DNA of 64,000 nucleotides from Eubacteriaceae bacterium CHKCI004 (GTDB lineage Bacteria > Bacillota > Clostridia > Lachnospirales > Lachnospiraceae): positions 1 through 64,000 of the forward strand of contig FCNR01000045.1 in NCBI GenBank assembly GCA_900016875.1, in the 5' to 3' direction. The translations under genes were made by a program, and so were the position numbers. Positions 1-64,000 of this stretch are shown in pieces. Each line of letters starts with the position of its first letter. Within the stretch, counting starts at the first letter, position 1. Below the pieces are notes generated by a model, which made no database searches, had not been told where the DNA came from, and was given only the letters and a program-made list of their open reading frames with translations.

Positions 1-1
1 T

Positions 2-514
2 ATTCCACGGCTTGATGGTCGGGATACCTCTTCCGTTATTATCCTTGATAGCCCGGGTCGCCGCCAGGAATACAAGACTGTGGAAGATCTGGCTTTGATT
101 GTGCATGACGCGGAGCGCCCGTTTATCATTAAGGGAATCATGACGGTGAAGGGAGCTAAGAAAGCCTATGAGGCAGGAGCCTCCGCCATCGTGGTGAGCA
201 ATCACGGCGGCCGGGTGCTCGATCAGACGCCGGCTACGGCGGAGGTGCTGGAAGAGATTGTGGAATGGAACGAAGGCCGCATGAAAATTTTTGTGGACGG
301 CGGTATCCGGACTGGTATCGATGTGTTTAAGGCGCTGGCCATGGGAGCCGATGCGGTGCTCATCGCGAGACCGTTTGTGCAGGCGGTCTACGGCGGCCAG
401 GCAGAGGGCGTGCGGCTTTACATTGAGAAGCTGGCTGCGGAGCTTAAAGATACCATGGCCATGTGCGGAGCGACGGATATTAAGAGCATTTCAAGGAAAA
501 TGATCCGCAGATAA
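2..514 (+). CDS. FMN-dependent alpha-hydroxy-acid dehydrogenase, C-terminal part (5' end outside window)
   Basis: The reading frame is open from the first bases, so the true start lies upstream. The fragment (about 170 residues) is the C-terminal half of the FMN-binding TIM barrel of the lactate/glycolate oxidase family, which oxidises 2-hydroxy acids to 2-oxo acids. Visible family motifs are IKGIMTVKGA, the SNHGGR motif carrying the active-site His and the substrate/FMN-binding Arg, and the DGGIRTG then ADAVLIARP phosphate-binding strands. The tail with LKDTMAMCGA resembles the clostridial branch often annotated as alpha-hydroxy-acid oxidising protein or L-lactate oxidase-like. The substrate cannot be told from this part. 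A GTG at 80 is in frame but is internal to the barrel. Confidence 0.85.
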   Translation: MPRLDGRDTSSVIILDSPGRRQEYKTVEDLALIVHDAERPFIIKGIMTVKGAKKAYEAGASAIVVSNHGGRVLDQTPATAEVLEEIVEWNEGRMKIFVDGGIRTGIDVFKALAMGADAVLIARPFVQAVYGGQAEGVRLYIEKLAAELKDTMAMCGATDIKSISRKMIRR

Positions 515-608
515 TCTTAAAGGCAGATGTATTCGGGAGGGTGTTTCCAGATAAAATACAGAAGTTCTTCTGGAAGTTTCAGAAGAAAGAAAAGGACAGG
601 TGAAGAAA

Positions 609-1265
609 ATGCAGAAAAAGGATACGGTAGTTTTTGATTTGGACGGCACTCTGCTGGATACGCTGGACGATCTTATGAACAGCGTCAATTATGCGCTGGA
701 GAGCAACGGTTATCCGGCGAGAACGAGAGACGAGGTACGCCGGTTTGTGGGCAACGGCATTCTGCTGCTTATGCAGCGGGCGCTGCCTTCGGGGCAGGAG
801 AACCCGGATTTTGACAAGGTGTTTGCAGGCTTTAAGGAGCACTACGGGATTCACTGCAACGATCTGACGAAGCCTTATGATGGAATCATGGAGCTGCTGG
901 AACTGTTGAAAGAAAAAGGCGTCAAGATGGCTATTGTCTCCAACAAGGCGGATTTCGCCGTGAAAGAGCTCAGCGAAATCTATTTTAAAGGTATCATTCC
1001 GGTGGCCATCGGCGAAAAAGAGAGCGAGGGTATCCGGAAGAAACCTGCGCCGGACACGGTCATGGAGGCGCTGCGCCAGCTGGGCAGTTCCGCAGAAAAT
1101 GCGGTCTATGTGGGGGATTCCGAGGTGGATCTTGCCACGGCAGAAAACTGCGGCATGGATTACATTTTATGCGAATGGGGTTTTCGGGAACGGGAAAAGC
1201 TTGAGGAGCTGGGAGGAAAGGTTTTTGTGAAGAAACCGTCAGAGATCGCGGATCTTATCCTGTAA
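609..1265 (+). CDS. HAD-superfamily phosphatase, phosphoglycolate phosphatase-like
   Basis: This is a haloacid dehalogenase-type hydrolase of about 218 residues, the normal length for Gph/PpaX-like enzymes. Motif I is FDLDGTLLDT near residues 9-18, with nucleophile Asp10 and acid/base Asp12. Motif II is IVSNKAD, motif III the Lys in KKPAPDT, and motif IV VGDSEVDLATA. The helical cap between motifs I and II is of the phosphoglycolate phosphatase/PpaX kind, so the likely reaction is dephosphorylation of a small phosphometabolite in the cytoplasm; the substrate is not decidable here. An in-frame GTG at 600 exists. ATG 609 is preferred because AGGTGA sits five bases before it, whereas the GTG has its purine run only three bases away. 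Confidence 0.85.
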   Translation: MQKKDTVVFDLDGTLLDTLDDLMNSVNYALESNGYPARTRDEVRRFVGNGILLLMQRALPSGQENPDFDKVFAGFKEHYGIHCNDLTKPYDGIMELLELLKEKGVKMAIVSNKADFAVKELSEIYFKGIIPVAIGEKESEGIRKKPAPDTVMEALRQLGSSAENAVYVGDSEVDLATAENCGMDYILCEWGFREREKLEELGGKVFVKKPSEIADLIL

Positions 1266-1297
1266 TTTTTGATTGCCACAAAATTTTCCATTATATT

Positions 1298-1418
1298 TGT
1301 TTTGTTTTTGCAGATAATAGGCTTACGGTAAACAAAAGCTTTTGATGCGCTTCACGAAAACCGTGAGGCACATGCCGATAAAAATAGAGTAACTGATTGA
1401 CAAAGCAAAAACAAAACA
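1298..1418 (+). other. Intergenic region with a 14-bp perfect inverted repeat and an inner hairpin
   Basis: TGTTTTGTTTTTGC at 1298-1311 is the exact reverse complement of 1405-1418. Inside the 93-base loop, GCTTCACG and CGTGAGGC (about 1347-1367) can form an 8-bp stem with one G-U pair around AAAAC. The outer arms are A/T-only except for the G and C positions, so they may simply frame a terminator-like or UTR structure between the phosphatase and the spore-protein gene. No RNA family was recognised. Confidence 0.4.
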
Positions 1419-1469
1419 TTTATTTAGATGTCATCCGGATGATTCCAGATAACATGGAGGTAAAATACA

Positions 1470-1691
1470 ATGGCAAAAAGTTATACCAAAACCAATCAGG
1501 TGGAAGTACCGGAAGCGAAGGATGCAATGGATCGTTTTAAAATGGAAGTTGCAAATGAGATCGGCGTTGACTTAAAACCAGGTTATAATGGAAATATTAC
1601 AGCCAAGGAAGCCGGTTCCATCGGTGGAGAGATGGTTCGTAAAATGATCAAGAAACAGGAACAGCAGATGGCTGGCGGCAGCGAGGAGTAA
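1470..1691 (+). CDS. Alpha/beta-type small acid-soluble spore protein
   Basis: This 73-residue protein would coat and protect DNA in the dormant spore core. It has the two conserved blocks of the alpha/beta SASP family. The first is the germination-protease (GPR) recognition segment EVANEIGV at residues 26-33, cut between E and I early in germination. The second is GYNGNITAKEAGSIGGEMVRKMI (residues 38-60), where the DNA-binding helix-turn-helix lies. The Asn-Gly and Gly-Gly pairs are typical. The start follows ATGGAGG with normal spacing. The gene stands alone between a structured intergenic stretch and a strong terminator, as expected for monocistronic late forespore (SigG) genes. No convincing SigG promoter was picked out by eye. 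This is direct evidence that the organism sporulates or descends from a spore former. Confidence 0.93.
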   Translation: MAKSYTKTNQVEVPEAKDAMDRFKMEVANEIGVDLKPGYNGNITAKEAGSIGGEMVRKMIKKQEQQMAGGSEE

Positions 1692-1760
1692 TCCCGGCTG
1701 TTCGGAAAATGCTGATTCCACGAGAAATCTCAAAAAACTTGTAAGATAAAATAACAAAAA

Positions 1761-1800
1761 GGCTGTCGTTTTGGTCTGCGGACCAGAGCGGCGGCTTTTT
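1761..1800 (+). terminator. Rho-independent terminator after the spore-protein gene
   Basis: Bases 1761-1776 pair with 1781-1796 around a TGCG loop in 16 consecutive pairs, several of them G-U. The 3' arm runs into TTTTT. It lies about 70 bases after the spore-protein stop codon. Confidence 0.85.
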
Positions 1801-1829
1801 ATGGTGCTTTTGCTTGTGTAAAAAAAATA

Positions 1830-1858
1830 TGGACAGCCAAACCTTAACATGCTATAAT
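1830..1858 (+). promoter_or_regulatory. SigA-type promoter for the tig-clpPX-lon block
   Basis: TGGACA (1830-1835) and a perfect TATAAT (1853-1858) are separated by 17 bases and lie about 115 bases before the trigger factor start. No CtsR-type heptad repeat was seen near it, so heat control of this block is not evident here. Confidence 0.65.
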
Positions 1859-1976
1859 ACTAAAATGTGTTTTCAGATTTATAAAAAACCGAACTGAACA
1901 GGATGAGGCGGATAGGATTTCTCGTTCCCTGATTTGGTTAAAAATAAGGAACATATGATTTTAAGGAGGAAACGTA

Positions 1977-3305
1977 ATGAGTGTACAGGTTGAAAATTTA
2001 GAGCATAATATGGCGAAACTGACCATCGAGGTGGATGCCGCTGAATTTGATGCTGCCTGCAAGAAAGTATATAATAGAAAGAAAGGTTCCTACAATCTTC
2101 CTGGATTCCGTAAGGGTAAGGTTCCGATGAACATCATTGAGAAAACATATGGCCCTGGAATTTTTTATGAAGATGCGGCCAATGAGATCATGCCTAAAGC
2201 GTATGCGGACGCTCTGGAGGAGACTAAGCTTGATGTGGTTTCCCGTCCGGAAGTAGACGTGACACAGATTGGAAAGGGCGAGAACTTTATCTTCACCGTT
2301 TCTGTAGCAGTAAAACCGGAAGTAACTCTTGGCCAGTACAAAGGGCTGGAAGTAGAGAAAGACGCTGTGGAAGTGACCGACGAGGAAGTGGACGCAGAGC
2401 TTAAGAAAGCACAGGAACAGAACGCAAGAGAAGTTACTATCGAAGATCGCCCGGTAAAAGAGGGAGATATCATCACTCTGAATTATGCAGGAACTATCGA
2501 CGGCGTTCCGTTTGACGGCGGTACAGCAGAGAGCCAGAAGCTGGAGATTGGTTCTCATTCTTTCATCGATACTTTTGAAGATCAGCTTGTTGGTCTGAAC
2601 ATCGGTGACGAAAAAGACGTGGAAGTTACCTTCCCGGAAGAGTACCATGCAGCAGAGCTTGCCGGCAAACCTGCAAACTTCCATGTAAAGGTTCTCGGTA
2701 TTACAGAGAAACAGCTGCCGGAGATCGATGACGATTTCGCACAGGATACTACAGAGTTTGATTCTCTGGAAGATTACAAAGCAGATATCAGAGCCAAACT
2801 TCTTGAGAGCAAAGAAGAGCAGGCAAAGAACAATATGGAAAATGCGCTGGTAGAAAAAGCTGTGGAGAACGCAGAGATGGATATTCCGGAAGCCATGGTT
2901 GATTCTCAGGTTGACCAGATGGTACAGGAATTCCAGCAGAGAGTAAGCTACCAGGGTATCTCCTTCGAGCAGTATCTGCAGTTTACCGGACAGAACCCGG
3001 AGGCATTCAGAGAGAGCATGAGACCGGAGGCTATGAGAAGAATCCAGAGCAGCCTTGTTCTTGAGGCCATCGTTGCAGCCGAGAATATCGAGGCAACGGA
3101 AGAAGACCTGAATAAGGAATTTGAGAGAATGGCATCCATGTACCAGATGGAAGCAGACCAGATCGCTTCCTACATGGGCGAAGCTGAGAAAGAGAATATG
3201 AAGAATGATATTGCCATCCAGAAGGCAGTGGACTTCATCAGAGAACAGGCTGTTGTGACAGAAGCTTCCGAAGAACTTGAATATGAGGGCGGAGAGGCTG
3301 AGTAA
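1977..3305 (+). CDS. tig: Trigger factor, ribosome-associated chaperone
   Basis: Trigger factor docks at the ribosome exit tunnel and shields nascent chains; it also has peptidyl-prolyl isomerase activity. The 442 residues match the family length. The N-terminal ribosome-binding domain carries the signature loop GFRKGKVP (about residues 43-50). The FKBP-like isomerase domain spans about 155-240, and the helical C-terminal cradle follows to about residue 425, with an acidic tail. The start follows TAAGGAGGAAACGTA. It opens the block tig-clpP-clpX-lon-engB, an order well conserved in Firmicutes that groups folding and ATP-dependent proteolysis. Nothing looks truncated. Confidence 0.97.
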   Translation: MSVQVENLEHNMAKLTIEVDAAEFDAACKKVYNRKKGSYNLPGFRKGKVPMNIIEKTYGPGIFYEDAANEIMPKAYADALEETKLDVVSRPEVDVTQIGKGENFIFTVSVAVKPEVTLGQYKGLEVEKDAVEVTDEEVDAELKKAQEQNAREVTIEDRPVKEGDIITLNYAGTIDGVPFDGGTAESQKLEIGSHSFIDTFEDQLVGLNIGDEKDVEVTFPEEYHAAELAGKPANFHVKVLGITEKQLPEIDDDFAQDTTEFDSLEDYKADIRAKLLESKEEQAKNNMENALVEKAVENAEMDIPEAMVDSQVDQMVQEFQQRVSYQGISFEQYLQFTGQNPEAFRESMRPEAMRRIQSSLVLEAIVAAENIEATEEDLNKEFERMASMYQMEADQIASYMGEAEKENMKNDIAIQKAVDFIREQAVVTEASEELEYEGGEAE

Positions 3306-3360
3306 TAAGAACAGACCACTCTAAGACAGCGAGAATAGTAAGGGAACAGGAGGTAGTAAT

Positions 3361-3945
3361 ATGAGTTTAGTACCTTATGTCATTGAGCAGACCAGTCACG
3401 GGGAGAGATCTTACGATATTTACTCCCGTTTATTAAAGGACAGAATTATTATTCTTGGAGAAGAAGTCAACGATGTGACAGCCAGTCTGGTTGTCTCCCA
3501 GATGCTTTTCCTTGAAGCGGAGGATCCGGATAAGGATATCAATCTGTATATCATGAGCCCGGGCGGCTCCGTGACCGCGGGCATGGCGATCTACGATACC
3601 ATGCAGTTCATCAAATGCGACGTATCCACTATCTGTATGGGTATGGCGGCCAGCATGGGCGCGTTCCTTCTGGCAGGCGGAACAAAGGGCAAGCGTCTTG
3701 CGCTTCCGAATGCGGAGATCATGATTCATCAGCCGTCAGGCGGCGCGCAGGGTCAGGCCACAGAGATCGAGATCGTGGCAGACCACATTTTAAAGACCAA
3801 AGAAAAATTGAATCGTATTCTGGCAGAGAATACGGGACAGACTTACGAGAAGATCAAGGCCGACACCGAGAGAGATAACTATATGACAGCGCAGGAAGCG
3901 CTGGAATACGGTCTCATCGACGTGGTTGTGGACAAGAGACAGTAA
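3361..3945 (+). CDS. clpP: ATP-dependent Clp protease proteolytic subunit
   Basis: ClpP is the serine peptidase that forms the tetradecameric chamber fed by ClpX or ClpC. The 194-residue protein shows the full catalytic triad: Ser98 in GMAASMGA, His123 in MIHQPSGG and Asp172 in ERDNYMTA. The GGSVTAG oxyanion-hole segment lies near residues 68-74. There is no long N-terminal propeptide. The start has AGGAGGTAGTAAT ahead of it. It sits 55 bases after tig and about 120 bases before clpX, with an inverted repeat between clpP and clpX. Confidence 0.97.
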
Positions 3946-3956
3946 GTTCATATACT

Positions 3957-3994
3957 AAGGTTACCGCGGTATATTATACTGTGGTAACCTTTCC
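3957..3994 (+). promoter_or_regulatory. Perfect-arm hairpin between clpP and clpX
   Basis: AAGGTTACCGCGGTAT and ATACTGTGGTAACCTT (about 3957-3994) form a long stem with few mismatches around a TATT-like loop. The following bases, TCCTTGAAAA, lack a real T-run. It could be a weak terminator, or an RNA stabiliser that lowers clpX relative to clpP. Confidence 0.55.
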
Positions 3995-4064
3995 TTGAAA
4001 ATATGCGGTTTCCCTGTTGTTAAGACAGATACCGTTATATGTCAGTGTAAAAGAGGTGAATATT

Positions 4065-5363
4065 ATGGCGTCACGAACGGACAATAACAAGCAGTTCCGT
4101 TGTTCCTTCTGTAACAAGACCCAGGATCAGGTGCGTAAACTGGTAGCAGGGCCAAAGGGCGTGTATATCTGTGATGAGTGTATCGAGGTATGCGCCGAGA
4201 TTATGGAGGACGAGTTTGAAGAATACAACGATGACACCCAGGAAATCAATCTGATGAAGCCAAAGGAGATGAAGGCGTTTCTGGATGATTATGTCATCGG
4301 ACAGGAAGAAGCAAAAAAGGTCTTGTCTGTAGCCGTTTACAATCATTATAAACGTATTCTCACAGATAAGAATTACGATATAGAGTTACAAAAGAGCAAT
4401 ATCATCATGCTGGGACCGACCGGTTCCGGTAAGACCTTACTGGCACAGACGCTGGCAAGATTATTAAATGTACCGTTTGCCATTGCGGACGCGACAGCTC
4501 TCACAGAGGCCGGCTACGTGGGCGAGGATGTGGAGAACATTCTTTTAAAGCTCATTCAGGCGGCGGATTACGATATCGAGAGAGCGCAGACCGGTATTAT
4601 TTATATCGACGAGATTGATAAGATTACCAGAAAGTCTGAGAATACGTCTATCACCCGGGATGTTTCCGGCGAGGGCGTACAGCAGGCGCTTCTGAAGATC
4701 TTGGAAGGTACGGTGGCTTCTGTTCCTCCGCAGGGAGGAAGAAAACATCCGCATCAGGAGTTTCTGCAGATTGATACGACCAATATTCTGTTCATCTGCG
4801 GCGGAGCTTTTGACGGCCTTGAGAGAATCATCGAGAGCCGGATTGGAAAGAAATCCATCGGTTTCCAGGCGGAAGTTGCAGGAAAAGAAAAGAAGGATGT
4901 CGGAGAACTGTTAAAGCAGGTATTGCCGGAAGATTTTGTGAAGTTCGGGCTGATTCCGGAGTTCATCGGCCGTGTGCCGGTCAATGTGTCGCTGGAGCCG
5001 CTGGACGAGGAAGCGCTGATCCGTATTCTCACCGAGCCGAAGAGCGCTCTTGTGAAGCAGTATCAGAAGCTCTTTGAGCTTGACGGAGTGGAACTGATCT
5101 TTACCGAAGATTCCCTGAAGGCCATCGCCGAAAAGGCTATCGCCAGAAAAACAGGAGCCAGAGGTCTTCGTTCCATTGTGGAGTCTGTCGTTATGGATCT
5201 GATGTACACGATTCCGTCCGACGAGCTTGTGGCTACCTGCACCATCACTGCTGAGGCGGTAGAGGGAACCGGAGAGCCGATTTTAACCTATCATGATGAG
5301 CCCGTCAGCAAAAAGAATATCACAAAAAAACACAGGAAAAAAAGCGGCAACGAGATTGCTTAG
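4065..5363 (+). CDS. clpX: ClpX ATPase, unfoldase subunit of ClpXP
   Basis: ClpX is the AAA+ unfoldase that recognises tagged substrates and threads them into ClpP. From ATG 4065 the protein has 432 residues, the family norm. The N-terminal C4 zinc domain has Cys13, Cys16, Cys36 and Cys39. Walker A is GPTGSGKT (117-124), the pore loop is GYVGED, Walker B is IIYIDEIDK, and the RKH loop is GGRKHPHQ. A ClpP-docking IGF-type loop is visible as KSIGFQ. The frame stays open upstream to a TTG at 4017, but the AGAGGTGA ribosome site and the universal MASRT-like start support 4065. Confidence 0.96.
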
Positions 5364-5448
5364 CATCATGAACGAGAGGCTGACACAAGCAGATGTACAA
5401 TACATTTATTGTGCCGGCCTTTTATGATATAGAGGAGGAATATTTTAT

Positions 5449-7755
5449 ATGGAAAATACATCATTCCCGGCGCTGGCGCTCCGGGGGAAGATGATTTATC
5501 CGGATACATCAGCCTTTTTTGAGGTTTCACGAGCCAAATCCCTGAAAGCGTTGGAGGAGGCAGTAAATCATAATCAACTGATTTTTTTAGTAAACCAGAG
5601 AGATCCGGCGGAGGAGACCCCGTCTGAGGAAGACTTGTTTCAGGTTGGAACCATCGCAAGAATCCAGCAGATGGTGAAAGCAGGACAGGGAATCCTGCGG
5701 GTATTCGTGGAGGGCGTTGGCCGCGCGAAGATTCTCGATTATCAGGATGTGGATCCGTGCCCGTGGGTTATTGTGGAGCGCATCAATTCCGTGAATTTTC
5801 CGGAAGGAGAAAACGACGAGAAGGCACGTTTCCGGCTGATCTGCGATCTGCTGGGCGAGTTCATCGACAAGAATCCGGGCTTTCTCACCAATCAGATTCA
5901 GGCTGCCATCGACAAGGGCAAGCTGCTTCCTCTCATGTATGAGCTTGCGTCCGAGCTCCCGTTTGATCTTGAGAGAAAACAGGAGTTTCTGGAGGAGACC
6001 GACGTGATCCGCCAGTCGGAGATGCTCATGAACATATTGATGGAGGAGTCGCAGATCAGCGACATCCGCAACGAGATCACGGAGAAAGTCAAGAAAAATG
6101 TAGATAAGAATCAGAAAGATTATCTTCTGCGGGAACAGCAGAAGGTGATCCGCAAGGAGCTGGGCGAGGAGGACATCGCCTCCGATGCCGACGAGTATCT
6201 GGAAAAATGTGAGAAACTCAACGCCTCCAAAGAGGTGAAAGATAAGATCCGCAAAGAAATCAACCGTTTCAAAGGCGTTCCGCCGATGGCTTCCGAGAGT
6301 ATCGTCATGCGCAATTATATTGAGGCCATGCTGGAGATGCCGTGGAAGAAAGGTTCCAAGGATAACAAGGATCTGAAGAAGGCTTCGGCGATCCTGGAAG
6401 AAGATCACTATGGTCTCGAAAAGGTGAAGGAGAGAATTCTCGATTATCTGGCGGTCCGTTCTCTGACCAGAAAGGGAGAGACGCCGATTCTCTGCCTGGT
6501 GGGCCCTCCGGGAACCGGAAAGACGTCCATCGCCAAGTCCATCGCCCGGGCGCTGAATAAGAAATATGTCCGCATTTCTCTGGGCGGCGTTCATGACGAG
6601 GCAGAGATCCGCGGCCATAGAAAGACTTATGTGGGCGCCATGCCGGGACGGATCGCTGAGGGCATCCGGCAGGCGGGCGTGAGAAATCCGCTGATGCTTC
6701 TGGATGAGATCGACAAGGTCAGCAGCGATTACAAAGGAGATACGGCGTCCGCCCTGCTGGAGGTGCTGGACGGCGAGCAGAATGTGAACTTCCGCGACCA
6801 CTATCTGGAAGTGCCTCTGGATCTGAGCGAGGTGCTGTTTATTGCCACAGCCAACGATCCGGAACGCATTTCCAAGCCGCTCCTTGACCGTATGGAGATC
6901 ATCGAGCTGTCCAGCTATACGGAAAATGAAAAGTTCCATATTGCCAAGCAGTATCTGATCCGCAAGCAGCGTAAGGCCAACGGTATCCTGAAGAAACAGA
7001 TCAGCATACCGGACGAGGTCATCTATGAGATCATCCGTTCTTATACCAGAGAGGCCGGCGTCCGTGATCTGGAGAGAAAGATCGGCCGGATCATGCGGAA
7101 GGCCGCCCGCGCCATCATCGAAGGCCAGGAGAAGCTGGAGGTTCGTCCGGAAGATCTGGAAGAGCTTCTGGGCATGGCACCGTATTCCGAGGAAGAGAAG
7201 GCCACGAAGCCGCAGGTGGGCATCGTCCGTGGACTGGCATGGACCAGCGTTGGCGGAGATACTCTGTCCATCGAAGTAAATGTAATGCCTGGCAAGGGCA
7301 AGCTGGCCCTCACCGGACGTATGGGCGATGTGATGAAGGAATCCGCGCAGATCGGTCTCAGCTACATCCGTTCCATCGCAAGACAGTACGATATTGACGG
7401 TGAATTTTTTGAAAAGCATGATATTCATATCCATATTCCTGAAGGGGCTGTGCCAAAAGACGGACCTTCTGCGGGTATTACTATGACTACTGCCATGCTC
7501 TCCGCCATCACCGGAAGAAAAGTCCGAGGTGATCTGGCAATGACAGGAGAGATCACCCTGCGCGGCCGTGTACTTCCGATTGGAGGCCTGAAAGAGAAGC
7601 TTCTGGCAGCGAAGGCTGCCGGCATGAAAGAGGTGCTGGTTCCGGATAAGAACCGCCGGAACATTAGGGAGCTCGACAAGGAGATTACAAACGGGCTTAC
7701 CATTACATTTGTGGAAGAAATGTCTCAGGTGATTGAGAAGGCGTTTGTGGGATAA
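5449..7755 (+). CDS. lon: Lon protease (LonA type)
   Basis: Lon is an ATP-dependent serine protease that degrades misfolded and selected regulatory proteins. The 768-residue chain has the N-terminal substrate-binding LON domain (about 1-200), a coiled-coil linker, the AAA+ module with Walker [10 protein letters not shown] and Walker B MLLDEIDK, and the S16 peptidase domain. The catalytic Ser674 lies in PKDGPSAG and the dyad Lys about residue 717 in [19 protein letters not shown] ribosome site precedes ATG 5449. engB starts 15 bases after the stop, so the two are surely co-transcribed. Confidence 0.97.
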
Positions 7756-7770
7756 GCGAGGAGAACACAT

Positions 7771-8382
7771 ATGATCATAAAAAATGTAGAACTGGAAACG
7801 GTCTGCGGCATCACCAGCAAGCTTCCGGATAATCAGCTTCCGGAAGTGGCTTTTGCAGGGAAGTCCAACGTAGGAAAGTCTTCCCTGATTAACGCGCTGG
7901 TCAACCGAAAGGCTCTGGCGCGGACCTCCGGCCAGCCGGGCAAAACCCAGACCATCAACTTTTATAATGTAAATAAAGAAATGTACATCGTGGACCTGCC
8001 GGGATACGGCTATGCCAAGGTGTCAAAAGAAGTGGCCGCCAAGTGGGGACCGATGATAGAGAATTATCTTCATACCTCTCGGCAGCTGCGTATGGTCTTC
8101 CTGCTCATCGACCTGCGTCATAAGCCGGGAGCCAATGATATCCAGATGTACCGGTGGATATTAAGCAACGGATTCTCTCCGGTGATCGTGGCCACAAAGG
8201 CGGACAAGATTAAACGAAGCCAGCTGAAAAAACAGTTAAAGCAGCTGGAGGACACCCTGAAGGTCATCGAGGGCGTTCCGATCATTCCGTTTTCGGCTGT
8301 CACCAAGCAGGGACGGGATGAAATCTGGGAACTCATCGAAACCTACGCGCTGGGCGAGGAGATGGAGATTCCGGAGGAATAA
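7771..8382 (+). CDS. engB: Ribosome biogenesis GTPase EngB/YsxC
   Basis: EngB is a small TRAFAC-class GTPase needed for maturation of the large ribosomal subunit. The 203 residues carry G1 GKSNVGKSS (about 30-38), G3 DLPGYGYAK, G4 TKADK and G5 SAVTKQG. Its position directly after lon is the conserved Firmicutes arrangement (lonA-ysxC in Bacillus). The start has CGAGGAGAACACAT ahead. A convergent gene ends only ten bases downstream, with no clear terminator between. Confidence 0.95.
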   Translation: MIIKNVELETVCGITSKLPDNQLPEVAFAGKSNVGKSSLINALVNRKALARTSGQPGKTQTINFYNVNKEMYIVDLPGYGYAKVSKEVAAKWGPMIENYLHTSRQLRMVFLLIDLRHKPGANDIQMYRWILSNGFSPVIVATKADKIKRSQLKKQLKQLEDTLKVIEGVPIIPFSAVTKQGRDEIWELIETYALGEEMEIPEE

Positions 8383-8391
8383 AACGGGGTA

Positions 8392-8916
8392 TCAGTCGTT
8401 CAAAAGCAATGTCTCCATGATCTGACAGTAGACGGTGTCGCTCTTTTCCGACCATTTATCGCAGATGGCGATGGCCTGCTCCTTGGATACCACGTTTATT
8501 TTCAGCTCCATGAGGACGGTTCCGCGCTCCTTGATCTGGGCGTGCACCATGTATTCGCCCTTTTTGAGAGGGTAGTAATCGGCAGTGATGTTGACCTCCT
8601 TGCGGAGCTGATATTTATTTTCTTTGAAATAGTCGAGAATGTCATTCTTGATAGCGTCCGATATTTTGCTTTCAAACATCTGGAGAGCTTCTCTGCCATG
8701 AGATGTAAGATAATAGTGGGTCGTGTTGCGGATAAGCTCTCCCCGGATAAAATCGGACTCATCCAGTTCGTTGACTGCCTGCTGCATATGAAAATAAGAA
8801 GTATAGCCGTGGGTCACAAAAAATTCGCTGAGCTGGGAGGTCGTCAGCGGAAAATCCAGATTATCCAGCATATACAGTACCATTAATTTATATAAGGTTA
8901 ACGATTCTTCAGACAT
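8392..8916 (-). CDS. DUF4364 family protein, probable winged-helix regulator
   Basis: This 174-residue protein matches the DUF4364 family common in clostridia. The N-terminal 90 residues read as a winged helix: KLMVLYMLDNLDFPLTTSQL, a second helix around SYFHMQQAVNEL, and a wing-like YYLTSHGREAL close to PadR/MarR-type domains. The C-terminal half is a mixed alpha/beta region (YPLKKGEYMVHAQIKERG) of unknown role. DNA binding is therefore inferred, not shown. The ribosome site GGAG is seven bases before the ATG. The gene is alone on its strand, convergent with engB. Confidence 0.75.
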   Translation of the reverse strand: MSEESLTLYKLMVLYMLDNLDFPLTTSQLSEFFVTHGYTSYFHMQQAVNELDESDFIRGELIRNTTHYYLTSHGREALQMFESKISDAIKNDILDYFKENKYQLRKEVNITADYYPLKKGEYMVHAQIKERGTVLMELKINVVSKEQAIAICDKWSEKSDTVYCQIMETLLLND

Positions 8917-9008
8917 TTTTCTCTCCGTTCCGTGTAAATATTTATGTAAATTTATTTTGAAGGCCGCCCGGCAGATAGTTTTTGATTGCCGGCCGTCTTA
9001 ACATTTTT

Positions 9009-9920
9009 TTATTTTTTCCATTGCTTTCCCTGAAAAGAGTTCCGCCGTTTCATTTCCTGATGAATGGAATTCAGTACCTGTCTCTTGTGGAGGCTCCAGG
9101 TGGGCGCAATCAGAAGATCTCTTGGCCCGTCGCCGGTGATCCGCTCGACGACCATGTCGGGACGAAGCATTTCCAGACAGGAGATCACACAGTCCACATA
9201 GCTTTCCAGAGTGAAAAGAGGAAACGGCTCCTGTGCGTAGATATCCGCCAGCCGCGTATTTTTCAGAATATGGAGCATGGACAGCTTGACGCCGCTCACG
9301 GGCAGCGCGTTCACATACGCGATGGTTTCCGCCAGCATATCGGGTGTCTCTCCGGGAAGCCCCAGGATCAGATGGGCGGTGGTGCGGATGCCCCGGGAAG
9401 CGCAGGTATTGGCTGCTTCGGTAAAGACCCTCGTCTCATATCCGCGGTTTAAAAAAGCTGCCGTGGAATCATGACAGGTCTGCAGCCCCATTTCCAGAAA
9501 TACCGGCTTTTGCCGGTTGATCTCTTCCAACAAATCCAGCACCTCTTCCGGGAGACAGTCCGGCCGCGTGCCGATGGCGACGGCGACGATCTCTTCCGGT
9601 GCGATGGCGGCTTCATAGAGCGCGCGAAGCCGCTCCACGGGGGCGTATGTGTTGGTAAACGCCTGAAAATAAGCGATATACCTGCCGCCGGAATACTTTC
9701 TGCTGCTCTGTTCCCTGCCCAGAGCAATCTGCCTGGAAACCGGCAGCAGGGCGCTTTCTGAATACTCGCCGCTGCCGCCCTCACTGCAGAAAATGCATCC
9801 TCCCGTGGAGAGGGTGCCATCCCGGTTCGGGCAGGTAAAACCGCCGTTGATGCTGATTTTATATACTTTTTCTCCAAACCGTTCCTTGAGAAAACGGCTG
9901 TAAGAATAATAACGTTCCAT
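9009..9920 (-). CDS. Radical SAM protein, TIGR01212 (YhcC/YtqA) family
   Basis: The 303 residues begin with the family-typical YSYSRFLKERFG and carry a three-Cys iron-sulfur cluster site with Cys30, Cys42 and Cys45 in CPNRDG-N-GGCIFC, the wider spacing of the TIGR01212 branch. A glycine-rich SAM segment and the elongator-protein-like TIM barrel follow (GLQTCHDSTA, LILGLPGET). The reaction of this family is not established; relatives act on RNA or cofactors. It is transcribed away from rho. Confidence 0.85.
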   Translation of the reverse strand: MERYYSYSRFLKERFGEKVYKISINGGFTCPNRDGTLSTGGCIFCSEGGSGEYSESALLPVSRQIALGREQSSRKYSGGRYIAYFQAFTNTYAPVERLRALYEAAIAPEEIVAVAIGTRPDCLPEEVLDLLEEINRQKPVFLEMGLQTCHDSTAAFLNRGYETRVFTEAANTCASRGIRTTAHLILGLPGETPDMLAETIAYVNALPVSGVKLSMLHILKNTRLADIYAQEPFPLFTLESYVDCVISCLEMLRPDMVVERITGDGPRDLLIAPTWSLHKRQVLNSIHQEMKRRNSFQGKQWKK

Positions 9921-10313
9921 GTTGTTTCATCCTTCCAGAGCTTTATTTTAACATCAGGGATAGGTTTATGCAAATGAAAAAAAACAGTTGTTTTCTCTGA
10001 AAATTGTGCTATCATAATGGTATTATAAATAATTGTGTTGAATATATAGAAGACTCGTTTCTGTAAAGACAATTTTTATGCACATCAGTAATTTTTTCCT
10101 GGATAGTATTTACAACCTGATTCATATACTGACACGTTTATGCACTGCTCAGACAGCCGTGAGGTTATAATCCCGGTGCGTTTTGAAGGCTGCTGTGACT
10201 TTTGCTGTGCCTTTTTCCGTGTTTTCTCGCTCGCGGTTGTTTCTTGTACAGATGCTTTGAGAGGCCGGGAGACTGCGTGTCTGCGTATGGAGATTAGAAA
10301 ATGGAGGTTTCAC
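9921..10313 (+). promoter_or_regulatory. Divergent intergenic region with the rho promoter and a long pyrimidine-rich leader
   Basis: This 393-base gap separates the radical SAM gene from rho. A promoter candidate for rho is TTGTTT (9988-9993), 16 bases, then TATCAT (10010-10015) with an extended TG at 10007. The leader would be close to 300 bases. Bases 10208-10256 are notably pyrimidine-rich and G-poor in stretches (for example CTTTTTCCGTGTTTTCTC), which could serve as a Rho-loading site for autoregulation. The frame upstream of rho is open from 10140 but looks non-coding. Confidence 0.45.
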
Positions 10314-11858
10314 ATGAATTATAGAAATATGACATTACTGCAACTGCGCGCTGCGGCAAAGGAGAAAGGTCTCCGGGGAATCAGTGCGCTGAAAAAAGAA
10401 CAGCTGATCGAGCGTTTGATGGAGCTGGAATCCTCGTCCAATGGCGAGAAGCAGTCTGTGCAGTCTGCACATGCCCATGAAGGTGGAAGAACGGAGAGGA
10501 CAACCCGTGTGCGTGCGGAGCGGGAGCCGGGCGAAAACAACGGAAGAGAGCGGATGAACAGCCGTGAATCAGCCGGACGGCAGGAGTATGAGAGAAGAAA
10601 TGGCGATCAGTCGAATTATGAGCGAAGAATGGATGACCGCGCGGATTATGATCGCGCCGAGGCTGTCCAGGATGGCGGTCAGGAACACGGAAGAAATGAA
10701 AACGGCATGAAGAGTGAGCTGGAGAGTCTTGACAGCGGGGAGAAAGCCAACGGTATCCTGGAAGTCATGCCGGACGGCTATGGATTTATCCGCTGTGAGA
10801 ATTATCTGCCGGGAGAGAATGATGTGTACGTTTCTCCGTCTCAGATTCGCCGCTTCAATTTAAAGACCGGCGACATCCTGATCGGAAACACCCGGGTAAA
10901 AACCCAGAATGAAAAATACAGCGCGCTCCTCTATGTGGAGTCCGTCAACGGTTATAAACCATATGAAGCGCAGAAAAGAAAAAACTTTGAAGATCTGACG
11001 CCGATCTTCCCGAACGAGCGGATTCGTCTGGAGATGCCGGGCGCGCCGGTTTCCATGCGGATGGTGGATCTGCTCTCCCCGATAGGAAAAGGGCAGAGAG
11101 GTATGATAGTATCCCAGCCGAAAACTGGTAAGACGACTCTCTTAAAGCAGATTGCCAAGAGCATTACGACGGCTTATTCTGATATGAAGCTCATCGTCCT
11201 GCTTATCGACGAACGTCCGGAGGAGGTTACAGACATCAGGGAATACATTGAAGGCCCGAACGCAGAAGTTATTTATTCGACCTTTGACGAACTGCCGGAG
11301 CATCATAAGAGGGTATCGGAAATGGTTCTGGAGAGGGCAAAGCGTCTGGTAGAGCACGGCGAAGATGTGGTGATTCTCCTGGACAGCATCACAAGACTGG
11401 CAAGAGCCTACAATCTGGTGGTTCCGCCAAGCGGACGTACCCTTTCCGGCGGTCTTGACCCGGCGGCATTACATATGCCGAAAAAGTTCTTCGGAGCAGC
11501 CAGAAACATGCGGGAAGGCGGAAGCCTGACAATTCTTGCCACCGCCCTGGTAGATACCGGAAGCAAGATGGACGACGTGGTATTCGAGGAATTTAAGGGA
11601 ACCGGTAACATGGAGCTGGTTCTTGACAGAAAGCTTTCCGAGAAGAGGATCTTCCCGGCCATCAACATTCAGAAATCCGGAACCCGCCGGGACGACCTGC
11701 TCCTTTCCAAAGAAGAGCAGGAGATTGTATTTGCCCTGCACCGGGAAATGTCCGGAACCCGCGCGGAAGAAAATGTGGAGCAGATCCTCCAGTTCTTCAA
11801 AAAGACGAAAAACAACCAGGAATTTATTCATGTGATGCGCCAGTCACTGTTGAAATAG
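10314..11858 (+). CDS. rho: Transcription termination factor Rho with a charged N-terminal insertion
   Basis: Rho is the hexameric RNA helicase that ends transcription. From ATG 10314 the protein has 514 residues, about 95 more than E. coli Rho. Order: a Rho N-terminal helix bundle ([14 protein letters not shown]), then an R/E/N/G/D-rich low-complexity insertion (about residues 42-140), the cold-shock-like RNA-binding domain from [14 protein letters not shown] (about 144), and the ATPase core with Walker A QPKTGKTT (about 268-275) and Walker [11 protein letters not shown]. Such insertions are known in other high-charge bacterial Rho proteins and can add RNA binding. The start was chosen for GGAGG seven bases ahead; the in-frame extension to 10140 lacks a ribosome site. 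Confidence 0.95.
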
Positions 11859-12036
11859 CGCCATTGCACGGAAACAGTAATTCTTGACGAGGAAAGATTT
11901 CTGTGAAATAATGAAATGGACACATTTTGTTCTTGATTATATAAGCGATTAATGCGATACATGGACGGATGGCACGCGAGTGCCATCCCCTTTAAAACGG
12001 ACGTGTCACAACACGAAAAGAAACAGGAGAAGAAAA

Positions 12037-12438
12037 ATGAATCGTTTTAAGAACTTTTTTCACGGAATATATGGAATCGACGGATTATCCTGCGGGCTTC
12101 TGTTTTTAAGCCTGCTGATCAATCTGCTCACAACACTGATTCCGGTGGAAGGCATCCAGATGTTGAATCCGGTGAGTCTCCTTCCTCTGCTGCTCTGCCT
12201 GCTTCGCTTCTTTTCCCATAACCATCGGAAAAGACAGCGGGAAAACGAACGTTTTATGAGAATCATGCGGCCGCTGTTTGAATACTTCGACCAGAAAAGC
12301 GAAGAGAGAGAGCAGGCACAGATTTTCCGCTTTTTCAAATGCCCTGCCTGTTCTCAGAAGATCCGGGTGCCCAGAGGAAAAGGCAAGATTGAGATCACCT
12401 GCCCGAAATGCGGTAATAAGTTTATAAAGAAAACGTGA
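12037..12438 (+). CDS. Small membrane protein with C-terminal zinc ribbon
   Basis: The 133-residue product has a hydrophobic N-terminal half with two likely membrane segments (about residues 15-35 and 42-58), a short basic and charged linker (HNHRKRQREN), and a C-terminal C4 zinc ribbon FKCPACSQKIRV...TCPKCGNKF. The ribbon would face the cytoplasm if the basic stretch follows the positive-inside rule. Such single-ribbon membrane proteins are common downstream genes in Lachnospiraceae but have no known role. An upstream in-frame ATG at 11980 exists; 12037 is preferred for its AGGAGA. It may be co-transcribed with rho, 178 bases upstream. Confidence 0.75.
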   Translation: MNRFKNFFHGIYGIDGLSCGLLFLSLLINLLTTLIPVEGIQMLNPVSLLPLLLCLLRFFSHNHRKRQRENERFMRIMRPLFEYFDQKSEEREQAQIFRFFKCPACSQKIRVPRGKGKIEITCPKCGNKFIKKT

Positions 12439-12450
12439 TATACTATGAAA

Positions 12451-12478
12451 AACTGTCGGTTTAAGCCGGCAGTTTTTT
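12451..12478 (+). terminator. Rho-independent terminator after the zinc-ribbon gene
   Basis: AACTGTCGG (12451-12459) pairs with CCGGCAGTT (12466-12474) in nine pairs, followed by TTTTTT. The A-run on the 5' side means it could also work for the convergent queH gene. Confidence 0.85.
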
Positions 12479-12561
12479 GTTTGGCAGAAAAATCTGTTGA
12501 GATTCATATGATATAGGGTCTTTATCATATATTTTCCCGGCTGAAACGACGACAATATAAT

Positions 12562-13212
12562 TTAATCGTTGTGCTTCATATTTTCCGCTGCCTTTTTAGA
12601 AAATACGCATCCGCAGTAATCCTGTCGGTAAAGGTGATATTCCTCGGACAGGGCAATGGAGCGGAGATAGCCGCCTTTCTTTTTGAAGTCGGAAGGCAGG
12701 TGACGCACGCCGTATTCTTCCGCCAGACGTTCTCCGATTTCGTTGATCCACTGGGCATTTTTGTGAGGGCTGATGGAGAGGGTTGTGGTGAAATAGTCAG
12801 CATGCAGCTCTGTAGCTTTTTTTGCCGCTTCCCGCATCCGGAGCTCATAGCAGTGATAACAGCGGATGCTCCGCTCCGGCAGGTCTTCCATGCCTTTTGC
12901 CATGTCAAAAAAGCAGGTCGGATCATAGTCGCCTTCCATGAAAACAACTTGTCCTTTCTCTTCATAGCCGGCCTCCCGGATGAAACGCTGCAGCTCGTGA
13001 ATCCGTTTTTGATATTCTGTCTCCGGCGTGATGTTGGGATTATAATAGAAGAGAGTGATGTGAAAATATCGGGTCAGATATTCCAGCACGTAGCTGCTGC
13101 AGGGAGCGCAGCAGGCGTGGAGAAATAAATGCGGTTTCTGCTCTTCGAACAGATTTTCGCCGATCTGCCCGGTGATTTTATCCAGTTCTTTCTGATAATT
13201 TATTTTATTCAT
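12562..13212 (-). CDS. queH: Epoxyqueuosine reductase QueH
   Basis: QueH performs the last step of queuosine tRNA modification, reducing epoxyqueuosine to queuosine with iron-sulfur and metal cofactors; it replaces QueG in many anaerobes. The 216-residue protein has the family's cysteine patterns: LHACCAPCSS near residues 28-37, CYHCYELRM in the middle and DYCGCVFSK near the C-terminus. An in-frame ATG 33 bases further upstream (13245) has no ribosome site, whereas AAAGGACG precedes 13212. The gene is alone; no other queuosine genes are in the window, which suggests salvage or biosynthesis genes elsewhere. Confidence 0.9.
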   Translation of the reverse strand: MNKINYQKELDKITGQIGENLFEEQKPHLFLHACCAPCSSYVLEYLTRYFHITLFYYNPNITPETEYQKRIHELQRFIREAGYEEKGQVVFMEGDYDPTCFFDMAKGMEDLPERSIRCYHCYELRMREAAKKATELHADYFTTTLSISPHKNAQWINEIGERLAEEYGVRHLPSDFKKKGGYLRSIALSEEYHLYRQDYCGCVFSKKAAENMKHND

Positions 13213-13410
13213 AGACGGTTCGTCCTTTCTGGTTGATTGCTTCATTTCTTAGATTTCTTGTATTTTCAAATAATGATAATAGCAGAATTCATGACGTTTT
13301 TCCAGCAGGAAAAAGCAATGCAAAACATAATAAAAAATAATTGCAAAATAAAATTTATTGTGATAATATATAAAAAATATAAACGGTAGTCAAAAGGAAG
13401 AGGTGAACGG

Positions 13411-14055
13411 TTGGGGGTTAAAGATATTGAAAAAGCGATTGCTTCGCACAAACAATCCGGTGATTATAAGAACAGCAGCAGTGATGAATATTTATCCGGA
13501 TTTATGAAAAGTGATCGTTTAATGCCGGTGGTAACGTTGGCGATTTATTTTGGCGCAGAAGATTGGGATGCGCCCATGTCTATTCATACGATGTTCGGGA
13601 AACAGGACACAAAAGTGCTGCAATTTGTTCCTGATTATAAGATTAATCTTATTGCACCGGCTCAGATTAAAGATACGGATTTTGAAAAATTTACTACTTC
13701 ATTAAAAGAGGTATTGTTATTTATCAAATATTCCGCAGATGCAGACAAGCTGGCAAAGGTTGTAGCAGAGGATCGGGAATTTCACCATTTGGGAAGAGAG
13801 GAAATAAATGTTTTGAACGTGTGCGTGAATGCCAATCTTCCCGTGAGTCAGGATGAGGAGGGTATAGATGTGTGTAAAGCTATTGAGGTTATCGCTGAGA
13901 GAGCGGCAGTAAAAGCAGCGGAAAAAGAAAGAATTGATACTTTGGCTGATATGATAGAAAGATTGATGGACAAGATGGAATGGACGGCGGAACAGGCCAT
14001 GGATATACTCAGTATTTCTGAAGTGGACAGAGAGCTCTTGTTAAAGAAAATATGA
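13411..14055 (+). pseudogene. Truncated Rpn/PD-(D/E)XK nuclease-transposase family protein
   Basis: The 214-residue frame begins with TTG 13411 behind AGAGGTGAACGG. Residues about 25-60 (EYLSGFMKSDRLMPVVTLAIYFG then DWDAPMSIHTMF) match the middle of the Rpn family of recombination-promoting nucleases or putative transposases, and the C-terminal part (AERAAVKAAEKERIDTLADMIERLM) matches their coiled tail. Full-length relatives have about 80-100 residues before this point, containing the PD-(D/E)XK catalytic core, and none of that is encoded upstream, where the DNA is AT-rich. The protein is therefore probably catalytically dead or a decayed remnant, although the ribosome site leaves room for a functional short form. 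Confidence 0.65.
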
Positions 14056-14242
14056 CAATAAATGTATAAGCATTTGATTGATTATGATATGCGAAGCAGA
14101 CAACAAAACAGTGTCCCTCCACCCTTCTCCTGCATATACTAATAAAAAAATCTGTGACGTTTCAGCCATGCCTTTTGGGCGCGCGGTTTGTATGTTGTCT
14201 GTAGATGTGTGATTGAACCGTCGCAGGAATATGGGTGTATCT

Positions 14243-15475
14243 ATGGCAGAATATGGACAATTGAAGATCAGTCTGGTGGAGTCCGGCAGTGAGCGACCGG
14301 TGCCGGGGGCGTCGGTGGAGATTTCTTCCACAGGGGAGCCGGATCAGATTTTGGAGCGGCTTATGACGGATTCTTCCGGACAGACGGAGACGGTGGAACT
14401 GGAGGCGCCGCCTGTGGAGTATTCTCTGGAACCATCGGAAGAACAGCCGTATTCGGAGTATAATCTGCGGATTAATGCGCCGGGTTATGAACCGCTGACG
14501 GTTTCCGGCGCACAGATTTTCTCCGGTCAGCTTGCTCTGCAGAATCAGGGAATGCTGCGCCTGGCTCAGGCTCAGGGGGAATACCGGATTCTTGCCATTG
14601 GACCTCATACATTGTATGGGGAGTATCCGCCGAAGATTGCAGAGAATGAGATCAAAGATATCCAGGCCACCGGAGAGGTGGTGCTGAGCCGGGTGGTTGT
14701 GCCGGAATTTGTGGTAGTTCATGACGGGGCTCCGAGTGATGCTACGGCGACCAACCACTATGTACAATACAGAGACTACATTAAAAATGTGGCGTCCTGC
14801 GAGATTTATTCCACCTGGCCGGAGGCGACGCTCCGGGCTAATATTCTGGCAATCATGTCTTTTACCTTAAACCGGGTATACACGGAATGGTACAGAAACC
14901 GGGGGTATGATTTTACCATCACATCCTCCACTGCCTATGATCAGAAATGGATAGACGGAAAGACTATTTATGAGAGTATCAATCTGGTAGTGGACGACAT
15001 TTTTAACGCTTATCTCTCACGGCCGGACGTGAGCCAGCCGATTCTGGCGCAGTATTGTGACGGACGCCGGGTGACCTGCCCGAATCAGCTCAGCCAGTGG
15101 GGCTCCAAGAGTCTCGGAGATGACGGATTGTCGGCGGAGGAGATTCTTCAATATTATTATGGAAGTGATATTTATATCAACACTGCAGACATGATATCGG
15201 GGGTTCCGGCCTCCTGGCCGGGATACACGCTGACGGTGGGCTCATCCGGGGAGAAAGTCCGTCAGATGCAGATGCAGCTCAACCGGATTGCTGAGGATTA
15301 CCCCGCCATGCCGACTATCCGGGCGGACGGTATCTTTGGTTCAGCCACGAAGAACGCTGTGGAGACATTCCAGCGGATCTTCAATCTGCCGGTGACCGGG
15401 CAGGTGGATTTTGCCACCTGGTATAAGATCAGCCAGATTTATGTGGGCGTCAGCCGGATCGCAGAGTTAAACTGA
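14243..15475 (+). CDS. sleC: SleC-like spore cortex-lytic enzyme
   Basis: The 410-residue protein closely follows the layout of clostridial SleC, the cortex-specific lytic transglycosylase that breaks spore peptidoglycan at germination. An N-terminal beta-sandwich-like domain (about 3-95, PVPGASVEIS, APGYEPL) is followed by the SpoIID-type catalytic region (HTLYGEYPPKI, VVHDGAPSD, IKNVASCEIYSTWPEA, LNRVYTEWYR, SSTAYDQ, QYCDGRR) and a C-terminal peptidoglycan-binding domain (about 325-400, GSSGEKVRQMQMQLN, DGIFGSATK). In C. perfringens and C. difficile SleC is made as a zymogen and trimmed by Csp proteases. No secretion signal is evident, as for SleC made in the mother cell. In-frame TTG 14213 and ATG 14231 exist; 14243 gives the family-like start. 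Confidence 0.85.
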   Translation: MAEYGQLKISLVESGSERPVPGASVEISSTGEPDQILERLMTDSSGQTETVELEAPPVEYSLEPSEEQPYSEYNLRINAPGYEPLTVSGAQIFSGQLALQNQGMLRLAQAQGEYRILAIGPHTLYGEYPPKIAENEIKDIQATGEVVLSRVVVPEFVVVHDGAPSDATATNHYVQYRDYIKNVASCEIYSTWPEATLRANILAIMSFTLNRVYTEWYRNRGYDFTITSSTAYDQKWIDGKTIYESINLVVDDIFNAYLSRPDVSQPILAQYCDGRRVTCPNQLSQWGSKSLGDDGLSAEEILQYYYGSDIYINTADMISGVPASWPGYTLTVGSSGEKVRQMQMQLNRIAEDYPAMPTIRADGIFGSATKNAVETFQRIFNLPVTGQVDFATWYKISQIYVGVSRIAELN

Positions 15476-15714
15476 CAGTATTTTTGCAGGATTAAAAAAA
15501 ATAATTGCAGAAAATGGTGCGCTGGCTTTTATGGAGAAAGCAGCGCATCATCCTGTTTTGTGGAAACATACTGTCTGTTTGCCTCGTAATAGGCGAAAAA
15601 CAGACGTTTTCTGACGGAAAGTGTTGGAACGTAATTTAATATACATCAAAGTGCTTTTCAGACTGTAAAAAAGAAAACGATAGTTAAAAAAATAAAAAAT
15701 TCATATTTCTGCCC
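15476..15714 (+). terminator. Region after sleC with two terminator-like hairpins
   Basis: TGCGCTG (15518-15524) pairs with CAGCGCA (15541-15547), with CTTT/AAAG continuing inside. A second hairpin has GTCTGTTT and AAACAGAC arms around GCCT/AGGC (about 15570-15596), followed by GTTTTC. The rest up to 15714 is AT-rich with no coding signal seen. Confidence 0.5.
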
Positions 15715-15743
15715 TTGTATTTAAGGATGATATATGTTAGAAT
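15715..15743 (+). promoter_or_regulatory. Promoter for the carAB leader
   Basis: TTGTAT (15715-15720) and TAGAAT (15738-15743) are spaced by 17 bases. Transcription would begin near 15750, giving a leader of about 340 bases before carA. Confidence 0.55.
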
Positions 15744-15749
15744 TTTAGC

Positions 15750-16087
15750 AATTTAAGCAATGATACGGTGGCGTAGTGCGAATGCCGGTTCACACCGGAC
15801 TTTTTCAGGACAATGTGAACTGAGAGACACGGTGTGCAGATGCAAAATGACGCAGTTTAGAAAAGATACGCTCCCGGCGCTGGCGGGCCGATGCCTGATT
15901 CGATGTTTTGAAGCCGGGGGTTCCCGTCTTTTTTTTTGCGCACAGCACAAAAAAGCCGGTCATTGTGCGAATTACTCTCATTTTGTAAATAACCGGTGTA
16001 TTGATTTGCTGTTTCCGGCGTATGAATAGCTGGAGAGAAAGCGTCAGCGCACCAACAATGTTCTAATATAGAAAGGAACGAGACATC
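15750..16087 (+). promoter_or_regulatory. carAB leader with candidate transcription attenuator
   Basis: The leader holds two terminator-like hairpins. The first is CCGGT/ACCGG (15785-15798) followed by ACTTTTT. The second has AAGcCGGG and CCCGtCTT arms (15911-15929) running into nine T. Alternative partners exist: GTTCAC (15788-15793) with GTGAAC (15815-15820), CACACCG (15791-15797) with CGGTGTG (15830-15836), and CTCCCGGC (15871-15878) with GCCGGGGG (15913-15920). Mutually exclusive folds of this kind suggest attenuation of carAB, for example by pyrimidine or arginine supply. No PyrR anti-antiterminator consensus or T-box was recognised. An 89-codon open frame through the region is not credible as a gene. 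Confidence 0.5.
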
Positions 16088-17167
16088 ATGAAAGCATTTC
16101 TTATCTTGGAAGATGGAACGGTGTTAACAGGAGAAAGCTTTGGCGCCGAAAAGGAAGTCATCAGTGAAATCGTTTTTAACACATCCATGACAGGGTATCT
16201 TGAGATCCTGACGGACCCGTCTTACGCAGGACAGTCCGTGGTGATGACCTATCCCCTGATTGGTAATTACGGTATCTGTACGGAGGACATGGAGTCCGTG
16301 CATCCCTGGACCAGCGGCCTCATTGTGAGAGAGTATTCTACACTGGCCAGCAATTTCCGTAATGAGATGACACTCGATACATTTTTAAAGAAATACGATA
16401 TTCCCGGAATCGCCGGAGTGGACACCAGATATCTCACAAAGATTTCCAGAGAGCACGGTGTCATGAACGGGCTTATAACTACCAGAGAAGATTTTGACCT
16501 TGAAAAGGAGCTGGAGCGAATCAGAGCCTACAAAGTACAAGGCGTTGTCCGGGAAGTCTCATGTAAGGAGAAGAGAGTGCTGCCGGGAGACGGATTCAAG
16601 GTTGCGCTGATGGATTACGGTGCAAAATACAATATCGAGAAGTCCTTAAACCGGCTGGGATGTCAGGTTACCGTATATCCGGCTTACACAAAGGCAGAAG
16701 AAGTTCTGGCGGACGAGCCGGACGGCATCATGCTGTCCAACGGGCCGGGAGATCCAAAAGAATGTGTGGAGATCATAGAAGAACTTAAAAAACTTTTTGC
16801 CACAGATGTTCCGATTTTCGGTATTTGTCTCGGTCATCAGCTCATGGCTCTTGCCAACGGGGCAGATACGAAGAAAATGCGCTACGGACACCGGGGAGCA
16901 AACCATCCGGTGAAGGATTTAAAGACCGGAAAGGTGTACATTTCCTCACAGAACCACGGATATGTGGTCATGGAAGACACCCTGAACCGGGATGTGGCAG
17001 AGGTGAGCTTTATTAATGTCAATGACGGCACTCTGGAAGGCGTGCACTATCTGGGCAAAAATGTCATGACAGTGCAGTTCCATCCGGAAGCCTGCCCGGG
17101 ACCGAACGATTCCGAGTTCCTGTTTAAAGAGTTTATGAATATGATGGAGGTAGCGAAAGATGCCTAG
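16088..17167 (+). CDS. carA: Carbamoyl phosphate synthase, small (glutaminase) subunit
   Basis: CarA hydrolyses glutamine and channels ammonia to CarB for carbamoyl phosphate, the precursor of pyrimidines and arginine. The 359 residues comprise the N-terminal CPSase small domain (GESFGAEKEVISEIVFNT) and a class I glutamine amidotransferase domain with nucleophile Cys247 in FGICLGHQ and the His332/Glu334 pair in QFHPEA. The ribosome site is AAAGGAACGAG. The stop overlaps the carB start by eight bases, typical of translational coupling in equimolar subunits. Confidence 0.97.
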   Translation: MKAFLILEDGTVLTGESFGAEKEVISEIVFNTSMTGYLEILTDPSYAGQSVVMTYPLIGNYGICTEDMESVHPWTSGLIVREYSTLASNFRNEMTLDTFLKKYDIPGIAGVDTRYLTKISREHGVMNGLITTREDFDLEKELERIRAYKVQGVVREVSCKEKRVLPGDGFKVALMDYGAKYNIEKSLNRLGCQVTVYPAYTKAEEVLADEPDGIMLSNGPGDPKECVEIIEELKKLFATDVPIFGICLGHQLMALANGADTKKMRYGHRGANHPVKDLKTGKVYISSQNHGYVVMEDTLNRDVAEVSFINVNDGTLEGVHYLGKNVMTVQFHPEACPGPNDSEFLFKEFMNMMEVAKDA

Positions 17168-20100
17168 AAATGCCAGTATAAAAAAAGTACTTGTCATCGG
17201 TTCCGGTCCGATCGTCATCGGACAGGCCGCAGAGTTTGACTATGCGGGAACCCAGGCATGCCGTTCCTTAAAGGAAGAAGGCATCCATGTGGTTCTGGTC
17301 AACTCCAACCCGGCGACCATCATGACAGATAAAGATATTGCCGACGAAGTATACATTGAACCGCTGACGCCGGAAGTGATCAAGAAGCTTATCCTGAAGG
17401 TATCTCCGGACAGTCTTCTGCCGACCCTCGGCGGACAGGCAGCCTTGAATATCGCCATGGAACTTGATGAGAGTGGTTTCCTGCGGGAGCATAAGGTGAA
17501 GCTTATCGGAACAACAGGAAAGACTATCCGGAAGGCGGAAGACAGAGAGGCATTCAAGGAGACCATGGAGAAGATCGGCGAGCCGATCGCGCCGAGTCAG
17601 ATCGTCACCAACGTGGAAGATGGTCTTGCTTACGCAAAGGAGATCGGTTATCCGGTTGTACTGCGTCCGGCATACACTCTGGGCGGCAGCGGCGGCGGTA
17701 TCGCCAATAATGAAGAAGAGTTCGTGGAGATCATTCAGAACGGTCTTCGTTTAAGCCGTGTGGGACAGGTGCTCGTGGAGCGCTGCATCGCCGGATGGAA
17801 AGAGATTGAGTACGAGGTAATGCGGGACGGAAACGGCACCTGTATCACCATTTGTAATATGGAAAACATTGACCCGGTGGGCGTGCATACTGGCGACAGT
17901 ATCGTAGTGGCGCCGTCTCAGACCCTCGGGGATAAAGAGTACCAGATGCTCCGTAACTCCGCCCTGAATATCATTTCCGAGCTGGGAGTGGAAGGCGGAT
18001 GTAACGTACAGTTCGCTCTGCATCCGGAGAGCTTTGAGTACTGTGTTATCGAGGTTAATCCTCGTGTCAGCCGTTCTTCCGCGCTGGCGTCTAAGGCTAC
18101 CGGTTATCCGATCGCCAAGGTTACCGCCAAGATTGCTCTGGGATACAACCTGGATGAGATCAAGAACGCAGTCACAGGAAAGACCTATGCCAGCTTTGAG
18201 CCGGCCCTTGACTACTGCGTTGTGAAGGTGCCGCGTCTTCCGTTCGATAAATTTATCTCCGCATCCCGTCATCTGACTACCCAGATGAAGGCAACGGGCG
18301 AGGTTATGAGTATCTGCACTAATTTCGAGGGCGCGCTCATGAAGGCGCTCCGTTCTTTGGAGCAGCATGTGGACAGCCTGATGCACGGCGACTTTGATAA
18401 ATTAAGCGATAAGGAGCTGACAGAGCACCTGCACATCGTGGATGACCTGCGCATTTACTGCATTGCGGAGGCACTGAGAAGAAAGATGGACCCGGCGATG
18501 ATTCATGACATTACCATGATCGACCGCTGGTTCATTGATAAATTTAATAATATTGTTGAGATGGAAGCTGCTCTGAAAAACTGTGGAGGAGACCCGGACG
18601 AAGCTCTTCTTAGAGAAGCGAAGAGGATGGAATTCCCGGATACCGTCATCGGACAGCTCATCGGCAAGGATGAGGCGTACGTGAAGGATCTGCGCCGTCA
18701 GATGGATATCCGTCCTGCCTATAAGGTGGTGGATACCTGTGCGGCAGAGTTCGATGCAGAGACGCCGTACTACTATTCCTGTTTCGGCAGCTTCAATGAA
18801 GTGGAGGAGACCAGCGACAAGAAGAAGATCATGGTTCTCGGCTCCGGCCCGATCCGTATCGGACAGGGTATCGAGTTCGACTACTGTTCCGTACACAGTG
18901 TGTGGGCGTTTAAAGAGATGGGCTACGAGACCATCATCGTCAACAACAATCCGGAGACCGTCAGCACCGACTTTGACATCGCGGATAAGCTGTACTTTGA
19001 GCCGTTGACCGAGGAAGATGTAGAGCATATCGTAGAACTGGAGAAGCCAGACGGCGCCGTAGTACAGTTCGGCGGACAGACAGCCATCAAGCTGACAGAG
19101 AAATTAAACAAAATCGGCGTGCCGATCTTAGGTACCAGCGCAGAAAATGTAGATGCTGCCGAGGACAGAGAGCTTTTCGATCAGATTCTTGAAGAATGCT
19201 GTATCCCGAGACCAAAGGGAGACACGGTATTTACCAAGGAAGAAGCCCTTCGGGTGGCAAATGAGCTGGGATACCCGGTTCTGATTCGTCCGTCCTACGT
19301 GCTGGGCGGTCAGGGTATGCAGATTGCCGTTGCCGACAAGGATATCGTGGAATTTATGGACATCATCCAGCGTTACGCGCAGGAACATCCGATTCTCATT
19401 GACAAATATCTCATGGGCAAGGAAGTGGAAGTTGACGCGGTCTGTGACGGCGAGGATATCCTGATTCCTGGTATCATGCAGCATGTGGAGAGAGCCGGTA
19501 TCCATTCCGGAGACAGTATTTCCGTGTATCCGGCAAGAGACCTTTCACCTAAGATCAAAAAAGTTATCGCCCATTATACGAGACTGCTGGCAAGAGCGCT
19601 CCATGTGGTCGGACTTATCAACATTCAGTTCATTGTATATCAGGATGAAGTGTATGTGATTGAAGTAAATCCTCGTTCTTCAAGAACGGTACCGTATATC
19701 AGTAAGGTGACAGGAATCCCGATCGTGGATCTGGCTACCAAAGTCATGACCGGACAGAAATTGAAAGATATGGGATACGAGCCGGGACTGGCTCCGGAAT
19801 CCCCATACTGGGCCATCAAGATGCCGGTATTCTCCTTTGAGAAGATCCGTGGCGCAGACGTAAGTCTCGGACCGGAGATGAAGTCTACCGGAGAATGTCT
19901 GGGCATTTCCAGAAACTATGAGGAGGCTCTTTATAAAGCTTTCCTGGGCGCAGGTATCAACCTGCCTAAGCATAAAAAGATGATCATGACCGTGAAAGAC
20001 TCCGACAAGCTGGAGGCCGTGGAAGTGGGACGCAGATTTGCCGCCTTAGGTTATGAAATCTACGCCACAAGAAGCACCTGCAAATGCTTAAAGGACAATG

Positions 20101-20393
20101 GAGTACCTGCAAAACGTGTCAATAAGATAGAAGAAAACCGTCCGAATCTGCTGGATCTGATTCTCGGACATCAGATTGATCTGATTCTTGATACGCCGTC
20201 TCAGGGTATCGAGAGAAGCAAGGATGGTTTCATCATCCGTCGTCATGCGGTGGAGACCGGAGTCACCTGTCTGACTTCCATCGACACTGCCAACGCGCTG
20301 CTCACCAGTCTGGAATCTGACTGCAGAGATGATTTGTCTCTGGTGGATGTGGCACGTATCGACAAGGAGATAGAGGAAGAGCATAGAAAATAA
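17160..20393 (+). CDS. carB: Carbamoyl phosphate synthase, large subunit
   Basis: CarB makes carbamoyl phosphate from bicarbonate, ammonia and two ATP. The 1,077 residues show the internal duplication of the family: each half has a pre-ATP-grasp signature ([23 protein letters not shown] at the start and [23 protein letters not shown] near residue 555), an ATP-grasp fold ([13 protein letters not shown] and [13 protein letters not shown]) and metal-binding VEVNPR(V/S)SR. The C-terminal MGS-like allosteric domain (about 935-1077, [17 protein letters not shown]) would bind effectors such as UMP or ornithine. It is followed 28 bases later by glnA, so supply of the amide donor may be coupled. Confidence 0.97.
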
Positions 20394-20421
20394 ATGTAAT
20401 CCGCAAATATGGAGGATGGAC

Positions 20422-21753
20422 ATGAAAAAGTATACGAAACAGGATATTATACAGCTCGTGGAAGAAAATGACGTTCAGTTCATACGTCTGCAGTTTACCG
20501 ATGTGTTCGGTGCGCTGAAAAATGTAGCGATCCCTGCCAGCCAGCTGGAACGTGCTCTTGATAATAAATGTATGTTTGACGGATCTTCCATCGAAGGATT
20601 TGTGAGGATTGAAGAATCCGATATGTACCTGTATCCGGATTTAAATACCTTCGAGATCCTTCCGTGGCGGCCGCAGCACGGGCGGGTGGCACGGTTTATG
20701 TGTGATGTGTACCGTCCGGAAGGGATTCCTTTTGAGGGCGACAGCCGTTACATTTTAAAAAAGGTACTGGAAAAGGCCGCGGAGATGGGATACACCTTTG
20801 ATGTGGGACCTGAGTGCGAATTTTTCCTGTTCCATACCGATGACAACGGACAGCCAACGGTCATCACCCATGAAAAAGCCGGATATTTCGATGTGACTCC
20901 GCTGGATCTGGGAGAAAATGCAAGACGGGACATTATTCTTAATCTGGAGCAGATGGGATTTGAGATTGAGGCGTCTCATCATGAAGTGGCTCCGGCACAG
21001 CACGAAATAGACTTTAAATATGATAATGCTCTTGCCACTGCCGATAAGATCATGACATTCAAGATGACGGTAAAGACCATCGCAAAACGCCATGGCCTGC
21101 ACGCCACATTTATGCCGAAACCGATTCAGAATGTGGACGGTTCCGGCATGCATATCAATATGTCGCTGGAAAAAGACGGAAAGAACATTTTCTTTGATAA
21201 AAATGATCCGGAGGGACTGAGTGCAGACTGTTATCATTTCGTGGCAGGGCTCATGCAGCATGTGCGCGGCATGACCTGTATCTGCAATCCTCTGGTGAAT
21301 TCCTATAAACGTCTTGTGCCGGGATATGAGGCTCCGGTGAGCATTGCCTGGTCTGCCATGAACCGGAGTCCGCTGATCCGGATTCCGGCTGCGCGAGGAG
21401 CGGGAACCCGGGTGGAATTCCGAAGCCCGGACGGCGCGTCCAACCCATATCTTGTGATGGCCTTGTGTCTGGCAGCCGGTCTTGACGGTATCAAAAATAA
21501 ACTGATGCCGCCGAAGCAGGTAGGACGCAACATGTATATGCTCACGGAAGAGCAGCTTCGCAGCATGAAAATCGGAGAACTTCCAAGGACACTGGGCGAG
21601 GCGTGCGCCGCTTTTGAGGAAGATTTGTTCCTGCAGAATATTCTCGGCCCGCACATTGCCGGAAAGTTCCTGGAAGCGAAAAAGAGAGAATGGAACGAAT
21701 ATTGTGAACATGTTTCACAATGGGAGATCGACGAGTATCTGTATAAATTTTGA
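20422..21753 (+). CDS. glnA: Glutamine synthetase, type I
   Basis: The enzyme amidates glutamate with ATP and ammonia. The 443-residue length and the lack of an adenylylation-loop insert fit the GSI-alpha form of Gram-positives, which is controlled by feedback rather than adenylylation. Motifs: [17 protein letters not shown], the [17 protein letters not shown] segment, NRSPLIRIP and RVEFRSPDG. An ATG at 20416 touches the GGAGG, so ATG 20422 with six-base spacing is the likelier start. It lies between carB and an ANTAR regulator in one transcription unit. Confidence 0.96.
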
Positions 21754-21785
21754 TCCCCGGATGTTAATGGCTGCAGGTGAAAGAA

Positions 21786-22328
21786 TTGATAAATATAATT
21801 GTTGTTTTCCCGAAAAAAGAAGTTGCGTTAAAAATTAAAAATATTCTTGTCAAAAACGGATATGATGTGGCAGCCGTCTGTCTGACCGGAGCCCGCGCCA
21901 TGGAAGCGGTGGAACGACTGGAGGCGGGGGTTATCGTCTCCGGTATCCGGTTTGTGGACATGGTGTACCATGAACTGAGGGAATACCTTCCCGATTATTT
22001 TGAGATGGTCGTTGTCGCCAGACGGGAGCAGTGGCAGGAATATGGAGATGATGATGTGAATTGGCTTCCATTGCCCATGAAAGGGTTCGATCTGGTAGAT
22101 CTGGTGGCAGAGCTTCAGGGAGAGATTGCCCGCCGTATCAAAAAAGACAGGACGAAACCCAAAACCCGGACTGCAGCGGAACAAAAGATCATCAGTCAGG
22201 CAAAAGAGCTGCTCATGGAGAAAAACGGCTGCACCGAAGAAGAGGCGCACCGGTATCTTCAGAAACAGAGTATGGACAGCGGCACTAACCTGGTGGAGAC
22301 TGCCCATATGGTGCTGGATATGTTTTAG
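21786..22328 (+). CDS. ANTAR-domain RNA-binding antiterminator, glnA-linked
   Basis: The product (180 residues from TTG 21786) has a degenerate response-regulator receiver domain (INIIVVFPKKEVALKIKNIL, residues 1-110) in which the usual acidic phospho-acceptor pocket is not obvious, then a C-terminal three-helix ANTAR domain (about 125-180, AKELLMEKNGCTEEEAHRY). ANTAR proteins bind paired-hexaloop RNA hairpins and prevent termination. Copies of this protein directly after glnA are common in Lachnospiraceae, pointing to nitrogen control. The start rests on AGGTGA five bases before the TTG and on family-like INIIVVFP; GTG 21777 is the alternative. The carB-glnA gap is too short to hold a target, so targets lie elsewhere. 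Confidence 0.85.
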   Translation: MINIIVVFPKKEVALKIKNILVKNGYDVAAVCLTGARAMEAVERLEAGVIVSGIRFVDMVYHELREYLPDYFEMVVVARREQWQEYGDDDVNWLPLPMKGFDLVDLVAELQGEIARRIKKDRTKPKTRTAAEQKIISQAKELLMEKNGCTEEEAHRYLQKQSMDSGTNLVETAHMVLDMF

Positions 22329-22348
22329 AGATGCGAAAGGAGAAGGCG

Positions 22349-23197
22349 ATGAAGTTTACGAAAATGCACGGAATCGGCAACGATTACGTTTACATTAATT
22401 GTTTTGAAGAGGAAGTAAAGAATCCGGAAGCGCTGGCGAAGTTTGTCAGCAACAGGAATTTTGGCGTGGGTTCCGATGGACTTATCCTTATCCGCCCGTC
22501 CGACAAAGCGGATTTCCGGATGGAAATATATAATTCCGACGGGTCTCAGGCGGAAATGTGCGGAAACGGGATCCGCTGTGTGGGGAAATATGTCTATGAC
22601 CATGGCCTGACAGATCAGACGGAGATTACGGTGGATACGCTGGGAGGAATCAAGCGTCTCAAACTTACAGTGGAAGATGGGAAGGTTTCTCTGGTACGCG
22701 TCAACATGGGAGAGCCGGTCTTTGATCCGGAAAAGATTCCGGTGCGCTATAAAGAAAATCCCGTGGTAAATGTGCCGATCGAAGTCAACGGCAGAGAGTA
22801 TCATATTACCTGCGTGTCCATGGGAAACCCGCATGCAGTGGTTTTTCTGAATAACAGTGTGAAAGATCTGGATATCCGCATGATCGGTCCGTGTTTTGAG
22901 AATCATACCCGTTTTCCAAAACGAATCAATACGGAGTTTGTGGAGGTCATTGACAGAAAAAATGTGAATATGCGCGTGTGGGAGAGAGGCTCCGAGGAGA
23001 CTCTTGCCTGCGGAACCGGCGCCTGTGCAGTGACGGTGGCCTGCGTTCTCAACGACAAAACAGATAATCAGATCACTGTACATTTGCTGGGCGGCGATCT
23101 GCAGATTGAATGGGACAGGGAGTCCAATCAGGTATATATGACCGGACCTGCCACACAGGTGTTTGACGGCGAACTTTACGAGTATCCGGAAGAATAG
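22349..23197 (+). CDS. dapF: Diaminopimelate epimerase
   Basis: DapF converts LL- to meso-diaminopimelate for lysine and peptidoglycan. The 282-residue protein has both catalytic cysteines in the expected motifs: MCGNGIRCVG near residue 72 and ACGTGACAVT near residue 219. The opening MKFTKMHGIGNDY is the family signature. ATG 22331 lies in frame, but AAAGGAGAAGGCG precedes 22349. It follows the ANTAR gene by about 20 bases and is 87 bases before dapL, its substrate-producing partner. Confidence 0.96.
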   Translation: MKFTKMHGIGNDYVYINCFEEEVKNPEALAKFVSNRNFGVGSDGLILIRPSDKADFRMEIYNSDGSQAEMCGNGIRCVGKYVYDHGLTDQTEITVDTLGGIKRLKLTVEDGKVSLVRVNMGEPVFDPEKIPVRYKENPVVNVPIEVNGREYHITCVSMGNPHAVVFLNNSVKDLDIRMIGPCFENHTRFPKRINTEFVEVIDRKNVNMRVWERGSEETLACGTGACAVTVACVLNDKTDNQITVHLLGGDLQIEWDRESNQVYMTGPATQVFDGELYEYPEE

Positions 23198-23284
23198 AAG
23201 GAATGCCGGGAGTTTGCCGGCACACGGGCAGACACCCGGATAGATATAAACAGCATCAGGCAATCAGCCGGAGAGGAGACAAAA

Positions 23285-24499
23285 ATGTTTAAAATCAATG
23301 ATAATTATTTAAAATTACCGGGCAGCTATCTTTTTTCCAATATCGCAAAGAAAGTGGAGGCATACAGCCAGGCGCATCCGGACAAAGAAATTATCCGTCT
23401 GGGTATCGGAGACGTGACGCAGCCGCTGGCGCCGAAGATTATCGAAACCCTCCATGAAGCTGTGGATGAGATGGCGCATGAGGAGACTTTCCATGGATAC
23501 GCACCGGATCTGGGATATGCGTTTTTGAGAGATACCATCGCTCAGAGTGATTATAAAGACAGGGGCTGCGATATCAGCGCCGATGAGATTTTTGTCAGCG
23601 ACGGCGCAAAATGTGACTCTGGAAATATTCAGGAGATTTTCAGTGTGGACAACAAGATCGCGGTCTGCGATCCGGTCTACCCGGTTTATGTGGATTCCAA
23701 TGTTATGGCGGGCAGAACAGGAACCTATGATCCTTCCACAGAGACATGGAGCGATGTGATCTATATGCCTTGCACTGCGGAAAATCATTTCCTTCCGGAA
23801 TTTCCGAAGGAGAATCCTGACATTATTTACCTGTGCATCCCAAATAACCCGACAGGAACGACCATCACCAAAGCACAGCTGCAGGACTGGGTGGATTACG
23901 CCAACAGAATCGGCGCGGTCATCATTTATGACGCCGCTTATGAAGCGTACATCAGCGAGGATGATGTTCCGCACAGCATTTACGAGTGCGAGGGTGCGAG
24001 AACCTGCGCCATTGAGCTTCGCAGCTTCTCCAAGAATGCCGGCTTTACCGGAACCCGTCTGGGCTTTACTGTGGTTCCGAAAGATTTGAAAGCCGGAGAT
24101 GTATCTCTTCACGCGCTTTGGGCAAGACGGCATGGAACTAAATATAACGGCGCTCCGTATATTATTCAGAAAGCAGGCTGGGCATGCTACACAGAGGAAG
24201 GCAGAGCACAGCTGAAAGAACAGGTTGCCTACTATATGAAAAATGCAAAGATCATCAAAGAAGGTCTGGCAGATGCCGGATTCACAGTATTCGGCGGCGT
24301 GAACGCACCTTATATCTGGCTGAAAACGCCGGACAAAATGACTTCCTGGGAATTCTTTGACTACCTGCTTGACAAAGCAAATGTAGTGGGAACTCCAGGT
24401 TCGGGATTCGGACCGAGCGGAGAAGGATATTTCCGTCTTACTGCTTTCGGTTCCCATGAAAATACCCTCCGTGCCATGGAAAGAATTAAAAATCTGTAA
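23285..24499 (+). CDS. dapL: LL-diaminopimelate aminotransferase
   Basis: DapL makes LL-diaminopimelate directly from tetrahydrodipicolinate and glutamate, bypassing the succinylase and acetylase steps. The 404-residue fold-type I PLP enzyme shows IRLGIGDVTQPL, the YAPDLGYAFLR segment, IPNNPTGT and the PLP lysine at about residue 250 in SFSKNAGFTGTRLG. The pairing with dapF is expected because DapL yields the LL isomer that DapF epimerises. A strong terminator follows. Confidence 0.96.
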   Translation: MFKINDNYLKLPGSYLFSNIAKKVEAYSQAHPDKEIIRLGIGDVTQPLAPKIIETLHEAVDEMAHEETFHGYAPDLGYAFLRDTIAQSDYKDRGCDISADEIFVSDGAKCDSGNIQEIFSVDNKIAVCDPVYPVYVDSNVMAGRTGTYDPSTETWSDVIYMPCTAENHFLPEFPKENPDIIYLCIPNNPTGTTITKAQLQDWVDYANRIGAVIIYDAAYEAYISEDDVPHSIYECEGARTCAIELRSFSKNAGFTGTRLGFTVVPKDLKAGDVSLHALWARRHGTKYNGAPYIIQKAGWACYTEEGRAQLKEQVAYYMKNAKIIKEGLADAGFTVFGGVNAPYIWLKTPDKMTSWEFFDYLLDKANVVGTPGSGFGPSGEGYFRLTAFGSHENTLRAMERIKNL

Positions 24500-24505
24500 G
24501 AAAAG

Positions 24506-24549
24506 TACCGTCGGAAAGAGGTTCGCCCCGGTTTCCGGCGGTATTTTTT
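24506..24549 (+). terminator. Rho-independent terminator after dapL
   Basis: TACCGTCGGAAA (24506-24517) pairs along all 12 bases with TTTCCGGCGGTA (24532-24543), followed by TTTTTT. It closes the carAB-glnA-dap block. Confidence 0.9.
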
Positions 24550-24609
24550 GTACAGGTGAGAAAATCTTACAAAATGTGAAGATTCTTTTAATTCTTTTTC
24601 AGAATAATG

Positions 24610-24635
24610 ATTTTTTTATGGAGATGTGCTATCAT
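24610..24635 (+). promoter_or_regulatory. Possible extended -10 promoter for the ABC export operon
   Basis: TGTGCTATCAT ends at 24635 and has the TGn extension; no good -35 is visible. The same TGTGCTATCATA string lies at the rho promoter. The start codon is about 105 bases downstream. Confidence 0.35.
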
Positions 24636-24740
24636 AGGAAAAGGTTTGCATTGTCTGAATGCGCATGAAACAGGCATTTTCATTATAGAAGATTAACTTA
24701 TTGCGAATCCGAACCAGGAACAAAAGCAGGGAGGATAAGA

Positions 24741-26606
24741 ATGTTTGGGAACAAAAACAATGAAAAAACCTCAGGTGAAGATAAATTAAATACTCTGGCA
24801 GGTAAGGACAGCGGGAAAAAACCGTCTGCTTCTCTGGAAAAGACAGAAGGGAAAAAAGAGAAGTTTGCGAAGCTTTTTAGCCGGAAAGATAAGAAGGAAG
24901 AAAAGGTGTCCCTCTATGAGCCGGAGATGGAATTTGTCACGGAAGAAGAATTGAAGAAAGAGGAAGCGAAAAAAAAGGACAATATGCAGCCGGGTGAAAA
25001 AAATAGTTTATCCGGAAGCGGCAGTATTTTAAATAACAACAGTGTTTTAAATGATGAAAAGAACGGCGCCCGCTCAAAAATAAAAGGTCTGTTTCGGAAA
25101 AAAGAAACTGGCGCAGGCGCGGCTCTTCCGGGCGGCTTTTCCAGCGCTCAGAAGTCTCTGTTTGATGACGATCCGATTTTGTATGAAGGGGAAGAGAAAA
25201 AGGGACTTGGGAAGCTTTCAAAGAAAAAGCTGGCTGTGATTGCCGGAGCGGCAGTGATTGTGATCGGAGCCGCTTCTTATTTTATTTTGACCAATCTGGG
25301 AGGTTCTGTAGACGGAACGGCTTATGTGGAGTCTGTAAAAGATATCATGGGCTATGGCAGCGGCAGCGGAATGAATAATCGTTATACCGGAGAAGTGGAA
25401 GCGCAGGATTCCTGGGACATCACGCTGCAGTCCGATCTTTCCGTGGCGGAATGTTATGTGGAAGAGGGCGCTCAGGTGAAAAAAGGGGACCGGCTGTTTT
25501 CTTATAATACCGAAGAGATGCAGCTTGCCAAGGAGCGGGCAGAGCTTGAGGTTGAGACCCTTCAGAATGAGAACTCTCAGCTTGAGAGAGATATTAGCAG
25601 TTACAGGAGCGATCTGAATTCTGCCAGCACCAGGGAGAGGATTGAACTTCAGACAGAGATTCTCACCGCGCAGACAACGATCAAGAGAAATGAATACAGT
25701 ATCAGTTCTGCTAATAAAGAGATCAAAGATCTGGAAAAGAACATCAATGACGCCACCGTGACCAGCAAGATGGATGGCGTGGTACAGAAGATCAATGAAG
25801 AAGTGGGAGTGAGCTCCAGTTCCTCCAGCTCTGATGACGAGGAGGACAGTTACGATTATTCAGACAGCGGAGAAGAGTCCACGTACATGACTATTGTGGC
25901 CGTAGGTGACTACCGCGTGAAGGGAAGCGTATCAGAGACAAATGTGTGGTCTCTGACGGAAGGAGATTCGGTGATTATCCGTTCCAGAGTGGACAATAAC
26001 ACAACATGGACGGGAACCATCAGTTCTGTCAATACAGATGAAACAGAGGATTCAGAGGAGGATGCTTCTGAAGATATGATGTATATGGATGATTCTTCTT
26101 CCGGAGAGTCAGCGTCTACTTATAATTTCTATGTGGAACTGGACAGTGATGACGGACTGATGATGGGACAGCATGTTTTTATTGAACTGGATTTTGGACA
26201 GGATGAAGAAAAAGAGGGAATCTGGCTGCCATCGGCTTATATCTATATGGACGAGGACAAATATTATGTCTGGGCTGCCAATGGACGTGATCGCCTGGAA
26301 CTTCGTGAAGTAACGGTCGGGGAATATAATCAGGATCTCGATGAATATCAGATTCTTGACGGGCTGGAAATGAGCGATCTTATCGCCAGCGATACCGGAA
26401 GTCTTCAGGAAAATATGCGGACGACGACAGATATTTCCGAGGTGGACAGTACGGATGAATATTACGAAGAAGAGACGTCTGACGACATGCTGTATGATGA
26501 ATCTGCCGGCGACGAGTATCTGTATGATGAATCTGCCGATGACGAGTTATATTATGATGATGGGTCTTTGAGTGAGGATGTGGGAGTCGTTGATGAAGGC
26601 TTTTAA
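24741..26606 (+). CDS. HlyD/MacA-type adaptor protein with long cytoplasmic tail (ABC export)
   Basis: The 621-residue protein begins with a long, charged, low-complexity cytoplasmic region (about 1-165, rich in K, E, D), then one membrane segment (about 168-190, LAVIAGAAVIVIGAASYFI), a barrel-sandwich half (ITLQSDLSVAECYVEEGAQVKKGDRLFSY), a helical hairpin (about 258-340) and the second half ATVTSKMDGVVQKINEEVGV. An Asp/Ser-rich loop interrupts the beta domain near residue 355, and the C-terminus is a Tyr/Asp/Glu tail with near repeats of LYDESA. In Gram-positives such adaptors pair with MacB-like permeases to export peptides or lipids or to sense envelope stress. It is the first gene of a four-gene operon. 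Confidence 0.8.
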   Translation: MFGNKNNEKTSGEDKLNTLAGKDSGKKPSASLEKTEGKKEKFAKLFSRKDKKEEKVSLYEPEMEFVTEEELKKEEAKKKDNMQPGEKNSLSGSGSILNNNSVLNDEKNGARSKIKGLFRKKETGAGAALPGGFSSAQKSLFDDDPILYEGEEKKGLGKLSKKKLAVIAGAAVIVIGAASYFILTNLGGSVDGTAYVESVKDIMGYGSGSGMNNRYTGEVEAQDSWDITLQSDLSVAECYVEEGAQVKKGDRLFSYNTEEMQLAKERAELEVETLQNENSQLERDISSYRSDLNSASTRERIELQTEILTAQTTIKRNEYSISSANKEIKDLEKNINDATVTSKMDGVVQKINEEVGVSSSSSSSDDEEDSYDYSDSGEESTYMTIVAVGDYRVKGSVSETNVWSLTEGDSVIIRSRVDNNTTWTGTISSVNTDETEDSEEDASEDMMYMDDSSSGESASTYNFYVELDSDDGLMMGQHVFIELDFGQDEEKEGIWLPSAYIYMDEDKYYVWAANGRDRLELREVTVGEYNQDLDEYQILDGLEMSDLIASDTGSLQENMRTTTDISEVDSTDEYYEEETSDDMLYDESAGDEYLYDESADDELYYDDGSLSEDVGVVDEGF

Positions 26607-26633
26607 TCCGGCGCAACATAAGTGGAGGAGAAC

Positions 26634-27326
26634 ATGCTTTTAGAGCTTAAGCATATTTACAAAAATTACAGACAGGATAAAATTGTGGTGCCTGTTTTAA
26701 AGGATATTAATATTTCCATTGACGAGGGAGAGTATGTGGCGATCATGGGACCGTCCGGTTCGGGGAAGACAACGCTGATGAATATCATCGGCTGTCTGGA
26801 CCGCCCCACGGAGGGAGAGTATTTTCTGGAAAATGAATCGATTGTCAACTATACTGAGAACCAGCTTTCGGATCTTCGCCTGAAGACTCTGGGCTTTGTC
26901 TTTCAGAGCTTTAACCTTCTGCCCAAGCAGACAGCCCTTGATAATGTGGCTCTGCCTTTGAGTTATGCGGGGGTGCCGGTGAAGAAACGGCGGCAGATTG
27001 CTTTTCAGACGCTGCAGCGTGTGGGACTGGAAGATCGTGTGAATTTCAAACCGTCTCAGCTTTCCGGCGGTCAGCAGCAGAGAGTGGCCATTGCACGGGC
27101 GCTGGTCAATAATCCGAAGATCATTCTGGCCGATGAACCGACAGGAGCCTTGGACAGTAAGTCCGGCACACAGGTAATGAAGCTCTTTGAGAGACTTAAC
27201 GAGGAGGGAGTAACGGTCATAATGATTACTCACGACGCAAACATTGCCGGCCATGCAAAGAAAGTTCTTCGGATTCTGGATGGAGAGATAGCTGACGATT
27301 CACAGGAAGGAGGCCAGATGCTTTGA
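26634..27326 (+). CDS. MacB/LolD-type ABC transporter ATP-binding protein
   Basis: The 230-residue ATPase has Walker A GPSGSGKT (about 39-46), Q-loop FVFQSFNLLP, signature LSGGQQQR, Walker B IILADEPTGALD and H-loop MITHD. The LolD-type sequences around the signature fit the MacB mechanotransmission class rather than importers. GTG 26622 is in frame, but GGAGGAG precedes ATG 26634. The stop overlaps the next start by four bases. Confidence 0.93.
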   Translation: MLLELKHIYKNYRQDKIVVPVLKDINISIDEGEYVAIMGPSGSGKTTLMNIIGCLDRPTEGEYFLENESIVNYTENQLSDLRLKTLGFVFQSFNLLPKQTALDNVALPLSYAGVPVKKRRQIAFQTLQRVGLEDRVNFKPSQLSGGQQQRVAIARALVNNPKIILADEPTGALDSKSGTQVMKLFERLNEEGVTVIMITHDANIAGHAKKVLRILDGEIADDSQEGGQML

Positions 27327-30300
27327 AGAACAAGAAGAAGTTAATCATTATCAGTGTCATAGTCATTTTGGTTCTTGCGGCCATTGTCGCGGGTGTTGTG
27401 TATTTTGTGAAGAGCAGGAGCGGCTCTGTGGTGGATGTTTATTCCATGGAACTCTTAAACAGTTCGGGATGGGCCGGAGGCGATTCTACGCTGAGCGGAA
27501 CTATTACTTCTGATTATGTGCAGGAAGTATATGCAGATGAAGAGCAGACCGTGGAAGATGTTTACGTGCAGCAGGGAGATTACGTGGAAAAAGGCGATAA
27601 TCTCATGAAATATGATGTAGAAGAGCAGGAGCTGGATCTGCAGCTGCAGGAGCTTGAGATTCAGTCCTCTCAGCTGGAACTGGAAGATCTGGAAAATGAG
27701 CTGCAGAGAATGAAGAATGCCCGTGCTTCCGGAACCATCGACGGCAGCGGCAGCGATGTGATGAATGCTTCTCTGAATCTTTCTTCACTTCGGGGAGATA
27801 TTCTTGCCACACTGATGAGCAATAACACTGGAGCAGGGACGTCAGAAGAAGATGGAAGCGGTTCCTCTGAAACAGGAACTGCCGGTTCCGGAACAGATTC
27901 CAAACAGTCAGACTCCGGCAATACTGCTTCGGACAGTGTGGAAGAAGATTCCACTGATTCCGCCGGTGATAGTTCCGCAGCGGAAGGTGATACAGCTGGT
28001 AATTCTCAGGACAAAGAAGGGAAAACGGATGCTTCTTCCTCAGACAGCAAGAGCACATCTGCTTCTGACAACAAAGAAGGTTCTTCCGCGGATACTCAGG
28101 AAAATGATACTTCCGATTCTTCCTCATCCGATAAAAACAAGACTCGCTCCAAATCAAAAAAAGCAAAAACAGGCGAGGAGAATACCGAAGATACGACAGA
28201 CGACAGCGATCTGCTTGGTAAAGTGGAGGATCTGACGGATGCAGCTTCCGGCGATGGAACGGAGGAGAATCCGTATGTGTTTAACGTAAATACGAATGAT
28301 GTGACAATTAAAGGATCTCTGCTCAATCAACTGGTGGGTGAAGAAGAAAAAGATGTCTATGCTTTTTTCTTCCAGTATGAGACAGAGGCTGACTATAATA
28401 ATGATGCGGGTAAAAAACCGGAAGACAGGAATAATTATATAAATCAGATTATAATTACACCTAAAAAATATGCAGCTGCGTGGAGTGAAGAAGACTATAC
28501 ATTCGCTGCAGTGCAGGCTGCGGTAAGAGATCGAAAGTTAAAAGACACGATTATAGCTGTCAGTGACAGAGAGACAGGACAGGGAACTGATGGTGCTCCG
28601 TATGTTTATTTGTTGAAGGGAACTGGAGAAGATAAGATGATTGCGGGATCTGTCATCTTTGATTTGCTGGAAGGAAATTATACGGCGGTATTTAAGGTTT
28701 ACGAGTCAGAATCTGCATATGCGGAAAACAGTGAGAATACAAGTGCAAGCTACGTCTTAAATCCTGTTTATGATACCGATGGCATAGACCAGAACGCAGT
28801 TTATTCAATAGATGATCTGAAAACAATATTTAGTGACAAAAAGTTAAAGAGCAAGATTGAAACGATTAGTGATAATACTTACGGAGACGGAAGCGCCAAC
28901 GATCCGTATATTTATCTTCTTAGTCAGGGTGGAACAGTGCGTGGTTCTGTTGTTCAACTTTTGGTGAAAGGAGAATATTATGCAGAATTTCAAGAGTTTG
29001 AAAGTGAGGAATCTTATAAAGATAGTCCATATTCTTCATCACAAAGTGTGAGTATTACGCCTGGAATGCCAATAACGGGTATTGAATCAACTCGTGAATA
29101 CACCCTGCAGCAGCTTCAGGCAGCTCTTAATGCGGCTGAAGCTGCTTCCAGGATTCCTAATGTTCTGAAATCAGAGATCACGGACAAGAAAAATGACGCG
29201 TACAAAGGGTCAGGAACCATGAGCGATCCATATGTGTACAGACTTATTACTGATGGAAGAATCCGTGGTTCTGTAATCAATGATATCATGAAGAATAATG
29301 AGTTTGCCGTGTTCTATGAATATGATTCTGAGGAAGACGGAAGAAGAGAAAATGTTGCCAATTCCATTGAGATAAGACCTAATACGATATTAAAGGAGAT
29401 AATCACTTCGTTTGGATGGTATACGCTGGCAGATTTGAATGATGCCATTGTGACGGCGGATCAGATTCAAATCCGTCCGAACCGGAAAACGGTAAAGACC
29501 GGAAAGTCTTATAATTTTACAGCAAAGCTCAGCGGAAAGAACAGTGAAGTTCTTCCGGTGACCTGGGAACTGAAACGGAATCAATCCGACGCCACCACAT
29601 TGATTAATGGAACGCTGACGGTAGGAGAAGACGAGACGGCAGATACGCTGCGTATCGTTGCTTCTGCCGGAGGAAAAAGAGATGTTCTGACATTGAAGGT
29701 AAAACAAAGTGACACTTCAGGCAGTGACGGAAGTGGATCTGGCGGCAGTTCAGATGGCAGTTCCGGTTATGACAGTAGTTTTGACAGCGGTTCAGACAGC
29801 GGAGGCAGTATCGATTACAGCGGATATACGGCAGAAGAACTGGCAAGCGCCATTGCCGATAAGGAAGAAGAAATCGCAGATGCAAAACAGAATCTCAATC
29901 AGGCTAAAATTGATTATCAGGAGGCCAAAAAGGAAGTGGACGCCGCCACAGTAAAAGCGACAGTCAGCGGCGAGGTGACTTTGGCTTACACAAAAGAAGC
30001 CATGCCGGACGACGGCTCGCCGGCAATTATCGTGCGGGGTGAGGATGGCATGTATGTCAATGTGGATGTCAGTGAAATGTCTCTGGATACAGTAAAAGTC
30101 GGAGGAACCATTTATTGTACTTCCATGGAGACATACGAACAGTATGAAGCGGAGATTATTGAAATCTCCCAGTATCCGACCACAGGTTCCGATTCTGAAT
30201 ACAGTTATGACGGTCTGTCCAATCCTAACAGTTCCTATTATCCTGTTGTCGCTTATATTGCCCAGGCAGATGGTCTGGTGACAGGAGAGTCTGTGGAAGT

Positions 30301-30586
30301 ATCCTACAGCTCGCAGTCTATGGGAACTGTTTCGGAAGAAGCGATTTATCTTCAGAAAGCATACATCCGTACAGATGACGAAGGAAAAAGCTATGTTTAC
30401 AAAGAAGGGGAAGACGGTCGTCTGAAAAAGCAATATGTCAAGACCGGAGAAACCTTATACGGACAGTATGTAGAGGTTCTTTCCGGCGTGACGATGGATG
30501 ACAATATTGCCTTCCCATACGGCAGCAGCGTGAAAGAAGGAGCAAAAGTGGAACTTTCTGAAAATACAGATAATATTATATACTAG
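27323..30586 (+). CDS. Giant HlyD-like adaptor with four-copy repeat insertion and Ig-like domain
   Basis: This 1,087-residue protein starts at TTG 27323 behind GGAAGGAGG. Order: a membrane segment (about 5-29), the first lipoyl-like half (about 68-100, VEDVYVQQGDYVEKGDNLM), a helix (100-140), a Ser/Asp/Glu/Lys low-complexity stretch (about 165-300), four related repeats of about 105 residues (about 305-720), an Ig-like Big_2-type domain (about 735-805), a Ser/Gly linker, a second helix (about 845-885) and the second lipoyl half with a beta domain to the end. Each repeat has a G-x-G-[ST]-xxx-P-Y-[VI] opening, a xGS[VL] turn and an aromatic/acidic ending such as VYES. I do not recognise this repeat. 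It sits where ordinary adaptors have only a helical hairpin. The repeat region looks more AT-rich than its flanks. Confidence 0.8.
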   Translation: MKNKKKLIIISVIVILVLAAIVAGVVYFVKSRSGSVVDVYSMELLNSSGWAGGDSTLSGTITSDYVQEVYADEEQTVEDVYVQQGDYVEKGDNLMKYDVEEQELDLQLQELEIQSSQLELEDLENELQRMKNARASGTIDGSGSDVMNASLNLSSLRGDILATLMSNNTGAGTSEEDGSGSSETGTAGSGTDSKQSDSGNTASDSVEEDSTDSAGDSSAAEGDTAGNSQDKEGKTDASSSDSKSTSASDNKEGSSADTQENDTSDSSSSDKNKTRSKSKKAKTGEENTEDTTDDSDLLGKVEDLTDAASGDGTEENPYVFNVNTNDVTIKGSLLNQLVGEEEKDVYAFFFQYETEADYNNDAGKKPEDRNNYINQIIITPKKYAAAWSEEDYTFAAVQAAVRDRKLKDTIIAVSDRETGQGTDGAPYVYLLKGTGEDKMIAGSVIFDLLEGNYTAVFKVYESESAYAENSENTSASYVLNPVYDTDGIDQNAVYSIDDLKTIFSDKKLKSKIETISDNTYGDGSANDPYIYLLSQGGTVRGSVVQLLVKGEYYAEFQEFESEESYKDSPYSSSQSVSITPGMPITGIESTREYTLQQLQAALNAAEAASRIPNVLKSEITDKKNDAYKGSGTMSDPYVYRLITDGRIRGSVINDIMKNNEFAVFYEYDSEEDGRRENVANSIEIRPNTILKEIITSFGWYTLADLNDAIVTADQIQIRPNRKTVKTGKSYNFTAKLSGKNSEVLPVTWELKRNQSDATTLINGTLTVGEDETADTLRIVASAGGKRDVLTLKVKQSDTSGSDGSGSGGSSDGSSGYDSSFDSGSDSGGSIDYSGYTAEELASAIADKEEEIADAKQNLNQAKIDYQEAKKEVDAATVKATVSGEVTLAYTKEAMPDDGSPAIIVRGEDGMYVNVDVSEMSLDTVKVGGTIYCTSMETYEQYEAEIIEISQYPTTGSDSEYSYDGLSNPNSSYYPVVAYIAQADGLVTGESVEVSYSSQSMGTVSEEAIYLQKAYIRTDDEGKSYVYKEGEDGRLKKQYVKTGETLYGQYVEVLSGVTMDDNIAFPYGSSVKEGAKVELSENTDNIIY

Positions 30587-30615
30587 AGATTTCTTGAAAG
30601 GACGGGTGTGAAATT

Positions 30616-31875
30616 ATGCTGGAAAATATACGATTATCTTTTCAGGGAATCTGGGCGCATAAGCTTCGTTCACTTCTTACGATGCTGGGAATTATCATTG
30701 GTATCGCAGCCATCATTGCCATTGTTTCCACTATCAGGGGAACCAATGAGCAGATTCGTAAGAATCTCATCGGTTCGGGGACCAACACGGTAAATGTCCG
30801 GATGGTTGAGAGCGGAGATTATGATTATGATATGGGATACAGCAGTATCCCTTCCGGAATACCTGTTCTGGATTCAGATGCGAGAGATGAACTGAACGAC
30901 ATGGATCATGTGGAAGATGCTTCTCTGTATATGATCCGTACGGCGGTGGATTACATTTATTATAATGACACGGCGCTGCAGGGCGGAGAGTTGATAGGAG
31001 CGGATTCCCATTATCTGAATACATGCGGATATATCATGACGAAAGGAAGAGCCTTTACAGAGAGTGACTATACCAATTACCGTAAAGTGGCGGTGGTTGA
31101 TTCCACGGCGGCGGAGAGCCTTTTCGGAGATGAGAATCCGGTGGGAAAGACCATTGACATACAGGGCGAGCCGTTCATCGTGATCGGCGTTATCGAGGAG
31201 TCCTCAGAATTTGAGCCGGTGATCGAGACCGTGGAGGATTATTATCAATATGTGTATGACGATGCCGGCAGCAGCGGAACTGTTGTTGTTCCGGATACTG
31301 TATGGAGCATTGTAGGGCAGTATGACGAGCCTCAGAATGTACGTCTGCTGGCAGATTCCACCGATGCCATGAGCAGTGTGGGCAGGGAGGCTGCCCAGTA
31401 TTTAAACGAGTCGGTGGATAACGAAGACGTCAAGTACAGTGCAGAAGATATCATGCAGCAGGCGCAGGAAAATCAGCAGCTCAGTGAATCCACAAATCAG
31501 CAGCTGATCTGGATTGCCAGCATTTCTCTGCTGGTGGGAGGTATCGGCGTAATGAATATTATGCTGGTGTCTGTGACAGAGCGTACCAGAGAAATTGGTC
31601 TGAAAAAAGCCATTGGTGCAAGGAAAAATAAAATATTGGCGCAGTTTTTGACAGAAGCGGCGGTGCTGACCAGTCTTGGAGGAATTATCGGAACGGTCAC
31701 CGGAATCATATTTGCGGAAGCGATTAATCAGATATCCGGAGTGCCGGTGTCCATCAGCGTGCCGGCATCCATCATTGCCATTGCTTTTTCCATGCTCATT
31801 GGTATTGTATTTGGATTTGTGCCGGCAGTGAAAGCGGCGAATATGGATCCGATCGTAGCGCTGCGTCATGAATAA
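30616..31875 (+). CDS. MacB/FtsX-type ABC transporter permease
   Basis: The 419-residue permease has the MacB layout: one N-terminal membrane helix (about 17-42, LLTMLGIIIGIAAIIAIVST), a large extracytoplasmic MacB-type core domain (about 45-285, with the GTNTVNV start), and three C-terminal helices around the FtsX motif (GGIGVMNIMLVSVTERTREIGL, GARKNKIL). It completes the adaptor-ATPase-adaptor-permease operon. Having two different adaptors for one permease is unusual. The substrate is unknown; macrolide, peptide or lipoprotein-like cargo are all possible for this family. Confidence 0.9.
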   Translation: MLENIRLSFQGIWAHKLRSLLTMLGIIIGIAAIIAIVSTIRGTNEQIRKNLIGSGTNTVNVRMVESGDYDYDMGYSSIPSGIPVLDSDARDELNDMDHVEDASLYMIRTAVDYIYYNDTALQGGELIGADSHYLNTCGYIMTKGRAFTESDYTNYRKVAVVDSTAAESLFGDENPVGKTIDIQGEPFIVIGVIEESSEFEPVIETVEDYYQYVYDDAGSSGTVVVPDTVWSIVGQYDEPQNVRLLADSTDAMSSVGREAAQYLNESVDNEDVKYSAEDIMQQAQENQQLSESTNQQLIWIASISLLVGGIGVMNIMLVSVTERTREIGLKKAIGARKNKILAQFLTEAAVLTSLGGIIGTVTGIIFAEAINQISGVPVSISVPASIIAIAFSMLIGIVFGFVPAVKAANMDPIVALRHE

Positions 31876-31913
31876 AAATAAAAATTTAGTGAATAAAATG
31901 TTAGGAGAGAATC

Positions 31914-33266
31914 ATGGGAAAATATTTTGGAACCGATGGCTTTCGCGGTGAGGCAAATGTAACGTTGACAGTGGAGCACGCCTATAAGGTAGGACGTTTC
32001 CTGGGATGGTATTTTGGAAAAGACAAGGAAGAAAAATGCCGGGTGGTTATTGGCAAAGATACCAGAAGATCCAGCTATATGTTTGAGTACTCTCTGGTAG
32101 CCGGCCTTACGGCATCAGGAGCAGACGTGTACCTGCTTCATGTAACGACGACGCCCAGCGTGTCTTATGTGGCGAGAACAGAAGATTTTGACTGCGGCAT
32201 CATGATCTCCGCCAGCCATAATCCTTATTACGATAACGGAATCAAACTTATCAATTCTAAAGGAGAGAAAATGGATGAGGAGACGATTCTTAAAGTAGAG
32301 GATTACATTGACGGCAAACTGGAGATTCCATTTGCTGTAAAGGACGATATTGGCTGTACGGTTGATTATGCAGCAGGAAGAAATCGTTACATCGGATATC
32401 TGATCTCCCTTGCCACTCGTTCCTACAAAAATATGCGGGTCGGTCTGGATTGTGCCAACGGCAGCTCCTGGATGATCGCCAAGAGTGTGTTTGACGCGCT
32501 GGGCGCAAAGACCTATGTGATCAACGCGGAGCCAAACGGCCTGAACATCAACCGCAATGCCGGTTCCACACACATCGAAGTTTTGCAGGATTTTGTAAGA
32601 GAGAACAATCTGGATGTGGGATTTGCCTTTGACGGCGACGCGGACCGCTGTATCGCTGTGGACGACACGGGGGCAGTGATCGACGGCGACCTGATCCTGT
32701 ATGTGTGCGGTACTTACATGAAGGAAAGGGGAACCTTACACAATAACACCATCGTCACTACGGTAATGTCCAACTTTGGTCTGTACAAGGCGCTGGATGC
32801 AGCCAATATCCAATATGAGAAAACGGCCGTAGGCGATAAATATGTCTACGAGAACATGGTAAAGAACGGCCACCGCATCGGCGGCGAGCAGTCCGGCCAC
32901 ATCATTTTCAGCAAATATGCCAACACCGGCGACGGTATCCTCACCGCCATCAAGATCATGGAAGTGATACTGGAGAAGAAGATGCCGCTGTCCAAGCTGG
33001 CAAGCCCGGTGAAGATTTACCCGCAGGTTCTTAAAAACGTGCGCGTAACGAGCAAACCGGAAGCGCAGAATGATCCTGATGTGCAGGCAGCCGTACAGTC
33101 AGTGGCAGATTCCTTAGGCGACACCGGACGAATTCTCGTCCGTGAGAGCGGCACAGAACCATTGATCCGTGTCATGGTGGAAGCGGAGACCATGGAAGAA
33201 TGTGAGAGATATGTGGACGCAGTCATTGACGTGATCCGGGAAAAAGGACACTGCGTGGAAGCGTAA
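31914..33266 (+). CDS. glmM: Phosphoglucosamine mutase
   Basis: GlmM interconverts glucosamine-6-phosphate and glucosamine-1-phosphate for UDP-GlcNAc and peptidoglycan. The 450-residue protein opens with KYFGTDGFRG, has the phosphoserine loop MISASHNPYYDNG (Ser101), the metal loop DGDADRC, the sugar-binding GGEQSGH and the phosphate-binding RESGTEPLIRVM. TAGGAGAGAATC precedes the ATG. It lies 38 bases after the ABC permease, so some read-through is likely, and is closed by a strong terminator. Confidence 0.96.
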   Translation: MGKYFGTDGFRGEANVTLTVEHAYKVGRFLGWYFGKDKEEKCRVVIGKDTRRSSYMFEYSLVAGLTASGADVYLLHVTTTPSVSYVARTEDFDCGIMISASHNPYYDNGIKLINSKGEKMDEETILKVEDYIDGKLEIPFAVKDDIGCTVDYAAGRNRYIGYLISLATRSYKNMRVGLDCANGSSWMIAKSVFDALGAKTYVINAEPNGLNINRNAGSTHIEVLQDFVRENNLDVGFAFDGDADRCIAVDDTGAVIDGDLILYVCGTYMKERGTLHNNTIVTTVMSNFGLYKALDAANIQYEKTAVGDKYVYENMVKNGHRIGGEQSGHIIFSKYANTGDGILTAIKIMEVILEKKMPLSKLASPVKIYPQVLKNVRVTSKPEAQNDPDVQAAVQSVADSLGDTGRILVRESGTEPLIRVMVEAETMEECERYVDAVIDVIREKGHCVEA

Positions 33267-33320
33267 TGCTGACCCGTTCGGGCGGACAATTGCTCCATAT
33301 TTGTATATATTGACATGTTG

Positions 33321-33370
33321 CAGGCGTAACACCTTTTTATGTATGTGAGAAGGTGTTGCGCCTGTTGTGT
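33321..33370 (+). terminator. Rho-independent terminator after glmM
   Basis: CAGGCGTAACACCTT (33321-33335) pairs over 15 positions with AAGGTGTTGCGCCTG (33350-33364), followed by a TTGTGTTTT stretch. Confidence 0.85.
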
Positions 33371-33416
33371 TTTATAAAAATGTATAGTCAGATTGTTTGA
33401 CCATCCATCTTATCGC

Positions 33417-33452
33417 TTTCCCATATTTTATGGGAAACCATAGAAATATAAT
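33417..33452 (+). promoter_or_regulatory. Promoter with overlapping 21-bp inverted repeat for the surface protein
   Basis: TTTCCCATA (33417-33425) and TATGGGAAA (33429-33437) form perfect 9-base arms around TTT. A perfect TATAAT follows at 33447-33452. The position of a -35 (33424-33429, TATTTT) is poor and falls inside the repeat, so the promoter may need an activator bound there or be blocked by a repressor. Confidence 0.55.
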
Positions 33453-33524
33453 GACACTTCTATTTTCCCAATGTTACAATTTTTATGTCACGACATGACA
33501 ACTCAGAGCAAAGGAGGGGAAGCG

Positions 33525-36500
33525 ATGAAAAAGAAGTTACTTGTGTGGATTCTGCTGTGCGCGATGCTGGTGACGGACATCCCGGCACGGGCAGCGGTGG
33601 ACGGCGGCGTGTCGGCAGCGGCGGATTTGTCGGAATCGGCGATGGCGGGTGAGGAGAGAGCAGGAAAAGTCTTTTATATCAGCACGGCGAAGGAACTAAT
33701 AGATATACTGCAGGCATATAATTTTACGGGAACAAACTCATATTATATGCCGGAATATGCGTATTTTGAGCTGGTGAATGATATCGATCTTTCCGGTTAC
33801 GTCTGGGAACCGGTCAATCTCAATGGGATGTTTAACGGCAACGGACATACGATACGGAATATTACGATTAAAAAGTACGGAGGGATCGGCACTTCCACAG
33901 AAAAATATGCCGGTTTTTTTGCCATGGGTTTAAATTCATGGAAAAAGGATTATGTTACGAATCTTCATCTGGAAAATGTGGAGATAGAGGTAGGAGTTGA
34001 TGAGTCTTCTGAGATTACCCGATTGGGGGTAGCCCCGGTGATTGCAGATACAACAGTTGCTATTAATAATTGCAGCGTATCCGGAAGTATACTGGTTATT
34101 TCAGAGTCCGATACCGTCGATATAGCTGTAAAAGGTTTTAAAAATGTCAGTGGATGTCAGGGAGAGATGGACATAGAAGTAAAAGGGAAGATGGAGACTA
34201 TTGAAGCAACTGCGATCAGTGAAAGCGCGAACACCCAATGGGAAGGGGATATTACTGTAAATACACAGGGAGAAAGTTCTGATGTGGAAGCCGCAGGTAT
34301 ACATGCAGGTAACGGATGCACTTATACAGGAAATGTAGACGTACATGCAAAAGATGTAAAAGACGGAACGGTAACTGCCTATGGGATATTTGGTAAAGAA
34401 TGTCATATGAAAGGAAATGTTACACTGGAGTCAGGGAAAGGAAACGCATACCTCTACGGATTGGGCGGAACAGGCTGTTTTATGGAGGGCAATATCCAGG
34501 CGGAAGGCGGCGGAGAAGTAGAAGCTGTCGCCATGTCCAATTATGTAGCGAATTATAATCCGGCGATTGTCGGTGATTTAAAGGAATCCAGCTTTGCCGG
34601 AAATGTGACTGTGGAAGCAAAAAAAATGGTGAGAATTACAGGTATGGATGCCGGAGAAAGTTGTCAGTTTAACGGGAATATCCATGCGGTCAGCAGCGAA
34701 GATACAGTTGATGCGACAGGCATAGAAGATACTTCCGGAAGCTTTTTTTCCGGAGAAATTTTTGCCAGGGGAAATTCTGATGATCCAGGCGGGGTTTGTG
34801 TGTATGGGGTGGCTGGTGAGAATAATTATTTCAAAGGAGACATTCATGCGGAAAATACCTATATAGAAGAGCAATATACGAGTGGAGGAGAAGCCGTCGC
34901 AGTAGGCTCTTCCGGGACAAACTGTTACGTTGAAGGGAATCTGACTGCCATAGCGGAAGAGCCTTCTGCATTCGGATTAACGGGTGAGGATAGTTATTTT
35001 TATGGGAATATCTCCGTCAATGCGTCAGAAGACGGTTTTGGCGCACTTATCTCTTCGGACTATTCCGGGAATATTGCGGAAGGAAAAGTAAATATTCACA
35101 GCTCTGGCAGCGCGGACGGAGCGCTTATTGACGGCTATGGTGCCAGCAATAATTATGCGGAAGGAGATTTATGCGTAAGCGGTGCGGAGCGGTCTTGGGC
35201 AGAGGGAATCACGGAAGATGTCGGAACCGGCAATCATGCCAGAGGAACGGTCACTGCGGAAGTGACAGGAGCAGGCGACGAGTTCAGATACATAAATGCC
35301 AGCGGTTCTTCAGGCGGAAGTACATTTGAGGGGACTGTGACCGGTATCTGTAATGGGCTTTCCGGGACAGTGAGCCAGACCGGGGGAACACTGTACTTTA
35401 TGAGAGGTGAGGGAGGTACGCTTTTTTTGTCGACAGATGATAGTGAAGGATTTTCCGCTGCCGGTTTTATTACCGTTGGTTCCGGCGGAGAGGTCACTCC
35501 TCCGGAAGAGGAATGGAGTCCTTCGGAAGGAGAAGAAGAAAAACAGGAAAAAGTGTATTCTCTCCGGTTCATAGACATACTGACAGATCAGCCGGTCACA
35601 GACGCTGTGGTCGGTATAGATGGGGAATATTATACGACTGACAATAATGGAATGATTACAGTAAAGGGAGATTTATTTATTCAGAATCTGGAAGTACAGG
35701 ACACTGACGTTCCCATTCATACGCAAAGTCGTTTTTTTGCAGCGGCAGGAAGGACAAATACAATCTATGTCAATGGTCTGAATTTTAATTTGAACAATAT
35801 AGTGATGGGAAAGCTTGGAGAAACAACCATAAATGGACCGGAAGCAAACGGGTTTTCTCTGTTTGAACTTCCAATCTCCTTTGATCTGAGTATCCTGGAC
35901 CAGATGCAGATCGCGTATGACGCGGAGAAAAAAACATATCAGGTCATTGTCACGGGTTCAGGAGAGTATAGCAGAGAGACAGACGGAATTGCCAATGCCA
36001 GAGAACCGGCATGGAAGAAAGCATATGAGGAATTCAAATACCAGTTTACGAAGGGAGTTCAGGACTTCCGGAGTCAGTCTTTTAAAGGGGTGAACCGGGA
36101 TTTTGGAACAAAGAACGCAAATGTCAGAGCCGGGGGATATCTGGAGTTTGCTGTGACAGATGAGGGACTTAGGATGACAGACGGAGAGATGCTTGTCAGA
36201 GTAAAGGGGGATTTTTCCAGCAGTTATCCGATTCCGCCCGCTCCATATATTTATCTGAAGTTTGGGGTGGAAACAAGTCTCCAGACAAGAGCTGATTTTG
36301 AATTCAAAAATAATGATATCAGGGTTCCAGAGGTTATTATGACAGCGGATATGGGATTTCAGTTGATGCCGTCTCTGGGTATTGGCGCGGGACTCCATAA
36401 GATACTGTCTGCTGAAGTGGGAATAGAAGGACCTTTAGATGTGAGTCTGAGGCTTCCATTTATATCCATGGAAGAAAATGTGAAAGTGACGATGAGCGCA

Positions 36501-39500
36501 AAGGCATATTTGCTGATCACCGCGCTTGCCTTCAATATGAAGTTCAGTGAAACATTTTTAGAGCATGAGCTTTATCCTGGAGAGAAAGAAGAAGAAAATG
36601 GAAAAGTAAGTACATTTGCCGCCGTACCGGATACCGGAGAACTGAGCCTGATTGACAGAAGCTATCTGAACGGAGCGGCTGCCCGCTCTGTAGATGAAGG
36701 GAATCAGGACACGATCAGGAACAGGGCGTATCCGTATGGCACGGTACAAAGTGTTTCTCTGCCTGATGGCAGGACATTGGTTGTCTGGCTGGATGATGAT
36801 ACGCAGAGAAATCTGATGGATAAGACTTCACTATATTATAGTATTATCCAAAATGGGGAGTGGAGTGTTCCGGCGCAGATTGAAGCTGACGGCACGGCAG
36901 ATTTCAGCTTTGATCTCTGTGAGACTGACAGTGGAGCCGCCATCGTATGGCAGGATACCCGGGAGTCTCTTCCGGAAAATACCGATGCGGATACGCTGGC
37001 AGAATCCATTGACTTATCTTTTGCGGAATTTAATTCTGAGACGAATACTTTCGGAACTGTCATCTCCCTGACAGGAGAAAACGGGGAGGAATCGGCAGGG
37101 ACAAAAGGAACGGGAGACAATACGATATACGAATACAGCCCGAAGCTGGCTGCGAATGAACATACAGTTCATGTGATATGGAATCAGAATGCTGCCAATC
37201 ATGTGGTACCGGGCGAAGAGATCACGGCGGAGTCGATCTGTTATATGAAGGTGCAGAAAAGCAGCGGAGAGTGGAAGCCGGGCACGGCGGAAATCGTAGA
37301 GGATAATCTTCCTCTGGTATATGAAGCGGTAGTAGGAGATACAGGAGTTGTCGCATACCTGACAGATGACGGGGAAGGAGAAGAAAGCGCAAAGGTTCTT
37401 TCCATAAAAGAGATGGATGGGCAGGAGAGAACACAGCAGTATAGCAACAATACTGATCTGTCAGACTTGCAATACAAAGAAGGAAAACTTTATTTCTCTG
37501 AGGAAGAAAATGTAAAAACTCTGTCGCTCTGGAATGAATATGCATCTATTCTTGCGTCAAACCGGAATGCAGGAGATGAGCAGACCAGAGTAGTATACCG
37601 GAATGGACAGCCGGAAGCCGTTATCACAGAAGTGCAGGATGGACTTACGTCGAATCTCTATATTTCTTACAGGAATAACGGGGTATTTACGAACCCGGTT
37701 CCGATCACGGATTTTGATGAAAAGATTCGCTCCTGGGATGTGTCTTTGAATGAAGATGGTTCAGTGGATGTGAGCGCTCTTCTGATACATATAGAGGTTG
37801 GTGAGACGAAAAATGAAATGACAGAGACAGCCAGACTGGTTCACACGACGGCAAAACCAATGGAAGATATTGTATTGTCGGAGATATTTACCGAAGAAGA
37901 TCATGTCGGAAGAGGAAGTATGGCAACCTTTTTATTAAATGTAGAAAATAATACAAAGGAAGTACTGGAAAGTCTGGATGTATCTGTGAAAGACTCAACT
38001 GGCGGAACATTGTACGAAGGAACATATACCACTTTCATAGAAGGCGGAGACACAGGCACTCTTTCGGTGGACGTCCCAATCCCAGCTGATTTTACGATGC
38101 AGGAGCTGACCTTCACTGTGACAGGAGACATGGAGGAAAAAGACACGGATAATAACAGCGGGATATTCCTGGCGGGGGCAGCGAACCTCGTATTGGAGAT
38201 GGATGGCAGCCATATCCACAGCGATGGTTATCTGGAAGCCGTCATTACCAACAATGGAAGCGCGGATGCTTCGGGAGTGCAATTGAAAGTAACCGGAGAG
38301 GATGAAACCGTTATCTTTAAAGAATCGGCAGGAAATGTACCGGCAGGAGAAGAAAAACGGGTAATGATCCCGGTGGAAGAAAGCAAACGCTCATTCAATA
38401 AGGATTCAGACAGCTATGGAATTACGGCGGAAATATCCTGTGACGAAGAGGAGAGTACAGAGATTGATAATGAGGCGGCTTTCCGCATCCGTCCGCCGCA
38501 GATCACACAGATTGTAATCGCTGAGAGTATGCTGAATATGGCTTTGGGAGAAACCTACAAGCCGACCGTGCAGGTTTATCCTTCCGATACGTTGAACAAA
38601 GAGTACGTTGTCCGGTCCGGCGATGAAAATGTGGTTTCAGTAGATGCAGATGGAACAATCACCGCAAAGGCGGAAGGAACAGCGGATATTATCTTTATGG
38701 CGGTCAATTCCAGTGCGGCAGCCAGAGTGAGCGTCACGGTAGGCGGAAGTGATGCGGAAAACCTTCATAAAATATCACTGGATGCCGGAGGCGGCACAGT
38801 TTCTCCGCGACGGCTGGAAGTACAGGAAGGACAGACGGCAGTGCTACCGTGTCCGATGCGGGAAGGTTACTACTTCGCCGGTTGGTATAACGCTCCAGAA
38901 GGTGGCAACGAGATTACCAGCGAGACAGCCATCACACAGGATATGACCCTGTACGCCCGGTGGACAGATACCAGATCTCCAAATCCGGAGCTGCCGGAGA
39001 TTGATAACCCAGACCCGGACGATCCGAATCCAGACGACCCGGACAACCCGGATCCCGATGTTCCGAACCCGAACCCGGGCGAAACAGATCCCGACGACCC
39101 AGACCCGGATACCCCGTCGCCAGAGCCAACACCAGGCGGCGATCCGGGAAGTGGAACCACATCACAGCCGGGTACGCCAACGCAGCCGGGAGGAAGCGGA
39201 ACAACACCGCAGCCAGGCGGCAGCGGAGCGGGAACCGGTCAGACCGGCAATAAGACACCGCAGGCAGCGGCACAGTATCGTGTCGGCGATATAGTGACGG
39301 CCAGCGGACTTCGTTACCGGGTAACCGACGCCCGGTCCGCACAGGGGCAGGTACAGATGATCGGTGCGGCGGGAGCCGCGAAGAAGACGGTGAATATCCC
39401 GGCAGAGATTCTTTCTCCTTCCACCGGACAGCGTTTTAAAGTAACAGCTATCGGAAATAATGCGTTTAAAAATCAAAAGAAGCTGCGTAAGCTGACGATA

Positions 39501-39722
39501 GGAAAGAACGTAAGAGTCATAGGAAAGAAGGCGTTCTTCAACTGTAAGAAGCTGAAAAATATTACCATGAAGACGAAAACTCTGACGAAAAAGACGGTTG
39601 GAGCGAAAGCGTTCCGTGGCATCTATGCAAGGGCGTCTGTCAAAGTACCAAAGAAGAAGCGGACGCTATACAGAAAGATTCTGCGGGCTAGGGGCGTCGG
39701 TGTTCAGGTTAGAATCTGTTAG
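33525..39722 (+). CDS. Very large secreted repeat-rich surface protein
   Basis: From ATG 33525 (ribosome site GGAGGGG) the protein has 2,065 residues. A signal peptide ends near ARAA (residue 23-24). Order: GLUG-like start (FNGNGHTIRNITI, about 95-107), about a dozen degenerate repeats of 25-35 residues with an AxGI...G...F.GNI pattern (about 205-607), a short adaptive-Ig-like piece (FIDILTDQPVTDAVVGI), a beta-rich middle (about 760-1020), propeller-like strands (LPDGRTLVVWLDDDT), CARDB-like modules (about 1440-1660), a Big_2-type domain (about 1665-1740), a Listeria-Bacteroides type repeat (YYFAGWYNAPEGG), a Pro/Asp-rich linker and a C-terminal leucine-rich-like segment (KLRKLTIGKNVRVIGKKAF). 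No LPXTG motif is seen; the basic C-terminus may hold it on the wall. It is likely an adhesin or matrix protein. Confidence 0.8.
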   Translation: MKKKLLVWILLCAMLVTDIPARAAVDGGVSAAADLSESAMAGEERAGKVFYISTAKELIDILQAYNFTGTNSYYMPEYAYFELVNDIDLSGYVWEPVNLNGMFNGNGHTIRNITIKKYGGIGTSTEKYAGFFAMGLNSWKKDYVTNLHLENVEIEVGVDESSEITRLGVAPVIADTTVAINNCSVSGSILVISESDTVDIAVKGFKNVSGCQGEMDIEVKGKMETIEATAISESANTQWEGDITVNTQGESSDVEAAGIHAGNGCTYTGNVDVHAKDVKDGTVTAYGIFGKECHMKGNVTLESGKGNAYLYGLGGTGCFMEGNIQAEGGGEVEAVAMSNYVANYNPAIVGDLKESSFAGNVTVEAKKMVRITGMDAGESCQFNGNIHAVSSEDTVDATGIEDTSGSFFSGEIFARGNSDDPGGVCVYGVAGENNYFKGDIHAENTYIEEQYTSGGEAVAVGSSGTNCYVEGNLTAIAEEPSAFGLTGEDSYFYGNISVNASEDGFGALISSDYSGNIAEGKVNIHSSGSADGALIDGYGASNNYAEGDLCVSGAERSWAEGITEDVGTGNHARGTVTAEVTGAGDEFRYINASGSSGGSTFEGTVTGICNGLSGTVSQTGGTLYFMRGEGGTLFLSTDDSEGFSAAGFITVGSGGEVTPPEEEWSPSEGEEEKQEKVYSLRFIDILTDQPVTDAVVGIDGEYYTTDNNGMITVKGDLFIQNLEVQDTDVPIHTQSRFFAAAGRTNTIYVNGLNFNLNNIVMGKLGETTINGPEANGFSLFELPISFDLSILDQMQIAYDAEKKTYQVIVTGSGEYSRETDGIANAREPAWKKAYEEFKYQFTKGVQDFRSQSFKGVNRDFGTKNANVRAGGYLEFAVTDEGLRMTDGEMLVRVKGDFSSSYPIPPAPYIYLKFGVETSLQTRADFEFKNNDIRVPEVIMTADMGFQLMPSLGIGAGLHKILSAEVGIEGPLDVSLRLPFISMEENVKVTMSAKAYLLITALAFNMKFSETFLEHELYPGEKEEENGKVSTFAAVPDTGELSLIDRSYLNGAAARSVDEGNQDTIRNRAYPYGTVQSVSLPDGRTLVVWLDDDTQRNLMDKTSLYYSIIQNGEWSVPAQIEADGTADFSFDLCETDSGAAIVWQDTRESLPENTDADTLAESIDLSFAEFNSETNTFGTVISLTGENGEESAGTKGTGDNTIYEYSPKLAANEHTVHVIWNQNAANHVVPGEEITAESICYMKVQKSSGEWKPGTAEIVEDNLPLVYEAVVGDTGVVAYLTDDGEGEESAKVLSIKEMDGQERTQQYSNNTDLSDLQYKEGKLYFSEEENVKTLSLWNEYASILASNRNAGDEQTRVVYRNGQPEAVITEVQDGLTSNLYISYRNNGVFTNPVPITDFDEKIRSWDVSLNEDGSVDVSALLIHIEVGETKNEMTETARLVHTTAKPMEDIVLSEIFTEEDHVGRGSMATFLLNVENNTKEVLESLDVSVKDSTGGTLYEGTYTTFIEGGDTGTLSVDVPIPADFTMQELTFTVTGDMEEKDTDNNSGIFLAGAANLVLEMDGSHIHSDGYLEAVITNNGSADASGVQLKVTGEDETVIFKESAGNVPAGEEKRVMIPVEESKRSFNKDSDSYGITAEISCDEEESTEIDNEAAFRIRPPQITQIVIAESMLNMALGETYKPTVQVYPSDTLNKEYVVRSGDENVVSVDADGTITAKAEGTADIIFMAVNSSAAARVSVTVGGSDAENLHKISLDAGGGTVSPRRLEVQEGQTAVLPCPMREGYYFAGWYNAPEGGNEITSETAITQDMTLYARWTDTRSPNPELPEIDNPDPDDPNPDDPDNPDPDVPNPNPGETDPDDPDPDTPSPEPTPGGDPGSGTTSQPGTPTQPGGSGTTPQPGGSGAGTGQTGNKTPQAAAQYRVGDIVTASGLRYRVTDARSAQGQVQMIGAAGAAKKTVNIPAEILSPSTGQRFKVTAIGNNAFKNQKKLRKLTIGKNVRVIGKKAFFNCKKLKNITMKTKTLTKKTVGAKAFRGIYARASVKVPKKKRTLYRKILRARGVGVQVRIC

Positions 39723-39732
39723 CTGTGCCATA

Positions 39733-39776
39733 AAAAGGGGAGCAGATGACTGCAGCGAGTCATTTGCTCCCTTTTG
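39733..39776 (+). terminator. Bidirectional terminator between the surface protein and a convergent gene
   Basis: Bases 39734-39751 pair with 39758-39775 in a long stem (AAAGGGGAGCAGATGACT against AGTCATTTGCTCCCTTTT, two G-U). It has an A-run on one side and a T-run on the other, fitting both converging genes. Confidence 0.85.
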
Positions 39777-39782
39777 CTCTTC

Positions 39783-40049
39783 TTATTTCCGGTACTCTTC
39801 CGGGATATCTTCCTCATCCCAGAAGCTTACGCCGAACTTCTTCTGGCTGCCCATCTTGATGCCGTAGCCGAGAACGTTGTCGGTGGAACGGTCCAGAAGG
39901 ATGTTGATGTAGTCCATCGCCTCTTTATGTTTTTCGCCTACGACGTAGACGTTGAAGTTCTTGGTGGCTTCACTGTTGATCACAGTGTAGTTGCCTTCCT
40001 TTAAATCTTCATCTCTCTGTGGAACTAATTTCTGCTGTTCTGCTGTCAT
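39783..40049 (-). CDS. Conserved hypothetical protein, 88 residues
   Basis: A compact soluble alpha/beta protein with a good ribosome site (GGGAGGAGAAATACC). It opens with a charged helix (TAEQQKLVPQRDEDL), followed by beta-like NYTVINSEATKNFNVYVVG and a helix around EAMDYINILLD, and ends in a charged tail (WDEEDIPEEYRK). No cysteines, signal or membrane segment. I do not recognise a family with a known role. A minus-strand promoter candidate lies upstream, with TATAAT (reverse of ATTATA, about 40181). Confidence 0.7.
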   Translation of the reverse strand: MTAEQQKLVPQRDEDLKEGNYTVINSEATKNFNVYVVGEKHKEAMDYINILLDRSTDNVLGYGIKMGSQKKFGVSFWDEEDIPEEYRK

Positions 40050-40428
40050 GGTATTTCTCCTCCCTGTAAATGTATTTTGGTAAATATACTCTATATATTG
40101 TCCATGCCGGTCAGCCTGCCGGGCGGGACGTAAAGAAGGGCAGATTCTCTGCCTCCAAATGGCACGAAGCCCTGTTTGTCATTATAACACAAAAGAAGAT
40201 GAAAGCAAATTTTTTATTTTTACTGTGGAAGAGTTTGCGGCTGTGAAGGAGGATACAGGGAAAATTCATCCGTCAGAAAAACACAGAGGAAGAACATTGA
40301 TTTCCCTTCAGAAAGTCAGTATAATAAGGCGTGAATCTTTCAGGAAGCACATTTGAGTCTTAGTGACATGCTATGTGCAGCATAGAGGCAGATGTGACAT
40401 AGAAACATACGAGCTGGGAGGTGATTGT
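40050..40428. promoter_or_regulatory. Divergent intergenic region with a SigA promoter
   Basis: On the plus strand TTGATT (40297-40302), 17 bases and TATAAT (40320-40325) make a near-consensus promoter for the DUF6472-type gene. On the minus strand a TATAAT near 40181 can serve the 88-residue gene. Between promoter and gene, CTATG-TGCAG-CATAG (about 40371-40385) can form a small hairpin. No coding sequence was seen. Confidence 0.6.
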
Positions 40429-40599
40429 ATGCAATGCGATTACTGCGCATTTTATTATATTGACGAGGAAGACGGTCAGGGAGAATGTACAGTGAATCTG
40501 GATGAGGACGATCTGGCAAGACTGCTGGCCAGTCGGCAGGACGGATGCCCGTATTTTCAGATGGATGATGAATATAAGATCGTGCGTAAGCAGATGTAG
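40429..40599 (+). CDS. Small DUF6472-type zinc-binding-like protein
   Basis: The 56-residue protein starts at ATG 40429 behind GGGAGGTGATTGT; an in-frame extension upstream lacks a ribosome site. It reads as a cysteine-rich mini-domain: CDYC, a third Cys in GECTVNLDEDDLARLL, and CPYFQMDDEYKIVRKQ at the end. The four cysteines probably bind zinc. The pattern of LDEDD, CPYF and DEYxIVRKQ fits what I recall of DUF6472, widespread in Lachnospiraceae with no known role. It lies 124 bases before the CcdA-fusion gene and may share its transcript. Confidence 0.75.
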   Translation: MQCDYCAFYYIDEEDGQGECTVNLDEDDLARLLASRQDGCPYFQMDDEYKIVRKQM

Positions 40600-40723
40600 A
40601 GGATTTTGTCAGTGCAGAGGTTACCGGTGGACGTATCCGGTAATGGCTTTATCGGGTATCCGAAAGGAATCTGCCAACAGCATGACGAACGACCGGGAAT
40701 ATGAGAAAAGAAGGAGATGAATT

Positions 40724-42124
40724 ATGGGATTTTCATGGGAGATAAGCGTACCGGCCATTACGGTCTTTGTGCAGGGACTGCTCAGTTTCTTCTCGCCCTG
40801 TGTCCTGCCGCTGCTGCCTTTATATATCAGTTATCTGTCCGGCGGGACGGCGGTAAAAAGAGAAGACGGGCGTATGCAGTACAAACGAAGCAAGGTGATG
40901 CTTCACACGTTATTTTTTGTGATCGGCATCAGTTTTGCCTTTTTTGTGCTGGGCCTTGGCGTGTCGGCGGTCGGCACGTTTTTCAAATCTAATCAGGCGA
41001 TGTTTGCCCGGGTTGGCGGCATCGTTGTGATCTTGTTTGGACTGTATCAGTTGCGGGTGTTCGGGTTCTCGCAGACGCTGGAACGGGAGAGAAGGCTGCC
41101 GTTTCGGCTGGACCGGTTTGCCATGTCTCCGTTTACGGCGCTGCTCCTCGGATTTACGTTCAGCTTCGCCTGGACGCCCTGCGTGGGACCGGCGCTGACC
41201 AGCGTGCTGCTCATGGCGGCTTCCGCCTCCACCCGGATGGCAGGATTTGCGCTGATTGGCGTATACACTTTGGGATTTGTACTGCCGTTTCTGGCGGTGG
41301 GATTATTTACGACCACTCTTCTGGAACTGTTCAGGAAGCATCAGCAGGTGGTGCGCTACACGGTGAAAGTCGGCGGCGTCCTCATGGTGCTGATGGGTGT
41401 TCTGATGTTTACCGGGAAAATGAACAGCGTGACAGGCTATCTCTCCAGAATCTCAGACATTCCCGGCGTGGAGCAGGATGAGACTTCGGGTAAACAGACG
41501 GCTACGGAGAAGCAAGAGTCGGATGCAGAGGCCGGTACCGGGGCAGAAACAGACAATACAATTTCCGGGGATGAAACCGATGCGGAAGGCGGCACCGGAG
41601 AGGAGCCGGACGGACAGGAGAACAATGTAGCCGGAGCTGACAGCTCCACAGAAGAGAACGAGGCAGGAGATGCAGCCAGTGAAGTAATCCCGGCGGTGGA
41701 CTTCGAGCTGACTGACCAGTACGGGGTGGCGCACCGGCTGGAAGATTATAAAGGAAAGACGATATTCTTAAATTTCTGGGCGACCTGGTGCCCGCCGTGC
41801 AAGGCGGAGATGCCGGACATTCAGGAGATTTATGAAACGTATGATACGGAGGGAGAAGACGCTCTGGTCGTTCTTGGAGTGGCAACGCCGTCCATGGGAC
41901 AGGAAGGCACGGAAGAAGAGATCAAAGCGTTTTTAGAGGAAAACGGGTATACCTATCCGGTACTTATGGATACGGAAGGCGAGCTGTTTGGCGCTTACGG
42001 CGTGTATTCCCTGCCGACGACATTTATGATCGACCGGGAAGGAAATGTGTTCGGCTATGTGAGCGGTATGCTCACAAAAGACATGATGGAAAGTATCATA
42101 AAGCAGACAATGGAGGGGAAATAA
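40724..42124 (+). CDS. CcdA-type membrane protein fused to a TlpA-like thioredoxin domain
   Basis: The 466-residue protein joins two halves of a thiol-redox relay. Residues 1-245 are a CcdA/DsbD-gamma membrane domain with six or so helices and the paired redox cysteines in FFSPCVLPLLP and WTPCVGPAL. Residues about 250-320 are a Glu/Thr/Gly/Asp-rich disordered linker. Residues about 325-466 are an extracytoplasmic TlpA/ResA-like domain with catalytic WCPPC in FWATWCPPCKAEMP. The membrane part would carry electrons from cytoplasmic thioredoxin to the outer domain, reducing exported disulfides. AAGGAGATGAATT precedes the ATG. No cytochrome c genes are nearby, so the target is open. Confidence 0.92.
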   Translation: MGFSWEISVPAITVFVQGLLSFFSPCVLPLLPLYISYLSGGTAVKREDGRMQYKRSKVMLHTLFFVIGISFAFFVLGLGVSAVGTFFKSNQAMFARVGGIVVILFGLYQLRVFGFSQTLERERRLPFRLDRFAMSPFTALLLGFTFSFAWTPCVGPALTSVLLMAASASTRMAGFALIGVYTLGFVLPFLAVGLFTTTLLELFRKHQQVVRYTVKVGGVLMVLMGVLMFTGKMNSVTGYLSRISDIPGVEQDETSGKQTATEKQESDAEAGTGAETDNTISGDETDAEGGTGEEPDGQENNVAGADSSTEENEAGDAASEVIPAVDFELTDQYGVAHRLEDYKGKTIFLNFWATWCPPCKAEMPDIQEIYETYDTEGEDALVVLGVATPSMGQEGTEEEIKAFLEENGYTYPVLMDTEGELFGAYGVYSLPTTFMIDREGNVFGYVSGMLTKDMMESIIKQTMEGK

Positions 42125-42138
42125 CCCCTCCTCTGTTT
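42112..42138 (+). terminator. Terminator overlapping the stop codon of the redox fusion
   Basis: GGAGGGG (42112-42118) pairs exactly with CCCCTCC (42125-42131). The stop TAA lies in the loop and TCTGTTTTTG follows. The convergent permease gene ends ten bases later. Confidence 0.75.
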
Positions 42139-42147
42139 TTGTCTGGC

Positions 42148-42801
42148 TCAGAACTCCTTTTTCTGCATGATGCCGATGCTGATCAGGCAGGACAGCCCGA
42201 GAAGAAGGAGTGCGACGATCAGCAGGATAGCTGCCAGGATGCCCGCATGGACGGTCGGCATCGTGTCGAGGATGGTCGCAAGATCAATACCAATCAGTTG
42301 AAGCCCTTTGACTGCCAGTGTGCCCAGCACGGACACAAGAACAAGACAAACGATCAGGGCAATCCGTCCCCGTTCACCGCCAAATTTAAGCTGGAACGGC
42401 AGCATCAGGGCGAGGATCATAAATATTATGGCCAGGATGAAAGCTGCGCTTAACCACATTTCCGTATCGGGATAAATCCCTTTGAAGAAGCCCACCAATG
42501 TGGTGAGGATTACCGCCAGCATCCAGGCACAGCAGCCGAGGATCGCGCCGAAGATATATTTCTCCACGGCGTAAGTACGGCGGGAAATCGGCAGGGAGAA
42601 CAGGAATGAGTTGCCGTTATCAAATTCATCGTAACGGATGGAGCTTATGGAAAACAGGGAAGACACAAAGGCCATGAAACCTGTGGTGAAAGCGACATCG
42701 TAGGATGAAAATGTAATGACGACGCCTACCAGTAATATAAGAAGAAAAAATCGTTTCTGCATTTTCATTAATTTAAAATCTTTGATCAGTAAACCTTTCA
42801 T
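42148..42801 (-). CDS. ABC-2 type permease of GntR-linked cassette 1
   Basis: The 217-residue protein has six predicted membrane helices and begins MKGLLIKDFKLMK, a start shared with the permease at 56146. The first cytoplasmic loop SFLFSLPISRRTYAVEKY is the ABC-2 coupling-type segment. It pairs with the ATPase at 42892 and is probably the last gene of a GntR-ATPase-permease operon. The 90-base gap after the ATPase is longer than usual but shows no terminator. Relatives (YtrC/YtrB type) export or resist cell-wall antibiotics; the substrate here is unknown. Confidence 0.85.
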   Translation of the reverse strand: MKGLLIKDFKLMKMQKRFFLLILLVGVVITFSSYDVAFTTGFMAFVSSLFSISSIRYDEFDNGNSFLFSLPISRRTYAVEKYIFGAILGCCAWMLAVILTTLVGFFKGIYPDTEMWLSAAFILAIIFMILALMLPFQLKFGGERGRIALIVCLVLVSVLGTLAVKGLQLIGIDLATILDTMPTVHAGILAAILLIVALLLLGLSCLISIGIMQKKEF

Positions 42802-42891
42802 AATTTTCCACCTCTCTGGTCTGAATGAGAATATGATTATTCCGGAACCTGCGAAATATTTCAGTTCTTCAGGAGTTCTTCGGCCGATGCC

Positions 42892-43743
42892 TCAGACGGC
42901 CCGGCCTCGGATCATCATGGAGATCACTTCGTCGATACTGCCTTTTTCGATGGCGATATCCGGATAGTTTTCCGCATAAAATACCTTCTGGTTGGTCAGG
43001 CAGCTGTATCCGTAGGTTTCTTTTTTTACCCGTAAAATGTACTGTTTATCCAGAGCGTTGTATTGTTCCCCGCTCATTTTCAGAAGGGCGTAATCGCTCA
43101 GAAGAACGTCGGTTTCCTCATGGAGGACGATATGTCCTTCGTGAATCATGTAGATGTCATCGCATAAGCTTTCCAGGTCGCTGGAAATGTGTGAGCTGAT
43201 GAGGATAGAACGTTCCAGATCAGCTTCCATGTATTCCCGCAGCAGATCAAGAAGTTCATCTCTGGCTATCACGTCGAGACCGGCTGTCGGTTCGTCCAGA
43301 ATCAGAAACCGGGCGTTGTGGGAGATGGCGACAAGCACTTTCAGTTTCGCTCTCATGCCGGTGGAAAACTCCCGGATCTGTTTGCGAAGGGGCAGTTCCG
43401 CATTCTGTACCTGTTCCATAAAAAATGTTTTATCAAAATGTTCGTACAGACTGTCGAGGACCGGGAGAATATCGGAGATGGTCAGATAACCGGAGAAGCC
43501 GGAATCGGAGAGCACCACACCCAGATTCTGTCTGTCGGCGGCGGTGAAATTTCTGATATCCTTACCCAGAAGAGTGACATTTCCTCCGTCCGCGGAAATC
43601 AGTCCCAGCACGGCTTTAAAAGTTGTGCTCTTCCCTGCGCCGTTCTGGCCGATCAGGCCGGTGATGCAGCCGGGCATCACCGTCAGAGAGCAGTCCAGAG
43701 AAAAATTCGTATAATTTTTTCTTAAATGATCGATTTTCAGCAT
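42892..43743 (-). CDS. ABC transporter ATP-binding protein of GntR-linked cassette 1
   Basis: The 283-residue ATPase has Walker A GQNGAGKST (about 33-41), a signature read as EFSTGMRAKL, Walker B FLILDEPTAGLD and H-loop SSHISSD, then a C-terminal 60-residue extension of the ABC-2/YtrB kind. The atypical FSTGM signature in place of LSGGQ is normal in this family. It begins 15 bases after the GntR gene with GGAGGATTCATT. The protein is paralogous to the one at 55286 (same domain order and length). Confidence 0.9.
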   Translation of the reverse strand: MLKIDHLRKNYTNFSLDCSLTVMPGCITGLIGQNGAGKSTTFKAVLGLISADGGNVTLLGKDIRNFTAADRQNLGVVLSDSGFSGYLTISDILPVLDSLYEHFDKTFFMEQVQNAELPLRKQIREFSTGMRAKLKVLVAISHNARFLILDEPTAGLDVIARDELLDLLREYMEADLERSILISSHISSDLESLCDDIYMIHEGHIVLHEETDVLLSDYALLKMSGEQYNALDKQYILRVKKETYGYSCLTNQKVFYAENYPDIAIEKGSIDEVISMMIRGRAV

Positions 43744-43758
43744 AATGAATCCTCCAAA

Positions 43759-44136
43759 TTATTCGTTTTCTTCCAGAATCATTTCAAAAAGCGTACGGAT
43801 ATCTTCATCACTGATTCCGCATCGTCTGCCTTTTTGTATGGCCATCTCCAAATCGGCTTCCACTTCTTTTTTCTGCTCCTCCAGCAAAAGTTCCGCATTG
43901 GCCGCCGACACATAGGTGCCTTTTCCGTGAACCGTCACGGTGAAGCCTTCGGCTTCCAGGTTGTCGTAAGCTTTTTTTACAGTCAGAGCGCTGATTTTTA
44001 ATTCTTTTGATAAGGAGCGGACAGAAGGAAGGTTGTCATTTTCCTTCAGTTCCCCGTTGCGGATGAGCGTCTTGATCTGGTCGACGATCTGCTCGTAAAT
44101 GGGAACCATGGAAGAGTGATTGATGATTATTTTCAT
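43759..44136 (-). CDS. GntR-family (YtrA-type) repressor of cassette 1
   Basis: The 125-residue protein has an N-terminal GntR winged helix (PIYEQIVDQIKTLIRNGELK, LPSVRSLSKELKISALTVKKAYDNLEAEG) and a short helical tail of about 45 residues, the YtrA subfamily form without a ligand domain. YtrA-type repressors usually control their own ABC cassette. The promoter just upstream carries a palindrome in its spacer, fitting autoregulation. The ribosome site is AGAGGAGGTAGAACC. Confidence 0.9.
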   Translation of the reverse strand: MKIIINHSSMVPIYEQIVDQIKTLIRNGELKENDNLPSVRSLSKELKISALTVKKAYDNLEAEGFTVTVHGKGTYVSAANAELLLEEQKKEVEADLEMAIQKGRRCGISDEDIRTLFEMILEENE

Positions 44137-44162
44137 TGGTTCTACCTCCTCTGTTTGTAAAC

Positions 44163-44206
44163 AGTATATAACAGTTTAGAACTGTTGTCAAGTGTTATAC
44201 ACTGTT
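44163..44206 (-). promoter_or_regulatory. Promoter with palindromic operator for GntR cassette 1
   Basis: Read on the minus strand, TTGACA (44186-44191) and TATACT (44163-44168) are 17 bases apart. The spacer holds the perfect palindrome ACAGTT-N3-AACTGT (44171-44185). A second palindrome AGTGT-N3-ACACT (44191-44203) overlaps the -35. These are good candidate GntR operators. Confidence 0.75.
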
Positions 44207-44325
44207 TATTCAAAAGTTTTTTGGAATTATAAAATAGGGAGATGTTTGTGAAAGTGGATAGCATGAGGGATGCGTTTATGTTACTATACCAATAACAAAA
44301 AAATGAATAAGCGGAGGAAATTTGG

Positions 44326-46404
44326 ATGAAAGAACTACTTTTTGGCGCGGCCTATTATGATGAATATATGCCGTATGACCGTCTGGACCAGGATGTGGCT
44401 CTGATGAAAAAAGCGGGCATCAACACCGTGCGGATCGCGGAGTCCACCTGGAGTACCTGCGAGCCGCAGGAGGGCGTTTTTGACTTTTCTCATGTGGAGC
44501 GGGTGATGGACGCCATGGAAGAGGCGGGTATTCACGTGATTATCGGCACGCCCACCTACGCAGTCCCTGCGTGGATGGTGAAGTCTCATCCGGATGTGCT
44601 GGTGGCGACGGCGAAGGGGCGGGCACTTTACGGCTCCCGTCAGATCATGGATATAACCCATCCGGTATATCTTTTTTACGCGGAGCGGGTGATCCGGAAG
44701 CTGATGGAATGTACCGCTCACCGGAAATGTGTTATCGGTTTTCAGATTGACAATGAGACGAAGCATTACGGTACGGCGGGAGAAAATGTACAGAAACGTT
44801 TCATAAAGTATCTGCGGAAGAAGTTCCACGATGACCTGGACGCCATGAACCGGGAGTTCGGATTGGATTACTGGAGCAACCGGATTGACGCGTGGGAGGA
44901 TTTCCCGGATGTGCGGGGAACGGTCAACGGTAGTCTGGGCGCGGAGTTTGAGAAGTTCCAGCGGACACTGGTGGATGATTTCCTTGCATGGCAGGCTGAT
45001 ATTGTGCGGGAATATAAAAGAGAGGACCAGTTTATCACCCACAATTTTGACTTTGAATGGAGGAGACATTCTTTTGGCGTACAGCCGGAGGTGAACCATT
45101 ACCACGCGGCACGGGCGCTGACCATCGCGGGAGTGGACATTTACCATCCTTCCCAGGACGAACTGACCGGCGCGGAGATTGCCTTTGGCGGCGATATGAC
45201 CCGCTCATTGAAACAGGACAACTACCTTATGATTGAGACCCAGGCGCAGGGCTGGCCGGGCTGGACGCCGTACAAAGGGCAGCTTCGTCTGCAGGCGTAC
45301 AGCCATCTGGCTTCCGGCGCGAACAGTGTGATGTACTGGCACTGGCATTCCATCCATAATTCCATGGAGACGTACTGGAAGGGGCTATTAGGACACGATT
45401 TTCAGGAAAATGCCACCTATCGGGAAGCGTGCATGATTGGCCGGGAGTGGAAGGAAATCGGCAGCCATCTGGTCAACCTCAGGAAGAAAAATCAGGTGGC
45501 AATCCTCGTCAGCAACGAGGCGCTCACGGGGCTGAACTGGTTTGGCATTGAGGCGTCCGCCGCAGGCAATCACGGGATTCGCTACAACGATGTGCTGCGC
45601 TGGATATACGACGTCCTCTACCGCATGAATGTGGAGTGTGACTTTATCTGGCCGGAATCGGAACACCTTGACAAGTATAAAGCCATCATCGTTCCGGCCC
45701 TGTACGCCGCTCCCGACGACCTTCTCCAACGGCTGAATCAGTATGTGGCAGATGGCGGCACCCTCTTTGTCACCTTCAAAACCGCTTTCTCCAATGAAAA
45801 CCTGAAGGTCAGTCACGATGTGCAGCCTCATATCCTCCGTCAGTGCCTTGGCGTGAAATACCATCAGTTTGCCTTCCCGAAACATGTGGGGCTGACAGGA
45901 AAACTTCTGCAGTGCCTGCACGGAGAGCAGCAGAAACGAGAGAGGTCGGAGGGGACGATGCCGGGCAAAGGTTATTTGGCATCTGACATGCAGGCAAGAA
46001 TTTTTATGGAACTTCTCTTGCCGGAAACCGCCGAAACCCTTCTTTCCTACGATCATTATAACTGGGGAGAATACGCGGCATTTACCCGGAATTCTTACGG
46101 GAAAGGGACCGCTTTCTATCTGGGCTGTATGACCGGCGAAGAACTGCTGACCTCCATCCTTGAAACTGCACTGCAGGCCGCAGGCGTGGAGCTGCCACAG
46201 GAGTGTTTCCCGGTTATTGTACGAAAAGGAAAAAATGACTACGGAAAGACCGTGAGGTATTATCTGAATTACTCGCCCGAAAAACAGGAAGTGTCCTGGC
46301 AGCACAGTGAGGGAACGGAACTCCTCACCGGACAAAAAATTCAGACAGGGGAAACTCTGGCGCTGGAACCGTGGAATCTGCGGATTGTGGAAGGAGAGGA
46401 CTGA
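44326..46404 (+). CDS. GH42 beta-galactosidase
   Basis: The 692-residue enzyme belongs to glycoside hydrolase family 42, which removes terminal beta-galactosyl (sometimes arabinosyl) groups from oligosaccharides. The (beta/alpha)8 domain spans about 1-380 with acid/base Glu144 in FQIDNETKHY and nucleophile Glu304 in MIETQAQGW. The trimerisation domain (about 390-600) and small C-terminal beta domain follow. No signal peptide, so it acts on imported sugars. The ribosome site is GCGGAGGAAATTTGG. No transporter or regulator for sugars is adjacent. Confidence 0.93.
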   Translation: MKELLFGAAYYDEYMPYDRLDQDVALMKKAGINTVRIAESTWSTCEPQEGVFDFSHVERVMDAMEEAGIHVIIGTPTYAVPAWMVKSHPDVLVATAKGRALYGSRQIMDITHPVYLFYAERVIRKLMECTAHRKCVIGFQIDNETKHYGTAGENVQKRFIKYLRKKFHDDLDAMNREFGLDYWSNRIDAWEDFPDVRGTVNGSLGAEFEKFQRTLVDDFLAWQADIVREYKREDQFITHNFDFEWRRHSFGVQPEVNHYHAARALTIAGVDIYHPSQDELTGAEIAFGGDMTRSLKQDNYLMIETQAQGWPGWTPYKGQLRLQAYSHLASGANSVMYWHWHSIHNSMETYWKGLLGHDFQENATYREACMIGREWKEIGSHLVNLRKKNQVAILVSNEALTGLNWFGIEASAAGNHGIRYNDVLRWIYDVLYRMNVECDFIWPESEHLDKYKAIIVPALYAAPDDLLQRLNQYVADGGTLFVTFKTAFSNENLKVSHDVQPHILRQCLGVKYHQFAFPKHVGLTGKLLQCLHGEQQKRERSEGTMPGKGYLASDMQARIFMELLLPETAETLLSYDHYNWGEYAAFTRNSYGKGTAFYLGCMTGEELLTSILETALQAAGVELPQECFPVIVRKGKNDYGKTVRYYLNYSPEKQEVSWQHSEGTELLTGQKIQTGETLALEPWNLRIVEGED

Positions 46405-46496
46405 TAAATGTTGCATAATAGAATGATAAATAAATGAGAATAAGAAAACGGCAGAATGGAGGCTGATGTCCATTCTGCCGTTGTTTTAGATATTGT

Positions 46497-47735
46497 CTAT
46501 TCCGGCATAGTGATCCTGCCGTAGATGGCTGAGGTGGCCGCGGTGGCCGGGGAACCCAGGTAGATGCCTACTTTGGAGGTACCCATGCGGCCCAGGAAGT
46601 TCCGGTTGTTGGTGGCGAGGACCTTCTCGCCGTCGGTAAGGATGCCGCCGGCACGTCCGCAGCAAAGTCCGCAGCCCGGCTGGGTGATGATGGCTCCGGC
46701 TGCGGCCAGAGTCTTCATGTAGCCGGCTTTGATGGCGTCCAGATAAATCTGGCGGCTGGCCGGGGTGATGATGAGCTTGCAGGCAACAGTCTTTCCTTCG
46801 AGGATTCTGGCTGCCACAGCCAGGTCTTCCAGACGGCCGTTGGTGCAGGAACCGATGAATACCTGGTCAAGCTCTGTGCCCTCCACTTCAGATACAGGAT
46901 GGATGTTGTCCACCTGGGACGGGCAGGCGCAGACAGGAACAAGATCTTCCGCCTGATAGGTCATGACTTTGCAGTAGCTGGCGTCGTCGTCGCCGTAAAG
47001 CCAGTCCACGTTTTCCATGGATACTTTGGAATATTCACAGGTTTTTTCGTCCGGGCGGAAGAGGCAGGCTTTGGCTCCGGCTTCGATGGCCATATTGGAG
47101 ATGGTCATGCGGGAAGCCACGCTCATAGTATCCACGGCAGAGCCGGTGATCTCCAGAGCTTTGTAGGTGGCGCCGTCAGCGCGCAGGTCTCCGATGAGCC
47201 GGAGAATCACGTCTTTTGCCGATACATTTGCCGGAAGCTCGCCGTCGATGACGACTTTGATAGTTTCCGGAACGCGGATCCACATTTCTCCCGTGCCGAG
47301 AATGGCAGCCATCTCGGTGTAGCCGATGCCCGAGGAGAAACAGCCCACGCAGCCGTAGGTGGTGGTGTGGGAGTCGGTGCCGAACACGATGTTGCCCGGT
47401 TTGGCGTATCCCATCTCGGTCATAAGCTGATGACAGATACCGTCGCTGCGATGCACGTGGGTGAGACCGTATTTATCCGCGAAAGCGTCGCCAATCTTAA
47501 AGTGGCGGACGTCTTCCACAGCGCTGGTCGGAACCAGATGATCGTAAATTAAAACGACTTTGTCCGGATCCCATAACTTTTTAAAGCCCATTTCTTCAAA
47601 TTTCTCTGCCACAAATGGAATGAAAATGTCGTGGATCATCACCCGGTCCACATTTACGGTGACAATCTGCCCCGGTTCCACATGATCGGCTCCGGTATTT
47701 TTTTTGATGATTTTTTCAATTAATGTATAGCCCAT
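46497..47735 (-). CDS. Aconitase-family dehydratase, large subunit (LeuC/HacA-like), pair B
   Basis: The 412-residue protein is a two-subunit-type aconitase-family large subunit, the class of isopropylmalate isomerase, homoaconitase and dimethylmalate dehydratase. Iron-sulfur ligands are Cys in FIGSCTNGR and the CGLCCG pair in QPGCGLCCGRAGG. FGTDSHTTTYGCVG is the substrate-site segment. GAGGAGGGTTGAC precedes ATG 47735; an upstream in-frame ATG lies inside the small-subunit gene. It is the last of four tightly packed genes. Confidence 0.88.
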   Translation of the reverse strand: MGYTLIEKIIKKNTGADHVEPGQIVTVNVDRVMIHDIFIPFVAEKFEEMGFKKLWDPDKVVLIYDHLVPTSAVEDVRHFKIGDAFADKYGLTHVHRSDGICHQLMTEMGYAKPGNIVFGTDSHTTTYGCVGCFSSGIGYTEMAAILGTGEMWIRVPETIKVVIDGELPANVSAKDVILRLIGDLRADGATYKALEITGSAVDTMSVASRMTISNMAIEAGAKACLFRPDEKTCEYSKVSMENVDWLYGDDDASYCKVMTYQAEDLVPVCACPSQVDNIHPVSEVEGTELDQVFIGSCTNGRLEDLAVAARILEGKTVACKLIITPASRQIYLDAIKAGYMKTLAAAGAIITQPGCGLCCGRAGGILTDGEKVLATNNRNFLGRMGTSKVGIYLGSPATAATSAIYGRITMPE

Positions 47736-47736
47736 G

Positions 47737-48246
47737 TCAACCCTCCTCAATGATGCCGTTTCGTTTCTGCATGGCCTTAACGAGACCGCCGGCATTGATA
47801 ATATCCATCAGATTCTGCGGAAGAGGAGTGATCGGGAAAATCTGTCCGTCCTTCTCAATGGACTCGCCCATGGTGACGGTAATCTCATCGCCTTCTTTGA
47901 CCACATCCTGGATGTCGCTGTTTTCGATGAGCAGCAGCCCGTTATTGATGGAATTGCGGAAAAAGATGCGGGCGTAGGATTTGGCGATGACACATTTGAT
48001 CTTCAGCGCCTTGATAATCTCCGGCGCCTGCTCCCGGGAAGAGCCGCAGCCAAAGTTCTTTCCGGCGACGATGATGTCGCCTTCCCTGATTTGTCCGGCC
48101 AGCTCCGGGCGCAGCGGGGAGAAGCCGTACTGTTTCATATCTTTGACAGTCGGCAGGGCCAGATATTCTGTCGGGATGATGATATCGGTGTCGATATCGT
48201 CGCCCAGTACCCAGACTCTGCCGGTAAATTTTTCTGTATTACTCAT
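47737..48246 (-). CDS. Aconitase-family dehydratase, small subunit (LeuD-like), pair B
   Basis: The 169-residue swivel-domain subunit has the family's DIDTDIIIP start (about 16-24), the specificity loop TEYLALPTV, and the substrate-binding NFGCGSSREQAP. The residue after YL is hydrophobic rather than Arg, which by analogy with archaeal enzymes argues against homoaconitase-like binding of a carboxylate side chain. It is separated from the large subunit by one base. Confidence 0.88.
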   Translation of the reverse strand: MSNTEKFTGRVWVLGDDIDTDIIIPTEYLALPTVKDMKQYGFSPLRPELAGQIREGDIIVAGKNFGCGSSREQAPEIIKALKIKCVIAKSYARIFFRNSINNGLLLIENSDIQDVVKEGDEITVTMGESIEKDGQIFPITPLPQNLMDIINAGGLVKAMQKRNGIIEEG

Positions 48247-48262
48247 AGGAATCGAATCCTTT

Positions 48263-49522
48263 CTATATATTATTCGTTTCGTCTGTGATATATCCGGCCA
48301 CGGCGGAAGCAGCAGCTACAGCGGCGTTGGACAGATACACCTTGGAGGTCGGATGACCGGCGCGGCCTTTAAAGTTTCTTGTTCCGGTGGAGATGAGCAC
48401 CTCATTTTCTCCGATAACGCCCTGACAGCTTCCCCAGCAGACGGAGCAGTTCGGATTCATGATCATGGCGCCGGCTTCCATCAATGTGGTGATGATGCCT
48501 TCTTCCAGAGCCTCAATGTAGACAGCTTTGGAAGCCGGGGCAACGATGAAACGTACCTTCGGACTTACCTTTTTGCCTTTTACCACATCGGCAGCGGCCC
48601 GCAGATCCTCGATACGCCCGTTATTACAGGAGCCTACAAAGGCTTCGTCGATGGCGATTTTCTCTTTCTTCACGTCCTTTAAAAGAGCAAAATTATCCAC
48701 GAAATCCGGGCGGACAACTACCGGCTCGATTTTGCTCAGGTCATAATCGTACACGGCGGCGAACTGCGCGTCGTCGTCGCTCTTAAACATATGTACCGCT
48801 TCCCGGCCATGGGCCTTGCAGTATTCCACAACCTTTTCATCCGGCTCCACGATACCGGCCTTGGCGCCGGCTTCCACCGTCAGATTGCAGAGTACGATAC
48901 GCTCGTCGATGGAGAGATTGTGGGCGCCGTCTCCGGCAAACTCCATGATCTTGTAGTTGGCTCCGTTGGCTCCGATATCACCGATGATGGTGAGGATCAG
49001 GTCTCTGGCGTACACGCCCTCCCGCAGAGAACCGTGAAGGTTAAAACGGATGGTTTCCGGAACCATCACCCAGGAAGTTCCGGTGGTCATGGCATAGAGG
49101 AAATCTGTGCAGCCCACTCCTGTTCCGAAAGCGCCCAGTGCTCCGTAAGTGGTGGTGTGGGAATCTGCACCGAAAATCAGCTCGCCCGGGCAGACATAAT
49201 CTTCCATCATGATCTGATGACAGACGCCCTGTCCCTCATATAATTTGATGCCGTGATCTTTGGCGAAATTACGCATTTTTTTATGTGCTTCGGCAGTTTT
49301 CGGATTCTCCGCCGGCACGTTGTGGTCCATGATGAAGACCACTTTATCTTTATCGGCAATCTTCGGATTCTTCAGCTGGTTGTAATACATATCCACAGTC
49401 AGATGTGTGGTTCCGTCATTGCTCATCATGCGGTCCAGAGTGACCGTGTGAATATCATTTGGCTTCACCTCGTCCACGCCGGCGGCTCTGGCAATGATCT
49501 TTTCTCCTAATGTCATACCCAT
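48263..49522 (-). CDS. Aconitase-family dehydratase, large subunit (LeuC/HacA-like), pair A
   Basis: The 419-residue protein parallels pair B but with diverged motifs: GADSHTTTYGALGAFG, VGSCNNGRIED and NPNCSVCWGSC, which supply three cluster cysteines. It fits the prokaryotic isopropylmalate/homoaconitate dehydratase group. The two large subunits are clearly different enough that this is an old duplication rather than a recent one. The start lies two bases after the small-subunit stop. Confidence 0.88.
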   Translation of the reverse strand: MGMTLGEKIIARAAGVDEVKPNDIHTVTLDRMMSNDGTTHLTVDMYYNQLKNPKIADKDKVVFIMDHNVPAENPKTAEAHKKMRNFAKDHGIKLYEGQGVCHQIMMEDYVCPGELIFGADSHTTTYGALGAFGTGVGCTDFLYAMTTGTSWVMVPETIRFNLHGSLREGVYARDLILTIIGDIGANGANYKIMEFAGDGAHNLSIDERIVLCNLTVEAGAKAGIVEPDEKVVEYCKAHGREAVHMFKSDDDAQFAAVYDYDLSKIEPVVVRPDFVDNFALLKDVKKEKIAIDEAFVGSCNNGRIEDLRAAADVVKGKKVSPKVRFIVAPASKAVYIEALEEGIITTLMEAGAMIMNPNCSVCWGSCQGVIGENEVLISTGTRNFKGRAGHPTSKVYLSNAAVAAASAVAGYITDETNNI

Positions 49523-49524
49523 AT

Positions 49525-50007
49525 TTATGCCTCCTCCTTATTTAAAGATGCAATGAGCCCTCCGGCAGACAGAATTTTCTGCATATATTCCGGAAGCTTG
49601 GTGCAGGAAAATTCCTGACCGTCCACGGTGACTGTTCCGGCGGACAGGTCAAGCTCCGCCTCGCCGCCGTCCTCCACGTGGTCGTACAGATCTTTGCATA
49701 CAATAACCGGAAGCCCGATGTTGATGGCGTTCCGGAAGAAAATTCTTGCAAATGATTTGGCAACGACCGCCTTGATACCCAGGGCCTTCAGGACGCTCGG
49801 CGCCTGCTCTCTGGAAGAGCCGCAGCCGAAATTCTCTCCGGCCACGATCAGATCGCCCGGCTGAGCTTTCTCTGCGAAAGAAGGATCCAAAGATTCAAAT
49901 GTATACTGTTTCATGGCTTCAATATCCGGCAGAAGCAGATACTGGGAAGCGATAATCTGGTCGGTATCCACATCGTTGTGAAACTTCCAGACACGACTTT
50001 TACTCAT
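49525..50007 (-). CDS. Aconitase-family dehydratase, small subunit (LeuD-like), pair A
   Basis: The 160-residue subunit begins KSRVWKFHNDVDTDQIIASQYLLLPD and holds NFGCGSSREQAP. The specificity loop YLLL is hydrophobic. It is the first gene of the operon, so the order is small-large-small-large, the reverse of classical leuC-leuD. No leuA or leuB is in the window, so leucine synthesis is not the only reading; 2,3-dimethylmalate or citramalate-type dehydration is possible. Confidence 0.88.
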   Translation of the reverse strand: MSKSRVWKFHNDVDTDQIIASQYLLLPDIEAMKQYTFESLDPSFAEKAQPGDLIVAGENFGCGSSREQAPSVLKALGIKAVVAKSFARIFFRNAINIGLPVIVCKDLYDHVEDGGEAELDLSAGTVTVDGQEFSCTKLPEYMQKILSAGGLIASLNKEEA

Positions 50008-50144
50008 ACTGATACCTCCGTCTGTTGTGTTTTTTTATTCAGAATAATTCATAAAATGTCCTGCCATCTTGCGATGCAGGCGCTTTTTACTGTCTGATAA
50101 CTCGTATTATAGAATACTACAAAATAAATATGAAGTCCAGAATA
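50008..50144 (-). promoter_or_regulatory. Promoter and leader for the aconitase-family operon
   Basis: On the minus strand TTCATA (50129-50134), 17 bases and TATAAT (50106-50111) make a promoter. The leader of about 90 bases contains a hairpin with CCTGCATC and GATGGCAGG arms (about 50060-50081). It is too short for a T-box. Confidence 0.55.
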
Positions 50145-50618
50145 AATGGGGATTTATAGAGATGAAAAGGGATGATACACAGACGATGGCGTAAGGCCAC
50201 AGACAGGTTCGCCCGACTCGGCCCTCACTCGGCCTGACCTATAGAATATATTTTCCCAGGAAATACGACAGCCCTCGTTCACAGCTCGCGGTCGAAGTCT
50301 GTCTGTGTCCAAAACGTCATCTGTGTTGTGGAAAACCACTCTTTTCACCTCTATAAAAATCCTGTACCACGTTGCAAACCAGCAGATATTATCAATCATG
50401 GGGGATCAGGCTGCATATAAATGACCTGTTCTCGCATTGTCATTGAACAATCGCAATACAAGCAGGCAATCAGACTGAAGAGCACGCTACTCTGATACAG
50501 ATGCCGTCGAGATGGAACGGGAGTTTTGTCACAATCTTAGTGATGCCGCAAATCTCGTCTGCTCCTGCATCCTCAGATTCTATCGAAACCCGCAGTTCCA
50601 CCTCGACAAATCCCCATT
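50145..50618. repeat. MITE-like non-coding element, copy 1
   Basis: Terminal inverted repeats AATGGGGATTTAT (50145-50157) and ACAAATCCCCATT (50606-50618) match at 12 of 13 positions. The left part (about 50149-50372) is itself a long imperfect inverted repeat: GGATTTATAGAGATGAAAAG pairs with the region at about 50340-50372, and CCACAGACAG near 50197 with CTGTCTGTG near 50300. The right part shares segments with copy 2: AATCCTGTACC, ACCAGCAG, ACTCTGATACAGAT, GTGATGC and GACAAATCCC. No gene is credible inside. It lies between the aconitase-family operon and the alcohol dehydrogenase promoter. Confidence 0.65.
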
Positions 50619-50628
50619 AAAAAAAATA

Positions 50629-50657
50629 TTGACACTTTGTCAGAATAGTGCTACAGT
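50629..50657 (+). promoter_or_regulatory. Promoter of the iron alcohol dehydrogenase gene
   Basis: TTGACA (50629-50634), 17 bases and TACAGT (50652-50657). The -35 box is part of the first operator palindrome. The leader is about 130 bases. Confidence 0.7.
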
Positions 50658-50745
50658 ACATTTGCTGACATAGTGTCAGAACGGAACCGCAGTATATTTG
50701 TCATAGCAGGATAACGCTGCGGTGCAGGTTCGGACAATGTGTCGG
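50630..50745 (+). promoter_or_regulatory. Three TGACA-N3-TGTCA operators
   Basis: TGACA-CTT-TGTCA at 50630-50642, CTGACA-TAG-TGTCAG at 50665-50679 and the degenerate GGACA-ATG-TGTCGG at about 50732-50745. The first overlaps the -35 and the second the transcription start, as expected for repression. The TetR gene at 54007 is the likely binder. Confidence 0.7.
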
Positions 50746-50792
50746 AGAGACAGATTATACATTTGTATCAATGATTAAAGGAGGAACTTGAC

Positions 50793-51962
50793 ATGTTAGG
50801 AAACTTTTCATATTGTAACCCGACAAAGTTATATTTTGGCGATGAGTCTCTGGATTATCTGAACACGGAGCTGCCGAAGTATGGTAAAAATGTGGTGCTC
50901 ATCTACGGTGGAGGTTCCATTAAGAAAAACGGCATCTATGACGCCGTGGTAAAGATTTTAAAAGATAATGATAAAAATGTGGCGGAGATCGCCGGCGTTA
51001 TGCCGAACCCGACGGTGGATAAGCTTTATGAGGGCGTGGAGACTGCCCGCGGACATCAGGCAGATTTGCTTCTGGCGGTGGGCGGCGGTTCTGTCTGCGA
51101 TTATGCCAAGGCAGTTTCTGTATCCGTCAACTGTGACGAAGACCCGTGGGAGAAATATTACCTGCGCTTTGAAGAACCGGACTGCGAGACTCTTCCGGTG
51201 GGATGTGTGCTGACCATGGTAGGAACCGGTTCTGAGATGAACGCCGGAGCGGTCATCACCAATCCGAAGACAAAACAGAAGATCGGTCATGTATTTGCCG
51301 ATGAGAAGATCATGCCGAAGTTTGCCATCCTGAACCCGAAATACACGCTGACACTGCCGCATTATCAGATGGTAGCGGGAATCTATGATATCTTTAATCA
51401 TATCTGTGAACAGTATTTCTCCGGTGATGATGACAATACCAGCGACTATATCAGCGAAGGACTGATGCGCTCTGTTGTTCACGCAAGCCGCATCGCCAAT
51501 GAGAATCCGCAGGATTACGAGGCAAGAAGCAACCTTATGTGGGCGGCTACCTGGGCCCTCAACACTCTGGTTTCCCGCGGTAAATCCACCGACTGGATGG
51601 TGCACATGCTCGGACAGTCTGTGGGAGCCTACACCGACGCCACCCACGGCATGACGCTGGCTGCGGTTTCTCTGCCATATTATCGTTACATTCTGCCTTA
51701 TGGCGTGCAGAAGTTCAAAAGATTCGCTGTAAATGTATGGGATGTGAATCCGGAAGGAAAGACCGATGAGCAGGTGGCAAAAGAAGGTCTGACGGCCATG
51801 GAAAGCTGGATGAAAGAACTGGGGCTGGTGATGAATATTACCGAGCTGGGCGCCACAGAGGATATGATCGGAGGCATCGCCGACGGCACCCTGATCATGC
51901 CGGGTGGATATAAAGTTCTGAATCGTGAGGAAATTATAAATATTCTTAAAGAGAGCCTGTAG
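50793..51962 (+). CDS. Iron-containing alcohol dehydrogenase (butanol dehydrogenase-like)
   Basis: The 389-residue protein is a group III, metal-dependent NAD(P)H alcohol dehydrogenase of the BdhA/YqhD type, reducing aldehydes to alcohols. The coenzyme site is GGGSVCDYAKAVS (about 97-109), and the metal-binding His residues lie in IFNHICEQYFSG and in the ATHGMTLA region. The ribosome site is AAAGGAGGAACTTGAC. It starts an operon-like pair with a flavodoxin and sits behind TetR-type operators, suggesting induction by a reactive aldehyde, quinone or similar stress. Confidence 0.93.
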   Translation: MLGNFSYCNPTKLYFGDESLDYLNTELPKYGKNVVLIYGGGSIKKNGIYDAVVKILKDNDKNVAEIAGVMPNPTVDKLYEGVETARGHQADLLLAVGGGSVCDYAKAVSVSVNCDEDPWEKYYLRFEEPDCETLPVGCVLTMVGTGSEMNAGAVITNPKTKQKIGHVFADEKIMPKFAILNPKYTLTLPHYQMVAGIYDIFNHICEQYFSGDDDNTSDYISEGLMRSVVHASRIANENPQDYEARSNLMWAATWALNTLVSRGKSTDWMVHMLGQSVGAYTDATHGMTLAAVSLPYYRYILPYGVQKFKRFAVNVWDVNPEGKTDEQVAKEGLTAMESWMKELGLVMNITELGATEDMIGGIADGTLIMPGGYKVLNREEIINILKESL

Positions 51963-52010
51963 GATACAGGCGAAAGAATAAGACAAAATGATGGAAAAGG
52001 AGAGTGTATC

Positions 52011-52481
52011 ATGAGTCAAAAAGTATTAGTTGCATATTTTTCCGCCAGCGGCGCAACCGCCCGCGTGGCACAGGAGATGGCGCAGGCTCTGGGCGCAGAC
52101 CTCTATGAGATTCGTCCGGAACAGCCGTATTCCTCCGCAGATCTGAACTGGATGGACAAAAAGAGCCGCAGCACTTTGGAGATGAACGATCCGTCCTGCC
52201 GTCCTGCCATTGCAGAGCCGGTGCAGGACATGGCGCAGTACGATACTGTTTTTATCGGTTTCCCGATCTGGTGGTACGTGGAGCCACGCATTGTGGATAC
52301 CTTCCTCGAAAGCTATGATTTTGCCGGCAAGACAATGATACCTTTTGCAACCTCCGGCGGCAGCGATATCCGGAAGGCGGAGAAGAGCCTGAAGGAACAT
52401 TGCCCGGCTGCTTCCTGGAAGAAAGGACAGCTTTTAAACGGGTCCGGAGCGGCGGACTGGGCGCAGCGCGTGCTGAATTGA
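52011..52481 (+). CDS. Flavodoxin-like protein
   Basis: The 156-residue protein has the FMN phosphate loop YFSASGATARVA (about 9-20), the aromatic-loop WWYVEPR region and the ATSGGSDI segment typical of the short flavodoxins found with aldehyde/alcohol dehydrogenases. It would shuttle electrons or reduce quinones as a small FMN carrier. It begins 48 bases after the dehydrogenase, with AAAGGAGAGTGTATC as ribosome site, and a strong terminator follows. Confidence 0.9.
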   Translation: MSQKVLVAYFSASGATARVAQEMAQALGADLYEIRPEQPYSSADLNWMDKKSRSTLEMNDPSCRPAIAEPVQDMAQYDTVFIGFPIWWYVEPRIVDTFLESYDFAGKTMIPFATSGGSDIRKAEKSLKEHCPAASWKKGQLLNGSGAADWAQRVLN

Positions 52482-52499
52482 GAATGAGATAGATTTCAG

Positions 52500-52545
52500 G
52501 CGGCAGGGAATGAAGACAGAAATGCGTTTCCCTGCCGCTGTTTTT
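52500..52545 (+). terminator. Rho-independent terminator after the flavodoxin gene
   Basis: GCGGCAGGGAA (52500-52510) pairs exactly with TTCCCTGCCGC (52528-52538), followed by TGTTTTTG. Confidence 0.9.
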
Positions 52546-52734
52546 GTGGGAAGACTCGCGGGCAAGCTAATCTTGAAATAGGGCTACCGCAATCCCACTG
52601 TCTTTAGACAATGGGTTAGGGTAGCCAAAAGTGATGGCTTGTGCTAAACTTGCGTTATGGGAACGTGGAAATCAAACAGAAAGGATGCTCCGAAAATATA
52701 TAGAAAACCAGGGATAGAAAGGGGATGACAGTCA

Positions 52735-53838
52735 ATGCTGAAAGCATATAAATACAGGATATATCCGAATAGCGGACAGAGAACACAGATTGCAAAAACA
52801 TTTGGCTGTTGTCGTTTTGTTTATAACCGTACACTGGAATATCGGAAAGAACTATATGAGAAAGAAAAGAAATCCATGAGTAAAACCGACTGTAATAATT
52901 ACTGCAATAGGGAATTAAAGTCACAGTATGAATGGCTAAGGGAAGTCGATAAATTCGCCCTGACCAATGCAATTTATAACATGGACTCTGCCTATCAGAA
53001 ATTTTTCAGGGAACATGCGGGATATCCAAAATTCAGGAGTAAACATGACAGCCATAGATCCTATACAACAAATTATACAAATGGAAATATAGCGGTAGAT
53101 TTTGAGAATGGTAAGGTAAAACTGCCTAAATTAAAAGAGGTAAAAGCAAAGTTACACAGGGAATTCAGAGGACAGATCAAGTCGGCGACTGTCTCGCAGG
53201 CTCCCAGTGGAAAATATTATGTGTCCATACTTGTAGAAACGGAACATAAGGAACTGGCACATACAAAGGACAGCATAGGGATAGATCTGGGGATCAAGGA
53301 TCTATGCATTACTTCCGATGGGAAGAACTATGAGAATCCAAGGATCATAAGGAAATACGAAAGACAGCTGGCAAAGCTGCAAAGGCAGCTGTCCCATAAA
53401 GAAAAGGGAAGTAAAAACTATTATAAAACAAAGAAAAAGATAGCATTATGCCATGAGAAGATAAGAAATACCAGAAAAGATTATCTGCATAAGATTTCCC
53501 ATGAGATTATCAGCGAAAACCAAGTGATAGTCTCTGAGAATTTGCAGATAAAAAATATGGTAAAAGATCATCATCTGGCAAAAGGCATAAGTGATGTATC
53601 GTGGTACGAGCTGACGAGACAGTTAGAGTATAAGGCAAAATGGAATGGCAGGGAATATATCAAAATAGATACATTTTATGCCAGCAGTCAATTATGTTTC
53701 GTTTGCGGGTATCAGAATCCGGATATAAAAGATTTGTCAGTAAGAACATGGATATGTCCGCAATGTGGAGCGATACATGACAGAGATATAAATGCCGCTA
53801 AAAATATATTAGCAGAAGGATTAAGGCAGATAGCGTAA
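52735..53838 (+). CDS. tnpB: TnpB, RNA-guided nuclease of IS200/IS605 family
   Basis: The 367-residue protein is full-length and has all catalytic parts: RuvC Asp184 in GIDLGIKDL, Glu268 in VSENLQIKNM and Asp349/351 in HDRDINAAKN, plus the zinc finger CFVCG...CPQCG. The N-terminal YKYRIYPNSGQ and FVYNRTLEYR are the usual OrfB start. TnpB uses an RNA from the right end to cut the donor site and help retain the element. Transposition itself needs TnpA, which is absent here and may act in trans. The start has AAAGGGGATGACAGTCA ahead. Confidence 0.93.
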   Translation: MLKAYKYRIYPNSGQRTQIAKTFGCCRFVYNRTLEYRKELYEKEKKSMSKTDCNNYCNRELKSQYEWLREVDKFALTNAIYNMDSAYQKFFREHAGYPKFRSKHDSHRSYTTNYTNGNIAVDFENGKVKLPKLKEVKAKLHREFRGQIKSATVSQAPSGKYYVSILVETEHKELAHTKDSIGIDLGIKDLCITSDGKNYENPRIIRKYERQLAKLQRQLSHKEKGSKNYYKTKKKIALCHEKIRNTRKDYLHKISHEIISENQVIVSENLQIKNMVKDHHLAKGISDVSWYELTRQLEYKAKWNGREYIKIDTFYASSQLCFVCGYQNPDIKDLSVRTWICPQCGAIHDRDINAAKNILAEGLRQIA

Positions 53839-53947
53839 ACATATATAGGGCAGGGACTGCCCGAATTAACGCCTGTGGAGATAGTAGGTTACGAGGTCGA
53901 TGAAGCAGGAAGCCCAGTGGTTTTAGACAATGGGCAGTTCACTTGAC
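53790..53947 (+). ncRNA. Candidate omega/reRNA scaffold at the right end of the TnpB element
   Basis: By analogy with other TnpB systems, the scaffold RNA should run from the 3' part of tnpB to the right end, with the guide from the next ~20 bases (about 53948-53967). Visible stems are GGGCA/TGCCC (53848-53862) and the right-end hairpin (53911-53934). Expression is inferred, not seen. Confidence 0.6.
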
Positions 53948-54006
53948 AGGAGGAAGGGAAGTCCCTATAATAAATATCAGTAATGACCGGAAAAGAGGAA
54001 ATAGTT

Positions 54007-54645
54007 ATGCCAAAGGGTTCAGAAGAATTGACCAATGCAAGAAAAGAAGAGATTGTAAACGCCTGTGCGTCACTTTATGAGACTATGGGATTTAAAGATA
54101 TCACCATCAGGGATATCGGAGAGAAGACTTCTTTTACCCGTACCTCCATTTATAATTATTTTCAGACAAAAGAAGAGATTTTTCTGGCTCTTTTACAGCG
54201 CGAGCATGAAGCGTGGATTGCCGATCTGGAGGCGATTATTCATCAGAATGAATCTCTGACAGCCGTAGAGTTTGCCCATGAGCTTGCCGTCACGCTGGAG
54301 AGACGGGGTACGATGCTTAAGCTCATGTCCATGAACCTTTATGATATGGAAGGCAACAGCCGCCTGGAGAATCTGGTGTCCTTTAAAACAGTGTACGCAA
54401 AAGCCATGCGGACCATTACCTGCTGCCTGGAGAAGTTCTTCCCGCATATGAGCGTGAATGATATGCAGGAGTTCCTCTATGCATTTTTTCCATTTCTGTT
54501 CGGAATCTATCCTTATACTACGGCTACGGAGAAACAGAAACAGGCTATGGAGATTGCTCATGTGGACTATGCGCAGTATTCGGTATATGAGATTACGAAG
54601 TCTTTTGTCATGAAGATGCTCTTTTTCTTCGAGAAGCAGGGCTGA
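54007..54645 (+). CDS. TetR-family transcriptional regulator
   Basis: The 212-residue protein has an N-terminal TetR helix-turn-helix (about 14-60: IVNACASLYETMGFKDITIRDIGEKTSFTRTSIYNYF) and a helical C-terminal domain (about 70-212) of the kind that binds a small ligand and dimerises. ATG 54007 follows AGAGGAAATAGTT; an in-frame ATG at 53983 lacks one. It is now cut off from the dehydrogenase-flavodoxin pair by the TnpB element but is the most natural partner of the TGACA-N3-TGTCA operators there. Confidence 0.9.
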   Translation: MPKGSEELTNARKEEIVNACASLYETMGFKDITIRDIGEKTSFTRTSIYNYFQTKEEIFLALLQREHEAWIADLEAIIHQNESLTAVEFAHELAVTLERRGTMLKLMSMNLYDMEGNSRLENLVSFKTVYAKAMRTITCCLEKFFPHMSVNDMQEFLYAFFPFLFGIYPYTTATEKQKQAMEIAHVDYAQYSVYEITKSFVMKMLFFFEKQG

Positions 54646-54732
54646 TCCGGAAGAAGAGACAGTTCAGACGAAAAGATAATTGAGAATAATTAAAAAAAGA
54701 AAATGCTTCACAGCATTTTGCTTTCACATTAA

Positions 54733-54797
54733 AAGGAGATGTTCTTCCGTTAAGGAGATGTCCTCCCGTTGTTTAAGCGCAGCGGGAGGCTCTTTTT
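54733..54797 (+). terminator. Tandem 19-base duplication and terminator after the TetR gene
   Basis: Two adjacent 19-base copies (54733-54751 and 54752-54770; AAGGAGATGTTCTTCCGTT and a version with two T-to-C changes) lead into a hairpin CCTCCCGTTG/CAGCGGGAGG (54762-54789) followed by CTCTTTTTG. Confidence 0.8.
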
Positions 54798-54828
54798 GTT
54801 TCATAAGAAATTTTGCTGGAATTCCATA

Positions 54829-54857
54829 TTGACAACTGACCTGTGGTGTTATAAACT
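54829..54857 (+). promoter_or_regulatory. Promoter of GntR cassette 2
   Basis: TTGACA (54829-54834), 17 bases and TAAACT (54852-54857). Downstream GATACAGTATAAAAC and upstream ACTGACCTGT have half-sites like those of cassette 1, but no perfect palindrome. Confidence 0.6.
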
Positions 54858-54907
54858 GTACTTGTATATATGATACAGTATAAAACGGTGTGAGAGGTGA
54901 TGATATT

Positions 54908-55285
54908 TTGGAGATTGTCGTGAGCAATAAGAGCAGCAAGCCTTTATATGAACAGATTGCATCGCAGATAAAGGCGGCGATTATCAGCGGAGAACTAAAG
55001 GCGGGCGATTCGATTCCGTCTGTGCGTTCCCTGGCCAGATCTCTCCATATCAGTATATTGACCGTGCAGAAGGCCTATGCGGTCCTTCAGGAAGATGGAT
55101 TTATCGAGACGACTGCCGGAAAGGGCTGCTATGTATCGGCACAGAATCAGGATTTTTATCTGGAAGAACAGCAGAAAAGAATCGAGGAGAGGTTTGGGGA
55201 AGCGATTGAGATTGCCCGCGCCAGCGGGATTGCTCTTGATAAACTGATTGATTTGTTGACACTGATGTATCAGGAGGAGGAATAG
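54908..55285 (+). CDS. GntR-family (YtrA-type) regulator of cassette 2
   Basis: From TTG 54908 (AGGTGA seven bases upstream) the protein is 125 residues, the same as its paralog at 43759, and lines up along its whole length (PLYEQIASQIKAAIISGELKA, IPSVRSLARSLHISILTVQKAY, EDGFIETTAGKGCYVSAQN). A GTG at 54890 is an alternative but would extend the family-like start. The product likely represses its own cassette. The stop is immediately before the ATPase start. Confidence 0.87.
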   Translation: MEIVVSNKSSKPLYEQIASQIKAAIISGELKAGDSIPSVRSLARSLHISILTVQKAYAVLQEDGFIETTAGKGCYVSAQNQDFYLEEQQKRIEERFGEAIEIARASGIALDKLIDLLTLMYQEEE

Positions 55286-56149
55286 ATGACTGAAAACATT
55301 TTGGAAGTGAAGCATTTATCAAAAGATTACGGAGATTTTGTTCTTGACGATATCAGTTTTTCTCTGCCTCGGGGTGTGATCATGGGACTGATTGGGGAAA
55401 ACGGGGCCGGGAAGTCCACAACGATCAACTGCATATTAAACGAAACAGAAAAAAGTGCGGGAGAAATACGGATTTTTGGAAAGGATCACACGGCAGAAGA
55501 GATTGCCGTCAAAGACAAGATTGGAATTGTTTTTGACGAGAATCATTTTCCGGACATTTTCACGCCGGAGGAGATCGGTACATTTCTGTCCGGTATTTAT
55601 TCACGCTGGAACTGGAAGAGCTACCGGCAGTTTCTCGAACAGTTTGAGCTGCCGAAAAACAAGAAGATTAAAGATTTTTCAAAAGGAATGAAAGTAAAGC
55701 TTGCCTTTGCGGCTGCGCTCTCCCATGGAGCGGAACTGCTGATTCTCGACGAGGCGACCAGCGGCCTGGACCCGGTCATCCGGGATGACGTCCTTGATAT
55801 GCTCATGGATTTTGTGCAGGACGAGAGCCATTCGGTGCTGGTGTCCTCCCACATCATCAGCGATCTGGAGAAGGTGGCGGATTACATCACATTTCTTCAT
55901 AAAGGAAAGATGGTGTTCACCCATGAAAAGGATACGCTGATCGATGAATACGGTGTGCTGACCTGCGGGGCGGCAGTGTTTGACGCTCTGGACCGGTCGG
56001 AGATTATCGCATACCGCCGGAGCGAATATCAATATCAGGTGTTGGTGAAGAATCGGCAAAAGGCCGGGAGGCAGTATCCGGACGCTATCGTAGGCCCGGC
56101 TTCCATCGAGGAGATCATGCTGTTTTATGTAAAGGGGGAAATGCAGTGA
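55286..56149 (+). CDS. ABC transporter ATP-binding protein of GntR cassette 2
   Basis: The 287-residue ATPase has Walker A GENGAGKSTT, signature DFSKGMKVKL, Walker B LLILDEATSGLD and the H-loop SSHIISD, with a C-terminal extension like its paralog. Its substrate-coupling middle part (FPDIFTPEEIGTFLSGIYSRWNW) differs from cassette 1. It starts directly at the GntR stop and overlaps the permease start by four bases. Confidence 0.92.
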   Translation: MTENILEVKHLSKDYGDFVLDDISFSLPRGVIMGLIGENGAGKSTTINCILNETEKSAGEIRIFGKDHTAEEIAVKDKIGIVFDENHFPDIFTPEEIGTFLSGIYSRWNWKSYRQFLEQFELPKNKKIKDFSKGMKVKLAFAAALSHGAELLILDEATSGLDPVIRDDVLDMLMDFVQDESHSVLVSSHIISDLEKVADYITFLHKGKMVFTHEKDTLIDEYGVLTCGAAVFDALDRSEIIAYRRSEYQYQVLVKNRQKAGRQYPDAIVGPASIEEIMLFYVKGEMQ

Positions 56150-56790
56150 AGGGATTATTGATGAAAGATTTTCTGACCATAAAGAAAAAATACGGTATGT
56201 TCCGGGTGTGGATGGATCTGGGAATCGTTGTCATTCTCATGCTGATTCTCCGGGGAGCGGCAGCCCTGTACATCAGTCTGCTTCTGATTCCTCTGGAGGC
56301 GGCGTCTATGCTCATCACCGTTATCAACTGCGATGAACAGTGGAAATGGGGAAAATACGCGGTGGCACTGCCGGTATCAAAAAAACAGATCGTGGGAAGC
56401 CGGTATGCTTTTGCGGCAGCAGCGGCGGCCGCCGGTTTCTGCCTGGCGCTGCTGGTCAATACGGTGACGTATTTCTGTTTTCCGTCGTACCGGTTTGGAT
56501 TTTATCTGTTTTTATCTGCGGTTTCCTTCTGCGTTGTACTCCTGTTCCAATCCTTTATTCTGCCGTCCAATTATCTGCTGGGAGTCAACGCGGGTTTTGC
56601 CGTGATGTTCATTCTCATAATCATATTGATCGGATTGGGGCTCTGGTCGAGACTGACCGGAAATGCAGTCATGGGATTTGTAGTAAATCATTTTGATTTG
56701 AGTATGGTGGTAGGATTTGCAGGAGTTATTTTTTTATTTGCGGCGTCGTATGGGGTGTCGACGGTTTTCTTTGAGAGAAAATATGCATAA
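56146..56790 (+). CDS. ABC-2 type permease of GntR cassette 2
   Basis: The 214-residue, six-helix membrane protein starts at GTG 56146 (MKGLLMKDFLTIK), overlapping the ATPase stop. The start agrees with the paralog MKGLLIKDFKLMK at 42801. Loop KYAVALPVSKKQIVGSRYA matches the coupling loop of cassette 1. Both cassettes thus descend from one three-gene unit. Confidence 0.85.
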   Translation: MKGLLMKDFLTIKKKYGMFRVWMDLGIVVILMLILRGAAALYISLLLIPLEAASMLITVINCDEQWKWGKYAVALPVSKKQIVGSRYAFAAAAAAAGFCLALLVNTVTYFCFPSYRFGFYLFLSAVSFCVVLLFQSFILPSNYLLGVNAGFAVMFILIIILIGLGLWSRLTGNAVMGFVVNHFDLSMVVGFAGVIFLFAASYGVSTVFFERKYA

Positions 56791-56856
56791 CTTTCGTTGG
56801 ACGGACAGACGATTTTAGGGTATGATAAGATAATAAAGCAAAGGAAGGAATCAGTT

Positions 56857-57033
56857 ATGGATTTGCCAAAAGACCCGATGATGCTCTACAGTGTCGTCAA
56901 CACAAAACTGCGGGATTATTACAGCTCTCTGGAAGCTATGTGCGAGGACATGAACCTCTCGCAGCAGGAGCTGGAGGAAACGCTTCACGCAGCGGGATTT
57001 GAATATAATAAAGAGTTGAATAAGTTTATTTAG
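56857..57033 (+). CDS. DUF4250 family small protein
   Basis: The 58-residue protein (ATG 56857 after AAGGAAGGAATCAGTT) fits DUF4250, a short helical family found in Firmicutes: LPKDPMMLYSVVNTKLRD opening, a helix around YSSLEAMCEDMNLSQQELEETL, and GFEYNKELNKF at the end. No role is known. A longer frame upstream has no ribosome site. Confidence 0.8.
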   Translation: MDLPKDPMMLYSVVNTKLRDYYSSLEAMCEDMNLSQQELEETLHAAGFEYNKELNKFI

Positions 57034-57113
57034 CCGACGGATAAAGTGTGTGCATATTGTGGATGATAACAGTCTGCAATTATAAAAAATATACAAAAAA
57101 AGTCAAAAAATAG

Positions 57114-57169
57114 TTGATTCTCCCGGCATATTTTTTTATAATAAAGAAAATGTGAACATTTTGTGTTCA
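57114..57169 (+). promoter_or_regulatory. Promoter and 5' inverted repeat of the VWA protein gene
   Basis: TTGATT (57114-57119), 17 bases and TATAAT (57137-57142). Immediately downstream TGAACA-N5-TGTTCA (57153-57169) is a perfect inverted repeat at the expected transcript start, usable as an operator or 5' hairpin. Confidence 0.65.
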
Positions 57170-57191
57170 GGATTATGCGGGGAGGGATGGT

Positions 57192-58847
57192 ATGAAGAAA
57201 CGAATCGGTGCGTTGCTTCTGGCTTTTGTTCTGTTGTTTGTGGCGGCAGTTCCGGCCAGCGCGGCGCGAATCAGTATCAGCAAAAACAGCGTCACTCTGG
57301 AAGTGGGAGAGACCCATCAGCTGTATGTCACGGTGGACAGTATTGTGAGTAATGCGCAGGCGTGGGCCAGTTCGGACACCTCTGTGGCCGTGGTAGATCA
57401 GAAAGGTCTCGTGACGGCAAAGGGTAAAGGCTCTGCGGTGATAACGGGTATGATGAACGGGGTCAGTGTGGAGTGTCTGGTCTCCGTGGTGGAAAAAACG
57501 GTGAAGACCACCACCCGGTACAATGTCCTGATCCTTGACGCTTCGGGCAGCGTCAGAGGAAAGGCGCTGAAGCGGGAGAAGGAGGCAGCCAAGCGTTTCT
57601 GCCGGACAGTGCTGAATGCCGACGGGGATAATTATTTCGCACTGGTCAGTTTAAGTACCCAGGCAAAGATTATCTGCGATTTTACCAAACAGTACGACCA
57701 GCTGGCGAAGGCCATCAACGGCATGAAGGCAAAGGGCGGCACCAATATGAATCAGGCTTTTCAGCAGGCCGACAAGCTTCTTGGCGGCGTGAAGGGCGGC
57801 GATAAGGTCATAAAAAATGTGGTGCTTTGCTCCGACGGTCTGCCGGAGGACGGCGCGAAAGCGGCCAAGGGAAGATATAAGGCAAAAAATCATAAGTTCT
57901 ATAAATACGCCAACGCCGTTTATAAGACGGATGTGAAGATGAAAGCGAAGAACTATTTCATATACGCCCTGGGATTTTTCCATAATTCCGAAGGAAAGGA
58001 TCTGAAGTTTGGCAAGAAGCTGATGCGGGATCTGGCTTCAAAGAACCGCTATTACATAGTGAGAAAGCCGAAGGATATTGACAGGGTGTTCCGGAAGATT
58101 GCCAATAAGATTCGGAAGACTACCAAAAATGAGCCACAGCCGGTCAGAAAGGAAAAGACATCGAAGTCTTCCATCCGGCTGAGTCAGTCGAACATCACCA
58201 TCTATGTGGGGCAGAAAGTAAAGCTGAAAGCCACGGTGAAGGGAAAGAACAAGAAGATAAAATGGAAGTCTTCCAATAACAAGGTGGCAAAAGTCAATAA
58301 AAAAGGCAAGGTGACCGGCGTCAGCCCGGGGCAGGTAAAGGTTACTGCTAAAGTCGGCAATAAAAAAGCCACCTGCATCGTCAATGTAATTATCAAACAT
58401 CCGACCTATTCCCAGTATTTCATGGTAAATGTACAGAAATCCAAATACGGGGATAAGAAGATTGACGAGTACGGTATCCGTCTGATTACCAATGAAGAGG
58501 CGGTTATCAGGAAATGCGCGGTGTACGTCAGAAAGAATCTGGACGGCAGCTATTCCCGTACCATGGCCTGCACCGGCGATAATATTACCTACGCATATTT
58601 TGTGCCATATCTTGCAAGAAAAGGTAAGATCATTTACGAAGGTGGAAAGACCGCCAATATCAATACCATTTATCTGAGAAGGGGCAGCGACGGTGTATGG
58701 AGCCACAACGGATATTACGGTCTGGTAAACGCCAATCTGGAAGACGCCTACGGCAATGAGCTGGCAGTGGAGTCAACCGGCGTTGCCGGAAAAAACACGC
58801 AGATTTTTGATGATCTGAACGCTATGAAAGAGTGGCTGAGACAATAA
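57192..58847 (+). CDS. Secreted protein with VWA domain between two Big_2-type Ig-like domains
   Basis: The 551-residue protein has a signal peptide (cut near ASAA, residue 24-25), an Ig-like Big_2-type domain (about 26-100, ISKNSVTLEVGETHQLYV, VAVVDQKGLVTAKGKGSAVI), a von Willebrand A domain (about 108-310) with an intact MIDAS (Asp116, Ser118, Ser120 in LDASGS, Thr in GGTNMNQ, Asp in CSDGLPEDG), a second Big_2-like domain (about 325-405, IRLSQSNITIYVGQKVKLKA), and a C-terminal beta-rich domain (about 410-551) I do not recognise. The metal-ion site suggests adhesion or protein binding outside the cell. The ribosome site is GGGGAGGGATGGT. Confidence 0.85.
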   Translation: MKKRIGALLLAFVLLFVAAVPASAARISISKNSVTLEVGETHQLYVTVDSIVSNAQAWASSDTSVAVVDQKGLVTAKGKGSAVITGMMNGVSVECLVSVVEKTVKTTTRYNVLILDASGSVRGKALKREKEAAKRFCRTVLNADGDNYFALVSLSTQAKIICDFTKQYDQLAKAINGMKAKGGTNMNQAFQQADKLLGGVKGGDKVIKNVVLCSDGLPEDGAKAAKGRYKAKNHKFYKYANAVYKTDVKMKAKNYFIYALGFFHNSEGKDLKFGKKLMRDLASKNRYYIVRKPKDIDRVFRKIANKIRKTTKNEPQPVRKEKTSKSSIRLSQSNITIYVGQKVKLKATVKGKNKKIKWKSSNNKVAKVNKKGKVTGVSPGQVKVTAKVGNKKATCIVNVIIKHPTYSQYFMVNVQKSKYGDKKIDEYGIRLITNEEAVIRKCAVYVRKNLDGSYSRTMACTGDNITYAYFVPYLARKGKIIYEGGKTANINTIYLRRGSDGVWSHNGYYGLVNANLEDAYGNELAVESTGVAGKNTQIFDDLNAMKEWLRQ

Positions 58848-58899
58848 AGGCGATCGTATACGGAAGACATAATAAAGACATTATAATAAAGATAACAGG

Positions 58900-58946
58900 A
58901 AAACCGAAGGAAAGCGGGCAGGTAAATCGCATCCTTCGGTTTTTTG
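58900..58946 (+). terminator. Rho-independent terminator after the VWA gene
   Basis: AAAACCGAAGGA (58900-58911) pairs with TCCTTCGGTTTT (58932-58943), followed by TT. Confidence 0.85.
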
Positions 58947-59029
58947 TATTGATCATTGCTTTTGCAGGCGGTTAAAACGCCGCGTGGGAATCATATCAGG
59001 CGAGAAAATTCTGCGAGCGGAACGCCGAA

Positions 59030-60064
59030 TTAAAAGAAAAACTTTGATTCCATGCGATACCGCAGCGCCTCAAAGGACGTATCGGACAGCACCTGCATGG
59101 CTTCCACAGGATAGCGGCCTGCCGCGGTCTCACCGGTGAGCATCAGAGAAGACGCGCCGTCAAGCACAGCGTTAAAAATATCGCTGACTTCCGCCCTGGT
59201 CGGTACGGGATGCTCCGTCATGGACGCCAGCATCTGGGTGACGACCATAAATGGCTTTTTAAAAGCCAGACAGGTGCGGGCAATCTGTTTTTGGACGGCA
59301 GGAAGCTTCGAGAGCGGGTATGCATTTCCCAGATCGCCCCGGGCGACGACAATCTGGTCGCAGTGCGGCAGAAGGGAAGGAAGCTGTTCCACGCCCTGCC
59401 GGTTTTCGATTTTGGCAAAGATTCGAATGTGTGCCAGATGATAGTTCATCAATGCCTGTTTCAAATTTAACAAATCTTCACTGCCACGCACAAAGGGCAG
59501 CATAACCCCGGTCACCCGGTATTTGCGCAGTACTTTCAGATTTTCCAGATCCTGATCGGTCAGGGTTGGCAGTTCGACGGAAACACCATCGATGGCAAGA
59601 CTCTTTCTGGAAGAGAGAAGACCTCCTGTTTTGACCTCCGCCTCTGCTTCCGGCATCGTTTGGAAGACTTTAGTTACCGTAAGAATGATATTTCCATCAT
59701 CAAGGCGCAGAGTCTGTCCTTCCTTCAAATAAGAAAAAACAGCTTCAGGCACCGGAATGGCAGTTTCTGCCATGGCAGAGATTGGGCGAAGCCGCACAGT
59801 GCAGCCGTCTGACAGCGGGAGAGGCTCCTTCAGGATTCCGATGCGGACTTCCGGTCCCTGCAGGTCCACCAGCAGGTCAGGTACAATGTGCCTTTTTTCT
59901 GCAACGGCGTAAAGATTATGAAGCCACGGTTCACAGTCCGCCAGGTTAGTATGGGAAAGATTCAGGCGAAGCCCTGTCATACCTGCCTGAAACATATCAT
60001 TTAATATCTCTGTGGAGTGATCGGACGGGCCGAGCGTTCCATATAATTCCAATGTTTTTCTCAT
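59030..60064 (-). CDS. Pyruvate kinase-like protein lacking the C-terminal domain
   Basis: The 344-residue protein is a pyruvate-kinase-family TIM barrel with the B domain (about 70-165) but stops after the barrel; usual enzymes have about 470-585 residues with a C-terminal regulatory domain. It has LYGTLGPSDHS, the RLNLSH substrate region, KIENRQGVEQLPS (catalytic Lys region), VARGDLG, MVVTQMLASM and LTGETAAGRYPVEA, so the main catalytic and metal residues look kept. It may be an unregulated pyruvate kinase or a related phosphotransferase. GGAGTATACT precedes ATG 60064. Confidence 0.8.
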   Translation of the reverse strand: MRKTLELYGTLGPSDHSTEILNDMFQAGMTGLRLNLSHTNLADCEPWLHNLYAVAEKRHIVPDLLVDLQGPEVRIGILKEPLPLSDGCTVRLRPISAMAETAIPVPEAVFSYLKEGQTLRLDDGNIILTVTKVFQTMPEAEAEVKTGGLLSSRKSLAIDGVSVELPTLTDQDLENLKVLRKYRVTGVMLPFVRGSEDLLNLKQALMNYHLAHIRIFAKIENRQGVEQLPSLLPHCDQIVVARGDLGNAYPLSKLPAVQKQIARTCLAFKKPFMVVTQMLASMTEHPVPTRAEVSDIFNAVLDGASSLMLTGETAAGRYPVEAMQVLSDTSFEALRYRMESKFFF

Positions 60065-60099
60065 AGTATACTCCTTATAAATTACTGAGGTGATTCTGG

Positions 60100-60450
60100 A
60101 ATAGGGATTTACAAGAATCCTGTACCTTTGTGGCAAAACAGCAGGTTGTGGAGATCTTTGTGTGGCTGTTGAACGGTTCTTTCATAAACTATGGCAATTT
60201 TAACCGTAATTTCTGTTCCTTATGACGTTGACTATCCTCTTCTCTTTGATAAATGGCTGTAATTTTTGCATGTATTATTAAAAATTCGGGAGAGGAGTCG
60301 ATAATTCCCGGCGAGCCAGCCACTCTGATACAGATTTGGTCGATTTGAATCCGGTGACTTTGCTATAATCCGGGGTGATGCAAATCCCGTCAGCTCATCT
60401 TTACCCGGATGATTTCAAAATCTACAGATTCAAAGCGACAAATCCCAATT
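60100..60450. repeat. MITE-like non-coding element, copy 2
   Basis: Ends AATAGGGATTTAC (60100-60112) and ACAAATCCCAATT (60438-60450) match at about ten of 13 positions and equal the ends of copy 1. Shared internal blocks in the same order are AATCCTGTACC (60116-60126), GCAAAACAGCAG (about 60133-60144), CACTCTGATACAGAT (60321-60335), GTCGA, GGTGATGCAAATCCCGTC and GCGACAAATCCC. Copy 1 has an extra ~200-base hairpin after the left end. No gene was seen. It lies between the pyruvate-kinase relative and the metal-resistance pair. Confidence 0.65.
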
Positions 60451-60602
60451 TACCGCTTCTATTGTAACACACTCACGGTAATTTGACATTTTCTTTGGTT
60501 AATAATACACTATATTTATATGTGAAAGTTTTCAGATTTCTGATGACAAAAACTTTTCTTTCACACTGAGAAATATTAGCGATAAAAAACGAAAAAACAT
60601 AC

Positions 60603-60672
60603 TTGACAATTGAATATTCATTCAACTATAATGTGCTTAGTTGAATGAATGTTCAATTGAATATACATTCAT
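60603..60672 (+). promoter_or_regulatory. ArsR-type promoter and operators
   Basis: TTGACA (60603-60608), 18 bases and TATAAT (60627-60632). Three AT-rich palindrome-like sites follow the SmtB/CzrA style: TGAATATTCATTCA in the spacer (60611-60624), TTGAATGAATGTTCAA (60641-60656) and TTGAATATACATTCA (60657-60671). Metal-released autorepression is the likely mode. Confidence 0.75.
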
Positions 60673-60692
60673 TTGACTATAGGGAGGTAGTT

Positions 60693-61052
60693 ATGGCAAC
60701 GAAAAAAAGTGACAGCACAGCGCTGTTTCCTGAGAGTATTGAGCAGGTGCAGAGAAATATGCCGGATGATGCCGATATTGAGAAAGTAGTTTCTTTTTAT
60801 AAGGTTCTGGCTGACAAAACCCGGCTTCGGATTCTGTACGCCATCAAAGAACAGGAAATGTGCGCGGGAGATATCGCAGTGCTGCTTGACATGACAAAAT
60901 CTGCCGTATCCCACCAGCTGGCAGTGATGCGCAACATGCATCAGATTAAATCCAGACGGGATGGGAAAAATGTTTTTTATTCACTGGATGATGAACATAT
61001 TGTGGATATTCTGGAGGAGGCCATGGTACATATGGTGCATGCGGAACCATAA
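60693..61052 (+). CDS. ArsR/SmtB-family metal-responsive repressor
   Basis: The 119-residue regulator starts at ATG 60693 (TAGGGAGGTAGTT). It has the ArsR winged helix (VSFYKVLADKTRLRILYAIKEQEMCAGDIAVLLDMTKSAVSHQLAVM) and a C-terminal helix (DEHIVDILEEAMVHMVHAE) whose Asp/His residues fit the alpha-5 zinc/cobalt site of SmtB/CzrA; a Cys in EMCAGD could form the CadC-type site. It sits 208 bases before a heavy-metal ATPase it should control. Confidence 0.93.
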   Translation: MATKKSDSTALFPESIEQVQRNMPDDADIEKVVSFYKVLADKTRLRILYAIKEQEMCAGDIAVLLDMTKSAVSHQLAVMRNMHQIKSRRDGKNVFYSLDDEHIVDILEEAMVHMVHAEP

Positions 61053-61260
61053 GCTGTCTTTTCCGTGTGCTGAAACGTTTATTCTGTACCATTTGCTGAA
61101 TTACAAACGTATCAGCACACCAGGTGTAACCGGCCGGTATGCCCTTGGACAGAGTGTTTTCGTCAGCCGCCATTTCCTTCACCGAATCCGGATAAATGGG
61201 AATCATACAGTGTATAAAAATACTGAACATTAAGGATCATTTAAGAAGGGAATCTGAAAT

Positions 61261-64000
61261 ATGAAGAGAAAAGTTTATATTCTGGAGGGACTTGACTGCG
61301 CCAACTGCGCCGCCAAGATAGAAAATAAATTAAGTAAAATGCCCGGCCTTTCTGATGTTTCGGTCACTTACGCGACCAAACAGCTGCGTCTTTCCGCGGA
61401 AGACCCGGATGCGCTCCTTCCGCAGGTTCGGGAAGTGGTGAAATCCATGGAGCCGGATGTGGAAGTAGTGGAACGAACCCGGGGAGGAAAACAGACGCAG
61501 ACTCACGAGCATAGTCATCATGACCATGACCATCATGATCACGAGCATCACCATGAGCATGGCGCGGGCTGCGGATGCGTCCATGACCATCATGATCACG
61601 AGCACCACCACGATCACGGCGAGAGCTGCGGGTGCGGCCACGACCATCATGATCACGAGCATCACCATGACCACAAAGAAGGACCGCATGCCACCCGCTC
61701 CCACACACATTTTGTGGAAGAGTTCCATCATGTGGAGGGGCATCCGGAGGATTGTGACTGCGAACAGTGTCATTCCTTCGTGGAGTACTGTGACGTGTGC
61801 GGGGAGAGTCTGGCAAAATGTACTTGTCATATGCCGGATGAGGATCTGGAGAAGAGGGTGTACATTCTGGAAGGTATTGACTGCGCCAACTGTGCGGCAA
61901 AGATTGAGGCGAAGATCCGGCAAATGCCGGAGGTGGGATTTGCTTCTGTGGCCTTTGCCACCAAACAGTTGCGGGTGTCTGCCAATAATCAGGATGAACT
62001 GCTGCCGAAGATGCAGGCAGTGGTGGATTCCATTGAAGACGGGGTCACTATAGTTCCGAGAAAACGGAAGAAGATTACGTCGGTATCTGATACAAAGCTT
62101 TATATTCTGGAAGGTCTTGACTGTGCCAATTGCGCCGCCAAGATTGAGGCGAAGCTGAAGACCATGGATGGCGTGGATGATGTGACCATCACTTACGCCA
62201 CCAGGCAGATGAAACTGTCCGCAAAGAATCCGGACGCCATGATCCCGGCCATTCAGGCGACCATCGATTCCATGGAGGACGGCGTCACTGTGGTGCCAAA
62301 GGAAAGAAATGTGGCCGCGGCGGCCGGAGAAAAGAAGGAGCCAATCTGGAAGAATCCGCTGTTTTCCATCGGCATCGGCGCGGCGTTGTTTGTGGTGGGC
62401 GAGATCCTTGAACATGTGGGAGCAGGTCAGATTCCGCTGCTTGTACTGTTCCTGATCGCATATCTGATTCTCGGCGGCAAGGTACTGATGACTGCTGCCA
62501 GAAACATTGCTAAAGGACAGGTATTTGACGAGAATTTCCTGATGAGCATCGCTACCATCGGCGCTTTCCTGATCCAGGAATTCCCGGAGGCCGTGGGCGT
62601 CATGCTCTTCTACCGCATCGGGGAATATTTTGAGGAACGTGCGACCGAGCAGAGCCGTTCCCAGATCATGGAGGCTGTGGATCTGCGGCCGGAAGTGGTA
62701 AACCTTGTGGTTGGTGAAGATATCCGTGTCATAGACGCGGAAGAGGCAAATGTGGGAGATATCGTCCTGGTACGGCCGGGCGACCGGATTCCTCTGGACG
62801 GCGTGATTATCGACGGCGAGAGCCGAATTGATACCTCTCCGGTAACCGGAGAGCCGGTGCCGGTGATGGCGAGAGTCGGTGACGGTGTGGTGTCCGGCTG
62901 CGTGAACACCTCGGGGCAGCTGAAAGTCCGTGTGGAGAAGATTCTTGAAGAATCCATGGTCACAAGAATACTTGATTCCGTGGAAAATGCAGCGGCCAGC
63001 AAGCCGAATATCGATAAATTTATCACCAGATTTGCCCGGGTGTATACACCGTTTGTGGTATTTTTCGCACTGTTTGTGGCGTTGGTTCTTCCATTCCTTC
63101 TGCCGGAATCCATGAACTGGCATTTGTTTGTGGATCCGTCCTATGCAGGAGAAGTATCCAGAGTGTACGGCGTCAGCGGAACCGCATCCATTTACACGGC
63201 GCTGACCTTCCTGGTTATCAGTTGTCCGTGCGCATTGGTGCTGTCTGTGCCGCTGGCATTTTTCTCCGGCATTGGCGCGGGATCGAAGAAGGGTATTCTT
63301 TTCAAAGGCGGCGTTGCCATCGAAGCGTTGAAAAAAGTACAGGCCATCGTTATGGATAAAACCGGAACCATCACCAAAGGAAACTTTGTGGTTCAGTCTG
63401 CCAACCCGGTGGCCGGAACCGTGAGCGCCGATGAGCTGCTGACAGTGAGCGCCAGCTGCGAGTTGTCTTCCACTCATCCGATAGGAAACAGTATCGTGGA
63501 AGCAGCGGAACAGAAAGGTCTTGATATCGAGCGGCCTTCCAGGGTAGAAGAAATCGCCGGACACGGTATCCGCGCGGTGCTCAGCCGGGGCGAAGTCCTT
63601 TGCGGCAACCGCAAACTGATGGACGCAAACCATGTGGATATGAGTGCGTACCGGAAAGAAGATTTCGGAACAGAAGTTCTCGTGGCGCTGAACGGAATGT
63701 TTATCGGCAATATCGTTATTTCCGATACGATTAAAGAAGACGCGCCGTCCGCCATTGCGGCAGTGAAAAAACTGGGTATCCGCACGGTTATGCTGACGGG
63801 AGACGCTCAGGAAAGCGCCGAGAAAGTTGCAAAAGACACAGGAATCGATGAGGTACATGCGAAGCTGCTGCCGGAAGAGAAACTTTCCGAACTTCAGAAA
63901 GTGCGGAAACAGCACGGAGCTGTCATGTTTGTGGGCGACGGAATCAACGACGCGCCCGTGCTGGCGGGAGCCGATGTGGGAGCCGCCATGGGAAGCGGCG
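61261..64000 (+). CDS. Heavy-metal P1B-type ATPase with three HMA domains and His-rich insert (3' end outside window)
   Basis: The frame is open from ATG 61261 (AGAAGGGAATCTGAAAT) to the window edge, giving 913 residues so far. Three heavy-metal-associated domains carry LEGLDCANCAAK or the like at about residues 8-19, 203-214 and 283-294. Between the first two lies a region very rich in His, Asp and Glu with several Cys (about 81-190). The ATPase core shows the transmembrane CPC at Cys655-Pro656-Cys657, phosphorylated Asp699 in DKTGTITKG, the HP motif SSTHPIG and GDGINDAPVL near the edge. This is the Zn/Cd/Pb/Co export group. It is partnered by the ArsR regulator. Confidence 0.94.
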   Translation, partial: MKRKVYILEGLDCANCAAKIENKLSKMPGLSDVSVTYATKQLRLSAEDPDALLPQVREVVKSMEPDVEVVERTRGGKQTQTHEHSHHDHDHHDHEHHHEHGAGCGCVHDHHDHEHHHDHGESCGCGHDHHDHEHHHDHKEGPHATRSHTHFVEEFHHVEGHPEDCDCEQCHSFVEYCDVCGESLAKCTCHMPDEDLEKRVYILEGIDCANCAAKIEAKIRQMPEVGFASVAFATKQLRVSANNQDELLPKMQAVVDSIEDGVTIVPRKRKKITSVSDTKLYILEGLDCANCAAKIEAKLKTMDGVDDVTITYATRQMKLSAKNPDAMIPAIQATIDSMEDGVTVVPKERNVAAAAGEKKEPIWKNPLFSIGIGAALFVVGEILEHVGAGQIPLLVLFLIAYLILGGKVLMTAARNIAKGQVFDENFLMSIATIGAFLIQEFPEAVGVMLFYRIGEYFEERATEQSRSQIMEAVDLRPEVVNLVVGEDIRVIDAEEANVGDIVLVRPGDRIPLDGVIIDGESRIDTSPVTGEPVPVMARVGDGVVSGCVNTSGQLKVRVEKILEESMVTRILDSVENAAASKPNIDKFITRFARVYTPFVVFFALFVALVLPFLLPESMNWHLFVDPSYAGEVSRVYGVSGTASIYTALTFLVISCPCALVLSVPLAFFSGIGAGSKKGILFKGGVAIEALKKVQAIVMDKTGTITKGNFVVQSANPVAGTVSADELLTVSASCELSSTHPIGNSIVEAAEQKGLDIERPSRVEEIAGHGIRAVLSRGEVLCGNRKLMDANHVDMSAYRKEDFGTEVLVALNGMFIGNIVISDTIKEDAPSAIAAVKKLGIRTVMLTGDAQESAEKVAKDTGIDEVHAKLLPEEKLSELQKVRKQHGAVMFVGDGINDAPVLAGADVGAAMGSG
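61528..61676 (+). repeat. 57-base direct repeats in the His-rich part of the ATPase
   Basis: Three near-identical copies with the shared opening GACCATCATGATCACGAGCA start at 61528, 61585 and 61642, exactly 57 bases (19 codons) apart. They encode HDHHDHEHH-type metal-binding stretches separated by Cys-containing GCGC-like spacers. The regular spacing could let copy number slip. Confidence 0.85.

Follow-up and report, generated by a model that had tools for sequence, protein, structure and literature searches.

The second of two adaptors encoded in a MacAB-like exporter operon of Eubacteriaceae bacterium CHKCI004 carries four tandem copies of a domain whose family is absent from Pfam and NCBIfam. 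The domains are part of a large insertion at what we read as the tip of the adaptor hairpin. The operon lies in a stretch of 64,000 nucleotides (contig FCNR01000045.1), here called the window, to which coordinates refer unless a locus is named. A preliminary description had pointed out the repeat but missed that many Lachnospiraceae share the domain, which is a mark of the second adaptor in their two-adaptor operons. The transporter type itself is already known. Searches of the open-licence literature brought up no report of the domain family, of its constant position on the second adaptor or of its recurrent expansion, and none of the titles and abstract starts listed describes the tip domain or a two-adaptor MacAB-like operon of Gram-positive bacteria. 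With about even confidence we propose that the tandem domains form the outer, wall- or surface-facing hairpin end of adaptor B in a Gram-positive MacAB-like two-adaptor exporter. A conserved domain where TolC would dock, present on one of two adaptors, makes the role of MacA-type adaptors in Gram-positive bacteria testable, a role posed as a question in the accessible part of a review (PMC5985334).

The operon and the architecture of adaptor B

The operon comprises, in this order and on the plus strand, the genes for adaptor A, an ABC ATPase, adaptor B and a MacB-type permease. Adaptor A (24741..26606; an open reading frame of 621 amino acids) is of the MacA type with a plain hairpin lacking an insert, and it matches RND_mfp (E 7.1e-22, under the NCBIfam cut-off) and MacA of the PDB (4dk0; E 3.1e-11). 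The ATPase (26622..27326) is of the MacB/LolD type (ABC_tran, E 4e-34), and its best NCBIfam match is MacB (E 4.5e-80, under the cut-off of that family). The stop codon of its gene is overlapped by the TTG start codon of adaptor B (27323..30586; 1087 amino acids according to the ORF listing), with a GGAGG motif a few bases 5' of the TTG. Adaptor B also matches RND_mfp (E 3.2e-17, under the cut-off). The permease (30616..31875) contains MacB_PCD and FtsX (Pfam E 4e-32 and E 4.3e-21, respectively), and in the PDB it matches MacB (5lil; E 1.2e-54) and the ABC transporter permease 5xu1 (E 1.7e-51). A permease with an extracytoplasmic core and an FtsX-like C-terminus, together with a separate ATPase of the MacB/LolD type in the same operon, places the system among the MacAB-like ABC exporters of the Gram-positive type.

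Adaptor A begins with a charged, Lys/Glu-rich stretch of about 160 residues (24741-25220) located ahead of its membrane helix. A stretch of similar length precedes the adaptor match in the adaptor A proteins of three congeners, Eubacterium sp. An11, Candidatus Anaerobutyricum avicola and Ca. A. stercoripullorum (L062, L063 and L064); in other regions the match starts at most about 66 residues from the start, among the matches listed. The operon is flanked (22331-24499 and 31914-33266) by genes that we take to be dapF, dapL and glmM. By homology these neighbours are also present in the same three congeners; no other region searched contains them, the flanks being short in many of these regions. 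The neighbourhood is lineage-specific, and a general argument from linkage to wall-precursor genes was dropped since the neighbours are confined to these three loci. A terminator-like stem of 20 pairs (33320-33365) is located 3' of the next gene, presumably glmM; the consensus scan returned 17 such sites versus 6.9 in shuffles. It is followed by a gene (33471-39722) for a protein of 2083 amino acids with matches to Flg_new, Big_2 and LRR_5, whose N-terminal part contains, by eye, many short recurring stretches.

Adaptor B has the parts of a MacA-type adaptor, namely an N-terminal membrane helix (residues 2-30), a split lipoyl domain, two hairpin helices predicted by AlphaFold2 (residues 93-135, 27599..27727, and residues 837-875, 29831..29947) and a β-barrel. 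By contrast, a short hairpin turn is lacking, and an insert of about 700 residues separates the helix ending at residue 135 from the one starting at residue 837. Profile matches assign the region 29948..30583 to the second lipoyl half, the β-barrel and the membrane-proximal part. HlyD_3 at residues 876-957 (E 0.013) and Biotin_lipoyl_2 were both found under their Pfam gathering scores, and the best RND_mfp stretch covers residues 848-1077. Among solved structures, a profile of C-terminal halves of adaptor B from relatives is closest to Spr0693 (5xu0; E 7.5e-21), followed by MacA (E 2.5e-10 and weaker). The initial assignment of the protein to the HlyD/MacA type, and of an insertion between its two halves, is thus borne out.

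The full-length AlphaFold2 model, built from 4 sequences only, is weak (pLDDT 48, pTM 0.29). It displays all four units and the long helices on either side of the insert; confidence is low past residue 875, and the lipoyl and barrel parts are not resolved in the model. We read the two predicted helices as the arms of the coiled-coil hairpin of the adaptor, which would place the insert at the hairpin tip. Because of this position, the projection of the insert away from the membrane, as suggested in the preliminary description, appears reasonable.

The insert starts with a spacer rich in Ser, Asp, Glu and Gly (residues 136-299; 27728..28219), identified by sequence and modelled with pLDDT values below 50 over residues 137-294, in which a helix at residues 144-168 is predicted at low confidence. 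The four units come next. They are followed by a possible Ig-like domain (residues 713-795; 29459..29707) and, as judged by sequence, a linker rich in Gly, Ser and Asp (residues 796-836; 29708..29830). The Ig-like label, given in the preliminary description, is plausible inasmuch as the stretch resembles parts of two other large proteins (best E 1.1e-10 and 1.7e-6); it has no Pfam match, however, and is modelled with low confidence.

A repeated domain outside the described families

Four related units of about 95-109 amino acids each span residues 300-712, approximately, of adaptor B. Units 1 (residues 300-408; 28220..28546), 2 (residues 409-510; 28547..28852) and 3 (residues 511-618; 28853..29176) are based on alignment, shuffles and AlphaFold2, and unit 4 (residues 619-712; 29177..29458), the most conserved copy on average, on alignment, shuffles, the AlphaFold2 model of a single unit and the comparison of identities. 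BLOSUM62 local scores of the six unit pairs range from 66 to 132 as compared with shuffle maxima of 49-69, and in no pair was the observed score reached by any of 1000 shuffles. The relatedness of the four modules, first noted by inspection, is therefore well founded. Their four-way alignment has 12 invariant columns. The G-x-G-[ST]-xxx-PY motif is present in each unit, at residues 310, 419, 521 and 629, which is some five to six residues before the numbers originally given. An xGS[VL] turn and an aromatic/acidic strand (YET, YES, FES or YDS) are likewise found in the units, in agreement with the earlier reading, as is the YTxxxL-like element. The latter had been regarded as a linker but is predicted by AlphaFold2 to form a short strand and a helix within the unit. 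For one unit modelled together with 16 aligned units, the predicted fold is β-β-α-β-α-β-β-α, with a mean pLDDT of 76 and block means of 77-88 over residues 11-100. Judged by this model, the unit is a domain.

In accordance with the preliminary description, the units match no described family. No family for the units emerged from Pfam, against which the window protein and its four units were scanned along with seven relatives and a set of 48 diverse unit sequences, or from NCBIfam, for which the window protein and the set of 48 were used; every family that was matched at all hit at most one of the 48. EMP24/GOLD (the best Pfam match, E 9.9e-4), TIGR03985 (the best NCBIfam match, E 3.4e-4) and PTS_IIB each matched a single one of these units, and DUF6877 (E 0.0093) matched one of the four window units with the other three being without match; all of them were treated as chance. 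Two further candidates were set aside: MpAFP_RII (4p99), matched by profile over 23 residues (whole-sequence E 4.3e-5, with none of its stretches passing individually), and the C1q-like 4f3j (E 0.86). Foldseek searches against PDB and BFVD returned nothing at E <= 0.001, and without a PDB match the structure offers no function to transfer to the unit. Little weight attaches to the full-chain Foldseek search, which used the poor model.

Distribution, copy history and composition

A search with the full protein covered 60 relatives plus the source genome, and 30 of these 61 genomes matched. Within the genus of the window, taken to be Anaerobutyricum, matches were obtained for 22 of the 23 other genomes, some via a plain adaptor alone or a fragment at a contig edge. 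The 19 genus loci with the domain (L002-L020) carry one to four copies (four in six loci, three in three, two in four, one in six; three loci are cut or split). One copy is present in most relatives: among 74 open reading frames from the family, 64 contain one, eight contain two and two contain three. Profile A2, made from genus units only, matched 29 of 397 family genomes. Profile A3, which combines 17 genus rows with 31 rows from the full-protein and A2 matches, detected the domain in 73 genomes of the same sample and in 21 of 344 genomes of an order-wide sample (11 in Lachnospiraceae and ten in one sister family). In a phylum-wide sample of 398, the source genome was the sole match.

We examined 74 regions, which cover the 71 family genomes with hits other than G000 and G005 and also six of the ten sister-family genomes. 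The domain is located between the N- and C-terminal adaptor parts in 71 of 74 open reading frames of the family, five of six of the sister family and 16 of 19 of the genus. Of the seven that do not display this arrangement six are cut or split and one is a different protein; those outside the genus are L135 and L191 (cut by the contig end), L173 (split gene) and L174. In L174 (5795-7393), the tip domain occurs in an LRR protein of 533 amino acids encoded near genes of a FecCD-type ABC transporter; by eye, this protein has a signal peptide and a C-terminal membrane helix. The adaptor B gene is interrupted in L009 and in L173 (5905-7685), where the break falls between the tip domain and the C-terminal half, and decay or a sequencing error may account for either case.

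We built a tree from 92 columns of 68 unit sequences; its bootstrap had not settled, and 24 of 65 inner branches are left open. The 46 units of the genus are set apart from the remaining 22 (99/99). Units 2, 3 and 4 of the window protein each group with their counterparts of the same number in three close congeners (91/84, 98/99 and 97/71, respectively), and unit 1 groups with unit 1 of two of the three (99/97). This pattern points to vertical inheritance of the tip domain. The three-copy proteins L145 and L150 and the two-copy proteins L120, L126 and L127 fall outside the genus group, and hence the domain probably expanded more than once. A single tip domain is the commonest state and probably also the ancestral one.

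The repeat region had been described as AT-rich, and this proved correct. Residues 300-712 have a GC content of 0.402 against 0.462 expected for the same amino acids at the codon usage of the neighbours (z -7.2), and a GC3 of 0.351 against 0.512 (z -6.7). GC3 is also low in the spacer (z -2.9), in the C-terminal half (z -2.7) and in the gene at 33471, where four of five pieces are affected (z -2.9 to -4.1). The further suggestion of a separate origin did not hold. Across 16 congeners, GC3 of the domain varies from 0.28 to 0.60 and that of the remaining gene body from 0.30 to 0.68; the two are correlated in these congeners (Pearson r 0.86) and in 71 family members (r 0.87). The domain has the lower value in 13 of the 16 congeners and 45 of the 71 family members, though in only one of five sister-family members. 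We thus consider it very unlikely that the repeat region was gained horizontally in the lineage of the window, be it from an unrelated surface protein or a mobile element. The deviation from the codon usage of the neighbours, the predominance of values below those of the gene body and the tip domain in the LRR protein of L174 would fit such an event. By contrast, domain GC3 that tracks the gene body bears no mark of a recent foreign insert, and the low values are shared by most of the gene at 33471. Moreover, most units cluster with their same-numbered counterparts in congeners, no match to the repeat region was found in plasmid and phage collections, and the insertion point is identical across the family, where single-copy relatives largely refute a gain in this lineage.

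Unequal adaptors and the role of the hairpin tip

Of the 76 regions whose domain-bearing adaptor is complete, 65 show the run of adaptor A, ATPase, adaptor B and permease; seven lack a separate ATPase gene between the adaptors, and four are incomplete at contig ends. One of the seven is L181 (4566-7229), where ATPase and adaptor B read as one frame of 888 amino acids. Each of the 74 plain adaptors has a gap of 8-18 residues between the N- and C-terminal profile matches, as against 120-693 residues in each of the 76 domain-bearing ones, the latter range being partly true by definition. The tip domain was not detected in any of 77 plain adaptors, even at E 1. In many of the Lachnospiraceae sampled, the domain is confined to adaptor B of a two-adaptor operon. 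In the relatives, E, P, S, D and T are abundant in the spacers on either side of it.

A search of 150 family genomes with the C-terminal half of adaptor B yielded 41 genomes at E <= 1e-25, of which 30 matched profile A3 and 11 did not. In all ten readable operons of the latter, the gap amounts to 45-538 residues in the permease-side adaptor (B) and to 8-21 residues in adaptor A, and therefore the asymmetry is independent of the domain. Among these genomes, the domain is present in L202 according to a script, and L195 and L199 have, by eye, divergent multi-copy versions (with marginal matches at E 0.05-0.07 in L195). Short Pro/Glu-rich loops are found in L200 and L203, an Asp/Ser loop in L204 and stretches resembling Ig, by eye, in L201. 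L196 (4731-6782) and L198 (2821-5037) carry a different insert at the hairpin tip that looks alike in both and has no Pfam match in L198; L197 has another sequence at the site, and L205 is cut. The insertion site is modular. Some of these adaptor B proteins have no more than a short loop, or a different insert, and the pump can therefore do without the domain.

Among the window protein and three four-unit congeners, identity is 0.33-0.54 for unit 1, 0.55-0.75 for unit 2, 0.65-0.72 for unit 3 and 0.68-0.91 for unit 4; the rise is one of averages, unit 3 exceeding unit 4 in one pair. The corresponding values are 0.76-0.83 for the N-terminal part, 0.82-0.86 for the C-terminal half and 0.86-0.92 for the permease. 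In 1392 of 1572 pairs of single-copy relatives, conservation of the domain falls below that of the C-terminal half. These data bear on two alternative views of the insert. It might be a passive spacer or tube cap that lengthens or stiffens the hairpin end or closes the mouth, with a copy number that drifts neutrally. Copy number indeed varies within genus and family, and some adaptor B proteins (L200, L203 and L204) have low-complexity loops only. We nevertheless regard a passive role as improbable, given that the motif is conserved across two families, and that orthologous unit groups together with the average conservation gradient suggest that each copy is held in place.

Somewhat more credit, if still limited, may be given to a role of the tip domains as a module for cargo or as a receptor. 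They would bind an exported peptide or protein, or an incoming antimicrobial peptide, outside the membrane and pass it to the pump or gate the pump. Distal units less conserved than the adaptor body would fit a ligand-facing part under changing selection, and other inserts occupy the same site in some relatives. Moreover, the related Spr0693-0694-0695 system of Streptococcus pneumoniae is required for resistance to LL-37, according to the accessible text of PMC5768738. On the other hand, unit 4 is as conserved as the body in some pairs (see the ranges for unit 4 and the C-terminal half given above).

The reading we favour is that of a wall- or surface-facing hairpin end. Operon order suggests that adaptors A and B assemble with each other, and they probably form a single tube on the MacB-type permease. 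The asymmetry between them suggests that adaptor A, with its plain hairpin, builds the plain tube wall and adaptor B supplies the modules. Hairpins of adaptor B would run via flexible acidic/Pro/Ser-rich spacers into one to four tip domains. Since Gram-positive cells have no TolC to dock to, these domains most likely anchor or position the distal tube end at the cell wall or at some other ligand of the surface, or else detect something there. The pump would move a peptide or a small molecule away from the membrane. Extending this proposal beyond the window is more tentative, and we do so with less than even confidence: in Lachnospiraceae and a sister family, each tube would contain two unequal adaptors, and the tip of adaptor B would serve as a modular site that displays the new domain family or whatever replaces it. 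What is displayed there would attach to the wall, to a partner at the surface or to cargo, would have expanded to four copies in a lineage-specific manner, and would be the Gram-positive equivalent of docking to TolC.

The closest or second-closest solved relatives of the adaptor C-terminal half and the permease belong to Spr0693-0694-0695 (5XU0, 5XU1), which likewise functions in a Gram-positive bacterium without an outer membrane. As far as the accessible text of PMC5768738 goes, that operon consists of three genes with one adaptor as compared with two adaptors in the window, and no extra domain in the hairpin turn of Spr0693 is mentioned there, unlike the tip domains of adaptor B. The same text states that the turn, Pro142-Gly163, could not be traced in the structure, and that the modelled Spr0693 assembly has a height comparable to the membrane-wall zone, or inner wall zone. 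From the untraced turn we infer that a loop able to take up domains would be a natural ancestor. MacA-MacB-TolC of Gram-negative bacteria shares the MacB-type ATPase and permease and the MacA-type adaptor with the window operon, which differs by its two adaptor genes and by one to four extra domains at the tip of adaptor B; the tips of the MacA hairpins intermesh with TolC, as stated in the accessible part of PMC5985334. YknWXYZ of Bacillus is also a four-component Gram-positive MacAB-like exporter, and YknX forms a MacA-like hexamer (accessible parts of PMC8277102 and PMC5985334). Purified YknX was reported to bind peptidoglycan, according to what is accessible of the latter review. The fourth component of that system is the four-TM protein YknW, whereas it is a second adaptor in the window operon. 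Two adaptor genes per operon are also found in TriABC of Pseudomonas aeruginosa (PMC8277102, accessible part), which unlike the window operon encodes an RND-type system of a Gram-negative bacterium.
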